This document shows, in pieces, positions 1 through 64,000 of a DNA stretch of 64,000 nucleotides. A program made the translations under genes and the position numbers. Location of the stretch: the NCBI GenBank assembly GCA_010672585.1, contig JAAHGF010000017.1:51535-115534 (forward strand), in the 5' to 3' direction. The notes beneath the pieces are model-generated. The model had not been told where the DNA came from. It made no database searches and saw nothing but the letters and a program-made list of their open reading frames with translations. How positions within the stretch are numbered: position 1 is the first letter of the stretch; each line of letters begins with the position of its first letter. The DNA is from Okeania sp. SIO1I7. Lineage in GTDB: Bacteria; Cyanobacteriota; Cyanobacteriia; Cyanobacteriales; Microcoleaceae.

Positions 1-614
1 TTGGCTAATATATTCTTCAGTCATACTGAAAAAAATCACTAAATTTTCTAGAGTTGGAAGCTGAATATTAGTTTCTATCTTTAGAGAGGTGAAAAGTAGT
101 TGGAAAATTTTATGATTTTTGGGGAGCTGGATATTAGTTTCTATCTCTAGAGAAGGGAGGTGAAAAATAGTTGGAAAACTTCCTGATTTTTGGGGAGAGG
201 AAAAATTTGAAATGGAAACTATGACTGTTTGATGTCAAAAGAATCTGAAGCTAGATTAATATTTTTTGGCTAATATATTCTTCAGTCATACTGAAAAAAA
301 TCACTAAATTTTCTAGAGTTGGAAGCTGAATATTAGTTTCTATCTTTAGAGAGGTGAAAAGTAGTTGGAAAATTTTATGATTTTTGGGGAGCTGGATATT
401 AGTTTCTATCTCTAGAGAAGGGAGGTGAAAAATAGTTGGAAAACTTCCTGATTTTTGGGGAGAGGAAAAATTTGAAATGGAAACTATGACTGTTTGATGT
501 CAAAAGTATGTGAAGCTAGATTAATATTTCTTGGCTAATATATTCTACTAAGTCATACTGAAAAAAGTCACTAAATTATCTAGAGTTGGACGCTGAATAT
601 TAGTTTCTATCTTT
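1..614. repeat. 265-bp tandem direct repeat, two full copies and a partial third
   Basis: Copies begin at 1, 266 and 531 with TTGGCTAATATATTC, so the period is exactly 265 bp. The first two are almost identical; the third carries a 3-bp insertion near its start and stops near 614. Each unit contains two related sub-repeats of about 70 bp, marked by ATATTAGTTTCTATCT and TTTTTGGGGAG. No open frame of note is present. The array reaches the window edge, so the true copy number is unknown. Confidence 0.95.
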
Positions 615-686
615 GCCGTTTTTCCCTGTTCTCTAATATCCGAAAATTGTGTATCTTACTAATTTTAAAATTCCTATATTTATTTG

Positions 687-812
687 CCGAATAATTAAGG
701 TTTCAAGCCTCTCCTTTAAAGGATAAACAAGAAAAAAAAATGCCTTTGAATCAATCCTCTCCTTGAAAATAAGAGGTAATTATTAATTATTAATTATTAA
801 TTATTAATTGTT
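687..812 (+). repeat. Interspersed repeat family B copy, just upstream of the DUF2330 gene
   Basis: The element starts with CCGAATAATTAAGG, has a short middle with CCTCTCCTTTAAAGG and ends in AGAGGTAATTATTAATT followed by further TAATTAT heptamers. The same order recurs at 8537, 10054, 10278, 16257, 17637, 18000, 37927, 54383, 57388 and, inverted, 62211. It ends only 7 bp before the next start codon, so it may supply that gene's leader. Confidence 0.8.
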
Positions 813-818
813 GATAGT

Positions 819-2048
819 ATGTTTTTAAAACTCAGGCTAAAAAAAATTATCAAATTATCTATAGTAGGAAGCTTAATATTAGTTTGTATGTCTATAGATG
901 TCAAAAAAGTTAGAAGTTTTTGTGGCTTTTTTGTGGCAAAAGTTGATGCTGAAATGTTTAATAACCGCTCACAAGTGGCGATCGCTCATCAAGATAATCA
1001 AACAACTTACAGTTTAGCTTTTGATTATAAGGGGGAACCTGAAGAGTTTGCTCTGATTTTACCAGTACCAGTTGTGCTAAAAAAGCAAGATGTAAGAGTT
1101 ATTTCACCAAAACTTTTTCAACGCTTAGATGATTTTACTGCTCCTAGATTAGTTGTATATGATTTTTTTGATGGTAATGGTCCTAGAGGTGGTGCTAGAG
1201 GTGGGGGAGATTCAAATGTAGTTATACCCCGCCAAAATGTAACTGTTCTTGAAAATTTTACAGTGGGAGAATATGATATTGTTATTTTAAGTGCAACAGA
1301 GTCTAATTCTTTGGAAAGTTGGTTAAGGAAAAATCAGTATAAAATTCCTCGAGGTGCTGCTAAATATTTGCAACCTTATATTAATAAGAAACTTTTCTTT
1401 TTTGTGGTAAGGGTTAACTTAGAAGCACAAGAAAAACTAGGTTTTCAAAATTTAAGACCTCTTCAGTTTACTGTCAAGAATTATCCTCAGATTATGTTAC
1501 CTTTTCAATTAGGAAAAATTAACTCAGAGGATACTCAGAATATCGTCGTTTATTTTTTGAGTAAAACTGGTCGTGCTGAAGTTAGTAATTATGAAAATGT
1601 GGTGATTCCTAGTAATTTTGATGTGCCACTAAATATAGAGTCAAAATTTGGCGAATTTTATCGAGAATTGTTGACTTCAACTATTCAAGCTACAAACAAA
1701 GAAATTGCAGTTATAGAATATGCTTGGGATACAGGTTTTTGTGACCCGTGTAATACAATACCGTTAGATTCTCAAGAGTTGAATGAGTTGGGTATGAATC
1801 ACGAACAAGCATTTATCACTAGATTACATTTACAGTATACAAAGAATACTTATAATCAAGATTTAGAATTTACGATTACCTCCGATCAAACTCTCTATCA
1901 GGGAAGATATATCTTGTTACCACATTACTACAATGAAGGTAGAAACTATGAAGGTACTAACTATTTCGACGGCAAAGTTAAAGTTAAAAATCCTTCTGGT
2001 AAAGTTATTTCGGAGGTTGAACTAAAAACAATATTTGAAAAGTTTTAG
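819..2048 (+). CDS. DUF2330 domain protein, probably exported
   Basis: A 409-residue protein of unknown function in the DUF2330 family. Residues 1-33 are a basic stretch followed by a hydrophobic segment, consistent with a signal peptide or anchor. The mature part opens with the family's CGFFVAK motif (about 35-41), then an FALILPVPVVL stretch near 77-87 and a glycine-rich segment (GPRGGARGGG) near 121-130. In this family the N-terminal Cys-Gly-Phe-Phe region follows the signal sequence. The ATG at 819 is the only sensible start and keeps the whole signal sequence. No operon partner is present; the next gene converges from the other strand. Secretion or membrane attachment is inferred; biochemical function is unknown. 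Confidence 0.85.
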   Translation: MFLKLRLKKIIKLSIVGSLILVCMSIDVKKVRSFCGFFVAKVDAEMFNNRSQVAIAHQDNQTTYSLAFDYKGEPEEFALILPVPVVLKKQDVRVISPKLFQRLDDFTAPRLVVYDFFDGNGPRGGARGGGDSNVVIPRQNVTVLENFTVGEYDIVILSATESNSLESWLRKNQYKIPRGAAKYLQPYINKKLFFFVVRVNLEAQEKLGFQNLRPLQFTVKNYPQIMLPFQLGKINSEDTQNIVVYFLSKTGRAEVSNYENVVIPSNFDVPLNIESKFGEFYRELLTSTIQATNKEIAVIEYAWDTGFCDPCNTIPLDSQELNELGMNHEQAFITRLHLQYTKNTYNQDLEFTITSDQTLYQGRYILLPHYYNEGRNYEGTNYFDGKVKVKNPSGKVISEVELKTIFEKF

Positions 2049-2078
2049 ATATCAAAAGTATCTAACTAGATGGAAAAA

Positions 2079-2501
2079 TTAGTCTAGATTTTGATTCGAT
2101 AAATCTATAGGAAAAATTTTACACATCATATACTGTGGTGAAAATTCTCTGGCTTCATCAACACAATCTCTAAATTTTTCCTCTTCATGATTTTGAGAAT
2201 TAGTCCCCTCTGTTTCTTTCAATGGATTTACACAAATAGCAAGTTTTCCTACTCCTCCCATTAAAGACATTACTCGATTTTTGAGACTGTCAATATCTTG
2301 AATTAGTCGATCTGCTTCCAATATAGAAGGAGCGATAATAAAAAAAGTTTTGACTCCTAGAGAGTCGGGAGCAAAGCCAAAACTACACTCACCTAATAAG
2401 GATTGAGTGGAAAGACTTAAAGATTCATAGAAGAGATTAATTAGTGCTTGATAGAAAGATTCACTTAGGGAATGATCGTCAAAAGTTGGCTTAGATAACA
2501 T
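2079..2501 (-). CDS. Hypothetical protein, 140 aa
   Basis: I do not recognise this protein. The frame can be opened from a TTG at 2516, but an ATG at 2501 is better because a GAGG Shine-Dalgarno-like sequence (2511-2514) sits 9 bases before it. The product is soluble, with no signal peptide or membrane segment, acidic toward the C-terminus, and has one moderately hydrophobic stretch (TFFIIAPSILEADRLI). It converges with the DUF2330 gene, 30 bp between stops. HIP1 sites and homopolymer-derived repeats are absent, and the frame is clean over 423 bp, which argues for a real gene. Confidence 0.6.
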   Translation of the reverse strand: MLSKPTFDDHSLSESFYQALINLFYESLSLSTQSLLGECSFGFAPDSLGVKTFFIIAPSILEADRLIQDIDSLKNRVMSLMGGVGKLAICVNPLKETEGTNSQNHEEEKFRDCVDEAREFSPQYMMCKIFPIDLSNQNLD

Positions 2502-3022
2502 AATTAATGTCCTCAAGTATGATTGTCAATAATTTTAACATTTCTTAAAATTATCTGTCGATCATTTTTTTATACTTATTATTAAAATCACAAAACTATC
2601 AGATAATTATTGCTAATCTCAATATTTAAAGTTAAATTTGGAGATTACACATCCAGAATCCATATAGATTTAAACACTACACTTATGCTACAGTTGAGAT
2701 GCTGACTGCCAAGAAAAATTAATTGGATTAGATTAGTATCTGTGCCAAATTAATTTAACATTTAATCAAGGTATAAAATAACTAAATCTGGGAACAGAAA
2801 ATATATCTGAATACTAAATCTAGTTATTATCCTCCTAATCACCTAAATTTCAATTTTTTTGAAAATCACCCTAGTCTGGCATATTTTGTATGAGTAGTAA
2901 ATCTACAAATAATCTTACCTACCTACTTAAATATTCAGAACGAGTTTATCAGATATCAGTACTTTTTTCCACAACAGAAAGTTTTTATCTATAAAAGTTT
3001 AAAATCTTCAACATTAAATATA
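2502..3022. other. Intergenic, nothing recognised
   Basis: About 520 bp of A+T-rich DNA between two divergent genes (the small unknown gene and argS). It must hold both promoters, but I see no convincing paired -35/-10 boxes, no repeat family member and no open frame. Confidence 0.6.
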
Positions 3023-4783
3023 ATGATTAACTCTACTCTTGAACAACTAAAAAGTAAATTTGACAAAGCTATAATTGCTGCTTTTGGTCAAGATTTAGCC
3101 AATACAGATCCAATGGTTGTTCCAGCTAGTAATCCCAAATTTGGAGATTATCAATGTAACATAGCAATGTCTTTGGCTAAGAAATTAAAGAATAAACCAA
3201 GAGCGATCGCTACTCAAATTATCGAAAAGCTCGATATTAATGATATGTGTCACCCTCCAGAAATTGCTGGACCAGGCTTTATAAATATTACCCTTAAACC
3301 AGAATATATAGAAGTTCATTTACAACAGATTATCAAAGATGAACGACTTAATATTTCCCCTACAAAAAATCCGCAGCGAGTTGTTATTGATTTTTCTAGT
3401 CCCAATATTGCGAAAGAAATGCACGTTGGACATTTACGTTCAACAATTATTGGAGATTCTTTGGCAAGGGTTCTAGAATTTCAGGGACATGATGTACTTA
3501 GGTTAAATCATGTGGGAGACTGGGGTACTCAGTTTGGAATGTTAATTACTTATTTACGAGAAGCTTTTCCGGAAGCTTTAAAAACTGCTGATGTTTTGGA
3601 TATAGGAGATTTAGTTGCTTTTTATCGACAGGCAAAAAAAAGGTTTGATGAAGATGAAGATTTTAAGGAAAAATCGAGAGAAGAAGTAGTAAATTTGCAA
3701 GCTGGTGCTGAGGATAGTCGTTATGCTTGGCAACTTTTATGTAATCAATCTCGCCGGGAATTTCAGGTTATTTATGACTTACTTGATATTGAGTTAAATG
3801 AGCGTGGAGAATCTTTTTATAATTCTATGTTGCCTGGGGTTGTGGAAGAATTAAATAAGTTAAGTTTATTGGAAGAGAATGATGGTGCTCAATGTGTATT
3901 TTTGGAGGGATTTACTAATAAGGAAGGTGAGCGTTTACCGTTAATTGTACAAAAATCTGATGGTGGTTATAATTATGCAACTACTGATTTAGCTGCTTTA
4001 TGTCATCGGATTGAAAAAGAGGGTGCAAAGCGATTAATTTACGTTACGGATGCTGGTCAAGCTAATCATTTTTCTCAAGTTTGGCAAGTGGCAAAACGTG
4101 CTGGTTGGATTCCAGAAAATGTGGAAGTTGTTCATGTTTCTTTTGGTTTGGTATTAGGAGAAGATGGGAAGAAGTTAAAGACTCGTTCTGGGGAAACTGT
4201 GAGATTAAAAGATTTATTAGATGAGGCTATAAATCGGGCGCGGAATGATTTGGAAAAGAGGCTGGAAGAGGAGAATCGTTCTGAGAGTGATGAGTTTATT
4301 CAAAAAGTATCTGAAGTTGTTGGTTTGAGTGCGGTTAAGTATGCAGATTTGAGTCAAAATAGGAATAGTAATTATGTTTTTAGTTTCGATAAAATGTTGG
4401 CTTTAAATGGGAATACTGCTCCTTATTTATTGTATGCTTATGTGCGGGTTAAAGGAATTGCTCGGAAGGGAGAAATTGAGTTTGAAAAATTAAGAGAGGA
4501 TGGCAAAATTATCTTGAAAGATGAGCAAGAGTTGGTGTTAGGAAAACATCTATTGTTATTGAATGAAGTATTAGATATGGTAGCTGTTGAATTATTGCCT
4601 AATCGTCTTTGTGAATACTTATATGAATTGAGTGGAAAATTTAATCAATTTTTTGAGAATTGCCCAGTTTTAACCTCAGAAGAACCTTTGCGTACTTCTA
4701 GATTATTATTATGTGACTTGACCGCTAGAACTCTAAAGTTGGGATTATCTTTGCTCGGAATTTCTGTTTTAGAAAGAATGTAA
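3023..4783 (+). CDS. argS: Arginyl-tRNA synthetase
   Basis: Cytoplasmic class Ia enzyme that charges tRNA-Arg with arginine using ATP. The 586-residue length is normal. The N-terminal ArgRS-specific additional domain covers about 1-95 ([13 protein letters not shown]). The HIGH signature is HVGH at 134-137, preceded by [16 protein letters not shown], which is diagnostic of ArgRS. As in most ArgRS the KMSKS loop is not canonical; its place is taken by the segment around [13 protein letters not shown] near residue 375-390. The C-terminal DALR anticodon-binding domain fills about 460-586 and ends in VLERM, the usual ArgRS terminus. Single gene, no operon partner; translation start has no evident Shine-Dalgarno. 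Confidence 0.98.
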
Positions 4784-4953
4784 TTTATAGAACCCATTTA
4801 GTATCTTTGTAGGTGGTGCAGGTTTTTGACAAAGGAGTCATACCATTTCTCAAAAACTTTTCTACATTTTGTTGAATAGGGGAGTGGGGGAGTGGGGGAG
4901 TAGACCCACCCCTCGCCCCTCCCCCTCCCAGGAGGGGAAGCAAACATAAGAAT

Positions 4954-5234
4954 AATTAGGGCTTGCTGATTAATGATCAAACCATTGACAAGTAAAGGTT
5001 TGAGTCTTCTTTGATTCCCAAGGGGTGCGCTGTTTTTAATCTAAAACCCTCAAAAAGTTAGCATAAAAGTCAAACTAAGGAAAGAAAAATTGAGGGACAA
5101 AACGCCCGCTCCTACCTCCTCGCTCCCGAACCATTTCTCCCCTCCTGGGAGGGTCCCGCGGGTGGGTTGTCTCCTGTCTCCTGTCTCCTGTCTCCTACCT
5201 CGACAAAAGACTTTCCATACGCAAACCCTAATTA
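4954..5234 (+). repeat. MITE-like family A, copy 1
   Basis: Left end AATTAGGGCTTGCTGATTAA and right end GCAAACCCTAATTA are imperfect inverted repeats. Internal signature shared with other copies: a TAAAGGTTT segment, CTAAAACCCTCAAAAAG and a pyrimidine run built of CTCCTGT units. Too short to code for a transposase, so it would be non-autonomous. Confidence 0.8.
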
Positions 5235-5525
5235 ACATTAACGCAAGTTGAAATTAGCATGCAAAGTGATTTTTCTTGTGTTAATTAGTTGACAACTGAA
5301 GTACTTCTCAAGTATAGCAACAGTTTTGGGAATTGGTATCAGGGGTCAGGAGTTAGGAGAGCGAGAAATAGAATAGGGAAAAAGGTGGAAATTTTCCCCC
5401 AGAAGAACCATCTCCCCATCTCCTAATATTTAAGTACATAAATAGACATCTCCAATCATCAAAAATAAAATCAATTATTGCACTTTTATTCATCAATTCT
5501 TTCCCCCGTCGTAGTAAAAATATAA

Positions 5526-5725
5526 ATAGGGCTTGCTGATTAAATCTCAAAGTATTGACATATAAAGACAAGTGCCTTTTTGGGCTTGGAAAAAGTGCGC
5601 CTGTTTCAGTCTAAAACGCTCAAAAAGGAGCGTATTTTAGGCCTATAGTTGAGCAGAACAATCTTGGGACAAAACTTAGCTCCTGCCTCCTACCCCTACT
5701 AAAAGACTTTTTCAGCAAACCCTAA
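5526..5725 (+). repeat. MITE-like family A, copy 2
   Basis: A 200-bp copy with left end ATAGGGCTTGCTGATTAA and right end TTTTTCAGCAAACCCTAA. It has the CTAAAACGCTCAAAAAGG and CCCCTACTAAAAGAC signatures. This is close to the basic form of the family without the longer pyrimidine tract of copy 1. Confidence 0.8.
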
Positions 5726-6184
5726 ATAATTAACACGCTATTGGGGTGCTAATTATCAAAAAGGTCTAATTACTTAATGTGGGTTACAAGAACCTATTCC
5801 ACTATTTTCAACAAACTTATTTATTTAAGTAAAATATGCTTGAAAAGCTTGATTTTTCGCTTTTAATTATCAAAATATTTAGGGTTTTTAGCAAAAATAT
5901 TATTAGTGGGATAGGTTCAACTAAAATGTAAGCATTTCTTACGGAATTCTCCGCAAATAGCAATCAGATGCATGAACATATTCAAGCAATAACTGAGGTT
6001 AGGTTATAGCCAATTTCATTAATGAATTTTAATTCTCCTTGGTGGATAATTCCCTTCTAGTATGATAATGAGTTAATCACAAATAGCTAATAGCTAATAG
6101 CTGATGTATGACTGCTGTTTGCGCAGCATTCCGGAGGAAATACTTACACTAAAATTTATTGTCAAATACCAAAATACGTAGTGC

Positions 6185-6293
6185 TATAGCAGAAGGAAGA
6201 AGGTGTTTAATTATCTAGGGGAAAAGAAAAAATCTGGCGTTGTCTGAGTTTTAAGCTTTTGATATGTCCGCGCCCTTTGCTTCCACTGCTATA
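6185..6293 (+). repeat. MITE-like family D, copy 1
   Basis: Bounded by TATAGCAG and CTGCTATA, an exact 8-bp inverted pair, with an internal GTTGTCTGAGTTTTAAGC block. The second clear copy is at 25396-25493, and the internal block also recurs near 17871 and 24440. Confidence 0.7.
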
Positions 6294-7347
6294 CATCAAA
6301 CTAGATACTACCTATCGGGCAACCTCTACATTTTTTAGTCAAGAATTATATGGACTAATGTGCTAAATTCGTCTTTCATTTTTATGGCTTACTTCTAATA
6401 GCTAAATGCTGAATACTTACTGTGATTTTCACCTCAATTTAATTGTTTTGTTTCTTCCTAAAGCTTGAGAACTTGATGTATTTAACAGAGAGTATTTTTG
6501 ATTTTAAATTTAATTAGATATTATATCCGGACTTACACACCACAAAAGCTGAAACAATTTTCAAATCTCATACCAATCCTGCTTGAGTAAACTTATACTC
6601 AAAAAAATCAAAGTAAAAAGCGGTGTATAGAATTTGAGGAGATAAGGTAACTACCCTGATTAGGAATTGCTATGAAATTCTAGGAATTACTTAAGTATTG
6701 AAGTTGGACTTAAGTATAGCATTATTTTTGGTAATTGGTATAACTACTTTGAATTTTTGCCTCAATACTCAATTTTTTCTAGCTAATTAACTCCTCGCTA
6801 TGAAAACTTCACCATAACTTCACAAATTTCGGTAAAACTTCTGATATTCTACTTATAATGTGTATTATAATTACAGGTAAATACAATTTTATGCTCTACC
6901 AAAAAATTATGATACTAGGTTAATAATTTTAATATTCTCTTGGTTGAAAATTTCATTATTAACTGAATTGATTAATTTAACCTCCTGCAATTGGGAAAAC
7001 AGTCAGGAATCCAAGTATTATACCAAATTTCAAAAAGATAGTTACAGTAGAATGAGTACAAAACTGTTAATAAACTTGCTCAGATGACAGGAAGCAAATG
7101 TAGAAATGGCTGTCTGTCGAAACACAATTATCTAGTTGACAGAACTCTGTTAAGTAAATGATAGAGGCATTTTAGTCTTATATTAAGAGAAATAGTATGA
7201 ATCCATGGCTCCTAACTACTGACTACTAGCAACCCTATACTTTGTAGCAATATTTTTTGAAACTGGTATTAAATAACCCAATTCATGGGTGCTAAATCTA
7301 CACTTCAATTAAGTTCGGTAACTATACATTAGCTTCACTATATAATC

Positions 7348-7836
7348 ATGATAAAAAAAACTGTATTAATAGTAGATGACTGCGCAATTGTCAGAAAACT
7401 AGGTTCACACATTCTTGCCAAAATGGGATTAAATATTATACTGGCAAGTAATGGTTTAGAAGCACTAGAAAAAATCAAACTAGAAAGTCCTGATTTAGTG
7501 CTTTTAGACATTATTATGCCAAAAATGAATGGCTATTCAGTTTGTCGTCAAATTAAATCAGAGCCTACAATAATGAATATACCTGTAATTTTTTGCTCTA
7601 GTAAAAATGAAGAAGTTGATGTATATTGGGCAATGAAACAAGGGGCTAATGGTTATATTAGCAAACCTGTAAAAAAATATGAGTTAATGGCAATAATGGC
7701 TAGGTTTAATATCATTGCAAATGTCAAGAACAAATATAGCTATAGCGACCAGTTTATTTATAAGCAAGGTTGTGTGAGAATTTTATCCCCAGAAATAGAA
7801 TCTAAGTCTAATTCTTATAAATTTTGTACCACTTAG
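7348..7836 (+). CDS. Single-domain response regulator (CheY-like receiver)
   Basis: A 162-residue receiver protein with all phosphotransfer residues: acidic pair D10-D11, phosphoacceptor D54 in LLDIIMP, S84/S85 at the switch Thr/Ser position and K106 in ISKPV. The receiver domain takes up about 1-122; the remaining 40 residues (SYSDQFIYKQG onward) are polar and match no output domain I know. It resembles the PilG/PilH or PatA-associated receivers of cyanobacterial phototaxis systems, but no kinase, pil or che gene is near, so the partner cannot be named. It is isolated between two repeat-rich gaps. ATG at 7348 gives the family's MxKTVLIVDD start. Confidence 0.9.
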   Translation: MIKKTVLIVDDCAIVRKLGSHILAKMGLNIILASNGLEALEKIKLESPDLVLLDIIMPKMNGYSVCRQIKSEPTIMNIPVIFCSSKNEEVDVYWAMKQGANGYISKPVKKYELMAIMARFNIIANVKNKYSYSDQFIYKQGCVRILSPEIESKSNSYKFCTT

Positions 7837-8964
7837 ATTTGCCGATAAATTGCTCAAAATATTGACAGTTAATCAATTAAGCAGAGATTACTTCAACATT
7901 TAGATTTAAAATATTAACAGTGAATTAAATGCTTGAGGGAATAGGAAACAAAGGAAGATAATTGGAGAGTTTTTATTGTTGAAAAAATGAACGTAGGGAG
8001 CGACTCAAGATGAACTTTTCAAGCCTAGATAAGTTATACACAGCAATTAGCACCTTAGCTATAAGCTTTTTCACCTTTCTAGATCGGGGTTGTTGGAGTA
8101 ACTTGGTCGATATACAGCAATCTTATTTGAGTTGTGAGATATTGTAGATTTTAGGGAATTAGGGAATAGGGAATGAGAAACACTTAAGCAATTAAATTAT
8201 CACAAATAATTGAGGATTTTTATATATAGTCTTTTTCAGTTCAATGAGAGATCAAACTTAGGGTTTTAGACAATAATAATTTACCCGCCTAACTGCACGA
8301 TATATTCGATAAAACTTACTGTCAATTCAGTTATCAATTATTCGTACCTTTCTTCTAAAATAGGGAGGGTTGAAGTGTCGGATTTTCTTTTCTATCTCCT
8401 TAAAAGGGGAGGCTTAATAGCAATTTTAAAAAAGAATACTATACTTAAGTTGTACTTCAATTATTAAGTAATTAACACAGACTGAATAACTTTTTTGATA
8501 ATTATTAGCTAGTTATTGTTAATTATGCTTATTTTTACCGCAAAATTGTGGGTATGTTCCTCCCCTTTTAAGGGGATAATAAAGAACAATTTTCATCTCT
8601 TTGTCAATCCTCTTCTTTCAAGGAGAGGTAATTATTCATTATTCATTATTCATTATTAATTGTTGAATTCTCCCCTACTCCCCCGCAATGCGAAAATGTA
8701 GCAAACATTTATCAAATTGGTATAAGACCTTATTTTTTGTATAGCAATGCGCGCTCAGGTATTTACAACTTAGAGCTATTAAGTGCAGTAAGCGAAAAGA
8801 TATACAAAAATAATGTGTAAATATGCCAGAGTGCATTGCTATAAATTCAGCTATAAGTATTCAGCATTTCCGTTTGTCATGCTACGCAAACAGATGCATG
8901 AACTTACAGGACTATTAAGGTTAGCTAGTGACCTTTTTCTTTTCTGCGGAATGCTTACCTTTTT
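7837..8964. other. 1.1-kb gene-free region
   Basis: Contains a family C-like block near 8118-8240 (TTGTGAGATATTGTAGATTTTAGG, here diverged at the ends), the TTAAGTAATTAACA block near 8463 also seen at 24562 and 25705, and a family B copy at 8537-8666. No coding frame is supported. Confidence 0.7.
8537..8666 (+). repeat. Interspersed repeat family B copy
   Basis: Starts ACCGCAAAATTGTGG, has CCTCCCCTTTTAAGGGG in the middle and ends GAGAGGTAATTATTCATTATTC. It is closest to the copy at 57388-57519, with which it shares CAATTTTCATCTCTTTGTC-type sequence. Confidence 0.75.
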
Positions 8965-9870
8965 TTAGCAAAAGACACTTAAATGTACATTTTGAGAAAT
9001 TAGTTCTAAAAGAAATAAACCTACTACAGAATTTCCTTGTTTATCTAGAGGAGGACTATAACAAACAATTATTCCTGCACTAGGAACTATTCCCAAAACA
9101 ATTCCACTTACACTAGACTTAATTGGAATTCCTATTTTTACAGCATAACAACTTGATGCTTCATACAAACCACAAGTAGTCATTAGTGCTTTAACTGTAC
9201 AACAGTGTTTTTTCCATTCAGAATTAGGATATTTTACTAACAACATTCCTAGATTAGCTAAATCAAAGATTGTGCCAGATAAACAACAGATTTGATTATA
9301 AGTATCTAGAGCAATTTTCGAGTCTTGAATATAACCCGCTTCTACCAATTTTTCAGCTATAGCTTGATTATTCTGATTAGGTAAAGACCTAACAGAAGCT
9401 AACATATTTGTATCTAAAAATAATTGACATTTTCCATACTCGTTCAGCCAAGAACAAAAATTTTCACAGCGCTCTTGAGAAGTACTTCCTGGTAGTAACG
9501 ATGATAAAGCGATCGCTCCACTATTAATCATTGGATTTCTTGGCCATCCACCATCAATTTCCAGTTGTTCTAAAGAATTGAAAGGCTTTTCTGAAGGTTC
9601 TATTCCTACTCTTTTAAATACAAAATCACTGCCAAATTCACATAATAAATACAACAGCAAAAAAGGTTTAATTGTACTCATTAGAGGCAATTTTATTTCT
9701 ACATTACCTAATGAGATAATCTGATTTTCAATACTTTGTAAAACTATGGCAAAATCATTAGGGTTTGCTTCAGCAAGTGAAGGAATATAAGTAGGTAAAT
9801 CACCTAGTTTTGTTTGAGTTAATGCTGTTTCTACCCAAGCTGCTAATTTTTGTTTGTCAATGGCTAACAT
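8965..9870 (-). CDS. glsA: Glutaminase
   Basis: Hydrolyses L-glutamine to glutamate and ammonia in the cytoplasm; serine-dependent family with a beta-lactamase-like fold. The Ser-x-x-Lys motif is visible in MSTIKPF and the substrate-pocket segments NPMINSGAIA and CLSGTIFDLANLG are intact. The frame stays open to an ATG at 9936, but the internal ATG at 9870 gives MLAIDKQKLAAW and about 301 residues, the usual family length; the extra 22 residues have no counterpart. No Shine-Dalgarno precedes either start. It stands alone. Release of ammonia may interest the reader given the Amt-cyclase gene 2.4 kb away, but no co-regulation is shown. Confidence 0.93.
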   Translation of the reverse strand: MLAIDKQKLAAWVETALTQTKLGDLPTYIPSLAEANPNDFAIVLQSIENQIISLGNVEIKLPLMSTIKPFLLLYLLCEFGSDFVFKRVGIEPSEKPFNSLEQLEIDGGWPRNPMINSGAIALSSLLPGSTSQERCENFCSWLNEYGKCQLFLDTNMLASVRSLPNQNNQAIAEKLVEAGYIQDSKIALDTYNQICCLSGTIFDLANLGMLLVKYPNSEWKKHCCTVKALMTTCGLYEASSCYAVKIGIPIKSSVSGIVLGIVPSAGIIVCYSPPLDKQGNSVVGLFLLELISQNVHLSVFC

Positions 9871-10053
9871 TATTAAATTATGACCGGGTTTTATTATTGT
9901 TATATTTTTATTTTGGGTGCATCTCAATATTTGCAAAAATACTTTTTTCTTATCTATTCCCTGTTGCTTGTTGCCTTTCGGTTCTGTTGCCTAAAAGCGA
10001 TAAAATTTTGGCTTTGTTCAAAATTGAAATGCACCCTTTATTTTGGGTTTAAT

Positions 10054-10170
10054 TACCGAATAATTAAGGTTTAAAGCCTCTCCTTTAAAGAAAAAAAAAG
10101 AACAAAAATTCCTTTTATTCAATCCTCTTCTTTTCAAGGAGAGGTAATTGTTAATGATTAATTGTTGAAC
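10054..10170 (+). repeat. Interspersed repeat family B copy (short form)
   Basis: Starts TACCGAATAATTAAGG and ends AGGTAATTGTTAATG. It has the pyrimidine-rich CCTCTCCTTTAAAG segment and lacks the G+C-rich insert of the long form. Confidence 0.8.
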
Positions 10171-10277
10171 CGCTGTCTACACTGTGTTTGCAATTGGTTG
10201 GGGTTTGTAGACAGGAAGTGGCGTGTAGAAGACTATCCCTATACATTTTTCCTTCTTGCTTCTTACTTCTTCCTTCT

Positions 10278-10506
10278 TACCGAATAATTAATAATTAATA
10301 ATTGAATAACTCTGGTTTAAAGCCTCCCCTTTTAAGGGTAAAAAAGCGGTCGATATTCGGAGCTTCCCGAAGGGTGGGATGGATGGGTTTCCTAAGCATA
10401 TCCAATCGCCCAAAAGAAGAAATAATATTTCCTTATGTTCAATTCCTTAACGGTTTTAACCAGAGGTAATTATCAATTATCCATTATCCATTATCAATTA
10501 ATGAAT
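10278..10506 (+). repeat. Interspersed repeat family B copy (long form)
   Basis: Starts TACCGAATAATTAATAATT, continues with GCCTCCCCTTTTAAGGG, a G+C-rich centre beginning AAAGCGGTCG, then CCATATCCAAT-like sequence and ends in GAGGTAATTATCAATTATCC. Close relatives are at 18000, 37927 and, inverted, 62211. Confidence 0.85.
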
Positions 10507-10572
10507 TCTTCCTTCTTTAATTAGAACAGATTTTAATTATAATAATAGTTAAGTAAAAAATATATATAACTG

Positions 10573-11254
10573 ATGAAAAAGGTCATTGTTATTACAGGGA
10601 TTAGCCGTGGTTTAGGTAAAGCTATGACTGATGAATTTATTAGGTTAGGTCATACTATTATCGGTTGTGCTCGTTCTGCATCTGCTGTTGATAAATTAAC
10701 TACTAAATATAGTAATCCACATCAGTTTACTTGTGTGAATGTAGCAGATGAAAAATCTGTGCGAGAGTGGGCAACTAAAACATTAGGTAATTATTCACCG
10801 CCAGATTTTATTAATAAATAATGCCGCTATAATTAATCAACCAGGGTCTGTTTGGGAAGTTGATAGTGAGGAATTTTCACAATTAATTGATATTAATATT
10901 AAGGGTGTGGCAAATGTGATGCGTCATTTTCTCCCTGCTATGATTTCTAGAAAGAGTGGAATAATTGTTAATTTTAGTTCTGGGTGGGGACGTTCTAGTT
11001 CTCCACAAATGGGACCTTATTGTGCTTCAAAATGGGCAATTGAGGGTTTGACCCGTACTTTAGCCCAAGAGTTACCGTCAGGAATGGCCGCTATTCCTTT
11101 GAACCCTGGAGTTATTCATACTGAGATGTTAAACATTTGTTTTGGGGAGGCAGCAAAGTCCTGTACTCCTGTGCATTCTTGGGTAAAGAAAGCTGTTCCT
11201 TTTTTGTTGAAGCTCAAATCTAGTGATAATGGAATGCCTTTAACTGTGTCTTAA
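10573..11254 (+). pseudogene. Short-chain dehydrogenase/reductase, broken by a one-base frameshift
   Basis: Two reading frames make one SDR of about 226 residues. The first (10573-10821) carries the Rossmann motif TGISRGLG and the segment up to NYSPPDF; the second (in frame from about 10812, long frame 10907-11254) carries FSSGWG, the catalytic YCASK and the NPGVIHTEM loop. Between them, dropping one T from the TTTT run at 10806-10809 restores continuous coding through LLINNAAIINQPG, which contains the family's NNAG-type motif. All catalytic residues are otherwise kept, so the break is recent or an assembly error. Substrate is unknown. A terminator follows at 11335. Confidence 0.85.
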
Positions 11255-11334
11255 GTCTGATATTTCTAGAAAGTGACGTAGAGTTATTTCTGTACCTGAA
11301 TTTTCTATAATTAATTAGCAGCTTCGTTTTTCTC

Positions 11335-11371
11335 AACTTAGATTAAACATGAGGAAATCTAAGTTTTTTTT
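11335..11371 (+). terminator. Intrinsic terminator after the SDR gene
   Basis: A 10-bp perfect stem (AACTTAGATT paired with AATCTAAGTT at 11356-11365) with an 11-base loop is followed directly by a run of T. It lies 80 bp after the SDR stop and fits + strand termination. Confidence 0.75.
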
Positions 11372-11434
11372 CAGACTTTTCAGCCTTCTGCCTTTTTCCT
11401 TCTTACTTCTTCCTTCTTACTTCTTAAATTAAAT

Positions 11435-11515
11435 GCGGATGAAGGGACTTGAACCCCCACTTCCGAAGAAACTAGAACCTAAATCTAGCGCGTCTACCAA
11501 TTCCGCCACATCCGC
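11435..11515 (-). tRNA. tRNA-Leu (anticodon UAG)
   Basis: Read on the minus strand, the molecule begins GCGGATGTGGCGGAATTGG and ends ...CTTCATCCGC, giving a 7-bp acceptor stem. The D arm has the Leu-type GGTAGACGCGC, the anticodon arm is CTAGA-TTTAGGT-TCTAG with TAG in the loop, a variable arm of class II size follows (TTTCTTCGGAAG), and the T arm is GGGGGTTCAAGTCCCCT. CCA is not encoded. It reads CUN leucine codons, chiefly CUA. Confidence 0.97.
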
Positions 11516-12232
11516 ATAATTTTAATATAACACACAAATCAGAAATTTTTACAATGACTGACAATTTTTTATTATAGAACCCAAATGGGTTCTTTTCTTG
11601 AAATACAAAGGCTGACAGAAAGCCGTTTTCACCCAGCCTAACAACTATAAGGGTTGCTGGAAACTGAAAAATTATGAACTTAGGACTATAAAAGCCTGTC
11701 GCAACTTATTACTCTATTAACTTGTTCTCTGTCAATAGCCATAAAAACTTTAAGCATTTCTGCTTGTCTAAAATTTATCGTTTTGAGATTATTCACTAAT
11801 GCCAAAAATGTAAATATTCTGGGTGATATTAACGTAAATACTTGCTTGTAGCTTGATTCAATCCAGAATATTTTACTTTTAAACACAATATTGGCACAAT
11901 ACTTTATGTACAAACTATGATACCAAATGCCTGAAATAACGCAAGTGCGTGAAATATTTTGTAATAATTTGGGGAAAATCGGAACTTGTTTGATTAAAAT
12001 AAATAATTTTAATTACTGAGGTGATAAGTTCAATCTATAGTTTTCCCGAATTGTCTAATTTTGAGGGGTGAAACTACTTTTGGATGATTGGCGATCGCCT
12101 GACTGACAAAAAAGAGAAAATTTAAAGATACACTTAGGGGTTCTATAAAGGAGGGAACAGGGAACAGTGGAAAAAGCATTTCTGGCGTCTGTGGTTCATT
12201 ATCAATCTCTGTCCTAAGCAACTCTTTCCTTG
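11516..12232. other. Intergenic, one small hairpin
   Basis: About 720 bp. A stem AGAACCC/GGGTTCT with a 4-base loop at 11576-11593 is followed by TTT and could end transcription on the + strand. A 75-codon minus-strand frame (11686-11913) has no recognisable product. A HIP1 site lies near 12090. No gene is supported. Confidence 0.55.
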
Positions 12233-15200
12233 CTATAACTTTTTTTTCTCCCGCAAAATATAAGCCTTCATATAACCTTTGCCCTTAATATCAATCAATC
12301 CCCGCTCCGCAAATAAAAATTTGTGCTGTAAAATCTGATAGGTATCTTCTGTCACTTGGATAACACCTGGTATACCATGAGACTCCATACGACTAGCAAT
12401 ATTCACAGTATCACCCCATAAATCGTATATAAATTTTTTACGTCCAATAACACCAGCGACGACTGGGCCAGTATTTATACCAATACGAATATTAAAGTTT
12501 TGTTCCTGTTGATCAGCAAAATGGGCTACTTCCTGCAACATATCTATAGCCATTAGAGCGATCGCCTCAGCATGATTTTCCATTGGTTCTGGCAACCCAC
12601 CCACAACCATATAAGCATCTCCAATAGTTTTAATTTTCTCCAAACCATATTTTTCTGCTAGTAAATCAAACCTGGAAAAAATCTCATTTAACCAATAAAC
12701 TAATCTTTGAGGAGTTGCACGACCTGCTAACTCAGTAAACCCTACTAAATCTGCAAATAAAACTGTAACTTCTGCAAATCCTTCTGCAATTGTACTATCA
12801 CCTTCTTTCAATCTATCAGCAATAGGTTTCGGCAGAATATTTAACAACAATTTTTCTGACTTTTCCTGTTCTAGAAGCAAAGCTGTTTCTGCTTTTTTAC
12901 GTTCAGTTATATCACGACAAAGAGCCAAGATTAATTTGCCATTGCCTGCTTTTAATAAACCTAAACGTATCTCTACTGGAAAAGTTGTACGATTTTTGCG
13001 ACGATGAATTCCCTCTATAGTAATTGGTCTGCCAATAATCAAATTTTTCCATTTTTTAGGAAACCCTTGAGAGGCAAAATTTTCTTCAATATCTTCTACA
13101 TATAAATTCAATAGTTCTTGACGAGAATATCCCAAACTTTTACAGGTACTTTGATTTACATCAATAATTTTTCCTTCTAAATCGTGAATAATAAAAGCAT
13201 CTGCTGCTTGTTCCATTACTGCTCTAAATCTTTCCTCACTTTCTCGTAATGCTGCCTCTGCTAATTTTCGCTCAGTAATATCTCTTAAAGCTGCCACTCC
13301 ATTTTGATTACCTCTGTATAAAAAAACCTTAGACTCAACTTCCAAAGGAAAAGTTGAACCATCTTTTCTAACCCCAATTACTTCATAGGCTTTTTCTGAA
13401 CCAGAAGTCATTTTTTCAACTACTAAGTCATGGTATTCTGGAGCGATTAATTCCCATCCACTCATACCCACTATTTCTGATAATTCATATCCAAACATAT
13501 TAGCAGCAGCGATATTTGTATCCATAATTTTTTCTTGTTCATGGATAATAATTCCTTCAAAGGTAGCTCTCGATAAACTCCGAAATCTTTGCTCATTTTC
13601 CTTGAGTTTTATTTCTGATTCCTTTCTATCTGTAATATCTCTAAAAGTTCCTGTGTAAAAAGTTTTTTGATTAAATTTTGCTTCTCTAACTGCAATTTCC
13701 ATCGGAAATAAGGAACCATCTGCACGGATACCAACTAATTCATAAAGGTTTCCACTATAAGCAATTTTAGATATCATTAATTCTATATATTTGATTTGTT
13801 TATTAATTTTTTTTTGTGGCTCCGACTCTGTTTGACTATCTACTAAATTCTCCTCTAGTAAATGCAAAAAGCTAGGAAAGGGAAATTGCCAATTTTCCGG
13901 TTGAATATCTTGTAAATCAAATACATAAAAATAATCTATAAATTCCTGAGTAGAATAGCCAATAAAGTTGGGATTCACCCATAGTTTTAATGATTCTCCT
14001 ATTAATTCTTCTGGTGCCATTAATAAATAATCGGCATCCATTTTTTCCAGAGTTAATGGATTAATAGTAAAGTCAAATATTTGATAAATAGGCTTCCCTA
14101 CTAAATCTTGATTTTTGTAGGCAAAAATTTTCTCACCACTAGGATTTATACTAATAATTTCTAGCTCTGGTTTAGTAAAAGTAATAATTGCATCTGTAGC
14201 CACTTTAATAATGGCATCATTTCTCGCAGTAACTTCCTCCAAAGCATCCATTACCTGATTGTAGCGCTCGGCAATTTGACCTACTTCTGTAAAAGGTTCT
14301 ACAGGTACTCTCAAACTTAAATCTTGTGTACGAGCTTGAGAATCCATTACCCTAAATAAGTCTAATATTTCTGTTTTCGCTTGATGCTCCGAAACATTTA
14401 AACCGATATTTTCATCCGCTTCTGAAACTCGGAATAAATAAAGTTTATTTGCAATGAATAAAATTGGATATACCAAACAAAACCCTAATAGAAAAGCTGC
14501 CAAAATTCCTAATAGCTGAACTGTCAATTGTTGACTAAAACTAAGACCAGTATCTAAAACCTCTGCCTTTCCAAAAAAAGCTACTGCTAATGTTCCCCAA
14601 ATACCTGCACCAAGGTGAACTGGAATAGCTCCAACAGCATCATCGACACGAATTTTTTCTAAAGCTTGCTCTACCAACATAGTGACTATGGCAGCAATAA
14701 TACCAATCAAAATAGCAGAAAAAGCTGTAACAGCATGACAAGCTGCTGTAATGCCAACTAAACCAGAAAGAGTGCCATTAATTAGTCCCTCAACACTGGG
14801 TATTCCCCTGATATACCAAGTAATACCAAGAGTAATAATCATTCCTGCTGCACTAGCAAGAATAGTATTGACAATAATACCTGCTACTTGTTCGTTTAAT
14901 GCCAAGGTACTTCCACCATTAAACCCAAACCAACCAAACCAAATCAGCATTGCCCCCAAAACTGATAGGGGTAAATTAGAACCATGAATTTTTTCTGGTG
15001 GACGACCAGGAGGAAATCTACCTGTTCGAGGACCAATAACTAATAAAGTTGCCAGAGACACCCACCCACCAATACTATGGACAACACTCGAACCTGCAAA
15101 GTCAACAAAACCATTATGTCCAAGCCAACCTGTTAATATACCAATATCAGCTCCATTCCAAACCCAATGACCAAATATGGGATAGACCAAACCTGAAACT

Positions 15201-15859
15201 AGGGAGGCGACAAATAGATAGGAGGAATACTTCATCCGTTCAGCTACTGCACCAGAAACGATAGTCGTAGCTGTACCACAGAACATTACTTGAAATAAAA
15301 AGAAGGCCGCGTCAAAAGCTTGTAGATCGGTTGCCAGGAAAAATTTACTATGGCCAATTATTCCAGAAGATGAAGCCCCAAACATGAAGGCAAATCCAAA
15401 ACTCCAAAAACAGGTAACTGAAATACCAAAATCAGTTAAGTTTTTAATTGCAACGTTAATGCTATTTTTTGACCTGGTGAGTCCTGACTCTAAACACATA
15501 AATCCAGGCTGCATGATAAATACTAACCCAGAGCAAAGTAATATCCACAAAATATCAATAGCTTCGTAGGTAGGTTGAGGTGGGGAAGTTGATATCTTTT
15601 TCAGTCTGGGTTGATTTTTTCTAGGAATAACAGTTTGAGTATTATGGAAATTTTGGGGTTCTATAAACTGAAATTCTGGGGATATATCAAAGCAAGAATT
15701 TTCTAAGTCTAAATTATAAGTTTGCTGTATTGTACCTTCTTTTATCTGATTTGATAATTGATTATTTTGTATATATTTATCTATTAGTGACCCATGTAAA
15801 ATAGTTAATGCTAGGGTCAGCAAGAATAAAATAATCCCTAAAATGGATTTTCGATGCAT
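12233..15859 (-). CDS. Ammonium transporter-PAS-adenylate cyclase fusion
   Basis: A 1208-residue inner-membrane receptor-like enzyme. Residues 1-25 are a signal anchor; about 95-480 are an Amt/Rh channel with both pore histidines (H261 in DFAGSSVVHS and H415 in IPVHLGAG), D253, W234 and the FGFNGGS motif. A HAMP-like linker (about 485-545) leads to four PAS segments (about 545-600 with an unusually long insert to 700, 700-745, 755-865, 872-990), three closing with DITxRK. The C-terminal class III cyclase (about 1020-1200) has metal aspartates D1037 and D1081, the adenine-selecting pair K1077 and D1146, and N1153/R1157. Reading: ammonium passage or binding controls cAMP production. Amt-linked signalling outputs are known in bacteria; this output is inferred from residues. 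It stands alone, with no glnK beside it. Confidence 0.95.
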   Translation of the reverse strand: MHRKSILGIILFLLTLALTILHGSLIDKYIQNNQLSNQIKEGTIQQTYNLDLENSCFDISPEFQFIEPQNFHNTQTVIPRKNQPRLKKISTSPPQPTYEAIDILWILLCSGLVFIMQPGFMCLESGLTRSKNSINVAIKNLTDFGISVTCFWSFGFAFMFGASSSGIIGHSKFFLATDLQAFDAAFFLFQVMFCGTATTIVSGAVAERMKYSSYLFVASLVSGLVYPIFGHWVWNGADIGILTGWLGHNGFVDFAGSSVVHSIGGWVSLATLLVIGPRTGRFPPGRPPEKIHGSNLPLSVLGAMLIWFGWFGFNGGSTLALNEQVAGIIVNTILASAAGMIITLGITWYIRGIPSVEGLINGTLSGLVGITAACHAVTAFSAILIGIIAAIVTMLVEQALEKIRVDDAVGAIPVHLGAGIWGTLAVAFFGKAEVLDTGLSFSQQLTVQLLGILAAFLLGFCLVYPILFIANKLYLFRVSEADENIGLNVSEHQAKTEILDLFRVMDSQARTQDLSLRVPVEPFTEVGQIAERYNQVMDALEEVTARNDAIIKVATDAIITFTKPELEIISINPSGEKIFAYKNQDLVGKPIYQIFDFTINPLTLEKMDADYLLMAPEELIGESLKLWVNPNFIGYSTQEFIDYFYVFDLQDIQPENWQFPFPSFLHLLEENLVDSQTESEPQKKINKQIKYIELMISKIAYSGNLYELVGIRADGSLFPMEIAVREAKFNQKTFYTGTFRDITDRKESEIKLKENEQRFRSLSRATFEGIIIHEQEKIMDTNIAAANMFGYELSEIVGMSGWELIAPEYHDLVVEKMTSGSEKAYEVIGVRKDGSTFPLEVESKVFLYRGNQNGVAALRDITERKLAEAALRESEERFRAVMEQAADAFIIHDLEGKIIDVNQSTCKSLGYSRQELLNLYVEDIEENFASQGFPKKWKNLIIGRPITIEGIHRRKNRTTFPVEIRLGLLKAGNGKLILALCRDITERKKAETALLLEQEKSEKLLLNILPKPIADRLKEGDSTIAEGFAEVTVLFADLVGFTELAGRATPQRLVYWLNEIFSRFDLLAEKYGLEKIKTIGDAYMVVGGLPEPMENHAEAIALMAIDMLQEVAHFADQQEQNFNIRIGINTGPVVAGVIGRKKFIYDLWGDTVNIASRMESHGIPGVIQVTEDTYQILQHKFLFAERGLIDIKGKGYMKAYILREKKKL

Positions 15860-16553
15860 GGCTTCGGTTCTTAGACTTTTATTTTGTTGGTTTTGAAGAG
15901 GAAGCCTTGGGGTTAATGGCTATTTAATGTAGCAAATATTTGAGGTTTGGCAAAGCAAAATATTTGAAATCTATAAATATATAAATTTGTGGATAATTTT
16001 TCACTTGATTCAACTTAATTCTCAAGTGAATTACATCTATAATTTTTAAGAAGATAGAATTCTTGGTATGAGAGTTAGTTGGTTGGTATAATTGCTATTT
16101 TCCAGTATGGTTTATTATATTTTTATATCAGCATATCATATTTTTTGCCTAAAATAGTATTTACATTTGATATATGAATAGAAAATTAGATGTTTGAAGT
16201 AATAGGAAATAGAGGGAGATAATACGCGAATTTTTGCTAGAATAAAAAAATTTTTATCCAATAATTAAGACTTAAAGCTTCTAGGCATCAAGGAAAAACA
16301 GAAAAAAATCATTTTATTAGTTAATCCTATCCGTTTTCACTCTCGAGGTAATTATTAATTATTAATTATTAATTATTAATTATTAATTATTAATTATTAA
16401 TTGTTGAACTACCTACTTAATAAATTCATAGATAAAACAAAGCAATCAGCAATTTTTACTTTTTCGCCGATCGCTTTATATAAAGTTGACATATTTTTGA
16501 TAAATTATGGTTAGATAGCCAGTCTATTCCAAGAAAGCAAAAGTTTAAGTCTT
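15860..16553. other. Intergenic, upstream region of the Amt-cyclase
   Basis: About 690 bp that must carry the promoter of the Amt-cyclase. I looked for the NtcA palindrome GTA-N8-TAC near the start and found no convincing match. A family B copy occupies 16257-16408. Confidence 0.5.
16257..16408 (+). repeat. Interspersed repeat family B copy with eight TAATTAT-type heptamers
   Basis: Starts ATCCAATAATTAAGAC, has CCTATCCGTTTTCA in the centre and ends in a long run of TAATTAT heptamers closing with TTGTTGAAC. The same centre is found in the interrupted copy at 54383. Confidence 0.8.
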
Positions 16554-17360
16554 TTACTTCTGACTGAAAGCTTCCCAAGTCTTTCTATCTACTACCCCAT
16601 TAACCTTAATTCCCTTATATTTTTGAAATGCTTTAACTGCTCCTGTGGTTTTTTTGCCAAAGACCCCATCAATTGGACCTGGATTAAAACCCATTGTTTC
16701 TAGACGCATTTGTAAAGTTTTAACTTTAGACCCCTTGTCTCCTTTTGCTAATATCTTTTCTATTTGGATGGGTGGGTTTTGCTTTGAGATTGATGGTTTT
16801 TCTCTTTGAGTTTGTGGACGAGAGGCAAATGAAGGTTTAGCCAGAGATGTCCAAGTAGCTTCATTAACTATACCTGTTACACTTAAGCCTACAGACTTTT
16901 GAAAAGCTTTTACTGCTTCTCTGGTGCGAGTACCAAACACACTATCTACAGCTCCAGGGTCAAAACCTCTAGCTTGCAAACGTCTTTGTACTGCCCAGAC
17001 TTCTGCACCTCGAGAACCCTGTGATATATTCTTTTGATTTTTCTGTTTTTGAGGTACACCGGAATAGAATGGTTTGGAGAATAGTTCACGTTGAGCAGGT
17101 TTACCTAAAAATCTGATATTTCCACCAATAAAGGGTATCCGAAAGTTGTGATTTTTCTGTCTTTGCCACAGTTGAATTTTGTTAGTATCTTTTTCTCCAG
17201 CAGTGGAAGTCTCTAAATTAGACTTGCGAGTTAAATCTTCTTCTTTTTCTGTTACTAAAGATTCTGTAGATTCTGTTTTGTTGGAGGCAACAGCTTTGCC
17301 TTGAGTAAAGGTAAACAAGGCTACTAAACTTAATAGAGTAGTAATAGTACGCATACGCAT
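16554..17360 (-). CDS. Exported protein with two peptidoglycan-binding domains
   Basis: A 268-residue protein. Residues 1-25 form a signal peptide (basic start, hydrophobic core, AVASN cleavage region). After a polar spacer with low sequence complexity come two PG_binding_1 modules, at about 114-174 (GSRGAEVWAVQRRLQ...FDPGAVDSVFG) and 205-266 (GDKGSKVKTLQMRLE...FNPGPIDGVFG), each ending in the TW-x-x-(L/F) motif. There is no catalytic domain, so it should anchor to or sense the cell wall rather than cut it. Start at 17360 is chosen because it leaves a proper signal peptide. It is followed by no operon partner. Confidence 0.9.
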   Translation of the reverse strand: MRMRTITTLLSLVALFTFTQGKAVASNKTESTESLVTEKEEDLTRKSNLETSTAGEKDTNKIQLWQRQKNHNFRIPFIGGNIRFLGKPAQRELFSKPFYSGVPQKQKNQKNISQGSRGAEVWAVQRRLQARGFDPGAVDSVFGTRTREAVKAFQKSVGLSVTGIVNEATWTSLAKPSFASRPQTQREKPSISKQNPPIQIEKILAKGDKGSKVKTLQMRLETMGFNPGPIDGVFGKKTTGAVKAFQKYKGIKVNGVVDRKTWEAFSQK

Positions 17361-17636
17361 AATAATAAATATTATTGTGGTGATTACTTATTTTTGCTGA
17401 AAAATCTAGGCTCTCTCTTCAATAACTTTGCTGATGTTTGCAGTTCTAGTTTTAGCTGAAATTGAGCGGGACTAAAAATTTAATCATCTGTATAATTAAT
17501 ATTAACATCTTTGTAGGAAGAAGGAAGAGGGAAGAAGGCATTTAGTTACAGCAGATGCGGTCTCATAAAAAGTACAGATATTAACAATTAAACATTCCCA
17601 GCGCCGACATATTGTCCGGAACGGGTGTGCCTCACC

Positions 17637-17819
17637 AGAAAATTTGGGTAGTTACGCCTCCTCTTTTAAGAGGATAAAAAGCGGTCGTTAGCCCAGCTTC
17701 CCGTAGGGTGGGATGGATGGGTTTCCTAACCATATCCAATTGACCAAGAGAAAAGAAGATTCCGTATTTTCTTGCCTCCTTATTCCAGAGGTACTGATAA
17801 CTGATAACTGATAACTGAA
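17637..17819 (+). repeat. Interspersed repeat family B, copy lacking its left end
   Basis: Begins within the family at a GCCTCCTCTTTTAAGAGG block, includes AAAAGCGGTCG and CCATATCCAAT, and ends with three CTGATAA units in place of the usual TAATTAT heptamers. Confidence 0.6.
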
Positions 17820-17999
17820 ATGACCTCTGATAGAATCAGGTATATCTACCAGAGAAGGAAAAACCTGGCGTTTTCTGAGTTTTAAGCTGTAGCAAGAAGA
17901 GGGAAAAAGACATTTAGTTATCTACCAGAGAAGGAAAAATCTGACGTTCTTCCATCTTCCATCTTCCTTCTGCTATAGATTGGGATGTATCTCACTATT

Positions 18000-18204
18000 T
18001 ACCGAATAATTAATAATTAATAATTAAATAATTCTGGTTTAAAGCGTCCCCTTTTAAGGGGAAAAAAGCGGTCGAGAGATGGCGAGGTCTCCTCGCCATA
18101 TCCAATCGACCAAGAGAAGAAATAATACTTCCTTATATTCAATTCCGTAACGGTTAAAACCCGAGGTAATTATCAATTATCCATTATCCATTATCCATTA
18201 ATGA
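18000..18204 (+). repeat. Interspersed repeat family B copy (long form)
   Basis: Starts ACCGAATAATTAATAATT and ends GAGGTAATTATCAATTATCC with further ATTATCC heptamers. Its centre holds GGCGAGGTCTCCTCGCC, a perfect small palindrome, at the place where other copies carry unrelated G+C-rich sequence. Confidence 0.85.
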
Positions 18205-18330
18205 AAAAAATACTTTTTTCCTATTCCCTGTTCCCTGTTCCCTAAAAGCGATAAATTTTTTTGCTTTCTTCAAAACTGAGATGCACCCAATAATTTTAAC
18301 TTTAATTCCTTGTTTTAAATTTGCTTTCCC

Positions 18331-19869
18331 TCAAGCAACAAGAGCTAATTTAAGAGAATAGATGTCACTATATTTATTTTGAATGTAACGAATAAAAGGG
18401 TCAATACTTAAAGGTTTACCTATTACTCTATCAATTAGTTCATTAGCAGTATATTTGCGACCATGTTGATAAATATTATGCTTTAACCATTGATGTAAAA
18501 GAGTAAAATTACCTTGTTCAATAGCAACAGTAATTTCTGGATTAGATTTCACTGCAGTTTCATAAATTTGAGCAGCAATTAAATTACCTAAAGTATAGCC
18601 TTGAAACATTCCCCCAATCATTTCACCATACCAATGCACATCTTGCATTACTCCCTCACTATCATTAGCGGGAACTATACCTAAATCTTTTCTGTAGCGT
18701 TCATTCCAGGCTTCAGGAAGGTCACAAACAGCTAACTTCCCTTCTAACATGGCCAATTCTAGATCGAATCGAATCATTACATGAAGATTGTAGGTTACTT
18801 CGTCAGCATCAGTACGAATGGGTGACTTAACAACCTTATTCACAGCCTGATAAAATTCTGAAACAGAAACACAACTAAGTTGTTTAAGAAAAATACCCTG
18901 TAGTTGGGGATAAAAACATTCCCAAAAGCCTCGACTACGTCCCACCATATTTTCCCATAATCGAGATTGACTTTCATGGATACCGCTGGAAGTTCCTTCC
19001 GCAAGGGGTGTTCCCTCTAATTCCAGAGCAATACCTTGTTCATAGAGAGCATGACCTACTTCGTGGACTGTACTAAATAGAGCTTCGGTACAGTTATTTT
19101 CATACACGCGAGTGGTAATACGAACATCGCCAATGGAAAAGCTAGAAGTAAAGGGGTGGGGTGTTTCGTCTTGTCTACCTCTTTGAAAGTCGAACCCAAT
19201 ACGTTCTATAACAGTACGTCCAAATTTGAGTTGTTGTTCTTTTGGGTAATATTGGTGGAGGTACAAATCATCAACAGGTGGGCCGGAGGTAATGGCTTCA
19301 ACTATGGGCAATAATTTTTGGCGTAGTTCGCGAAAGAGAGGGCGAAGTATGGATACTGTTATGCCTTCGTCTACAAAGTCAATGAGAGGATCGGCAATAT
19401 GTTTGTGGGGGAAAAAGTAGGCTAGTTCTTGACTTAGGTCTAATGTTTTTTCTAAATATGGTTGTACTAGGGAAAAGTTTTTGAGAGATTTGGCTTTGAC
19501 CCATGCTTCGTAGGCGGTAGCTTGATGTTGGCAAAATTTGGCCATAAATTCTGAAGGGACTCGGATGGCGCGCTCGTAGTCTCGGCGAGTAACACGGATC
19601 AAGCTAGCTTCGGTGGAGTCGTAGGGGAGGTTTTGTTCGTAAGGTCGGAGGTCTTCGAGGAGTTGACCTATGGATGGGTTAGTAAATTTTTCATGGGCAA
19701 GTTCTTTGAGGGTGGCTATTTGTCGTCCTCTGGCAGAAGTTCCTCCGGTAGGCATATAGGTGGTTTGGTCCCAGTTTAGTACGGAGGCGGCGTCTTCTAG
19801 GTCTCGTATTTGGATGAGACTGTTTTTGAGTTCTAGATATTTTGGTTCACAAGGACTGAGGGTTGACAT
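18331..19869 (-). CDS. Carboxypeptidase, family M32 (thermostable carboxypeptidase 1 type)
   Basis: Zinc metallocarboxypeptidase that removes C-terminal residues from peptides in the cytoplasm. The 512-residue length is normal for M32. The zinc motif HEVGH lies at 269-273 and the third ligand E299 is in the conserved HESQSR (298-303). The N-terminal half shows the family's WDQTTYMPTGG and RGRQIATLKELAH segments. No signal peptide. The ATG at 19869 is the first in frame and gives the normal N-terminus. Monocistronic; the neighbouring genes on both sides are separated by repeats. Confidence 0.96.
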   Translation of the reverse strand: MSTLSPCEPKYLELKNSLIQIRDLEDAASVLNWDQTTYMPTGGTSARGRQIATLKELAHEKFTNPSIGQLLEDLRPYEQNLPYDSTEASLIRVTRRDYERAIRVPSEFMAKFCQHQATAYEAWVKAKSLKNFSLVQPYLEKTLDLSQELAYFFPHKHIADPLIDFVDEGITVSILRPLFRELRQKLLPIVEAITSGPPVDDLYLHQYYPKEQQLKFGRTVIERIGFDFQRGRQDETPHPFTSSFSIGDVRITTRVYENNCTEALFSTVHEVGHALYEQGIALELEGTPLAEGTSSGIHESQSRLWENMVGRSRGFWECFYPQLQGIFLKQLSCVSVSEFYQAVNKVVKSPIRTDADEVTYNLHVMIRFDLELAMLEGKLAVCDLPEAWNERYRKDLGIVPANDSEGVMQDVHWYGEMIGGMFQGYTLGNLIAAQIYETAVKSNPEITVAIEQGNFTLLHQWLKHNIYQHGRKYTANELIDRVIGKPLSIDPFIRYIQNKYSDIYSLKLALVA

Positions 19870-20598
19870 AATGACTAGATGATGTTATTAATCTAACGTT
19901 TATTTAATCTTTTTGCTTATTTGGTGGGGTATTATATTTAGTCAATAATAAGGAGTATCGTAGTTAATTCTACTTAAGTATATGCAAATTTTGGCTATTG
20001 TTCTATGTTTGATATAGTGAGGCTGTGAGTTTTATAGTGCTAGGCGCTAGGGAACAGGGATTAAAGAAGTCAGAAGTCAAAAGTCAGAAGTCAGAAGTTA
20101 ACCCACCCCCGCCCCTCCCTACCCACCCCTCGCCCCTCCCAGGAGGGGAAGTAGGGTATTTGAGCAACTCTCCAGAAATATTTCGCCTTAAAAGGTGGGG
20201 TGGCACGACCCATATTATTTTGATCAAATAGAAATTTAGTGTGAGAAAGGCTATATCTGAGAAGGGAAGGAGAGAGAAATATTATTTTTTCTTGATGAGT
20301 TTGGGGTGAATTTTTTCTGTGGCGATCGCTTGTTATCTATAATTTACTGAATAATTAAGGCTTAGAGGTTATCTGAGAAGTCCAATATGCTACATCTAAG
20401 CCCCCTAAATCCCCCAAAATTGGGGGACTTTTAGAAGCAAATTTACTCTTGTCCCCCCAATTTTGGGGGGCTAGGGGGGCAAATTTCAGTTATCAGTTAT
20501 CAGTTATCAGTTATCAGTCAAATAATTTTGGTCTGTTAATTTGATTGGATTTTTTATCTTTTTCTTTTAGGTTTAATTCCCCGCCGTCTACAGGATGT
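19870..20598. other. Intergenic with a G/C-rich inverted element
   Basis: About 730 bp. Contains short AGTCAGAAGT repeats near 20070, a family A-like CCCCTCGCCCCTCCC patch near 20125, a HIP1 site near 20320 and the inverted element 20397-20484. No gene supported. Confidence 0.6.
20397..20484. repeat. Inverted element with CCCCCTAAATCCCCC ends
   Basis: Left arm CCCCCTAAATCCCCCAAAA and right arm TTTTGGGGGGCTAGGGGGG are inverted, with a second nested stem on each side. It would form a strong hairpin and is related to the CCCCCTAAATCCCCC blocks at 22558-22975. Confidence 0.7.
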
Positions 20599-22359
20599 TT
20601 ATAATTGATTGGAGTTTGAGTCTCCATCCATTTTTTCTTCTTTGCTTCTTTCTTCTTCAACTGTCTGAGAAAGTAAGGTTTTTATCTGAGGATTTTCTAA
20701 TAATTTTTCTGCATCTGCTAATAGTTTATCGCCCCAAAGTTCTTTTTTGAGCCGTTGCAAGTTTCCCCAACTTTTGTCTAATTTTAATACTGTTTCTGCC
20801 ATTGTTAAACCTGCTGAATTTTCACCTTTTTTGTATAGTGCTACTCCTATTGCTAATGGAGGTTCTACAAATTGGTTATTTATTTTAATGGCAGCTTCCC
20901 AGTTTTTTATAGCTTCATCTATCTTTCCCATTTCATATTTAATTAAACCAAGGTTACTAATAAAGTATTCACGGTTCGGTTTAATTTCTAGAGCTTTTTC
21001 ATAAGCAGCTATTGCTTGCTGATACAATTTTAATTTTAAAAAGGTATTACCTTTACCAGACCAAGCATAATGATAATCTGGTTTAATTTCTAGAGCTTTT
21101 TCATAAGCAGCTATTGCTTGCTGATACAATTTTAATTGTAAAAAGGTATTACCTTTACAAGACCAAGCATAATGATAATCTGGTTTAATTTCTAGAGCTT
21201 TTTCAAAAGTAGTGATCGCCTGTTCATATCTTTCTAAACAAAACAGTGCAATGCCTTTATTCTTCCAAGCATAATGATAATCTGGTTTAATTTCTAAAGC
21301 TTTTTCATAAGCAGCGATCGCCTGTTCATATCTTTCTAAATAAAATAGTGCAATGCCTTTATTTCTCCAAGCATAATGATAATCTGGTTTAATTTCTAGA
21401 GCTTTTTCATAAGCAACAATTGCCTGCTCATATCTTTCTAAATTTCTCAGTGCATCACCTTTATTATTCCAAGCATAATAATAGTCTGGTTTAATTTCTA
21501 GAGCTTTTTCATAAGCAGCAACTGCCTGTTCATATCTTTCTAAATTTTTTAATGCAACGCCTTTATTATTCCAAACTTCATAATTATTGGCTTGAATCTT
21601 TAATGCTTCATCACAAGCTAATATTGCTTCTTCATTGTGCTGAAACTTTCTATCCAAAAAAGCCTTCCTAACTAACAAACTAGCTTTTTGTTCAACAGGA
21701 AGTCTCTCATCATCAAGCAAACTTTTAATTCTGCACCATTCATACTTACGTTGTTGCCGAGTAAGCTCTATATAATCATCTAATTCTTTTGCACAAACAT
21801 CTAAAGATTCCTGTCGTACATATTCCTCATTTATAGGAAAAAGAAATAACCCAGAACGCCAATCAAAAAAATCTGGGGCACGTTTAATCAAGTAATCTAC
21901 AGCAAACCTTGGTAACAGAAACACAAAGCAAATATCAAAATCATCCCTAAATCTTTCTCGCTGCTGATTCAAATTAATCAAAACAGGAGGTACTCCCCTT
22001 CTACTAATAGAAATAATCTCATTACTATCCAAACCCCTTTCTTTCATTTCCTCCTCATATTGATAGAGAGAATATTCCAAACCAGTCACAAACAAAACAT
22101 CAATCTCTGCTAAATTTGGCAAATCTTTTACCAAACTATAAAAATTATAAGTAGTCTTATCCAAACGCAAAACATCTACCCTTTCTTGAGGAATATCCTG
22201 CCGAATTTTTTCAATAATTTCCGTTCCCTGTGGAGGCGAACATTCTACAAACAATAAACCAAAACCTTCAATAAATCTGACAACATTCAATAGGTCTTGA
22301 TATTCCTCTGCAAAAGTTGACTGTACATCTTCTTCCCAAACAGCTTTTTCTCTCTTCAT
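20599..22359 (-). CDS. TPR protein with STAND-like, P-loop-degenerate N-terminal domain
   Basis: A 586-residue soluble protein. Residues about 240-520 hold seven to eight tetratricopeptide repeats, several nearly identical (consensus YEQAIAAYEKALEIKPDYHY). Residues about 30-180 look like an NTPase fold: LLFVECSPPQGTEIIEKI sits where a Walker A would be but lacks the GxxxxGK[ST] core, IDVLFVTGLE resembles a Walker B strand, and the APDFFDWRSGLFLF motif is typical of STAND-type proteins. So this is probably an NTPase-like scaffold that no longer hydrolyses. It lies 640 bp downstream of the AAA ATPase gene on the same strand. Assignment of the N-terminal fold is my reading of motifs, not a search result. 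Confidence 0.8.
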   Translation of the reverse strand: MKREKAVWEEDVQSTFAEEYQDLLNVVRFIEGFGLLFVECSPPQGTEIIEKIRQDIPQERVDVLRLDKTTYNFYSLVKDLPNLAEIDVLFVTGLEYSLYQYEEEMKERGLDSNEIISISRRGVPPVLINLNQQRERFRDDFDICFVFLLPRFAVDYLIKRAPDFFDWRSGLFLFPINEEYVRQESLDVCAKELDDYIELTRQQRKYEWCRIKSLLDDERLPVEQKASLLVRKAFLDRKFQHNEEAILACDEALKIQANNYEVWNNKGVALKNLERYEQAVAAYEKALEIKPDYYYAWNNKGDALRNLERYEQAIVAYEKALEIKPDYHYAWRNKGIALFYLERYEQAIAAYEKALEIKPDYHYAWKNKGIALFCLERYEQAITTFEKALEIKPDYHYAWSCKGNTFLQLKLYQQAIAAYEKALEIKPDYHYAWSGKGNTFLKLKLYQQAIAAYEKALEIKPNREYFISNLGLIKYEMGKIDEAIKNWEAAIKINNQFVEPPLAIGVALYKKGENSAGLTMAETVLKLDKSWGNLQRLKKELWGDKLLADAEKLLENPQIKTLLSQTVEEERSKEEKMDGDSNSNQL

Positions 22360-22454
22360 TGCAGTAACTCCTTATAGTAGTTTTCATTAACATGAAATAT
22401 AGAGATTTTGGCTTAAAAGCAGAAGGCAGAAGTTTTGTAATCTACTTTTGTAAA

Positions 22455-22900
22455 AACCGCTATAAATTCGATAAATCCTGTTATGAAAAATTCTCTCGTG
22501 GATAAAAATTAATTTATTTGAGCATCGCATTTCTCATAAATATGAAGTACATTTATGAACCCCCTAAATCCCCCTTGAAAAGGGGGACTTTGAAACCTTC
22601 TCCCTATAAATTAAATTCGATAAATCCTGTGATGAAAAATGCTCTGGTGGGTAAAAATTAATTTATTTGAGTATCACATTTCTCATCAAGATGAAGTACA
22701 TTGATGAACCCCCTAAATCCCCCTTGAAAAGGGAGACTTTGAAACTTCCCCCCTATAAATTAAATTCGATAAATCCTGTGATGAAAAATGCTCTGGTGGG
22801 TAAAAATTAATTTATTTGAGCATCGCATTTCTCATAAATATGAAGTACATTTACGATCCCCCTAAATCCCCCTTGAAAAGGGGGACTTTGAAACTGCCCC
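22455..22900. repeat. Three tandem 149-bp repeats
   Basis: The motif AATTCGATAAATCCTG recurs at 22465, 22614 and 22763, so the period is 149 bp. Each unit ends with CCCCCTAAATCCCCCTTG followed by AAAAGGGGGACTTTG or a close variant. A related inverted block follows at 22945-22972. The array fills most of the gap between the AAA ATPase and TPR genes. Confidence 0.9.
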
Positions 22901-22999
22901 TTTATTAAACAGTTCCAACTTTTTTAAGCATAAACAGTCCCCCCCTTATTAAGGGGGGTTAGGGGGGATATAAATCTGACTCCTGACTTCTTTAAAGCT

Positions 23000-24316
23000 T
23001 CATTCCAATAACTCCTTAAATTCACGAACTCCTTTAATTAAAGGATGAACATCATACCAAGTTTGCTTCTCTCCCTCCTCATCCAAGAAAGTATATTCCA
23101 GCAAACAACGATTAAACAATAAATCCCGGTGTTGCTGATTATTTAATATACTTTTAGAACGAAAAACATCAACTAATATTTGCCATTCTTCCTGTTGAAT
23201 CGATCTTTTATAAGGAAGTCTTGCTTCCGTAATAGCTCTTTGTACCACTTTGGCAGAAATCGGTAATTTACCTCCAGCACGTTTAATTACACTTTGCATT
23301 AATAACATTAAATCCCGGACATGACCCCCACTCATTAAGCAAAGTCTATCTAAAACTTCTCGACTTTCAAAAACATCCCTTTCTAAACATAAATCTGGAT
23401 TAACTTCACTAACTCTTCTATCAATAATTTCCCTAATTGTAGCAACTCCCAAATCGTAAACTTCTCCCTCCGGAGTCTCCACCATAATCATTGGTAAAAC
23501 CTGTGGATCGTCATATTCAACTTTGAGATTTGGCGCCTGATTAGAATAGACCATTGAAATAGGAATCGTATAAATTGTATGACAATCTAATCCCTTCAAT
23601 TGAGCGCTGCGGTCTACAAAAATTTCATCGTGATTACTACGTCCGTCCGGCTGAACAATTGGTACAATTCGGTCTAAACTATCAGCAATGATTACCAGTT
23701 CAGAACCAGAACCAAGTTTATTTTTACCATCACGAATAAAACTATTCAGAGCCTCAATTAAACTCTCAGTATAAAGATTAATTTTGTCTCTAATTTTTCT
23801 CCTTAAAGTCGGTTCCGCTCTAATATTTGCTGTAAGTTTAGCGTACTGATTAATTTGTGATTCAACCGCCAAACTTTCCAAAGAAATTTCCGTAGTTGCC
23901 AAATCTTTTAAATCTCCCCACCGCCCTTTTAACCAATCAAGTAGAGGCTTAGGATTAGCATCTTTCAAATGTTCTAATAAATGCCTAGTACAAGCCAACA
24001 AAATATCAGCATATTCCGTATCTTCTGGATTAATATCCTGTTCATCAGCAGCGAAATAAACAATAAAATATCCGTTATTTTCCAGGTGTTCTTTGAGTCG
24101 TAAAAGTTCCGTTGATTTACCCGCACCTCGATGTCCGGCATAAAGTTGATAAGTATTATTATCAGATAACTTAATATTTTCAGCTAAATCTATAATAACA
24201 TCTCCATCCCCACGAACTTCCCGACAATCAACATATACAGGACTACCAGGTTTCAAAGGTTCAAAAGGCTTAAAAGCATTAAATAATCTTTTTAATAAAT
24301 CTCCCTGTTTTACCAT
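23000..24316 (-). CDS. AAA/STAND-like P-loop ATPase
   Basis: A 438-residue soluble ATPase. Walker A is GHRGAGKST at 61-69; Walker B is ELVIIADSLDRI at 206-217 with D212 as the metal aspartate. A conserved SGGHVRDLM segment (329-337) occupies the sensor-2 position, and the remaining C-terminus is helical and resembles the winged-helix lid of ORC/CDC6-like AAA proteins. The N-terminal part has VKQGDLLKRLFNAFKPFEPL. No membrane segment. The likely partner is the TPR gene downstream on the same strand. Such ATPase-TPR pairs occur in signalling and in defence modules; which applies here cannot be told from sequence. Confidence 0.85.
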   Translation of the reverse strand: MVKQGDLLKRLFNAFKPFEPLKPGSPVYVDCREVRGDGDVIIDLAENIKLSDNNTYQLYAGHRGAGKSTELLRLKEHLENNGYFIVYFAADEQDINPEDTEYADILLACTRHLLEHLKDANPKPLLDWLKGRWGDLKDLATTEISLESLAVESQINQYAKLTANIRAEPTLRRKIRDKINLYTESLIEALNSFIRDGKNKLGSGSELVIIADSLDRIVPIVQPDGRSNHDEIFVDRSAQLKGLDCHTIYTIPISMVYSNQAPNLKVEYDDPQVLPMIMVETPEGEVYDLGVATIREIIDRRVSEVNPDLCLERDVFESREVLDRLCLMSGGHVRDLMLLMQSVIKRAGGKLPISAKVVQRAITEARLPYKRSIQQEEWQILVDVFRSKSILNNQQHRDLLFNRCLLEYTFLDEEGEKQTWYDVHPLIKGVREFKELLE

Positions 24317-24714
24317 CTGTTAAAAATCTCCTGAAGTTAGTAGAAGGAAGAAGGAAGAAGGAAGAGGGAAGAGGGAAGAGGGAAGAAATAAGAAATAAGA
24401 AGCAAGAATAAAGAAGCAAGAATAAAGAAGGCAAAATCTTACGTTGCCTGAGTTTTAAGCTGTCGATCTTTCCTAATACCATTTCTCTGTAACAATGCGC
24501 TTAATAATTGTTGCTCAGACCTTATTACACTGACTATTCTTATCTTTATATTAAGTGCAACTTCATGGAGATAAGTAATTAACAAGGGTTGAATAACCTT
24601 TTTAATAATTATTAGCTAGTAGCGTGTTAATTATTGATGTTTTTACTACTCCTCTACCTCCCACTCCCCTACTGCTGTAAGGGCGAATGCCATTCGCCCC
24701 TACTGCCCTACTTT
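24317..24714. other. Intergenic, purine-rich repeat
   Basis: Contains a run of GAAGGAAGAAG units at 24338-24425, the family D internal block (TTACGTTGCCTGAGTTTTAAG) near 24437 and the AAGTAATTAACA block near 24562. No gene supported. Confidence 0.6.
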
Positions 24715-25251
24715 TTAACCCTCACTTTCCACATTTTGACTCTGATAACTTTCTAATTTTGCCAAAATTTCTGGAAATATTTTAATATCTAGATTTTCAT
24801 CTTCCCGTTGAGTAAGAGAACGTTTTACTTCCCCTAAATAAAGTGGTTCTGAAACTCCCACTTCTGGATGAATAATTGTTCTAATTCTAATAGTTAATTT
24901 ACCTCCAGTACCCAGACGACCAGGAGAAAATAAATCTCCAGCAGCTTGCTTTATTGTTGCTGTTAATTCTGATTCTGTAATGTTAGGAGAAACAGCTATT
25001 ACTGTTTGATTTCCCCCATTATCATAAACCAATGAATATGGAACAGATCCCGGAACTTCTACACGAGTAAATAATCCTAAACTCAAACCAAATAAACCAG
25101 CAGTTAGCACCCCCATAAAACCTGTTACTCCGACTAATCTAAATCTAAATCCCCATTTAGAAATAAAGCCAATAATTGTTAGGAGAAAAAATCCAATAGT
25201 AGCAATACCAAACCATTTAGCGCCAATCAGTATTTCTGTAGTTGATAACAT
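24715..25251 (-). CDS. ycf51: Ycf51-like membrane protein (DUF2518)
   Basis: A 178-residue protein found in cyanobacteria and some plastids; function unknown. Two hydrophobic helices, about 12-31 and 38-61, are joined by FISKWGFRFRLVGVTGFMG, a strongly conserved stretch in this family. The rest is a soluble domain with PYSLVYDNGGNQTVIAVSPNITESEL and LFSPGRLG, also family hallmarks. Membrane topology suggests a thylakoid or plasma-membrane anchor with a soluble C-terminal domain. It is 398 bp upstream of the AAA ATPase, same strand, and the purine-rich repeat between them argues against a tight operon. Confidence 0.85.
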   Translation of the reverse strand: MLSTTEILIGAKWFGIATIGFFLLTIIGFISKWGFRFRLVGVTGFMGVLTAGLFGLSLGLFTRVEVPGSVPYSLVYDNGGNQTVIAVSPNITESELTATIKQAAGDLFSPGRLGTGGKLTIRIRTIIHPEVGVSEPLYLGEVKRSLTQREDENLDIKIFPEILAKLESYQSQNVESEG

Positions 25252-25839
25252 TTTTTCTAGTTTTCTAGTTTATTTTTTGGTTGACAATTATATTTTATAT
25301 TAATTAGTCGCTAGTAATTAGTAACCTGCTCAATTTTTGATAGTATTTCTTAAATAGTCAGAAAGTAAAGTTTAATCTTAATTTCTGTTTCCTGTTATAG
25401 CAGAAGGAATAAGAAAGAAGGAAGAAGGAAAAATTTTACGTTGTCTGAGTTTTAAGCTGTCGATCTGTCCTAACCTTTCCTTCGACTGCTATACCTAAAA
25501 GTCACGAACTACTGTTAATCTTAATTGCCAATTAATAAGTAGAACATGGTAAATTTTGAGCGCTATGTATCAAATTGTCAATTAACTCAAAATTTGATAT
25601 TCATTGCTTTTAGAGGTTTTTTGATTAAAAATGCAACGTCTTTCTTTTTGCCTGCTCTACTTAGTACTTAGTATTAGTAATTATCATGCCTTAATGCTAT
25701 ATTCTAGGAGATACTTCAATTATTAAGTAATTAACAGGAGTTGAATAACCTTTTTGATAATTATTAGCTAGTAGCGTGTTAATTATTGATGTTTTTACTA
25801 CTCCCCCACTCCCCTACTCCCCCACTCCCCTACTCCCTT
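25252..25839. other. Intergenic with a family D element
   Basis: About 590 bp. Includes the family D element at 25396-25493 and the TTAAGTAATTAACAG-type block near 25712, which is the same as the block at 24562. No gene supported. Confidence 0.6.
25396..25493 (+). repeat. MITE-like family D, copy 2
   Basis: A 98-bp element with TATAGCAG at the left and CTGCTATA at the right. The core has TTACGTTGTCTGAGTTTTAAG followed by CTGTCGATCTGTCC. Confidence 0.75.
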
Positions 25840-26898
25840 TCACTCCTTTCTACCCAAAAGTATATAAGTCCTCATATTACCCTTACCTTTAATATCAATT
25901 ATTCCTCGATCCTCAAATCTGTATTTGTCGGCCAAACAATCATAAGTGGCCTGGGCAACTTGAATCACACCCGGAATACCGTGAGACTCCATCCGGTGGG
26001 CTGTATTTACTGTATCGCCCCAAAGGTCATAAGCAAATTTTTTTGTCCCAATAACTCCAGCTTCTACTGCTCCTGTATTAATACCAATACGAATTTGTAA
26101 AGATTTACCTTCTTTTATAGAAATCTCCTGGATTTGGGTTAACATATCAAGGGCCATATCTGCGATCGCCTCTGCATGGTCCTCTTTTGGAACTGGTAGT
26201 CCACCAACTATCATGTAGGCATCACCAATAGTTTTGATTTTCTCTAGTCCATATTTTTCTGCCAATTCATCAAAAGCAGAAAAAATTCTATTGAGTAACT
26301 CTACCAATTCGGCAGGAGATAAGTTGGCCGATATTTTGGTAAAACCTACCAAATCTGCAAATAAAACTGTTACTTGGCTAAAGCTATCGGCGATAGTTTC
26401 CTCTCCCTGTTTTAAGCGTTGGGCAATTGCTTCAGGTAAAATATTTAATAGTAACCTTTCCGACTTTTGTTTTTCCTCAGCTAGTTGCTTTAAATAAGCT
26501 TGTTCCTGATCCCGAAGTACTTTCTTCTCTAAACAAGCATTAATTCTCGCCTTTAGCAGTGTAGGGTTAAAAGGCTTGGACAAATAATCTTCTGCTCCCA
26601 ATTCGATACAACGGACTATACTATCAATATCGTCCACCGCTGAAATCATAATTACTGCAATATGCCGTAGTTTAGGGTCAGACTTGAGAGTTTCAAGGAC
26701 TTCATAACCGTTCATCTGTGGCATCATAATATCTAGTAGTACCAAATCAAACGGTTGGGATTGTATTATTTCTAGAGCTTGAAACCCATTAGTCGCAGCA
26801 GTGACTAAATGGCCTTCTCGTTTAAGTCGTCGTACTAAAAGCTCTCGGTTGACTTGATTATCATCTACAACCAGTATCTTTCCCTGGTCATGCTTCAT
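25840..26898 (-). CDS. Response regulator with adenylate cyclase output domain
   Basis: A 352-residue cytoplasmic protein. The receiver domain (about 7-120) has D12-D13, phosphoacceptor D56, and K108 in YLSKPF. A coiled-coil linker (about 125-165, ending LLLNILPEAIAQRL) leads to a class III cyclase (about 170-345) with metal aspartates D182 and D226, the adenine-selecting pair K222 and D291, and N298/R302 for catalysis. This makes cAMP from ATP under phosphorelay control. Its start codon overlaps the stop of the upstream receiver gene by 4 bp, so the two are co-translated. The catalytic half is very similar to that of the Amt-cyclase at 12-16 kb. Confidence 0.96.
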   Translation of the reverse strand: MKHDQGKILVVDDNQVNRELLVRRLKREGHLVTAATNGFQALEIIQSQPFDLVLLDIMMPQMNGYEVLETLKSDPKLRHIAVIMISAVDDIDSIVRCIELGAEDYLSKPFNPTLLKARINACLEKKVLRDQEQAYLKQLAEEKQKSERLLLNILPEAIAQRLKQGEETIADSFSQVTVLFADLVGFTKISANLSPAELVELLNRIFSAFDELAEKYGLEKIKTIGDAYMIVGGLPVPKEDHAEAIADMALDMLTQIQEISIKEGKSLQIRIGINTGAVEAGVIGTKKFAYDLWGDTVNTAHRMESHGIPGVIQVAQATYDCLADKYRFEDRGIIDIKGKGNMRTYILLGRKE

Positions 26899-27272
26899 TT
26901 CCTTGGTTCTTTACCTGTAAGATTTTTGATCTTGTCTAATAGTCTGGGAAGTTCTACTGGTTTTGTATCATAATCATTGCATCCAGCAGCAATACATTTT
27001 TCTCGGTCTCCTGCCATAGCGTGGGCGGTCATTGCTATTATTGGAATATGGCTAGTTTCTGAGTTATCTTTAATTTTTTTTGCTGCTTGCCAACCATCTA
27101 AAACTGGCAAACTCATATCCATTAAAATTAAATCTGGTGATTTTGATTTAGACATCTCGACACCTTCAATTCCATCAACAGCAATAATTACCTCAAAACC
27201 TCTACGCATGAGACGCCTAGACAACATATCCCGGTTCATTTCATTGTCTTCAACTAAGAGAATCTTAACCAT
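26895..27272 (-). CDS. Single-domain response regulator
   Basis: A 125-residue CheY-like receiver with E8-D9, phosphoacceptor D52 (LMDMSLP), T82 and K104 (DTKPV). There is no output domain. First gene of the two-gene operon ending in the receiver-cyclase, with a 4-bp overlap. In similar pairs such a receiver acts as an intermediate in a phosphorelay from a hybrid kinase; no kinase is present in the window, so the partner is unknown. Start at 27272 is the first ATG and gives the normal MVKILLVEDN start. Confidence 0.93.
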   Translation of the reverse strand: MVKILLVEDNEMNRDMLSRRLMRRGFEVIIAVDGIEGVEMSKSKSPDLILMDMSLPVLDGWQAAKKIKDNSETSHIPIIAMTAHAMAGDREKCIAAGCNDYDTKPVELPRLLDKIKNLTGKEPRK

Positions 27273-28368
27273 TTTTTTCCTTCTTTGTGAAATAATATTG
27301 GCATTCCACCTCCCTCAAAATTTCTTTTAACAGAGTTACATTTTTTTGTCTGTGGGAGAAGGATACCAAAAACTATTTATTACCCCTGATTTTCCCTAGT
27401 TAAGAGCTTTCTTGTTATCAAAATATAGAACTATAGATAATTATCCAGAGAGCAAAATACTTTCTTGACCACATCTTTGTCAATATTTGCTATTTTTATA
27501 TTATATTGCTTGCTACACCTAAAATATGTGGATTGATAATCTTGACTATCTTCATAAATATGTTTAAGACGATATGGCAAACAAAATATAATATATAGTC
27601 ATTTAAGTTTAGATTGAGACAAGCATTTCTTGCCTTGAAAGACTTTCAGCCTAAAAAGTGTTTCATTCTTATTTGAAATTACTATAGTCGCTCAATTATA
27701 TAGTAATCCTAAATGATTTGTAAAACTTTCTTACTCTGCGTAAAAAGTCTGAAAGTCTTATTCCAATTCAAGGAGCTACTAATTCTCAGATATTTTCTGC
27801 ACAACTGCTACGAGGAGTGCTGGTATAGCAAGAGCTAATTTTATAAGTCCTAAAGATGTAAGGGTATTGATTAGTATATTCCTTGAATTTAATTTTCAGG
27901 AGCTAAACTTCAAAAATTATTACTTGTTTAGCACTACCAATTTATGAATTTTAAATCCCCAAAGTAATATAGCGTTTTTATCTGGTATGTGGAAACCAAG
28001 TGCTCTGAAAAAGCTATGGAGTTATGGAAGGAATAGGCAAGGAGAGAAAACAGCATTAAATAGTAGGAATCACAAGAATATAAAGCTATCGAGAAACCGC
28101 TTTTTTTCTAAGAAAAAAACTCCATCTATAATTTACAAATCAAATAAAAACGCTATACTATAGCAATTTTATTTGATTTGTGAGATATTGTAGATTTTAG
28201 GAAATAGGGAATTCGGGAATAGGTATGGGAGAAACACCGAAGCAATAAAATTATCACAAATGATTTAGGATTGCTATAAATAACTAAACGCCTTCTTCCT
28301 TCTTCATTATTCATTATTCATTATTCATTATTCCTTCTTCCTTCTGTAATAACACCTCAAAACTAAAA
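27273..28368. other. 1.1-kb gene-free upstream region
   Basis: Upstream of the receiver/receiver-cyclase operon and downstream of the AI-2E family gene. It includes the family C element at 28159-28278 and TTCATTATTCATTATTC heptamers near 28303. No open frame or RNA gene recognised. Confidence 0.6.
28159..28278 (+). repeat. MITE-like family C with TATAGCAAT ends
   Basis: A 120-bp element with TATAGCAAT (28159) and ATTGCTATA at its right end. The inverted homology extends inward: TTTGATTTGTGA on the left and TCACAAATGATTTAGG on the right. A relative with decayed ends lies at 8118-8240. Confidence 0.75.
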
Positions 28369-29478
28369 TCAAGAAGTCACGGGTGGTGAATTCTGATCGC
28401 CATTGTTTGTAACTAGGGGTTGCATATTTTCTGCTTCTAATTTAGGTTTTAAATATAAATTTTCTACCAAAGCAGCACTACCAGCGAACCAAGGTGGAAT
28501 AATCAAAGCGCCGATAATTCCTAATAACTGAATCCCCACTAAAACTGATAATAATTGATATAAAGGATGTACTCCAACAGAAGAACCAACCAGTAAAGGA
28601 TCGAGTACATAAGTTTCCACATTTTGGATAACATAGTACAAAATTATTACCCACAAAAACAACCATCCACCTTTAGCAATAGCCACAATTAAAGCCGGGA
28701 TAGCACCTAAAATTGGACCAATAAAAGGTATTAAGTTTGTAACAGAAGCTATTGCTCCTAAACCGAGGGAAAAATCTTGCAATCCTAAAAATCCTAAACC
28801 AGTAGTAGTTGCTATACCTAAAATGGCAGAAACTATGATACGTCCCCTAATATAACTTCCCATTCTTTGAGTAACAGGAAAAACTTGATTTTCCAGTCTT
28901 GTATCCCAAGGTTGAGGGAAAAGTTTTACTAAACCAGTAATCAAAGTTTTGCTATCTGCTAACATATAGCCTGAAATAAATAAAGCTAATATTAAACTAA
29001 CTACTCCTCCCAATACACCTTTAGTTAAACTATAAGAACGTAGTAATAATTGTTGACTAGAACGAATTACCCAACTGGTGACAGATTTAGTATCAAAAAG
29101 TTGATTAATCCAATCAGGAGGACTTTGAATTAAGGAACTAATAAAATCTTCAATATTCTCCCCAATACTCTCAGAAAATAGTGGTAATTGTCGTAAAAGT
29201 CTTTCAATTTGATCGAATACTGGTGGACCAATAGTTAAAGCTATACTTATCAATCCAGAAATGAGGGTTAAATAAACAATGATTACCCCTAACCAACGAG
29301 GTAATTTCATTTTTTCTGTGATGTTTACTAATGGTGAAATTGATGCAGCTAAAACTACTGCAACCATTAAAAGTACGATGAGACTCCGCACTTGCCATAG
29401 CAAAATTAGTAGTAAAAAACTACTAATAATTAACACTATATTAGATAGGGAAATAGAAATCCTTTGTTCGGGTTTCAT
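28369..29478 (-). CDS. AI-2E family (PerM/UPF0118) membrane transporter
   Basis: A 369-residue polytopic membrane protein with about seven to eight transmembrane segments. The N-terminal pair (about 10-50) is followed by WLGVIIVYLTLISGLISIAL; a long polar loop (about 90-145) holds the GPPVFDQIERLLRQLP region; the C-terminal half contains the family's conserved NLIPFIGPILGAIPALIVAI and a PLLVG motif. Members export signalling molecules or act as ion antiporters; substrate here is unknown. Its start at 29478 is the first good ATG. Read alone, no operon. Confidence 0.9.
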   Translation of the reverse strand: MKPEQRISISLSNIVLIISSFLLLILLWQVRSLIVLLMVAVVLAASISPLVNITEKMKLPRWLGVIIVYLTLISGLISIALTIGPPVFDQIERLLRQLPLFSESIGENIEDFISSLIQSPPDWINQLFDTKSVTSWVIRSSQQLLLRSYSLTKGVLGGVVSLILALFISGYMLADSKTLITGLVKLFPQPWDTRLENQVFPVTQRMGSYIRGRIIVSAILGIATTTGLGFLGLQDFSLGLGAIASVTNLIPFIGPILGAIPALIVAIAKGGWLFLWVIILYYVIQNVETYVLDPLLVGSSVGVHPLYQLLSVLVGIQLLGIIGALIIPPWFAGSAALVENLYLKPKLEAENMQPLVTNNGDQNSPPVTS

Positions 29479-30012
29479 ATTAATAATTTGTCGAGTGAAA
29501 ATTTGACATTCATAGGGAGTAGGGAATAGGGAATAGGGAATAGGGAATAGGGAATAGGGAATAGGGAATAGGGAATTGTTGACCTCATAATCTTGAATTG
29601 ATTTAATTCACACTTTTGCAAGAACTCTCATGTAAATATGGCACAGTAGTTGAGAGTCCAAATAATGAAAACTTATTTAACACAATACTCAGGACGGGAA
29701 AAACTATATTCTTTCCTACTCTATACTCTGTATGGACGTTGCGTGCAAAGTCCCTACTATTCCCTACTCCCTACTCCCTACTCCCTGCTCCCTACTGTAC
29801 TTTATAAACCACCGAATACACTGTAAATTAGTAAGCATTCAGCTATTAGCAGTCAGCTCTCAGTTTTTTAATGAATGAACCAAGTATTTGCTTAACTTCT
29901 ACTACATTTTTGAAGAAAGAATTGAAGCACAAGAACAACAAGCTTAAATTGTCCACTAAAGGTAATAAAGCTGATAGCTGACCGCTGACCGCTGAATGCT
30001 TAGGTAAATTAA
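29479..30012. repeat. Gap with GGGAATA heptamers and an opposite-strand counterpart
   Basis: At 29517-29573 the heptamer AGGGAAT repeats about eight times; at 29748-29793 CTCCCTACTCCCTA-type units appear, reading as the reverse complement of the first array. The 175 bp between them hold no gene. AAGCATTCAGCTATTAG near 29833 is a family F end. Confidence 0.75.
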
Positions 30013-31482
30013 CTAATTTCGATGCCAACGTGTTACACCACCAGGTTGGTCTATTAGTTTAATACCTTGGTTTTGTAGTTCATCTCTAATGCGGTCTGCT
30101 TCAGAATAATTCTTGGCTTTTTTTGCTGCTAAACGTTGCTGAATTAAAGACTCAATTTCAGCATCACTTAAACCTCCAACTTCACCATTAATTTCTGCAT
30201 TTGGTTGAAATTCTAAACCTAATACTTGTGACAACTTTACAAGAGTTATCCATTGTTTTTGTAATTTCTCTAAAGATGTTTCAGTTTGACCTTCATGTAC
30301 TAATATATTACCCTCTCGACGTAACTCCTTAGCTAACTCAAATAAAACAGCTAAAGCACCAGGAGTATTAATATCATCATCCATTGCTTTCTGAAATTGT
30401 TCAACTTGAGAAGTTAATAAATTTGTCTTTTCAGATAATACTTTTTCTGGCGTTTCCCATCCCAACTGAGAACCATATTGATAAGCAAATAATATACCTT
30501 CCTTAATCGTATTCCAACCATTTTCAGCAGAAGCGATCGCCTCAGAGGTAAAATCAATAGGTTTTCGATATTGGGCAGTCAAAACAAACATTCTTACAGC
30601 CATTGGGTCTACAGGCTTGTCTAATAAATCCCGAATCGTGGTAAAATTACCAAGGGACTTTGACATTTTTTCCCCATTAATTGTGACAAAGCCATTATGT
30701 AACCAATATTTAGCCAAAGACTTTCCAGTTACTGCTTCCGACTGGGCCACTTCATTTTCATGGTGAGGAAAAATTAAGTCCGCCCCACCACCATGAATAT
30801 CAATAGTCTCTCCTAAACACTCTCGCACCATTGCCGAACATTCAATATGCCAACCTGGTCTTCCTTTTCCCCAGGGAGAATTCCACGCAGGTTCCCCCGG
30901 TTTTGCTGCTTTCCATAAGGCAAAATCAAATGGGTCTTTCTTTTTAGAGGTCTCTAAATTTTCTCCTTCAACTCTACCACTTGCACCAGCTTGCATTTCC
31001 TCCAAACGACGGCCAGATAATTTCCCATATTCGGTAAATTCCCGCACCTGATAATAGACATCCCCTCCCGCAGAATAAGCAAAACCTTTTTTTTCCAGGT
31101 CGTTGATTAACTGCTGAATTCCATCTATTGTCTGGGTTGCCCGAGGATATTCATCCGCTTCTAGCACATTCAACCGTTTCATATCCTCAAAATAAGTCTC
31201 AGTGAAGCGTTCGGCCACAGACTCCATAGAAGTACCTGTTTCTCTGGCCCGATTCAGGATTTTATCATCTATATCAGTAAAATTTTGCACATATCGTACC
31301 TGATAGCCCCGCCACATTAGATATCGACGTATTGTGTCCCAGGCAATATACGAACGAGCATGGCCCAAATGGCAGTAGTCGTATACTGTAACACCACAGC
31401 AGTACATTTTAACTTTGCCTGGTTCTAGGGATTCAAAATTTTCTTGGCGACGAGTCAGGGTGTTGTATAGTTTCAGGGTCAT
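30013..31482 (-). CDS. cysS: Cysteinyl-tRNA synthetase
   Basis: Charges tRNA-Cys; cytoplasmic class Ia synthetase of 489 residues. The HIGH motif is HLGH at 38-41, KMSKS is at 272-276, and the zinc ligands C29, C215, H240 and E244 are all present. The C-terminal helical part reads AKKAKNYSEADRIRDELQ, which is the family's anticodon-domain signature. Start at 31482 is the first ATG and gives MTLKLYNTLT, normal for CysRS. The gene is single. Confidence 0.98.
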   Translation of the reverse strand: MTLKLYNTLTRRQENFESLEPGKVKMYCCGVTVYDYCHLGHARSYIAWDTIRRYLMWRGYQVRYVQNFTDIDDKILNRARETGTSMESVAERFTETYFEDMKRLNVLEADEYPRATQTIDGIQQLINDLEKKGFAYSAGGDVYYQVREFTEYGKLSGRRLEEMQAGASGRVEGENLETSKKKDPFDFALWKAAKPGEPAWNSPWGKGRPGWHIECSAMVRECLGETIDIHGGGADLIFPHHENEVAQSEAVTGKSLAKYWLHNGFVTINGEKMSKSLGNFTTIRDLLDKPVDPMAVRMFVLTAQYRKPIDFTSEAIASAENGWNTIKEGILFAYQYGSQLGWETPEKVLSEKTNLLTSQVEQFQKAMDDDINTPGALAVLFELAKELRREGNILVHEGQTETSLEKLQKQWITLVKLSQVLGLEFQPNAEINGEVGGLSDAEIESLIQQRLAAKKAKNYSEADRIRDELQNQGIKLIDQPGGVTRWHRN

Positions 31483-31759
31483 AAAGTAATTTCAACAAGT
31501 TTTTTCTAATTCTAATATAAGGAGAATAGCTGTTTTTGATTTGGTGTTAAAAGAAAAAAAATTATCCATACTATAGTTTATGAGTTAATGGGCTAGTATT
31601 TAGAAGAATCATATATAGTTGTGTTTGATGCCACTATATATAAACATTAAGTATTAATAATTTATAATTTATTCAGTAGTGCATTAATTCTAAATTTAGT
31701 TATAGCTGATACGATCGGAAAAATTGCACAAAATAATTACTACCAAACATCAAAGCACA

Positions 31760-33010
31760 ATGAAAATTTTAGTATCTACGGCAAATCAAACAACCAAATT
31801 GGAAGAGTATTGTGAATCAATCGATCAAGCATTAGAAGGAAATTTTCCACTTTCTGGAACAATTGGATCGATTATTAGATTAGCATATATGTTAAATGAA
31901 GCCGGATTTGATATTTGTTTAAGCACTAATACTGATATATCGTGTTCTAAATTTCCCTGCATTAAACATGAAAATGTCGATCATAAAAATTTTGATTATC
32001 TAATTGTTCATCAATCACATTGGAATGGTCATTCATTAACTTTTGGCAATAAAGCCCTAGATAAAACAGTGCTTTGGTTACATCTTTATAGTAATTTTGC
32101 TCTAGTTTATACCTTCCTAAAAGTGGGTGGTTATTATGTTGTCTGTCCATCTATAGATTGCGCTAATTTCTTCAGAACTGTTCCACAATGGCATCAAAAA
32201 GTAGGGGTAGTTTACAACTCTTATGACTCCAACTTATACAATTACAGTTCTGAAAGTTCGGAAAAAAAATTATTGTTTATAGGTGCTATTAGTTCTGGAA
32301 AAGGCTTTATTGAATTAATGGATATATGGTCTTATTTAGCATCTAATCAAGTAGATTTGGAATTATCTATTGCTGGTAGTATTCATCTTCATAAACCCAA
32401 GATAAAATTAGGTGATATTGGAGTTGCAGATAAAAAATTTGAGTCTGATTATATTAAACCTTGGATGGAAAGTTTACCTAAAGATTATCAACCTAATTTT
32501 TTAGGAGGTTTGACTCCAAAAGAACTCCAGCAGGCAATCAATCAATCTTGGGCAGTGATTGTCAATCCATCCTGGTATTCTAAAGAAACATTTTGTGTTT
32601 CTGCTGTGGAAGCACAAGCTTGTAATAAGACTGTTTTTTCAGTTGCCACAGGTGGACTTCAAGAAACAGTTTATAGGGGAAATTTTAAGTCATTAGCAAC
32701 TGACAAGAAACCAGAAGCATTAGGAGAACTAATTCTTGATGGTTTGTCTAATATGGAAATAGTTTCAAAAAATGGAAAACTTGCTGGAGATTTTGTGAGA
32801 AGCAAATTTTCTTTTAATGTTATTTGTGAATCATGGATACGCTTACTATCTGAACAAAAAACTGAAACTAGCTTACCTACATTTTGGCAAACACCTAAAG
32901 ATTTATTCAGCGATTTAATGCGATGGTCTAGAACAGGAGTTTCATATTATTCTTGGAGAAGTCCTCTAGATCGAAAAATGTTGAAAGAAATGCATAAGTA
33001 TCAAAAATAA
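31760..33010 (+). CDS. Glycosyltransferase, GT4-like
   Basis: A 416-residue GT-B fold glycosyltransferase for surface polysaccharide. The frame opens at a TTG at 31724 but the ATG at 31760 (MKILVSTANQTT) is a better start. The N-terminal half has a LxxxGFDICLST acceptor-domain pattern; the C-terminal half has FIGAISSGKGF at about 173-183 and ETFCVSAVEAQACN at about 276-289, the donor-binding E-x7-E-like signature of GT4. It lacks a membrane segment, so it acts at the inner face of the membrane. It is 60 bp upstream of the next glycan gene, same strand, and begins the glycan cluster. Acceptor and sugar are unknown. Confidence 0.85.
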   Translation: MKILVSTANQTTKLEEYCESIDQALEGNFPLSGTIGSIIRLAYMLNEAGFDICLSTNTDISCSKFPCIKHENVDHKNFDYLIVHQSHWNGHSLTFGNKALDKTVLWLHLYSNFALVYTFLKVGGYYVVCPSIDCANFFRTVPQWHQKVGVVYNSYDSNLYNYSSESSEKKLLFIGAISSGKGFIELMDIWSYLASNQVDLELSIAGSIHLHKPKIKLGDIGVADKKFESDYIKPWMESLPKDYQPNFLGGLTPKELQQAINQSWAVIVNPSWYSKETFCVSAVEAQACNKTVFSVATGGLQETVYRGNFKSLATDKKPEALGELILDGLSNMEIVSKNGKLAGDFVRSKFSFNVICESWIRLLSEQKTETSLPTFWQTPKDLFSDLMRWSRTGVSYYSWRSPLDRKMLKEMHKYQK

Positions 33011-33070
33011 TATCAGGGTTAAGCATCAGTAATCATACTTCCTTTCTGTTTATTATCAATTATTACTAAT

Positions 33071-34036
33071 ATGAAAACCATCTATTTTTATTCACCAAAA
33101 CCAATCTCTTCAGAGTTTCTACAGATGAATCCTGATGAATGGTTAGGTCTTAGAAACAATTTTAATAGTTGGATTCTTAGAACGTATCTAAGATTACAAG
33201 AAATTTATAACTGTCAATTTGTTGATAGTATTCCTGAAGAGGGGATTTTGTTGGCTGACAGAGACTCTTTGGGTAATAGCTATAAATATTTCGATAAAGT
33301 AATGTTGATTTGTGCTAAAGGTGATAGAGAGTATCACTCTAGCGCACATTTACACATTGTACAAAATCCTTATGATTTGGAAAATAATCAAAACTCTATT
33401 TGGAATCCTTACTATATACCTATGTGGCCACAGCCTCAATTAATCCCAAGAGATAAAAATCGTGGTTCTCTTATAGAGAATGTAGCTTTTATGGGTACGA
33501 GAAGTCAATTGGATGAACAACTAAAATCAGACAAATGGATTCAAGCTTTGGAAGAGTTAAACTGCAAATGGTTGCCAATTTTTGATCGAAATAAATGGAA
33601 TGATTACACCAATATTGATGCTGTAGTTGCAGTGCGAACTTTTGATGGAAATCCTTACAACAATAAACCAGCTAGTAAATTAATAAATTGTTGGAGAGCT
33701 GGTGTTCCAGCAATTCTTACTCCTGAATCATCTTTTATGGCTTGTAGAAAATCTGAGCTAGATTTTCTGATAATTAAATCTCTTGATGAAGCTATCACAG
33801 CAGTAAAAAAACTAAAAAAAAATCCTGAATTATATCTAAAAATGATTACAAATGGATTTGACAGAGGTCAAGAATTTACTCCTGAATCAGTCAAAGAACA
33901 ATGGATAGATTTTTTCAATAATTTTGCTTTTCCAGCTTATGATAAGTGGCAGTCTGACTCTCAATTTACAAAGAGGAAAGATTATTTAAGACGTTATTTA
34001 AAGTTAAAGTCAACTAGATTAATCAACAGGATTTAA
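33071..34036 (+). CDS. Probable glycosyltransferase, GT-B-like
   Basis: A 321-residue soluble protein I place as a glycosyltransferase with moderate confidence. The clearest signal is NNKPASKLINCWRAGVPAIL at 197-216, which has the GT-B donor-site pattern (K-x-x-x...W-x-A-G-x-P). The N-terminal half (MKTIYFYSPKPISSEFL) lacks a known family signature. The 60-bp spacing from the GT4-like gene and same strand imply co-transcription. Other options (nucleotide-sugar binding protein without activity) are not ruled out. Confidence 0.65.
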   Translation: MKTIYFYSPKPISSEFLQMNPDEWLGLRNNFNSWILRTYLRLQEIYNCQFVDSIPEEGILLADRDSLGNSYKYFDKVMLICAKGDREYHSSAHLHIVQNPYDLENNQNSIWNPYYIPMWPQPQLIPRDKNRGSLIENVAFMGTRSQLDEQLKSDKWIQALEELNCKWLPIFDRNKWNDYTNIDAVVAVRTFDGNPYNNKPASKLINCWRAGVPAILTPESSFMACRKSELDFLIIKSLDEAITAVKKLKKNPELYLKMITNGFDRGQEFTPESVKEQWIDFFNNFAFPAYDKWQSDSQFTKRKDYLRRYLKLKSTRLINRI

Positions 34037-34037
34037 T

Positions 34038-34165
34038 ATGACAATAGAAAACCATAGACAAAACAAAAAAATTCGTGTTTTTGGTATTAGAAGAAGTGGC
34101 GATAGTGGGACATTTATTGGTTAATTGAGAACTATCCAGGTTCTATTGAGAATAGGATTTTTTAA
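34038..34165 (+). pseudogene. Sulfotransferase-like remnant
   Basis: An ATG at 34038, directly after the previous stop, opens MTIENHRQNKKIRVFGIRRS then GDSGTFIG before a stop. In the next frame the DNA continues as IYWLIENYPGSIENRIF and then ends. The FGIRRSG phrase followed by a WLIENYPGS segment is the beginning of a family of sulfotransferase-like P-loop proteins. The two pieces are joined by a frameshift near 34110 and nothing of the rest follows. Assignment rests on short motifs, so it is tentative. Confidence 0.5.
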
Positions 34166-34718
34166 GTAATTTTCGGAAATTATTATCCTTCAAGATTGAT
34201 AGGTTTTTCCATCTGACCCAAATACTTAAAATTAAATAAAGATAGAGGATAGCTTTTTTTGATTTTGGCGCTAATTTAATTATGAACTTTTAATGTTCAC
34301 AATTATTCTCATGTTAAATCTGCCGATAGAAAGTTGTCGTTTTCAAGTTTCTTTAAACCTTCTGTTTTTGGCTTTACTCTAAGTATTGAAGAAGGAAGAA
34401 AAAGTGGATGTGGACAGTCAACGATTGCTATTTCGTGTCTTATAATTCCAACCAATTGTATTGTAAACACCGCCGATGGCTGCACTCGTTTGTACACCAT
34501 GACAAAATGTTTTTCTCTTCCTGTTCCCAGATCCCATATCCGGTGTTCCATGCATCGTTACTGTAGCAATATTTTATGAAATTGGTATAAAGGAGTTGGG
34601 AGTCTGGAACAAAAAATATACTTGTATACTTGAGTAGTAGAGCTAAAAATAATTTTGCCTACCTACTTAACCTGACCATAAAATATACAATAAATTTTGC
34701 TTGATTAATAATCTAAAT
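34166..34718. other. Intergenic, nothing firm
   Basis: About 550 bp between the remnant and the sulfotransferase gene. Opposing 80-codon frames (34309-34579) overlap each other and have no recognisable product. No repeat family member seen. Confidence 0.5.
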
Positions 34719-35534
34719 ATGATTTCAAAATTTAAGTATCATCTCAGAAATTTAATTACTTTAAGATACTTTAGCCCAGTATTTTCTGGGAATTTATTTT
34801 TTATTTTTGGCTGTCAAAGAAGTGGTACAACTTTGTTACTATCCATTCTTAATGCACATCCTCAAATTACTTGTGTAGACGAAACAGAATTTCCTAGTCC
34901 ATATCCTTTTCCTTCAGCTCAAAGACTAGCTATTAATAAGATTAACCATCATTATTTATGTTTTAAGATACTAGAGCATTCTCATAAACTAGATTTCTTA
35001 AAAAAATTTTATCCTAATTCAAAAATACTATGGCCGATTAGAAATCCTCATAGCGCTATTTCTTCGATGTTAAATCTAGTTAATTCAGAAGGAGATTGGA
35101 TTGATCGATGTGTTATAAAAGAAATAGAAAGGCTCAAACCTTTTTTTGGTAAAGAGTTAGAAAGTTGGCATCTACCTAAATTATCTAAAATTGAATTAGC
35201 TGGGATTTATTGGTTATATAAAAATCAATATCCGATTTTGCTCAAGAGTCATGGATTTGATGTTTTAGAGTTTAAATATGAAGAGCTTATCCAAAATCAA
35301 AAAGAAACATTAGCGAAAATAACTAATTTTTTGGAAATTGAATGGAGCGATGATTTACTGAATTTTTATCAAAAAAATCCTAGTAAATCTTTGGCAGGAG
35401 GAACCAGGACTGACAGACCTATTAATACAACGAGAGCTAGCAATTTACAGGGAAAACTAAATGCTGAAGAAATACAGAAAATAAATGTAATTTGCCAGCC
35501 TGTAATGCAGAAATATAGCTATACAGAACTTTGA
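34719..35534 (+). CDS. Sulfotransferase family protein
   Basis: Transfers sulfate from PAPS to a hydroxyl or amine of a glycan or other acceptor. The 271-residue protein has the 5'-phosphosulfate loop GCQRSGTT at 31-38 and the 3'-phosphate motif PIRNPHSAISS at about 106-116. The frame opens at a TTG at 34701; the ATG at 34719 gives MISKFKYHLRNL and is preferred. No signal peptide. It sits between glycosyltransferase genes and next to a sulfotransferase relic, so sulfation of the polymer made by its neighbours is the natural reading. The acceptor is unknown. Confidence 0.88.
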   Translation: MISKFKYHLRNLITLRYFSPVFSGNLFFIFGCQRSGTTLLLSILNAHPQITCVDETEFPSPYPFPSAQRLAINKINHHYLCFKILEHSHKLDFLKKFYPNSKILWPIRNPHSAISSMLNLVNSEGDWIDRCVIKEIERLKPFFGKELESWHLPKLSKIELAGIYWLYKNQYPILLKSHGFDVLEFKYEELIQNQKETLAKITNFLEIEWSDDLLNFYQKNPSKSLAGGTRTDRPINTTRASNLQGKLNAEEIQKINVICQPVMQKYSYTEL

Positions 35535-35620
35535 AAAAGTGTACTATATATAAGTAGTGTCTAATTGCCAAAATTAGTAATATTATTTGAAGTTAATTTG
35601 TTTTGATTTTAAGTGTTTTT

Positions 35621-35898
35621 TAATTAGGGCTTGCTGATTAAAACTCAAAGCATTGATAGATAAGGGTTTTAGATATTTTAGGTTGAAAAAAGTGCCAACT
35701 TTTCGGTTGCTCAAGGTCAAAAAGGAGGGCATTTTGGGCAAGAGTTGGGCAGAAAATTCTAGGGAAAATTCTTACTCCTACCTCCTCTATAATTACCCTA
35801 ACTCCTGTCTCCTATCTCCTGTCTTCCCCTCCTAGGAGGGGTTAGGGGTGGGTTGTCTTATACCCCTACTAAAAGACTTTTTCAGCAAACCCTAATTA
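35621..35898 (+). repeat. MITE-like family A, copy 3
   Basis: A 278-bp element with clean ends: TAATTAGGGCTTGCTGATTA and TCAGCAAACCCTAATTA. The TAATTA hexamer lies at both ends. The middle has CTCAAGGTCAAAAAGGA and a CTCCTGTCTCC pyrimidine tract. Confidence 0.88.
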
Positions 35899-35979
35899 GC
35901 TTAATGCAAGATGTTAACTTATACAATTAGACAGTAGTAATATTGTTTGGTAAGTACCTTTATTTATCGGGATATAAAC

Positions 35980-36091
35980 GTAAGCATTCAGCTATTAACG
36001 GTCATCTATTACTATTGAATTTGACCTCAATTTATCAATGGCTTTTACCGACTACAAAGCAATAGCTGAATACTGAATGCTGAATGCTTAC
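35980..36091 (+). repeat. MITE-like family F
   Basis: A 112-bp element with GTAAGCATTCAGCTATTA at the left and, inverted at the right, AATAGCTGAATACTG then TGAATGCTTAC. Fragments of the same ends occur near 6400, 29833, 36285 and 63713. Confidence 0.65.
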
Positions 36092-36400
36092 ATATAAAGG
36101 TCAAGGGAGTGTGCTTTGATAGTAAAGTTTAAGGCGTTGCTTAAATGTAATGGTAAATAGCTGAAGGTAAAATTGAAAAACTGATGTTTTGCGTTGATAC
36201 TTCATCTAAAAATTATGACCACTCAGCAACATCAAGTTGAATTTTGCCTCAATTGATTAATTGCTTTTACCGACTACAAAGCAATAGCTGAATGCTGAAT
36301 GCTTACATATCAACTCTAAAAAATACTGCTTATTGAGGGCGACCCGGAAAAGTATTCACATAATGTATATTTGAATCAAATTAAATTAGGTTATAAGCTA

Positions 36401-37210
36401 ATGACTAACTCAAATTCTGGCGTTTTTTACGTTGCTGCGGGCAAAAAATATGTTGATGAAGCTTGCGACTCTGCTAAAAGTTTAAAAAATATTAATCCAT
36501 CTATAAAAATCTCTCTAGCTTGTAATCAAGACCCTGAAGATAAAGATTTATTCGACCAAATTATTCGAGTAGATGAGCAAGTAACCTGTAGAAATGAAGG
36601 ATTATTATTTAAGGTCAAACATTTATATTTTTTATCACCTTATGAAAAAACTATCTTTGCTGATACAGATACTTTTTTCGCCAGTGACTGTGAAAATGGA
36701 TTTGACATCTTAGAATATTTCGATCTTGCCCTAGTTCCTGCTCCAGTTGATACTTACTATCCAATTTTAGAATCAGGTCAAAAAGTGCCTTGTAAACCAT
36801 TAAATACAGGGGTAATTATTTTTCAAAAAAATGAAGCAAATGATAGGTTGTTTAAAGAATGGATTGACCTCTATACAAGTAAGCTTTTATCTAATAGTAA
36901 TTTGCGAGAAAGTGACCAAACATCTTTCACCCAAGTTTTACTAAATTCCTCTTCAAGAATGTACCCTTTACCTAGCGAATGGAATGCTAGATTTTGTTTT
37001 ATTAGTGCCTTTGCCGAACCAGTTAAAATTCTCCATGGTAATTCCCGGAATATAGAAAATATTGCTTATTTAATTAACTTAAATGGTAATAAACATAGAG
37101 TTTGGATTCCTCATTTGAAAAGATGTATTGTCTTTAAACCTTATACCTGGAAACATTACTTAGGTCGATTACTGGGAAAATTGGGAATAATGAAAACGAA
37201 AAAGGCGTGA
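36401..37210 (+). CDS. Glycosyltransferase, GT8-like nucleotide-sugar transferase
   Basis: A 269-residue GT-A fold protein. The metal-binding DxD is at D88-T-D90 in TIFADTDTFF, and PLNTGVIIF and VKILHGN are the GT8-type motifs further on. These features suggest retention of configuration and Mn/Mg dependence, both family properties. The frame could start at a TTG at 36371, but ATG at 36401 (MTNSNSGVFYVAAG) is the better start. Last gene of the glycan group, separated from the sulfotransferase by repeats, so probably its own transcript. Confidence 0.8.
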   Translation: MTNSNSGVFYVAAGKKYVDEACDSAKSLKNINPSIKISLACNQDPEDKDLFDQIIRVDEQVTCRNEGLLFKVKHLYFLSPYEKTIFADTDTFFASDCENGFDILEYFDLALVPAPVDTYYPILESGQKVPCKPLNTGVIIFQKNEANDRLFKEWIDLYTSKLLSNSNLRESDQTSFTQVLLNSSSRMYPLPSEWNARFCFISAFAEPVKILHGNSRNIENIAYLINLNGNKHRVWIPHLKRCIVFKPYTWKHYLGRLLGKLGIMKTKKA

Positions 37211-37772
37211 ATATTTATGAACGAAGGCAGAAAATAGAAGGCAGAAAGAACAATTGGATGGGGTTTCTAAGCCCAACCAATTGTAGATAACCTCCTTGAC
37301 TGTGAGTCAGAATTCTCTTTACTACGGAATGCTGCGCAAACAGCATGAGTGCCTCTTGAACTCTGCCTTTCCTGATAAATAATTAACATATTAAGTGGTT
37401 AATAATTATCAAAAAGATCATTCCGCCTGTATTAATTACTTAATAATTTTCCCACCTAAGAAAGGCATTCTTTTTCCACCCTTAGTATAAGAGGCAGCAT
37501 TCCATTTATGTTAGCTTTCCTTCGGAAAGAAAATGCTTACTAAAAAAGAGTGAGTAGAGCCAGCAAATTTTAAGTCAAATTTCAAATTAAAGAAAGACAT
37601 GAAAATAATATAGCGCTGTGCGCAGGCAACAGGCAACAGCTCATCTGGCAACAGGGGGAATAAAAAACTGATAATATAAGACTTTCAGCTATTGGAAAGT
37701 TATTGTAATTTGTACATAAGCCAGCGCAAATTGCTATAAATGGGCAAAGTGCTTCTACTTTTTGTAGGTGAC

Positions 37773-38218
37773 TAATTAGGGCTTTTTGACTAAATCTAAA
37801 AGCATTTATATATAAATACTTTAGGCTTTTTTTTGTCGAATTGTAGTGCGCCTATTTCAGTCTAAAACGCTCAAAAAGTTAGTATTTTAGGCAAGAATTG
37901 AACAGAAAAATTAAAGGAAAATTATTACCGAATAATTAATAATTAATAATTAAATAATTCTGGTTTAAAGCCTCCCCTTTTAAAGGGAAAAAAGCGGTTG
38001 AGGGATGGCGTTAGCGGAGCGGCTCTGTCAAGAGCTAGTCCCCTCGCCATATCCAATCAACCAAGAGAAGAAATAATATTTCCTTATATTCAATTCCGTA
38101 ACGGTTTTAACCTTCTTGTAATTATCAATTATCAATTAATGAATGCTACCTCCTGGCTCATTCCCATTTCTCCTGTCTCCTACCCCTACTAAAATACTTT
38201 TTCAGCAAACCCTAATTA
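37773..38218 (+). repeat. MITE-like family A, copy 4, carrying a nested family B element
   Basis: Ends are TAATTAGGGCTTTTTGACTAA and TTTTTCAGCAAACCCTAATTA trimmed to the shared core. At 446 bp it is longer than other copies because a complete family B element occupies 37927-38143. Confidence 0.85.
37927..38143 (+). repeat. Interspersed repeat family B copy inside a family A element
   Basis: Starts ACCGAATAATTAATAATT and ends GTAATTATCAATTATCAATT. Its centre has AAAGCGGTTGAGG and CCATATCCAATCAACC. Confidence 0.85.
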
Positions 38219-38250
38219 GTTATCCCAAATGATTAATATCAAAAATTAAA

Positions 38251-40806
38251 ATGATAAATAATAAATCCTGTGCTACAGGTGATTCTGTACCGGAAAAACC
38301 ATCCCTAAAAGCTGGCTTACTTGCTCTTAAACAACAAAATTATCCACAGGCGATCGCTCATCTAGAAATAATTTCTCAACAAGAGCCCCTGAAGCAAAAG
38401 TTAAAAGCAAAGATGGGTTTAATAGTAGCTTATGAACGAACTAAGCAAATAGATAAAGCCATTACCCTGTGCCGCAATTTAACAAAAATATCTAATGATG
38501 AAATTCAAACTTTTGCTCATCGTCATCTCAAAGAATTATTAAAGCAATATCCACCAAAAAATCCTAAAAAATTAACTATTCCTGCTCCTAAACCTCCACC
38601 ATTACCTCCCCCAAAACAACAAAAAATTAAAACAGGGTTTGTTCCATTTAATTCCACTTCAGAACAAAATGCCTCGGCAAAAAATAATCAAAAACAATCT
38701 CAAAAAAAAATTAATTTATCGAACATCAATAACTCGGTAAAAAATTCTAGTCAACCCTCAGATTTTGTAGAACATCCTCAGTCAAATCAAAATGATATAG
38801 ATACAGAAAAAAATCAAACACAACCTTTATCAACTGAAATTAATAACTCCAATTCAAAACCCTCAAATCAACCCCATAAAAAATCAACAGATATTGCTAC
38901 AGATACAGGCGATCGCTCACCAAAAATAATATGGCGTGAAGCTGAAAGAGCAAAAGGAGGTCGTCAACTTAAATCTCCTAACTTAACTCTTTTTTGGCTA
39001 GAAAAAATAGTTGTGAGTGCTAGTCTATATTGGCTAAGTCTGACTATATTAAAATTGAGTTTAGACCTTACTAATGATTTCCTAGTTTGGCTGCCTTATT
39101 TCCAACCGATTCAAATTTTTTACCGAGACCCAACTCGAAATTTTATAATTTTTCTGACAGTATTATTTATCTTCTCTCCCTGGTTAATTGATGGATTATT
39201 AATTCTTGGTTATGGTCTCCAAAACTTACCAACAACAACTCTAATTAATTACAGTAAAGAAGCCAATAAACTACTCCGTAGCTTTTGCCAAAAACGAAAA
39301 ATACGAGGAATTAAACTGAATATTTTGCCAATAGATGTTCCCATAGCATTCAGTTATGGATGCTTACCTCGTTTTTTCAAATTTAGAATAGTTGTTAGTC
39401 AGGGATTGTTAGATAAATTAGCAGAAGATGAAATTGCCACTATTTATGCCAGGGAAATTAGTCATGTTAAAAATGGAGATTTTTTGTTAATGTCTATAGC
39501 TACTTTGATACTTCAAATTCCCTACACAATTTATTGGCAATTAACCTTTTGTGCTGATTGGTTATTAGATTTTGTAGACCACAGATTACCCGATTTTTTA
39601 CCAGAATTAATCAAATCTTGTTTACCTATTTTAGTATCCGGTTTTAGAGCATTCACTGCAATAATTTCCACCCTTAGTTATGGCTTATATCGGTTGCTAA
39701 AATTGCCTATTTTATGGTTATCTCGTCGAAGAGTCTATTATAGCGATCGCCTAGCTTGTAACTTAACAGGAAATCCTAATGGTCTGACACGAGCTATTCT
39801 TAAAATCACAATTGGAATGGCTAATGATATACAAAATCAAGGCAAAATTAGAAATTTATTAGAAAGTTTTGAACTATTAATGCCAGTCGGAATAAATCAA
39901 ACTATTACTATTGGTAGTATTTGTTCAGATAGTAATTTTGCATCAATTTTTAACAGGGATATTACTAACCCATATCGTAATTGGTTGGCAATTAATGATA
40001 CTCATCCTTTGCTTGGCAATCGGTTGAAAATGTTAGAATTATATGCTAAATTTTGGAAGCTAGAGACTGAGATAAATTTAGAAAATATCAATGCTAATAC
40101 AATTGAAAAAAATCAGTTAAGTAGGAATCAACAAGGGAAGTATTTAACTCCACCAAGTTTTGATTTACAAAAACTTTTACTTCAGGGAGCGCCTTTTTTC
40201 GGAATGTTAATAGGTCTACTTTTTGCTAGCTTACTTTGGTTAATAGGTGGAATTTCATCTGCTGTTGGTCTTTGGAGACTGGATTGGTTATTGGGAGATA
40301 TTTCGATTTTAGTTGGCTCTTTAGCTATAGGTTTTAGTATTGGTATTTTGATTAGAATTAATCACTTTTTTCCCGATATTAAACCAGCTAAAATTTGGCA
40401 ACATCCTAATTTGCTAAAATTGCTAACCGACCCAGAAGCTTTGCCATTAGATAGTCAGCCAATTCAGTTAAAAGGCCAACTGCTCGGCAAGAGTGGGATA
40501 AGTAATTTGTTGGGACAAGATTTGATTCTACAAACAACAGAAGGACTGATAAAGTTACATTATTCTTCTCAATTAGGTCCTATTGGTAACTTGTGGCCTG
40601 GACTAACTAATCCTGGCAGTCTTGTTGGTAAGTCTATAACTGTTACTGGTTGGTTGAGGAGAGGGGCTATTCCTTGGATAGATATCGATAACTTAAAAAC
40701 TGATAATGGTCAAACTATTAATAATGGCCATCCAGTCTGGTCAACGGTCGTAGCTTGTATTTTTTCTATATGGGGAGTTTATATGATATATGTAGGCAGG
40801 TTTTAA
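38251..40806 (+). CDS. M48-like membrane protein with degenerate zinc site
   Basis: An 851-residue protein. Residues about 15-100 are TPR-like helices; 105-235 is a Pro/Asn/Ser-rich linker; about 250-320 holds two transmembrane helices; 330-620 is the M48 peptidase-like domain with two further helices (about 410-430 and 455-480) and a DTHPLLGNRL motif (583-592). The HExxH site is altered to RExxH (R401-E402-I-S-H405) and the Glu ligand of the usual REYxAD motif is V495. The Arg codon is AGG, more than one change from His. Two more helices (about 645-715) precede an OB-like C-terminal domain. Peptidase activity is therefore doubtful; the fold may serve as a scaffold. Monocistronic. Confidence 0.8.
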   Translation: MINNKSCATGDSVPEKPSLKAGLLALKQQNYPQAIAHLEIISQQEPLKQKLKAKMGLIVAYERTKQIDKAITLCRNLTKISNDEIQTFAHRHLKELLKQYPPKNPKKLTIPAPKPPPLPPPKQQKIKTGFVPFNSTSEQNASAKNNQKQSQKKINLSNINNSVKNSSQPSDFVEHPQSNQNDIDTEKNQTQPLSTEINNSNSKPSNQPHKKSTDIATDTGDRSPKIIWREAERAKGGRQLKSPNLTLFWLEKIVVSASLYWLSLTILKLSLDLTNDFLVWLPYFQPIQIFYRDPTRNFIIFLTVLFIFSPWLIDGLLILGYGLQNLPTTTLINYSKEANKLLRSFCQKRKIRGIKLNILPIDVPIAFSYGCLPRFFKFRIVVSQGLLDKLAEDEIATIYAREISHVKNGDFLLMSIATLILQIPYTIYWQLTFCADWLLDFVDHRLPDFLPELIKSCLPILVSGFRAFTAIISTLSYGLYRLLKLPILWLSRRRVYYSDRLACNLTGNPNGLTRAILKITIGMANDIQNQGKIRNLLESFELLMPVGINQTITIGSICSDSNFASIFNRDITNPYRNWLAINDTHPLLGNRLKMLELYAKFWKLETEINLENINANTIEKNQLSRNQQGKYLTPPSFDLQKLLLQGAPFFGMLIGLLFASLLWLIGGISSAVGLWRLDWLLGDISILVGSLAIGFSIGILIRINHFFPDIKPAKIWQHPNLLKLLTDPEALPLDSQPIQLKGQLLGKSGISNLLGQDLILQTTEGLIKLHYSSQLGPIGNLWPGLTNPGSLVGKSITVTGWLRRGAIPWIDIDNLKTDNGQTINNGHPVWSTVVACIFSIWGVYMIYVGRF

Positions 40807-42133
40807 TTATCAGATTATGTAAAGAAAGCTTGCACTATTAAACAAACAGTGTTAAATTTGTGTATGAATTAAGTTTGCTTAATTAAAGTAACTTCATAAT
40901 TTTGCAGAACTTCAGGATGTAGGTTTATATTAACTTGTAGAGATATTACATCTTTTTAAAGATATAAACTTATGCTATTTAATATTAAGTATAGTTTTGT
41001 TAATTAGTAATAAAGCTCAAAAACTCATTGTCGGCTAAACTTCTTGTATGGTAAGTGTCAATCTCCCAACACAGTAATTAATGCCAGCTAAATCTTTCGG
41101 CTGTTTTTTTTAAATTAAGAAACTTCGCGGTCTTAGAATTGGAGATTGTTTAATAGTTTATCTGTTTGATTTTTCTTGACTTTGCATATTTGCGGTATTA
41201 TGTGCGATTGTGCGATTATTCTAATTTAATCTGTCTTTTCCTAAGCTTGAGTTCTATCCTCATCATTCCATGAAAATGTAACGTCATTTCTTCTCTAGCT
41301 TTTTAGCGTTAGCGCTAGTGCATCTCATTTTGAACAGACAACTCCTATATTAAAAATATCTCAAGTATGTTTTTCTTGATTGCCATGATCGATAAATATT
41401 GATGTATCTTTTAGTGTAAGATTTTGGATTTATGTATATCAATCCTATTTTAATCTTAATGAAACACTCACAAAATACAAGCTATCCTTGATAATAATAT
41501 AGAGCTTTTCTTTTAGGATAGGGCTTTAAACCAAATTTTTTGGAAAAAAAATATTAGTAGCCAAATTTTGCAAAAATATGTAGATTATTGACTTATGGTT
41601 ATGATAAGTTTATACTGGTAAGACACAATATTGTCTGTTAAAAAATCAAATATCTGATATGAACATTTCCGGTTTGCTAAGAAAATAACGCAAATATTAT
41701 AGTTAATAGTTAGTCTTTAACAGTAGGGAGTATACTAAAAATAAATATACTATGTAGTAATTGGTTTGCTTGAATTTAGCAGGCTTTAAAGTTATATTGA
41801 TAAATTAGGGTTATAAGCGTTTAGCAAATCAATATCAATAAAGAAGTAATTTAGCAAGACCTATAGCCTTGTTTGCTGAGTGGTGACTAATAAAGTTTAA
41901 AAACAACCTGATAAAATCAGATTATCTGCTAAAGTTAACCAAATTGGAAAATGGGATATCATTTCACTTTTTATTAAGGTAAATAGTAATATTTGTTTCA
42001 GGTTTTTTGCACTTCAGAGTCAAGAGCAGTTTTTTTTGAGCGCCCTCTTCTTTTGTTTGTGTTCAGTCAATCTCAGTTAACAAAGTTTTTGTTTTATTGT
42101 AATTAAGCAAGTCAAAGTCTGGAGGAAATTAGT
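40807..42133. other. 1.3-kb gene-free leader of rbp
   Basis: No gene, tRNA or repeat family member. A weak hairpin CAGC/GCTG followed by eight T occurs near 41091-41110. A+T content is very high. The 3' part is likely to be the 5' untranslated leader of the RNA-binding protein gene. Confidence 0.55.
42121..42125 (+). promoter_or_regulatory. Strong Shine-Dalgarno sequence of rbp
   Basis: GGAGG at 42121-42125 ends 8 bases before the ATG at 42134. Most genes of this window have no such sequence, so it is both start-defining and a sign of high translation. Confidence 0.8.
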
Positions 42134-42607
42134 ATGTCAATTCGTTTGTATATAGGTAATCTACCTAAAGAAGTAATGGAACGTCAAGAACTGCAAGAAG
42201 TTTTTGCCCAAGAAGGTGATAGTGTTACCGCTAAATTGATCACAGACCGTAAAACTGGTAAATGTCGTGGTTTTGGCTTTGTAACAGTCAAAAATGATGA
42301 ACAAGCTGACCAAATTATTGAAAAGTACAATGGTTATCAGTTTAAAGAAAGTCCGTTAAAAATTGAAAAAGCTTTGCCCCGCTCTAAGAATAAGAGCGAG
42401 TCAGAAAAGACTGAGGATGAGTCAAAACCAGCTAACAAAAGCAGTGGCAAGATTAAAAAGTCTCGTCGTGAAAAGGATAAAGGAGGATCTAAGACTACCA
42501 GTAGTACTCCTAATTCTAGCGGAAATGATGCAGTTCAGCCAGACCCTCGTTGGGCAGATGCCTTAGCAGAGTTGAAGCAGCGTTTAGCAGCTACTACTAA
42601 TTCTTAA
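42134..42607 (+). CDS. RRM RNA-binding protein (cyanobacterial Rbp family)
   Basis: A 157-residue single-RRM protein. RNP2 is LYIGNL at 5-10 and RNP1 is KCRGFGFV at 43-50, with the aromatic residues for RNA stacking present. A long Lys/Ser/Asn-rich tail (about 84-140) replaces the usual glycine-rich tail of the cold-inducible Rbp proteins. The C-terminus ends in QPDPRWADALAELKQRL. Family members bind mRNA and respond to cold or light. A strong Shine-Dalgarno sets the start. A mobile-element remnant and then a terminator follow. Confidence 0.92.
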   Translation: MSIRLYIGNLPKEVMERQELQEVFAQEGDSVTAKLITDRKTGKCRGFGFVTVKNDEQADQIIEKYNGYQFKESPLKIEKALPRSKNKSESEKTEDESKPANKSSGKIKKSRREKDKGGSKTTSSTPNSSGNDAVQPDPRWADALAELKQRLAATTNS

Positions 42608-42890
42608 GAAAACAAACGGTGTTGCTGAAGCGCGTGTATGATATTCATCTTAATTACTTAGGAGTCAACCCACCCGCGGGGCCCTCCCAACCTCCCCCTC
42701 CCCTCCTGGGAGGGGTTAGGGGTGGGTTGGGAGGACCGGGTCAAGGGAAGAAAATTGAAGGAGGAATAGAAGGAGAAAGTTTTTTGTTTGCTTGTGCACA
42801 ACGCATCCTATATCCTGGGTCGAAGCTGCCCTAAACTTATGAAGGGCGCAAACGTTAACTCGGAGCGCGGAACGGAGTTCTATCCCGCTC

Positions 42891-43152
42891 TTATCTCAAC
42901 GTTGGTTGAAGACCCGCGCTCTCCCGAAGGGGAGCGTCGCATGGGAAAACCAATCAATTTTGCGGTTTCGTTAATAGTGTGTTAGACTTAGAAATATGGC
43001 TGCTGGGCTAGCAGTTTCAGTCTGTGGAGCGACCGTAAGACCGAAAAGAGGCTCGACCTTGGAGGCTGGTGCATTGAAGCAGAAAGACCTAAGAGCGCGA
43101 TGGTTAGGAATCCCGCGCTGTCACGCAAGTGCAGCGTCGGGAGGATGTCAAT
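42891..43152 (+). mobile_element. TnpB-less element remnant with omega-RNA-like right end
   Basis: Begins TTATCTCAACGTTGG and ends GGGAGGATGTCAAT. The final segment folds as a long stem, CCCGCGCTG with CAGCGTCGGG around a CAC-GCAA-GTG tip (43112-43141), and the closing GGATGTCAA matches the right end of cyanobacterial TnpB (IS200/IS605/IS607) elements, where it forms the scaffold of the guide RNA. No tnpB lies between. A related inverted copy is at 52362-52684. The RNA reading is inference from family knowledge. Confidence 0.55.
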
Positions 43153-43283
43153 CCAACATGATATCATACCTAAAATCACCAACGCCAAACAAACAATTAA
43201 GAGACTGTTTGTAAACAAAAGATTAAGTAGAGTGTGTGACAGCACGCCTACCATAAAATCTTAAGTTTATACAGTAACTTTGA

Positions 43284-43320
43284 AGCCTTTGATTTATTTA
43301 TTAAATCAAAGGCTCCTTTT
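43284..43320 (+). terminator. Strong intrinsic terminator
   Basis: A 13-bp perfect stem AGCCTTTGATTTA/TAAATCAAAGGCT with a 5-base loop followed by CCTTTT. It lies 676 bp after rbp and faces the crtB end from the opposite strand. It was probably the rbp terminator before the element remnant was inserted. Confidence 0.8.
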
Positions 43321-43658
43321 ATAGTTTAATTTTTGACTAAGATAAGAAAGATTTCAGTTGATTAGTCATACAATTTATCGCGCATTCTTGCTACATCTGC
43401 TTGAGAGTAGAGAGTAAGGAGTAGGGAGTAGGGAGTAGGGTTAAAAGACATAAGATATTTTAGTTTAATGCCGATAATCGCATGCAAACATTACTGAAGC
43501 ATTATTATTACTTAATAACTGAAGTCGCATCGGAAGTATAGCATTATTTTATCGTGTCTGGATAATTAGTGATAAAAAAACTTTCTCCTTTTCCTCCTCT
43601 TCTTCTTTCTTCCCTCCTGACTCGGTCCTCCTGACTCGGTCCTCCTCAAAATAAAAAC

Positions 43659-46038
<2,380 letters not shown>

Positions 46039-46577
46039 TTACTTGGTAAAAACCTCTTTAAATTAAATTTACTTATTTTTTATTATTATTACTTTACAAG
46101 TTGTTACAAATTTCAGCAACATCTCATTTGTTATTTTTAATTCCATTTGTCTCAATTTTTGCTACATATACTTTTGACAAAAAGTATACAAGTGTGGTAA
46201 TGTTACAGCAAAATAAGTAATATAATCTAAGTATCTTAATAAAAATTAAAAATATATACTTAAATTTGCTTTTGAATATCAATAACAGATTAAGATTAGC
46301 AGACTAAGGGTCAGAGGCGATCGCTAAAAAAAAATTAAATTTATTAATCTAAAAAAAAGGCCAAGTTAAGAAATAAGGAGGTAGAGAGCATAATACAAAC
46401 CCTATAAGTTCAATAAAATGTGAGGGTTTTAGCAAGGAAGTCTCAATCGTAGTTGTACCTCTAACAAAAATTAACCTTAGTCCATTTTTAAGTTTATAGG
46501 CAGACAGTAAGGTTGACTAACTATTCTTGATTTGCTAACATTTGTTCACATAAGCTCCTATATGTTCATATAGCATT
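46039..46577. other. Intergenic, promoter of crtP and left flank of the IS607 element
   Basis: About 540 bp. Contains a HIP1 site near 46318. The left end of the IS607-type element must lie near its right end; short repeats CTCCTATATGTTCATATAGC at 46552-46571 precede the recombinase start, but I cannot define the exact boundary. Confidence 0.5.
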
Positions 46578-47153
46578 ATGGGTTATGTTCCACTGAGGAA
46601 AGCCGTAGAAATACTTGGCTTGCATCCTAATACATTACGTAAGTATGCAGATGAAGGCAAAATCGAAATCATCAAAAATGAGGCAGGGCAAAGACTGTAC
46701 AATGCCCAATCCTACATCAGGGGTGCAACTAGAGCTTCCTTTATTTGCTATTGCCGAGTCTCATCCTCAAAACAAAAAGACGACCTCAATAGACAAGTTG
46801 AGTTCATGCAAAACCAGTACCCAGAAGCTGAAGTTATCAAAGACATCGGCAGTGGACTCAACTTCAAACGAAAAGGTCTTAGAGCCATACTGGACAGACT
46901 CTTGCGAGGGGATCAGCTCACAATTGTTGTTACCTGTAGGGACAGACTTACCAGATTTGGATTCGAGCTTATACAGTATTTGGTCGAACAAAACGGTGGA
47001 AAAATCCTGGTTCTCGACAAAACTGTATTCTGTCCAGAATCAGAAATGGTCGCCGATGTTCTCTCTATCATCCACATTTTTTCCTGTAGAGTCCACGGAC
47101 TCAGAAAGTACAAACAAAAAATCAAAGAAGATTCGGATTTACCCCAGCCGTGA
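46578..47153 (+). CDS. tnpA: IS607-family serine recombinase (TnpA)
   Basis: Catalyses excision and insertion of the element. A 191-residue protein with an N-terminal MerR-type helix-turn-helix (LRKAVEILGLHPNTLRKYAD, residues 6-25) and a serine-recombinase catalytic domain (about 54-180). The nucleophile region is YCRVSSSKQKDDLNRQ with S62 likely catalytic, and CRDRLTRFGFE carries the conserved arginines. HTH before the catalytic domain is the hallmark of IS607 and opposite to other serine recombinases. It appears intact, though its partner tnpB is dead. The tnpB start lies inside its 3' end. Confidence 0.93.
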   Translation: MGYVPLRKAVEILGLHPNTLRKYADEGKIEIIKNEAGQRLYNAQSYIRGATRASFICYCRVSSSKQKDDLNRQVEFMQNQYPEAEVIKDIGSGLNFKRKGLRAILDRLLRGDQLTIVVTCRDRLTRFGFELIQYLVEQNGGKILVLDKTVFCPESEMVADVLSIIHIFSCRVHGLRKYKQKIKEDSDLPQP

Positions 47154-48153
47154 ACAAAGACAATTACTCAGGCAATGGATAGGTGTGGCTAGGTTTACCT
47201 ATAACCGCACTGTTGAATATCTAATGCAACCTGATACCAAAGCTAATTGGAAAGCAATCAAAGGTGGTATCCTGAATAATTTACCTGAGTGGGCAAAGCT
47301 TGTCCCTTACCAGATAAAATCTATTGCTGTTCGTGATGCTTGTATAGCAGTGAGAGAAGCGAAAGTTAAGTATTCTAAGACAGGGCAACGACAACAGGTC
47401 AAATTCAAATCTCGTAAAAACCCGATTCAGTCTTGCTACATACCTAAGTCGGCAGTCTCATCTAAAGGTATTTATCATACTAAACTAGGCCAAATTAGAT
47501 TTTCTGAGCCATTACCAGAATCTTTCGGGGATTGCAGAATAGTTGTACAGCAGGGTCAATATTATCTTTGTTTGCCAGTGGATTTACCAAAGTACAATCT
47601 GGAGAATCAAGGTCGAGTTGTGGCATTGGACCCTGGTGTGAGAAATTTTCTGACATTATTTTCTGAGAATAGTTTTGGTTGGATAGGTTCCGGTGATATT
47701 GGTAAAGTTCAAAGACTTTGCTACTACTTAGATGATTTAATCTCTAGATTGAGTCAAGCTAAATCTAAAACCAAGCAACGAATGAAAAAAGCAGCTAATC
47801 GAATGAGGTTAAAAATTAGAAATCTTATTTCGGAGGTGCACCATAAAACAGCTTTGTTTCTAGTCCAAAACTTTGATGTAATTTTACTTCCAACTTTTGA
47901 AGTTTCTCAGATGATAATCAAATCAAGTAGAAAACTCAGAAGTAAGTCAGTTAGACAAATGCTGAATTGGGCACATTACAGATTTGAGCTTTTCTTGAAA
48001 CATAAAGCTGCTGAGTATAACAAAGCTGTTTTAGATGTTTCAGAAGCTTATACTAGCAAAACCGTTAGCTGGACTGGTGAAATTCTGAATAATTTAGGTG
48101 GTAAAAAAGTTGTTATTGGTAATGATGGTTTTCGCCTCGATCGTGACCTTTAG
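47056..48153 (+). pseudogene. tnpB: TnpB (IS607-associated RNA-guided nuclease), inactivated
   Basis: The frame is open from 46615, but the ATG at 47056 within tnpA is the likely start, giving 365 residues. RuvC-like acidic residues are still present: D192 (VVALDPG), E282 (PTFEV) and D362 (LDRD). All four zinc-ribbon cysteines are lost (V337, T340, I354, D357 at the expected positions). The conserved DRDxNGARGI motif is cut: the reading continues D-L-stop, then V-P-R-G-I-L in the same frame, so Asn has become a TAG stop. The protein is therefore truncated and without its zinc ribbon; it is very unlikely to cut DNA. Confidence 0.9.
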
Positions 48154-48181
48154 GTCCCGCGTGGAATTTTGATCATGCATC

Positions 48182-48204
48182 GTGGTAGAAAATTTTTCTA
48201 CCAC
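48182..48204. repeat. Perfect 23-bp palindrome after tnpB
   Basis: GTGGTAGAAAA and TTTTCTACCAC flank a single T. With so small a loop it would form a cruciform or a weak RNA hairpin rather than a normal terminator. It may be part of the right end of the IS607-type element. Confidence 0.7.
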
Positions 48205-48346
48205 ATTGGGAGATACCCCCTCAGCAGGTTAATCTTGTTGTGCATTGTTAACAAATTTAGCAAAATAGTATCGGCTATCCTCAAAGCTTGAGAAGTTTGA
48301 AAAGATAGAATAATCAATAAAAGGACAGAATAGAGAAAACTAAGCC

Positions 48347-50362
48347 ATGGGCAAAGTAGTCGGTATAGACCTGGGTACAACAAACTCCGTAGTCTCCGTC
48401 ATGGAAGGCGGAAAACCGATAGTGATAGCTAATTCAGAAGGAATGCGGACAACTCCATCTGTAGTTGGCTTCACTAAGGAAGGAGAACGAATAGTCGGAC
48501 AAATGGCCAGAAGACAAACTGTTCTGAACCCTCAGAACACTTTCTACGGGGTTAAACGATACATTGGACGTAAATACTCTGAACTATCTCCAGAGTCAAA
48601 GCGGGTTCCCTATACAATTCGTCGAGATGAATATGGCAATGTCAAAATTAAATGTCCTCGGATGAAACGAGATTTTGCTCCGGAAGAAGTCTCAGCAATG
48701 ATATTGCGGAAGTTGGCAGATGAAGCAAGTCGCTATCTGGGAGAAGAAGTGACAGGAGCAGTAATTACCGTACCAGCCTATTTTAATGATTCCCAAAGAC
48801 AGGCCACTCGTGATGCAGGGACAATTGCAGGTTTAGAAGTTAAAAGAATTCTGAATGAACCAACGGCTGCATCTTTGGCTTATGGGTTAGAGAATACAGA
48901 GAATCAGGTGATTTTGGTCTTCGACTTGGGTGGAGGTACATTTGATGTATCAATATTAGAGGTGGGAGATGGAGTATTTGAAGTTAAGTCCACGAGTGGA
49001 GATACCCAATTAGGGGGTAATGACTTTGACCAACGAATAGTAAATTGGTTGGCAGAACAATTTCTAGAGACAGAAGGAATAGATTTAAGAACAAGCGATC
49101 GCCAGGCGTTACAACGGCTGATGGAGGCTGCGGAGAAAGCTAAGATAGAATTATCTGGGGTCGGAGTGACTGAGATTAACCTACCCTTTATTACGGCCAC
49201 ACAAGAGGGTCCTAAACATTTAGAAACTAGACTGACTAGGTCTCAATTTGAAGGACTTTGTGGGGATTTAATTCCCAGAATTGGACGCCCTGTCAAAATG
49301 GCATTAAAAGATGCGGGTATTAGTCCTTCTATGATTGATGAAGTAGTATTGGTGGGTGGTTCAACTCGGATTCCTTTTGTCCAAGATTTAGTTTACTCTC
49401 TTATAGATAGGGAACCAAATCAAGGGGTTAATCCTGATGAAGTTGTGGCTGTGGGAGCTGCTATTCAGGCCGGAATTTTAGCTGGTGATGTACGAGATGT
49501 TCTACTGTTGGATGTCTCCCCATTATCTTTTGGCTTGGAAACTATTGGTGGGGTGATGAAAAAACTTATTCCCCGGAATACTACTATCCCAGTACGACGT
49601 TCTGATATTTTTTCTACTTCAGAAAATAACCAGACTGTTGTTGAGATTCATGTTATTCAGGGAGAACGAGAAATTGCGGCGGAGAATAAGTCTCTGGGAA
49701 AATTTAAGCTTACGGGTATTCCTCCTGCACCACGGGGTGTGCCACAGGTACAAGTAGCTTTTGATATTGATGCTAATGGTATTTTGCAGGTGACTGCAAT
49801 GGACAAAACTACAGGTCGGGCTCAAAGTATTACGATTCAAGGGGCATCGACTTTGACTCAGCAAGAAATTAATCAGATGATTCGGGATGCTGAAAAATTT
49901 GCTGAGACAGACCGACTTAGAAGGGAGCAAGTAGAAAAGCGCAATCGTGCGGAGGCTTTGGCCTTTCAAGCTGAACGACAACTCCGAGAAGTGGCCTTAG
50001 ATTATGGTATGCAATTTGCTGCTAGGAGTCGTCAACGGATTGAGATGTTGATTAGAGAACTAAGGGATAGCCTGGAGAGGGATGATGAGCGGGGTATTGA
50101 TCAGGTAGGAGTTGATTTACAAGATGCTCTGTATGACCTGAATCGTGAAGTGTCAATTTATACCTCTGATTCAGAGGATGATGATTTCTTTGGATCTGTG
50201 CGTCGGAGTATCTCTGGAGAGGACCGCAAGCGCAAGGAACGCTATGATTATGATAATAGGATAGATCGTCGGCCTCCTGATCGAGTCAGTTATAACAGAC
50301 CGACTAGACCAAATCGTTATTATCAGAGTGATGATTGGAATGATGATGATGATTGGCTATAA
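48347..50362 (+). CDS. dnaK1: Hsp70 chaperone, DnaK1 type
   Basis: ATP-dependent folding chaperone, 671 residues. Nucleotide-binding domain 1-380 has GIDLGTTNS (5-13), [12 protein letters not shown] and [10 protein letters not shown]; the substrate-binding domain (about 390-500) has [14 protein letters not shown]. The [21 protein letters not shown] insert and the NRP/DDDD-rich tail ([18 protein letters not shown], ending NDDDDWL) resemble cyanobacterial DnaK1 rather than the essential DnaK2. A DnaJ-like gene follows after 240 bp on the same strand, so the pair likely cooperates. The dead IS607 element ends within about 190 bp of its start, which may affect its promoter. Confidence 0.95.
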
Positions 50363-50602
50363 CTATTTTAGATTTTAAGGGAGATAGTTTGGTACTTAGT
50401 TACAAGATATAGCTAAAATCACTTTTGATTTTATTGCTGTGAATGAGTGATGAAGATTGGAGAATGTCCTGAGTAAATTGGTGACTTTCTATGATTTTTC
50501 TCTAAAAGTGAGAAAGTTAAGAATTCTCAAATATCCTACCATTTTGCCTCAAAGATTTATAGAAAATATTTATAGTTAAAACTTATAAGTTTAAGTTAGC
50601 AG
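50363..50602. other. Short intergenic region
   Basis: The 240-bp space between dnaK1 and dnaJ has no strong terminator, so read-through is possible. Confidence 0.4.
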
Positions 50603-51601
50603 ATGCAAAATTTTCGGAATTATTATCAGATTTTAGATGTTTCTAAAGATGCTTCGGTGGATGAAATTAAGAAAGCATATAGGAGACTGGCACGACAGTT
50701 TCATCCAGATGTGAATCCTGGTGATAAGGAGTCAGAAGAAAAATTTAAAGATATTAATGAAGCTTATGATATTTTATCGGATATAGAAAAACGAGCAGAA
50801 TACGATAAGTTTATTCGATATTGGAAACCTAAAGGAATTGGGGGCAGAGTGGGGATACGAGTGCCTGATTTTAGGAATTGGGATAATCGTGATGAAAATG
50901 GGCGTAAAAATGAAAAAGATTCAGATGTTAGTGATTTTTCAGATTTTAATACTTTTGTAGACCAACTATTGGGTCGTCGCCGTGAAGTTAGAACTCCAGT
51001 TGCTTCGACAATTCCAAAAACTCAGGCTTCTAATGTTTATCGTCCTGGTCAGAAAAAGAATACTTATAAAGCTACAGAACGGGAAGTAAAAAAGGATATT
51101 GAGGCTAGATTAACTTTACCTTTGGAAAAGGCTTATGTGGGAGGGGTTGAAAAAATACGTTTGGAGGATGGGCGTTCGATAGAGGTGAATATGCCGATGG
51201 CTATGGTTAATGGTCAAAGAATTCGTCTGAAAAATCAAGGTCTGGGTGGGGGAGATTTGTATTTGAAGATTACGATCGCTCCTCATGATTTTTATCAGTT
51301 GGAGGGACCGGATATTTTTTGTGAGTTGCCTATTACTCCTGTGGAGGCTGTTTTGGGTGGGGATATTGAGGTGCCGACTTTGGATGGTTGGGTGAAGATG
51401 AAGTTGCCGGCGGGGGTTTTTTCTGGTCAACGTTTGCGGCTTGCGAGTAAGGGGTATCCTGATGGGAGGGGTGAGCGTGGGGACCAGTTGGTTGAGATTA
51501 AGATTGTGACTCCGAAGGAGCCAACTCAGGAGGAGTTGGAGATTTATCAGAAGTTACGGGAGGTTGAGAAGTTTAAGCCGAGGAAGGATTTGCCTGTTTA
51601 A
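50603..51601 (+). CDS. DnaJ-like J-domain co-chaperone (type II, CbpA-like)
   Basis: Stimulates the ATPase of a DnaK partner. A 332-residue protein with a J domain at about 5-70 (HPD at 34-36), a G/polar linker (about 75-160) and the DnaJ C-terminal substrate-binding region (about 165-325: GGVEKIRLEDGRSIEVNMP, VEAVLGGDIEVPTLDG). The cysteine-rich zinc finger is absent, so it is type II. Position just after dnaK1 supports partnership. Start is ATG at 50603. Its 3' end is richer in G than its neighbours, without clear cause. Confidence 0.94.
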   Translation: MQNFRNYYQILDVSKDASVDEIKKAYRRLARQFHPDVNPGDKESEEKFKDINEAYDILSDIEKRAEYDKFIRYWKPKGIGGRVGIRVPDFRNWDNRDENGRKNEKDSDVSDFSDFNTFVDQLLGRRREVRTPVASTIPKTQASNVYRPGQKKNTYKATEREVKKDIEARLTLPLEKAYVGGVEKIRLEDGRSIEVNMPMAMVNGQRIRLKNQGLGGGDLYLKITIAPHDFYQLEGPDIFCELPITPVEAVLGGDIEVPTLDGWVKMKLPAGVFSGQRLRLASKGYPDGRGERGDQLVEIKIVTPKEPTQEELEIYQKLREVEKFKPRKDLPV

Positions 51602-51669
51602 TTTGAGTTTTAGCTGTGCGGTTGGTTTGAAGATTGATCACTCTTTTTCATGTGTCTTATTATTCTCAA

Positions 51670-51964
51670 GTTGAATAAAAAGTCATGGGCAGGGACGAGT
51701 AACTCCCAATATATATATCCTATCGCGGTTTTTGAGCGGATGCAACCTTATTATCCTTTGATTTTTTTTGAGCTTCATAAAATGACAAGGTTCGACTTAA
51801 ATTTAAACAGGAGTCCATAGAATCTGTTTCACTTTTTAAGTTGAATAAAAAGTCATGCGTAGGGGCGAGTAACTCCCAATATATATATCCTATCGCAGTT
51901 TTTGAGCGGATGCAACCTCATTATCCTCTGATTTTTTTTGAGCTTCATAAAATGACAAAGTTAG
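51670..51964 (+). repeat. Direct repeat pair, 170-bp spacing
   Basis: GTTGAATAAAAAGTCATG begins at 51670 and again at 51840. The two copies of about 120-125 bp are about 90 % alike, sharing CGAGTAACTCCCAATATATA, TTTTTGAGCGGATGCAACC and TTGAGCTTCATAAAATGACA trimmed to those cores. Confidence 0.85.
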
Positions 51965-52361
51965 ATATTTTGACTATATATACTCATAGGAAGTTAGGAA
52001 GTAGGAAGCGATCAGGCAATCTTTCTATTACTTGTCTATTATTTAGAATGATTTTTTTTGAAGCGGAAGGAAGTTTTGGAAAAGAATTCAGAATTGTGTA
52101 CAAACCAGGCTTAACGAGACTTTGATATTTTTGACGGTGAAAATGGCTTCAAACTCAACAGTAGCAAGGAAAATACGAAACTCAGGCTAAAAATTGCTCT
52201 TTGGGTAGCATGACCCAGGAAAACCTAGATATATCAACAAATAAGCTATTTTGACGTTAAAGTATTACATAGCAAGAGTTTAAGGCTTTTTTTGCTAAAG
52301 TCCCGTTAACTCGCTTACCACTAAAACTATATTCAGTTGAATTATCGGCATTTGACATCCT

Positions 52362-52684
52362 CCCGACGCTGCTCTACGATACAGCGCACCGATTCCCATC
52401 CATCAATCAAACAGACTAAGCCACTTGAAAGATTCAGGGCGGGTTGACACCTCACTGGAAAATGCTGGCTTTGCCTGTCTAACACTTCCTCCGTGTCCGT
52501 TTAACTTCTCCGAGTGCCCCTCGGCGACTTGATTAAACAGTTACAGCAATCTTCACCTTGATTTTTGGCCAGAGCAATATTTGTATGTTAACAGATTATC
52601 TGTAAAACCGCTCTTATTGATTGGTTTTCCCATCTCTGTGCTCCCCTGCGGGAGAGCGCGGGTCAAGGGCCAACGTTGAGATAA
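52362..52684 (-). mobile_element. TnpB-less element remnant with omega-RNA-like right end, second copy
   Basis: Read on the minus strand it begins TTATCTCAACGTTGG, includes GCGCTCTCCCGCAGGGGAGC and ATGGGAAAACCAATCAAT, then GTGTTAGACAGGCAAAGCC and AAGTGGCTTAGTCTG, and ends CAGCGTCGGGAGGATGTCAA trimmed at the family border. The GGCTTAGTCT ... GGGAATC ... GGAGGATGTCAA order is the usual 3' part of cyanobacterial TnpB elements. No tnpB frame is present. Its relatives in the window are at 42891-43152. Confidence 0.6.
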
Positions 52685-52708
52685 ACAGGTATCTTGTCTC
52701 TCCAGCCC

Positions 52709-52823
52709 TTACAGCAGTTTCGGAGTTAGTAAGGTACAAAATTTTAGGATTTTAGGCAACAGCTCCGGAAGGCAACGCCCGAATTAATAAACTGTACCTC
52801 ACGCTTCCTAAAAAGTGCTGTAA
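52709..52823 (+). repeat. MITE-like family E, copy 1
   Basis: Left end TTACAGCAGTTTCGGAG and right end AAAAAGTGCTGTAA are inverted. The internal CAAAATTTTAGGATTTTAGG and CACGCTTCCTAAAAAG segments recur in the opposite order in the copy at 57074-57182. Confidence 0.7.
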
Positions 52824-53344
52824 AAGAAGTTGGTTTCCCACTTACCTAAAAATTTTGATGAGTAAATCAAAAAAACTGCTACGTCTCAAAATTAGGCTGG
52901 TATGTAAGTTTTAGTTATAGGTTTTAGTATTTTAGTTTGAAAATTTTTAATTTTGTCATCAACCTCTGACAAAATTGGAGAAAAGTTTTCCCAATCAGCT
53001 AACGAAGTTTCAATATTTTTAACGCTTTTACTCGGTTGTGTGATACTCTAAATGGTAGAAAAATCCAAGGGTAAGTATTGCTTAAAAGAATTTTGAGGCT
53101 GCAAATACCTATCGTGTCGTTGTTTTTAGAGGCGATCGCCTGAATTTATTTGACGATGAATGACTAATTTTTTTCTCCTCATTTTTCGGTAGGTTGATAG
53201 ACTGAGTGTTTTGTGGTATGTGGGTGGTGACTTAGATAACCTAGCTGAGGAGCTATGGCTCTGTAGTATTTTTAGGTAGCGTTGAGGTAGAGTAATAAAT
53301 TCTCAACCCCCTACTAATAATTGATAACTGAAAAGACGGGAAGA

Positions 53345-53487
53345 ATACTAGGAACGAAAGGCAGAAACCACCACCGGAGACCAGACAATCCGAAAACCCC
53401 TAACGTAGTAGCACTGGTCGGCATATTCGCTGTCACGCCAGGCACTCCGGCAATACCAAGAAAAGCTGCACCAGCAACCGCCACGAA
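53345..53487 (-). other. Probable DGR variable region (VR) in the FGE-fold gene
   Basis: Codes for residues about 236-281 of the FGE-fold protein. Residues framed by RLLRGG and GFRIVW alternate fixed positions (CRSA) with a string of C, W, S, Y, D, Q. Codons at these positions are mostly NNC (TGC, AGC, TAC, GAC), as expected if AAC codons of an adenine-rich template were randomised. All four Cys codons here are TGC, while the three Cys in the rest of the gene are TGT. The last part (53358-53396), ending in GGTGGTGGTTTCTGCC, would be the IMH-like G/C-rich end. Confidence 0.7.
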
Positions 53488-54193
53488 GCAATCTTGTATT
53501 AGTATCTCCTTTAATTTCCCAACTACTTCCATCAGTAGGAGCACCATTATAATTATCGTGCCAAACATCTAGACACCATTCCCAGACATTGCCATGCATA
53601 TCGTATAAACCAAAGGCATTGGGAGGAAAAATTCCTACATCTGTTGTTCCTCCTCGATATTTTCCTTGAGGAGCATCGCCGTAAGGATAGTTGCCGTGGT
53701 AATTAACTAAGTCAGACGTTATAGTTTCCCCAAAATAGAAGGGAGTTATTGTCCCAGCACGACAGGCATATTCCCACTGACTTTCACTGGGCAGTGTGTA
53801 AATTTTGTCAGTTTTCTCAGATAGCTTTTGACAAAATTCTGTAGCGTTGTACCAGTTCACGGTTTCTACTGGGCGGTTTCCTCCTTTAAAGTGAGAAGGG
53901 TTTTCTCCCATAATGGTTTGATATTGGTTTTGAGTAATGGGATATTTACTCATATAAAAAGGTTGAAGGGTGACTGAATGTTGAGGGCTTTCATCACTGT
54001 CTCTTTCTGCTTCATTTTCCGGGGACCCCATGAGAAAACTTCCTCCTGGAATATAAACCATTTCTAATTTAGTACCGTTACCTAAATCTTCTATTTTTTG
54101 CCTGGTATCTCCCTGGATCTGGTTGATTATTTTGCCAGAGTCGTTGACAGTAACTATCTCAAAGTTAAATACTTCTTCTTTAGAACTAGCCAT
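53348..54193 (-). CDS. FGE-sulfatase (SUMF1/C-type-lectin fold) protein, probable DGR target
   Basis: A 281-residue soluble protein. Residues 1-40 are the cyanobacterial linker seen before such domains (FNFEIVTVNDSGKII). The FGE-sulfatase/SUMF1 domain fills about 42-272: EMVYIPGGSFLMGSPENE, YPITQNQYQ, RPVETVNWYNATEFC, LPSESQWEYACRAG and LYDMHGNVWEWC are its regular motifs. The catalytic cysteines of true formylglycine-generating enzymes are not in the expected context, so a binding role is more likely. The C-terminal 45 residues look like a DGR variable region. No kinase, RT or avd gene lies near. The product ends at 53348 with TAG. Confidence 0.9.
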   Translation of the reverse strand: MASSKEEVFNFEIVTVNDSGKIINQIQGDTRQKIEDLGNGTKLEMVYIPGGSFLMGSPENEAERDSDESPQHSVTLQPFYMSKYPITQNQYQTIMGENPSHFKGGNRPVETVNWYNATEFCQKLSEKTDKIYTLPSESQWEYACRAGTITPFYFGETITSDLVNYHGNYPYGDAPQGKYRGGTTDVGIFPPNAFGLYDMHGNVWEWCLDVWHDNYNGAPTDGSSWEIKGDTNTRLLRGGCWCSFSWYCRSAWRDSEYADQCYYVRGFRIVWSPVVVSAFRS

Positions 54194-54382
54194 GAAATTG
54201 AACTGGTAAAAATATTAAACAATAGTGTGCCACGTTCTACGATAAAAACTAGGTAGTATGGCATCTAAGTTAATTTGTTGGATAAACCAAAGCTTCAAAA
54301 TCTTGACTTGATTTGAGATATTTTTGATAATTAGTCTACCCAGAATTTTAGCTAAGACGCGACAGTAAGGTAAGTAAATCTT

Positions 54383-54740
54383 TACCGAATAATTAAGGCT
54401 TAAAGCCTTTCCTTGTAAAGGAGAAAAAAGAAAAAATTTTCCCTACCGCGTTAATCCTATCCGTTTTCAAGGAGAGGTAATTAGGGTGTGCTGAAAAAGT
54501 ATTTTGGTATGAGGTAGGAGTCAGAAGTTAGGAGTCAGGAGGAATGGGGAATTTAGAGGAGTTAGTCAGATATTTTATCCCTTGATTTTTCTGCAATTAT
54601 TATGCCCAAAATCCTAACTTTTTGGTCGCTCAAGCTTAAAAAGCTGTACCCCCTTACAGCGAAAAAAAAGCTAAAACCTTTACCTGTTAATGCTTTTATC
54701 TTTAATCAGCAAGCCCTAATTATTAATTATTAATTGTTGA
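54383..54740 (+). repeat. Interspersed repeat family B, interrupted copy
   Basis: The left part (54383-54480) runs from ACCGAATAATTAAGGC to GGAGAGGTAAT; the right part (54721-54740) is TATTAATTATTAATTGTTGA. Both parts match the copy at 16257-16408, and the break falls exactly in the TAATTA of the family B end. Confidence 0.85.
54478..54722 (-). repeat. MITE-like family A, copy 5, inserted in family B
   Basis: A 245-bp element in reverse orientation with ends TAATTAGGGTGTGCTGAAAAA and TCAGCAAGCCCTAATTA trimmed to the family core. TAATTA flanks it on both sides. Internal GTCGCTCAAGC and GGAGTCAGGAGG match other copies on the reverse strand. Confidence 0.88.
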
Positions 54741-54766
54741 ACTACCCTATAAAAACTAATAATTAA

Positions 54767-55456
54767 TTACTGCTGAAACTGACGAGTGCCGAAAAGATTT
54801 TCCCTTGCTTTTTCATCAAACTTCTTTGTCCGACTCTCACTTAAAACTGCTAAACCACGACTCACTGCGGGTCGCTGACTAATAGTTTCAAACCATCGCT
54901 TTAAATGAGGAAAGTCTGATAAATTTTGCCCTTGTTTTTCATAGGGTACTATCCAAGGATATATTGCCATATCGGCAATAGAATAATCTCCCGCGACATA
55001 TTCTACTTGAGATAATTGTCGATTTAATACTCCATACAAACGGGATGCTTCATTGGTGTATCTTTCAATTGCATAGGGAATTTTTTCCGGTGCATATTGA
55101 CGAAAATGATGAGCTTGCCCTAACATTGGGCCAACACCTCCCATTTGAAACATTAGCCACTGAATTACTGTGTAGCGATCGCTTGGGTTATTGGGAATAA
55201 AGCGACTTGTTTTTTCAGCTAAATAAAGCAAAATAGCTCCTGACTCGAAGATAGAAATAGGGTTGCCATTGGGTCCATTGGGGTCAACAATGGCTGGCAT
55301 TTTATTGTTAGGGCTAATTTTCAGATATTCTGGCTGAAATTGGTCTCCGGCGGTAATATTAACTGGAATTAAGTTATAGGGAGTTTCTGTTTCTTCTAAC
55401 ATAATAGAAATTTTCCAGCCATTAGGAGTTGACCAGTAATATAAGTCGATAGTCAT
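54767..55456 (-). CDS. Glutathione S-transferase, YfcG-like
   Basis: A 229-residue cytoplasmic GST. The N-terminal thioredoxin fold has LYYWSTPNGWKISIMLEE and the glutathione-binding SPNNKMPAIVD and FESGAILLYLAE motifs. This TPNG-type start is that of the Nu-class/YfcG disulfide reductases, where Thr replaces the catalytic Ser/Tyr. The C-terminal helical domain (about 95-215) carries YSIADMAIYPWI. It is followed downstream by repeats and no operon partner. Substrate unknown. Confidence 0.92.
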   Translation of the reverse strand: MTIDLYYWSTPNGWKISIMLEETETPYNLIPVNITAGDQFQPEYLKISPNNKMPAIVDPNGPNGNPISIFESGAILLYLAEKTSRFIPNNPSDRYTVIQWLMFQMGGVGPMLGQAHHFRQYAPEKIPYAIERYTNEASRLYGVLNRQLSQVEYVAGDYSIADMAIYPWIVPYEKQGQNLSDFPHLKRWFETISQRPAVSRGLAVLSESRTKKFDEKARENLFGTRQFQQ

Positions 55457-55664
55457 AGTTTAAAAAAGCTCCAATTTTTCTTGAGTTTGCTATTACAAAG
55501 TATTTCCTGGGGGAATGCTGCGCAAACAGCACTTCAGCACTTCAGCAATCAGCAGTTAGCTTTTTATAAGGGGATTTAAACTTTCCTAAAATTAAGCAAT
55601 TTAATAGAAGTCGGAGATTTAAACCCAAGCTTTTCCGTTCCGGAATGCTCCGCAAATAGATACC

Positions 55665-55908
55665 TAATTAGGGTTTGCTGAAAAAGTCTTATGGGTGAGG
55701 GTAGGAGACAGGAGACAGGAGAAATGGGTACGAGTTAGGAGGTAGGAGTAACAATTGTCAATTTGGGATTTTTCTGCTTAACTATGAGCCTAAAATATTA
55801 ACACGCATGAGCATTAATAGCTGAAAATTTTGCACTTTTTAAATGCCCCAAAAAGGCACTTACCTTTATCTGTAAATACTTTTAGATTTAATCAGTAAGC
55901 CCTAATTA
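55665..55908 (-). repeat. MITE-like family A, copy 6
   Basis: Ends TAATTAGGGTTTGCTGA and CAGTAAGCCCTAATTA. Reverse orientation. Its right-hand TAATTA is shared with copy 7. Confidence 0.88.
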
Positions 55909-56170
55909 GGGTTTGCATATGGAAAGTCTTTTTGCTCTTTGTAGGAGACAGGAGACAACCCACCCCTCGCCCCTCCCAGGAGGGGAGAAAAGGGTCGGGA
56001 GCGAGGAGGTAGGAGCGGGCGTTTTGTCTCTCAATTTTTCTGCCATAATCATCCCAAAATACTAGCTTTTTGCAGCTCTTTCCACCGAAAAGCTGGTACT
56101 TTTTTCAACTCTAAAATGCTAAAATCAATATCAGTCAATACTTTTAGATTTAATCAGTAAGCTCTAATTA
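55903..56170 (-). repeat. MITE-like family A, copy 7
   Basis: Ends TAATTAGGGTTTGCATATGG and AATCAGTAAGCTCTAATTA trimmed to the core. It begins at the TAATTA that ends copy 6, so the two form a head-to-tail pair. Its variable middle is like that of copy 1 (CCACCCCTCGCCCCTCCC). Confidence 0.88.
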
Positions 56171-56244
56171 TATGCGCAAATTTTTAGGCTGATAGTTGTT
56201 AAGGTAGTTCCGACCTAGGAGACTAACTAATAGCTGATATTTAG

Positions 56245-56946
56245 TTAATTGTAACCAATACTTTGACGTGCCAGACTGTTAAATAAATCGAGCATTTTTT
56301 CGCGCCACATATTAACAGAATCGTTGATTTCTAATAATTTTATGGGGGAAATAGAACGGGCAAATTGAAACCTAGCAAATATAATGTAATCGGCAAAGTT
56401 TGGTTTTTGTCCTGCTAAGAAAGGCTGCTGATTTAAAGTTTCTCTTAAAGGAGAGAGGATGGTTCTAAAATGCTCAATTTGAGATTGTTTTACTTCCTTA
56501 AATTCTTCTAGTGGTTTGCCTAATTTTTGTTCGCGAGTTTCTCGAAAATAAGCTTTATCTTTGGCATCTATATGTTCAAATACGTTGTAGATTAGCATTG
56601 GTAGTAAGGCTGGAGTCAAAACTTTTTCATCCCAATTTTTGATAAATAAAGTCTGATATTTTGCTTGGGAACAGCCGAATAAAGAGGGTTGATTTGGATA
56701 GCTTTTCTCTAAGTAGTTGGCAATATTCCAAGAGTCAAAAACTACTTGATCGCCATCAACAATTACTGGTACTTTTTCTTGACCTGAGAAAGCGATTGTT
56801 TCTTTTTCAGTAAAGTGCCAAGGTATTCTTTCTACTTCCAGTTGTTTATGGGCTAGAGCCATACGAGTTCTCCAGTAGTAAGGGCTAAAAGCTCTGTTAT
56901 TTTCTGTGCCCACTAGGTCGTACATTTTGATTTTCATAGATGCCAT
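56245..56946 (-). CDS. Glutathione S-transferase family protein (beta-etherase-like)
   Basis: The frame is open to 57012, but the internal ATG at 56946 (MASMKIKMYDLVG) is preferred; it gives 233 residues and drops an N-terminus without family resemblance. The thioredoxin-like part shows PYYWRTRMALAHK, EKVPVIVDGD and FDSWNIANYLE, close to the GST_N domain of beta-etherase type. The C-terminal helical part has FLAGQKPNFADYIIFARFQFAR. Substrate unknown. It is 790 bp from the other GST, on the same strand, separated by two MITE copies. Confidence 0.88.
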   Translation of the reverse strand: MASMKIKMYDLVGTENNRAFSPYYWRTRMALAHKQLEVERIPWHFTEKETIAFSGQEKVPVIVDGDQVVFDSWNIANYLEKSYPNQPSLFGCSQAKYQTLFIKNWDEKVLTPALLPMLIYNVFEHIDAKDKAYFRETREQKLGKPLEEFKEVKQSQIEHFRTILSPLRETLNQQPFLAGQKPNFADYIIFARFQFARSISPIKLLEINDSVNMWREKMLDLFNSLARQSIGYN

Positions 56947-57073
56947 AATACTTACAATTTCTCTATCAAATATAACAGTATTATGGCTTTTTAATAAATA
57001 TTTTTTTATCAATATCGAGCTATTTTTACAGCAATAATTAGCTAATTTTTGCCATCTTTGATTGTTCTACTAC

Positions 57074-57182
57074 TTACAGCACTTTTTAGGAAGCGTGGGG
57101 TAAAGTTTTAAGATTAATCTTTTTTTCCCTACTCCCTAAAGTCCTAAAATTTTGTATCTCATAAACTCCAAAACTGCTGTAA
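57074..57182 (-). repeat. MITE-like family E, copy 2
   Basis: Left TTACAGCACTTTTTAGG, right CCAAAACTGCTGTAA. This is the inverse of the element at 52709-52823. Confidence 0.7.
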
Positions 57183-57387
57183 AACAATAGCCATAGTGAT
57201 TAGGATATAGACTGATAACGATCTTGAGAAAGGTAAATACTTTTCCTATTGTTTTCTGTTCCCTATTCCCTATTCCCTGGTATATTTTGGCTTGTTAATA
57301 AATAATATTTTTGTCAATATCGAGCTATTTTTACAGCAATAATTAACTAAAATTTTGGCGATTATAGCAACTTGATAAGTGTTTGTT

Positions 57388-57519
57388 ACCGAAAAATTGT
57401 GGTTTAAAGCCTCCCCTTTTAAGGGGATAATAAATAAAAATTTTCATCTCTTTGTCAATCCTCTCCTTGAAAAGAAGAGGTAATTATTCATTATTCATTA
57501 TTCATTATTCATTATTGAA
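57388..57519 (+). repeat. Interspersed repeat family B copy
   Basis: Starts ACCGAAAAATTGTGGTTTAA, includes GCCTCCCCTTTTAAGGGG and ends AGAGGTAATTATTCATTATTC. Confidence 0.8.
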
Positions 57520-57897
57520 CATAGCAAATTCAAAAAAGGTAGTTACATCTTAATTTGCGTTCTATTCCTACAATCAAAAAAATCTAAATCCCATTTTTTA
57601 TTATGTTTTTATTTCTCTGTTCCCAGTTAAGTTTTCCCTGTGTCGTGACTGTAGCAATAATATTTGATGAAGTTGGTATAATAAACGTTGTACATAAATC
57701 TAGTCTTATGTAGTCAAACAATGTCAAATATCTTCGTTAATTTGTACAAAAGAGCTACTAAAGATTTGACAAAATTTAATAACTCAAAGACCATAAGTTT
57801 AATAGTACAATCAAGTAGGTTTAAAATTTAAGGCTAAATAAACATAATCAAAATTCCTCAACACTCGAATCCTAAAATAATTTTAACTCCTTGATTT

Positions 57898-58230
57898 ATG
57901 AGATTAGTTGAGAGACATATCCCATACAAAAAATCATCGGTTTTATCCTGAAATTGACCGACTGTGTTTTTTGTCTAAAAATCTCTATAATTATGCTAAT
58001 TATTTAGTTCGTCAGTCTTGGATATTTGAAAAAACAAATCTATCCTATTATTACTTACAAAAGACACTCTCTACTCAATCAGACTATCAAGCAATGCCAG
58101 CTAAAGTCTCTCAGCAAATCTTGATGATAATAGAGAGAAACTAGAAAAGCTTTTTAGCAGCAAACGAAGTTTATAAACACAATCCATCAAAGTTTAAGTC
58201 TCGTCCTCATAGAACGACAGCTCGCAGCGC
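57898..58230 (+). pseudogene. TnpB relic (IS200/IS605 type), 5' part only
   Basis: An ATG at 57898 opens MRLVERHIPYKK; the next frame continues KNHRFYPEIDRLCFLSKNLYNYANYLVRQSWIFE in pieces (a known cyanobacterial TnpB N-terminus) up to QQILMIIERN, then an in-frame TAG where Trp is usual, then KSFLAANEVYKHNPSKFKSRP. So there is a frameshift near 57930 and a stop at 58142. The rest of TnpB is missing: family B terminal sequence follows at 58240-58268. It is unlikely to be functional. Confidence 0.8.
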
Positions 58231-58239
58231 AACCAACGA

Positions 58240-58268
58240 GAGGCTTTAAACCTTAATTATTCGGTAAA
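58240..58268 (-). repeat. Fragment of interspersed repeat family B
   Basis: GGCTTTAAACCTTAATTATTCGGTA is the reverse complement of the family B left end. It follows directly after the TnpB relic and may mark the deletion endpoint that removed the rest of tnpB. Confidence 0.55.
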
Positions 58269-58694
58269 AAAAAGAAAACTAAACCTGTCAAATACCATCT
58301 AAAACTTATTTTCAAACAATTAACTTTTAATATCATGTCCGTTGGGGCACGTTTGTGTAAACCCAAGGGTAAATATCTGGAAATTTAAGTTTTTTTCTTG
58401 CTCTTAAGCCTTCCTTATTTTTCCCTCTTCCCTCTTCCTTTAAACATAGAAGTGGAAACTACAGATGTAGATAATTTTTTGTACCTTTTTTCATAAATTT
58501 TCTTCCCTGTTGCCTACTTCTGCAAAAAGTCTATTCTTTTTCGGATAAGTCTAATTATTTTTTTTAATTTATCCCTAAAATTACAGTTTTGTCCTGATTC
58601 AAGTGAAATATTAATCGGTGAAAATACTATTGTTGTGTAGAAACAAATAATCAATAATAAAATCACAAATACTTGCTCAAATCATCAAGACAAA
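58269..58694. other. Intergenic upstream of the dynamin-like gene
   Basis: About 425 bp, A+T rich, no repeat or gene recognised. It must hold the promoter of the GTPase gene. Confidence 0.45.
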
Positions 58695-60704
58695 ATGAAC
58701 AGAATGAACAGAATTCCTACTCAATGTCAAGACTTACAAGATCAGGTAGAAAATTTACTGAAATTATTGCATCAAGAACCCACTCTTAGACAACAAGATA
58801 CAACAGCAGTCCGTTCTTCTTTAAATAAAGTAATTTCTCCCAAGTTTGAGATAGTATTTGCCGGAGCATTTAGTGCGGGTAAATCGATGTTAATTAATGC
58901 TTTATTAGGGAGAGAATTACTTTATAGTGCAGAAGGTCACGCTACAGGAACAGAATGTTATATAGAATATGCCGAACCTGAAAAAGAACGAGTAGTTTTA
59001 ACATTTTTAAGCGGGGAAGAAATTCAAGAACAAGTAGCAATTTTACGAAAGGAATTAGGTTTAGACCCCAGTGCTAAAATTCAACAACCAGAAGTAATCG
59101 AAATTATCCGGGAACAATGCGATGCAATTATTAAAAATGAAGGTGGCGAAAATAAATCGGAGCGGGCTAAACAAGCAAAAGCATTGAAATTATTAGTAGA
59201 TGGTTTTGAGGCGAATAAAGAATGTATTTATTCTGCTGAAAATGCTATTTATTCTATGGAGCAGTTTAATTTTTCTAACCTGAAAGAAGCAGCAAGTTAT
59301 GCGCGACGGGGGATGAATAGTGCTGTGTTGAAGCGGGTGGAATATTATTGTCATCATCCTCTTTTAGAAGATGGAAATGTGATTATTGACACCCCAGGAA
59401 TTGATGCGCCAGTCGAGAAAGATGCTCAGATTACTTATGACAAAATAGAAAACCCAGAAACTTCTGCGGTTGTTTGTGTTTTAAAAGCTGCTGCTGCGGG
59501 AGATATGACAACTGAAGAAACAGAATTACTGGAAAAAATGCGAGAAAATCCTGGAATTAGAGACCGGGTTTTTTATGTGTTTAATCGTATTGATGAAACT
59601 TGGTACAATTCTCAACTCAGACAACGATTAGAAAGTTTGATTATTTCTGATTTTCGGGATACGGAAAGAATTTATAAAACCAGTGGGTTGTTAGGTTTTT
59701 ATAGCAGTTTAATCCTAGAGACAAACGGTAGCGATCGCTTTGGTTTAGATAGTATATTTGCTAATAGTGTTAAAGGTTTAGATGAGGAGGAGGAAACGCC
59801 ACAGTTTGTCTATGCTTTTAATAATTATTGTGGCACTTCTCGCAAACTTCCTAGTAATTTTCGGGTAAGTATTAATGGTTTTGAGTCACCTAATAAAAAT
59901 TATGTCAGGATTTTAGAGGAGTGGGGTAAACCTTTAATCGAACAATTAATAAAAGATAGTGGAATAGAAGAATTTAGGGATGGAGTTACTCGGTATCTGA
60001 AGGAGGAAAAACGCCCACAATTATTTGCAAATTTGGCAGACGATTTGCAAAATATCTGTATTCAATTACAGAAAAATTATTTAGCTACTCAACAAAACTT
60101 GGCGAGTCAACCCCAGGAAATAGAGGCAATGAAAATCCAGGAATTATCATTGTTAAATTCTCAACTTCAGGAAGTGGGGGAGGAGTTTAGCGAGCATATT
60201 TCTGAGGAAGTAAATTTGCTAGTTACAAATAAATGTGATGGTTTTGAAGCGGATTTTAATCAACTCCAATCTCGGATGATTCGTCGCTTAGATGAACTGT
60301 TAGATACTTTTTCTGTAGAAGCTGCTTATAGTCGGGCAACTATTAATCATCCACGGAATGCAACGGCACCTTTATTAGCAGTTTTGGTCGAAGCACTTTA
60401 TTATTTAGCGAATCAATTGGAGGATATTTTAGTTGACTCTACCCAGTCAGTGGTAAGTGGATTTTTCCAAAGTTTAATTGACCGAGTCCGCAAGTCAGAA
60501 TATTATCGGCAACTTTATCGTTTGTTGGGGAATGATGGAGGTATTGAACAACATTTAAAGGAGGTAGAAAAAGCAGTTACTACGGCATTAATAAGTGCAG
60601 CGCGGATAGAATGTGACAGGTTTGTCCGAGAAAGTCCCCGTTTTTATGATGAAGGAACTTTTTCTATGATGTTATTTATTTTGGAGATAATACATAAAAA
60701 ATAG
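58695..60704 (+). CDS. Bacterial dynamin-like GTPase
   Basis: A 669-residue large GTPase. The G1 loop is GAFSAGKS at 57-64, G2 probably T84/T86 in GHATGTE, G3 is DTPG at 232-235 and G4 NRID at 297-300. The G1-G3 distance is enlarged by a helical insert (about 105-205). After the GTPase (to about 330) come helical stalk segments (about 430-520) and a second helical region with LLAVLVEALYYLANQLE (about 560-577), possibly a membrane-interacting paddle. Such proteins bind and remodel membranes; no second dynamin gene is next to it. ATG at 58695 and a second at 58704 are close alternatives. It may be involved in membrane maintenance or stress; not known. Confidence 0.85.
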   Translation: MNRMNRIPTQCQDLQDQVENLLKLLHQEPTLRQQDTTAVRSSLNKVISPKFEIVFAGAFSAGKSMLINALLGRELLYSAEGHATGTECYIEYAEPEKERVVLTFLSGEEIQEQVAILRKELGLDPSAKIQQPEVIEIIREQCDAIIKNEGGENKSERAKQAKALKLLVDGFEANKECIYSAENAIYSMEQFNFSNLKEAASYARRGMNSAVLKRVEYYCHHPLLEDGNVIIDTPGIDAPVEKDAQITYDKIENPETSAVVCVLKAAAAGDMTTEETELLEKMRENPGIRDRVFYVFNRIDETWYNSQLRQRLESLIISDFRDTERIYKTSGLLGFYSSLILETNGSDRFGLDSIFANSVKGLDEEEETPQFVYAFNNYCGTSRKLPSNFRVSINGFESPNKNYVRILEEWGKPLIEQLIKDSGIEEFRDGVTRYLKEEKRPQLFANLADDLQNICIQLQKNYLATQQNLASQPQEIEAMKIQELSLLNSQLQEVGEEFSEHISEEVNLLVTNKCDGFEADFNQLQSRMIRRLDELLDTFSVEAAYSRATINHPRNATAPLLAVLVEALYYLANQLEDILVDSTQSVVSGFFQSLIDRVRKSEYYRQLYRLLGNDGGIEQHLKEVEKAVTTALISAARIECDRFVRESPRFYDEGTFSMMLFILEIIHKK

Positions 60705-60803
60705 GTATTTTCAAACAGGGATTAATTCAATCATTTGACAATAATATGGGATATCAACTAGACCAAAAATTGATGAAAAACCGCATATAAATACCCGATA
60801 TAA
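60705..60803. other. Short spacer
   Basis: About 100 bp between the GTPase gene and the KGK fragment, with stops in all forward frames. Confidence 0.4.
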
Positions 60804-61046
60804 TTATTAAACCACCTGCATATAAATGAACCTTATGCAAGATTGTTTGATAGTGGCATAGACTGTGAAATTTTGAACATCGGTTCTGATAAATGGAAAA
60901 AAGGAAAATTCCGAGTTAAGATTAATGTCGAATTTTATATAGAGGCAGAAGAAATAGATAAAATCTCTAACAACGAAAATTCCGAATATATCGAACCAGA
61001 ATCTCCACTAGATGATTTACGTCAAAAATTTAATGAGGAAAATTAG
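60804..61046 (+). pseudogene. KGK-domain protein, N-terminally truncated
   Basis: The C-terminal part of a KGK-domain protein (cyanobacterial family of unknown function): FDSGIDCEILNIGSDKWKKG then KFRVKINVEFYIEAEE and the ending SPLDDLRQKFNEEN. The usual N-terminal half is missing; the frame opens at 60804 right after a stop. No ATG is in frame; a TTG at 60843 would give 67 residues. It lies 100 bp after the dynamin-like gene. It could be a short functional gene, but truncation is more likely. Confidence 0.6.
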
Positions 61047-61794
61047 TTGCCGAGCAAAGAATATTCTCCCGCGAAGAAATAAATTTATTGGCTAATGGCT
61101 GAAATCTATTTTAAGAGACTAATTTTGTTTCACTTTTTGGAACACTTTTTTCTATTCGCCATGAATTTTAATCCCTAGTAGATACCTAGCCTAACTATAA
61201 AATGCAAATGATTGTAAAATTTCATTTATTGATAATACTTCTGACATTTTATCCATGATTTAACAACCCAAAATTTATCCAAAAAGTCAATTATTTTTAA
61301 CTTAGTCAGATAGTGGCTATAAATATTTGTTTCTCCAGAGCGATCGCTAATATCAAGCGCGATAAATGTTTACTACAAATAACTAGGCTATTTATTAGGA
61401 GTCAGTGGTATGGGCAAACCACCCTTTGCCCTTACAGGAGTCAGAATTAATGGCTTCCATTCCATTTTTTAGGTGGTAAATTATCTTTGTTCCTCAAAGA
61501 GAAATCTCCGATAAAGTCTTTTAATCACACTTATTATTCGCAACAGTCTTTTTGCAAATTGGTGTAATACCAAAAATAAACAGACTTTGATAAACCTTTG
61601 TCAGAATAATTTTGGATAGAGAGAAAATCTTCTGTTTACCCATCTGTAGGGGCTAACATTCAGGCAGTAACTAAAAGTATAAACTCTAGATTTTCTTTCC
61701 GAATGCTTCCCCCTCCTGTCAGGATTCAAAATTTAGATATAACAATTATCAAACCCTGAAATAAAAACACTAAAATACTCACAAAAAAATATTT
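61047..61794. other. Intergenic, nothing recognised
   Basis: About 750 bp. A HIP1 site is near 61340 and a common GGCAAACCACCCTTTGCCC palindrome near 61414. No gene seen. Confidence 0.5.
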
Positions 61795-62100
61795 TTATTT
61801 CCCACCATAATAAAAAGCAATTTCTTTCTCTTTAAGTGGAGCAAAATCTGCATCTTTCAACATTTGATTTAACTCTTCCTGGGAAATATGCTTCGCCCCA
61901 ATACGCACAATACGAGACCGCATTGTATTACTAACTCCACTACGTTTTCGTTGACCTTCTAATGCCATTACCTTGTGATAAAGGTCGAGCTTTTCTGATG
62001 GTATAACAGAACCATCTAAATCTATTCCTTTAGCGATCGCCTCATCCACAGCATCTGCTCCAGTAGTTGATGCAGGTGTGGAAGTTTTGTCTGAAGACAT
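61795..62100 (-). CDS. Conserved-looking hypothetical protein, 101 aa
   Basis: I do not recognise the family. The N-terminal 15 residues are Ser/Thr rich (SSDKTSTPASTTG); from about 18 onward the chain looks structured: AVDEAIAKGIDLDGSVIP, LDLYHKVMALEGQRKRSG, MRSRIVRIGAKHISQEELNQ and PLKEKEIAFYYGGK. The charge pattern and the compact ending suggest a small soluble protein. No signal or membrane segment. A HIP1 site lies within the gene. Start ATG at 62100. It has no operon partner. Confidence 0.7.
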   Translation of the reverse strand: MSSDKTSTPASTTGADAVDEAIAKGIDLDGSVIPSEKLDLYHKVMALEGQRKRSGVSNTMRSRIVRIGAKHISQEELNQMLKDADFAPLKEKEIAFYYGGK

Positions 62101-62210
62101 AGCAAAAAATTATTGAGTTTACATGATTATATTATCTCCTGAAAGGCACACTTCAAAACTTTCTATAGGAGTAAATTTTTCCAATTAAAATTCAAGTCAT
62201 AGTAAACTCA
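62101..62210. other. Short spacer
   Basis: About 110 bp, nothing recognised. Confidence 0.3.
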
Positions 62211-62520
62211 TTCATTAATTGATAATGGATAATGGATAATTGATAATTACCTCGGGTTTTAACCGCTACGGAATTGAGTATAAGGAATATTTTCTTTTCT
62301 TGGTCGATTGGATATGGCGCAGGTTTCGGAGCCATCCCACCCTCCGGGAAGCTCCGAAGAGAGAACTCCGTTCCGCTGTCGCGTTTCGCGTCAGCGTTGC
62401 GTTACGCCAGTTTTGCGAAGCAAAAGCAAACGACCGCTTTTTCCCCCTTAAAAGGGTCGGCTTCAAGGCACGAATTATTTAATTATTAATTATTAATTAT
62501 TAATTATTAATAATTCGGTA
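62211..62520 (-). repeat. Interspersed repeat family B, inverted long form
   Basis: Reads in reverse: the left end is TCATTAATTGATAATGG with ATGGATA heptamers, and the right end TAATAATTCGGTA is the complement of TACCGAATTATTA. The middle is G+C rich (62325-62440) with several cyanobacterial short palindromes (GCGAAGC-type). It overlaps the end of the xisI fragment. Confidence 0.85.
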
Positions 62521-62696
62521 AATTTTCTCATATCTGGAGCTTTAAAAGCCAAAATAATATCATTTTTAATCATATTAAGTGTGATTAACTTATGAGCTAT
62601 TGCTTCTTCAGTAAAATCTGCTTCTATGTAAATATTTTTATTTTTAATCTCAATATAAACATGAGTATACTTCAGCTTTTTCCCCTTACTAATCAC
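62493..62696 (-). pseudogene. XisI-family fragment, truncated by a family B element
   Basis: Sixty-seven codons read MISKGKKLKYTHVYIEIKN, then NIYIEADFTEEAIAHKLITL and ILAFKAPDMRKFTE. This matches the C-terminal part of XisI, the fdxN-element excision controlling factor, whose full length is about 110. The N-terminal half is absent. The C-terminus LLIINN comes from the family B element. XisI works with XisH; no xisH is seen. A non-functional relic is the best reading. Confidence 0.65.
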
Positions 62697-63233
62697 TCGT
62701 AGGTCGTAGGTCTTAGGTGTTGGTATTATACCAATTTTATGTGAAGTAGCACAGAATTATGAAATTTATTAACTTGTCTATCTCGATCTACAATCAACTC
62801 TGATTAATATATTATTCTATGCAGCTTAGAAATGAATTTCGTATCAAGCCTCTGACTTAAAAAAGCAAAAAATCCCGTTGAACAATCCTATCTATATTTC
62901 AGGAGATGTAATTATTAATTATTAATTTTTGAAGTTTTTTGATTGACAAATAATACCTTTTCTGAAAATAGAGCCGTCAAGACATCCGTATCTTCAATAT
63001 TGTAGAAAGTAAAAAGCGCCTAGAATAGTCCACCCATCTTTCATGAAAGCATTTTAACTGTATTCTTATAAGTATATTTTGCTGGCATTATTCAATCGAT
63101 CAAACATTATGCTTAAAGATTTATGATCACTGAATATCCACAGTAAAATAATGTTAGTATTTTGATAAATTATTAACTGGTGATATAATCATGCATAATT
63201 AACAAAAATTAGAGATTTAATCAGAAATAAATT
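62697..63233. other. Intergenic
   Basis: About 540 bp. A degenerate family B end (GGAGATGTAATTATTAATT) lies near 62903-62930. No gene recognised. Confidence 0.5.
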
Positions 63234-63479
63234 ATGAACAAAACTCCCCGAATAAAAATCCCTTTAGCAGTCAGAAAATATGTATTCGAGCGCGACAATT
63301 ACCATTGTAAAAGTTGTGGTAAAACTACTAAAGAAACACAACTTACCATAGACCATATTATCCCCCTAGCTAGTGGTGGTAGTAATGATATTAGTAATCT
63401 ACAAACCCTCTGTAGTAAATGTAATCAAAAAAAGAAACATCACTTTGACCCACGATTTAAACGCAACTTCAGTAACTAA
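63234..63479 (+). CDS. HNH endonuclease
   Basis: An 81-residue single-domain HNH nuclease. The zinc-binding pairs are C25/C28 (CKSCG) and C60/C63 (CSKCNQKK). The catalytic DHIIPLASGG includes D40-H41, and the N of HNH is N55 in NDISNLQTLC. This is the minimal McrA-like form common in cyanobacteria; it may nick or cut DNA and can be part of restriction or mobile systems, but stands alone here. ATG at 63234. Confidence 0.9.
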   Translation: MNKTPRIKIPLAVRKYVFERDNYHCKSCGKTTKETQLTIDHIIPLASGGSNDISNLQTLCSKCNQKKKHHFDPRFKRNFSN

Positions 63480-63806
63480 AAAAAAATTATTAAGTAAGTA
63501 TTTCCTACGGAATGCTTCCCTACGGGATGCTACGCAAACGCAAACAGCTATTAGCAGTCAGCTAGCCTCCTGCGGAGGAACTGCGTTAACAGCAACAAGA
63601 CTCTCTCCCTCCCTCAGGACAGTGTTTAAATTAACAACTGACTTTCAAGGCAAGGGAGCTAACTTTTGTACTCACACAATTAATAAAGCTTTTATCCTAA
63701 ATTAAAAGCAATAGCTAATAGCTGACGGCTAAATGCTTACATTATTAAACCCCGAAAAATATCAATTTTTGAGTAAAATAGAACACAATAAAATCAGGAT
63801 AAATAT
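63480..63806. other. Intergenic
   Basis: About 330 bp. Contains a tandem of GGAATGCT/GGGATGCT-type repeats near 63510, family F-like fragments (GCTATTAGCAGTCAGC; AATAGCTGACGGCT) and no recognised gene. Confidence 0.5.
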
Positions 63807-64000
63807 ATGGTCAATTCAAAAAGAATTAACTTTCTCAAAAGTAAGTTGTACTCTCTAATAGGTAGAATGTCTGATGTAGACCTAGAAATAAGTTGGGAAT
63901 ATTTACAAACACTTTATTATGATAGCTTCATGTTAAAAGCTATTCAACAATCTAAAAAAACTCACAAACCAGGAGATATCTTAACCAAAGAAGAAACTAT
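63807..64000 (+). CDS. Partial hypothetical protein, cut by the window edge
   Basis: An ATG at 63807 opens MVNSKRINFLKSKLYSLIG and stays open for 64 codons to the end of the window, closing with HKPGDILTKEET. The short N-terminal helix and GDILTKEE phrase recall small antitoxin-like proteins, but I cannot assign a family. The rest lies outside the window. Confidence 0.5.
   Translation, partial: MVNSKRINFLKSKLYSLIGRMSDVDLEISWEYLQTLYYDSFMLKAIQQSKKTHKPGDILTKEET

Follow-up and report, generated by a model that had tools for sequence, protein, structure and literature searches.

Okeania sp. SIO1I7 carries a gene whose 3' end looks as though it had been written by a diversity-generating retroelement (DGR), and this raises the question of where the element that wrote it is to be found. 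The gene lies in a stretch of 64,000 nucleotides, the whole of which we call the window. A first-pass annotation had taken the gene for a remote target of a DGR whose reverse transcriptase (RT) and template repeat (TR) lie elsewhere in the genome. The target part of that reading stands, with an adenine-specific variable region (VR) of DGR type, an FGE/CLec fold and no adjoining cassette, but neither RT nor TR was found in the assembly. We consider it probable that the window gene was once remotely targeted by a DGR, and that deletion of this element has left behind diversified proteins whose set no longer changes. The DGR-written VR is of a known kind, and the loss is well documented here.

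Results

The gene occupies positions 53348..54193 on the minus strand and encodes 281 amino acids, with FGE-sulfatase as the sole Pfam domain (E 1.4e-54). The pattern of C-terminal landmarks and variable residues described in the first-pass annotation can be read as stated in the last 48 residues, RLLRGGCWCSFSWYCRSAWRDSEYADQCYYVRGFRIVWSPVVVSAFRS, and so can the division of Cys codons, which are TGC in 4/4 cases in the VR and TGT in 3/3 elsewhere in the gene. The description of the variable codons as mainly NNC is half right, as the 12 variable codons of the VR end in C six times, T four times, and A and G once each. The predicted fold has a mean pLDDT of 71, with residues 146-201 under 50, and its top three Foldseek matches are two PvdO chains and the Treponema DGR variable protein TvpA; PvdO (5hha) and TvpA (2y3c) are among the sequence and fold matches of the protein. 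The VR sits at the 3' end of this CLec/FGE-fold gene, as it does in DGR targets.

The templates against which the VR could be read come from a genome of the same genus, G004, as no TR was found in the window genome itself. TR2 of G004 (locus L069, 9477-9626) aligns to window positions 53489-53340 over 150 bp at 77% identity, placing the VR at 53340..53489 on the minus strand, with mismatches clustered at template adenines. At positions where TR1 and TR2 of G004 agree, the window VR is changed at 18/29 A, 3/23 C, 0/26 G and 2/19 T. The adenine excess in this VR alone (18/29 against 5/68 for the other bases) has a Fisher p of 3.4e-8, and the changed adenines became T in 11 cases, G in 6 and C in 1. 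Among the five non-adenine differences are those at the third bases of codons 22, 23 and 27; faithful copying of the G004 templates would have left these bases unchanged, and drift or another template may account for them. As a positive check, the cis VR of G004 differs from TR1 at 13/34 adenines and 1/77 other bases, and because this target changed almost solely at adenines we regard TR1 as a real template. Judged from sequence, 53340-53489 is a VR of the DGR-written kind, differing from its templates at adenines.

The 3' tail of the VR (WSPVVVSAFRS and stop; 53348..53383, minus strand) resembles a TR2-type template end and is a candidate IMH, and codons 16-17 (CRS) together with this tail are TR2-like rather than TR1-like. 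As to the suggestion that the 3' end resembles an IMH, the tail is common to the VR and G004 TR2, but a search for an inverted repeat around it gave 0 pairs and no hairpin, so that an IMH is unproven.

The G004 cassette has intact frames and runs, in order, FGE-fold target, TR1, bAvd, RT and TR2. On L069 the target, a TPR-FGE protein, lies at 4555-7044, TR1 begins at about 7190, the bAvd-like protein is at 8038-8373 (Pfam bAvd E 9e-21), the RT is at 8394-9455 and reads GNLTSQ and YVDD, and TR2 begins at about 9472. The RT is 41% identical to Brt of phage BPP-1 (AY029185) over 179 residues. Among the matches listed for 39 genomes, the window genome included, those of at least 60% identity over most of the G004 RT fall in G004, G010, G024, G026, G031, G032 and G037; G021 has two frame-split pieces and G016 one fragment, and stop codons interrupt both copies in G010. 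In two genomes of the family the contigs that carry the DGR are short (G021 C1341, 4.3 kb; G010 C32, 4.6 kb). Beside the G004 cassette is an extra stretch (L069 10494-12138) without counterpart in the window genome; we take its frame to be TnpB-like.

Dispersed VRs of the same bias are found across the window genome, a 9.48-Mb assembly of 109 contigs that is 99.99% complete. This genome has 20 FGE matches, and four other genomes of the genus have 17-28. A DNA search of it with the region of the VR gave 10 matches, made up of the query region, eight further FGE 3' ends and a 30-base match that lies outside the gene, and a search with G004 TR2 gave 12 matches at FGE-type ends, three of them in a tandem FGE array on contig C66. 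Two matches on C88 were rejected as a TR, both lying in frame within kinase-FGE genes; these two are the paralogs scanned with Pfam, and both are kinase-FGE fusions. From the fetched loci we took 13 VR-like ends of 37 residues each, nine dispersed (the window VR included) and four from the C66 array. Set against TR1, every one of the nine dispersed VRs is changed more often at adenines than at other bases (Fisher p 6e-8 to 0.022). When they are compared with one another, positions 1-2 of the 12 variable codons differ in 62.0% of cases, where the gene body has 17.7%, and C/T third bases differ in 10.9%, where it has 23.7%. Such sparing of the third base argues for template copying with adenine errors, since selection on amino acids would not spare a silent base. 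The contrast falls to 19.0% against 21.8% when all 13 ends are taken together.

Comparison of sister loci between species separates these two groups of VRs. The compared loci share blocks of at least 90% identity, pairs with body identity below 0.84 or fewer than 250 aligned bases being left out, and yield 16 pairs; the window genome supplies a gene to 10 of them, and the window gene is in none. Identity in these pairs is 0.84-0.95 in the gene body and 0.84-0.96 at non-adenine VR sites, and 0.28-0.59 at adenine sites; five of the other dispersed VRs of the window genome have sister-species copies of this sort. The four C66 array VRs have best other-species partners 0.93-1.00 identical at adenine sites, among partners listed above 0.85 and not counting L143, which belongs to the window genome. 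To judge by these alignments, the 3'-terminal VRs appear to have been rewritten since the species split, and the C66 array does not. As the array VRs are near identical and three of the four lack a significant adenine excess against TR1 (p 0.078, 0.2 and 0.81), not every VR-like end appears to have been written by a DGR recently. The array (L037, G000:C66:173000-184000), with VR-like ends near identical across species, offers a natural frozen control. A different type of end occurs in Okeania sp. SIO2B3, where L149 has a flank 97.4% identical over 2.6 kb to that of L033 (locus C15) and its FGE gene ends in another VR type, of 38 residues.

Neither avd nor RT has a significant match within the 64-kb window, and the window gene was therefore a remote target. 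No DGR-type RT was found in the 9.48-Mb, 109-contig assembly with the RVT_1 profile or with Brt and the G004 RT as queries. Fourteen RVT_1 matches occur, 11 of them reading QGGVxSP; one reads LGCPLSP with an internal stop (L020, rejected as a DGR RT on both counts), one is decayed at both motifs, and one is partial (L022, a frame without the motif region). The decayed match, L021, has RGGVISS and YGSS at the motif places and was likewise rejected as a DGR RT; it is presumably a decayed group II intron RT. The best match to the G004 RT is 28% identical (E 1.1e-14), and the best to BPP-1 Brt 26%. The PF05635 profile has nine matches, all rejected as Avd because each is best matched by the 23S_rRNA_IVP family; one of them scores 25.1 bits against bAvd as well, short of the cut-off of 40.

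No TR was found in the window genome by DNA search or with a 35-base TR-core pattern allowing up to 3 mismatches. With G004 as positive control, this pattern found the two exact TR copies there, and its one site in the window genome is a VR, with 3 mismatches. The TR-flanking spacer and the avd-RT DNA of G004 gave no match in the window genome, in DNA searches run without an in-search control. The first-pass annotation had named the absence of an adenine-specific TR as grounds for giving up its reading; such a repeat is absent as far as 109 contigs allow, but the DGR origin survives because cognate TRs exist in G004.

The place of the cassette can be compared in five genomes of the genus, and at this syntenic locus one of the five, G004, has it. 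The two genes that flank it are conserved and, we assume, menF- and menD-like. In the window genome, locus C28 corresponds by synteny to the G004 cassette, with identities of 94% for the target part, 84% for the FGE region with its VR, 95.3% for the next gene and 96.6% for the menD-like gene. It is assembled without the cassette, running from FGE and VR to the next gene and on to the menD-like gene, and the part absent corresponds to L069 about 7117-9854. G001 still has two stubs at this locus, a TR stub at the end of a 51-bp stretch (90%) and 36 bp from the beginning of avd (92%), and these stubs speak for loss rather than for gain in G004. G003 has an insertion ahead of the VR, and its deletion begins inside the VR; in G002 homology breaks off within the FGE body and is picked up again at the menD-like gene. 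The left junctions of the lost cassette differ, and the right-junction sequence is common to the window genome, G001 and G003, which blurs the number of losses. Adenine-site identity between the window genome and G001 at this locus is 0.52, which argues that diversification continued after their split. By eye, the two stubs in G001 are separated by foreign sequence that contains short repeats and what may be an S23-like gene (L227 about 7736-9031).

The window gene itself lies between dnaJ and a GST gene, and G002, G003 and G004 have the same flanks (L228, L229 and L230), with only about the first 34 FGE codons remaining at the site. None of these three relatives has a full syntenic ortholog. 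An element of about 314 bp lies downstream of the gene (52905..53217, minus strand), without an intact frame in translated copies; it is 94.6-96.2% identical between the window and the three relatives, and FGE remnant and element together are 93-96% alike among the relatives. Judging by the aligned flanks, the window gene is a retained or regained copy. The element also lies between TR1 and avd in G004, has about 10 matching places in the window genome, and several of its copies are near FGE genes. We considered it as the mark of a cassette deleted at the window locus and rejected it, as it is dispersed and not diagnostic of a DGR. Downstream of dnaJ, a direct repeat of about 100 bp (TTGAATAAAAAGTCATG...) is visible by eye, and as multiple matches in the comparison with the relatives, at window positions 51669-51960.

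Discussion

These results suggest a history in which TR RNA would have been reverse-transcribed with adenine errors and the cDNA would have replaced the 3' end of the window FGE-fold gene in trans, in keeping with the adenine pattern and template-like third bases that we observe. The chemistry and steps of retrohoming are those of known DGRs. At least eight other dispersed FGE-fold genes carry VRs of the same bias, and sister genes diverge at adenine sites. The cassette (TR1, avd, RT and TR2), present in a sister species and missing from the assembled locus here, would later have been deleted between the menF- and menD-like genes in this lineage. Diversification would have ended with that deletion, and the VR is probably frozen now, since the machinery is missing. 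We infer that the variable face binds a ligand.

Other histories have to be weighed against this one. That the window gene is an active remote target still, its RT and TR missed through a gap in the assembly or the loss of a replicon, appears unlikely to us. The assembly is in 109 contigs, one FGE gene is cut off where a 6-kb contig ends, and the DGR contigs of G021 and G010 are short. The VRs of the window genome, moreover, differ at adenine sites even from the G001 and G004 copies, so that activity would have outlasted those splits and a cassette would have been needed until recently. Against this stand the 99.99% completeness, the syntenic locus assembled without a cassette, and searches with RVT_1, Brt, the G004 RT, TR and DNA queries that gave no RT, TR or cassette fragment. 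We also doubt strongly that a DGR-bearing relative passed the gene on in diversified form, by horizontal transfer or gene conversion, with no rewriting afterwards in this lineage. All three syntenic relatives keep only the remnant at the site, as such an arrival would have it, but the close similarity of the remnant and the downstream element fits loss there better than gain here, and other FGE genes of the window genome also have lineage-specific VRs.

It is very improbable that no DGR was involved and that the binding face varies through ordinary diversifying selection in a duplicated FGE family. FGE relatives are numerous in the genus and binding faces vary in many families; however, the changes track template adenines, third bases of the scrambled codons are more alike than the gene body in nine dispersed genes, and cognate TRs adjoin an RT in the same genus.

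Our preferred reading, a target outliving its deleted DGR, may extend to the genus. It is conceivable, and we offer it tentatively, that the genus repeatedly discards the DGR and keeps the diversified repertoire, the retroelement being a transient mutator and its products a fixed library of binding proteins. The basis for this is that four of five genomes lack the cassette at its syntenic locus, with different left junctions. Adenine sites differ between orthologs of the cassette-less genomes, from which activity would have continued after their split. As the right junction is alike in three genomes, the cassette may instead have been deleted just once, early on, and the junctions trimmed later, with a second cassette active for some time.

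DGRs are usually studied intact, and in this case related targets occur both in a sister species that has the cassette and in ones that lack it. Such pairs make it possible to test whether selection keeps frozen VRs once the mutator has been lost, and at what rate VRs drift. They also indicate that searches for RTs alone miss repertoires made by DGRs.

Adenine-specific transfer from TR to VR is shared with the DGR of BPP-1. Unlike the window gene, the target of that DGR (Brt, TR and the Mtd VR; AY029185) is a phage tail protein written in cis by a functional cassette. A limited literature search on DGR loss and on Okeania DGRs gave nothing more direct than degenerate loci in Thiohalocapsa and a remark on a Nostoc paralog. 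The Thiohalocapsa PB-PSB1 loci described in PMC10907252 are alike in having targets where key machinery is missing or pseudogenized; they differ in that every class has one complete locus left in that genome, and in that diversification was found at every incomplete locus except one. Also close are the cyanobacterial CLec DGRs surveyed by Vallota-Eastman et al. 2020 (PMC7517822). Their VR is likewise 3'-terminal and lies in a C-terminal CLec module; serine kinase fusions and dispersed remote targets occur there too, with RTs of a cyanobacterial clade. That survey was built on genomes with complete cassettes, whereas the window genome has many targets and no detectable cassette. In the same survey, one Nostoc paralog, all3226, is described as having remnant TR-VR homology, and removal of the machinery after a good variant had been selected is suggested.
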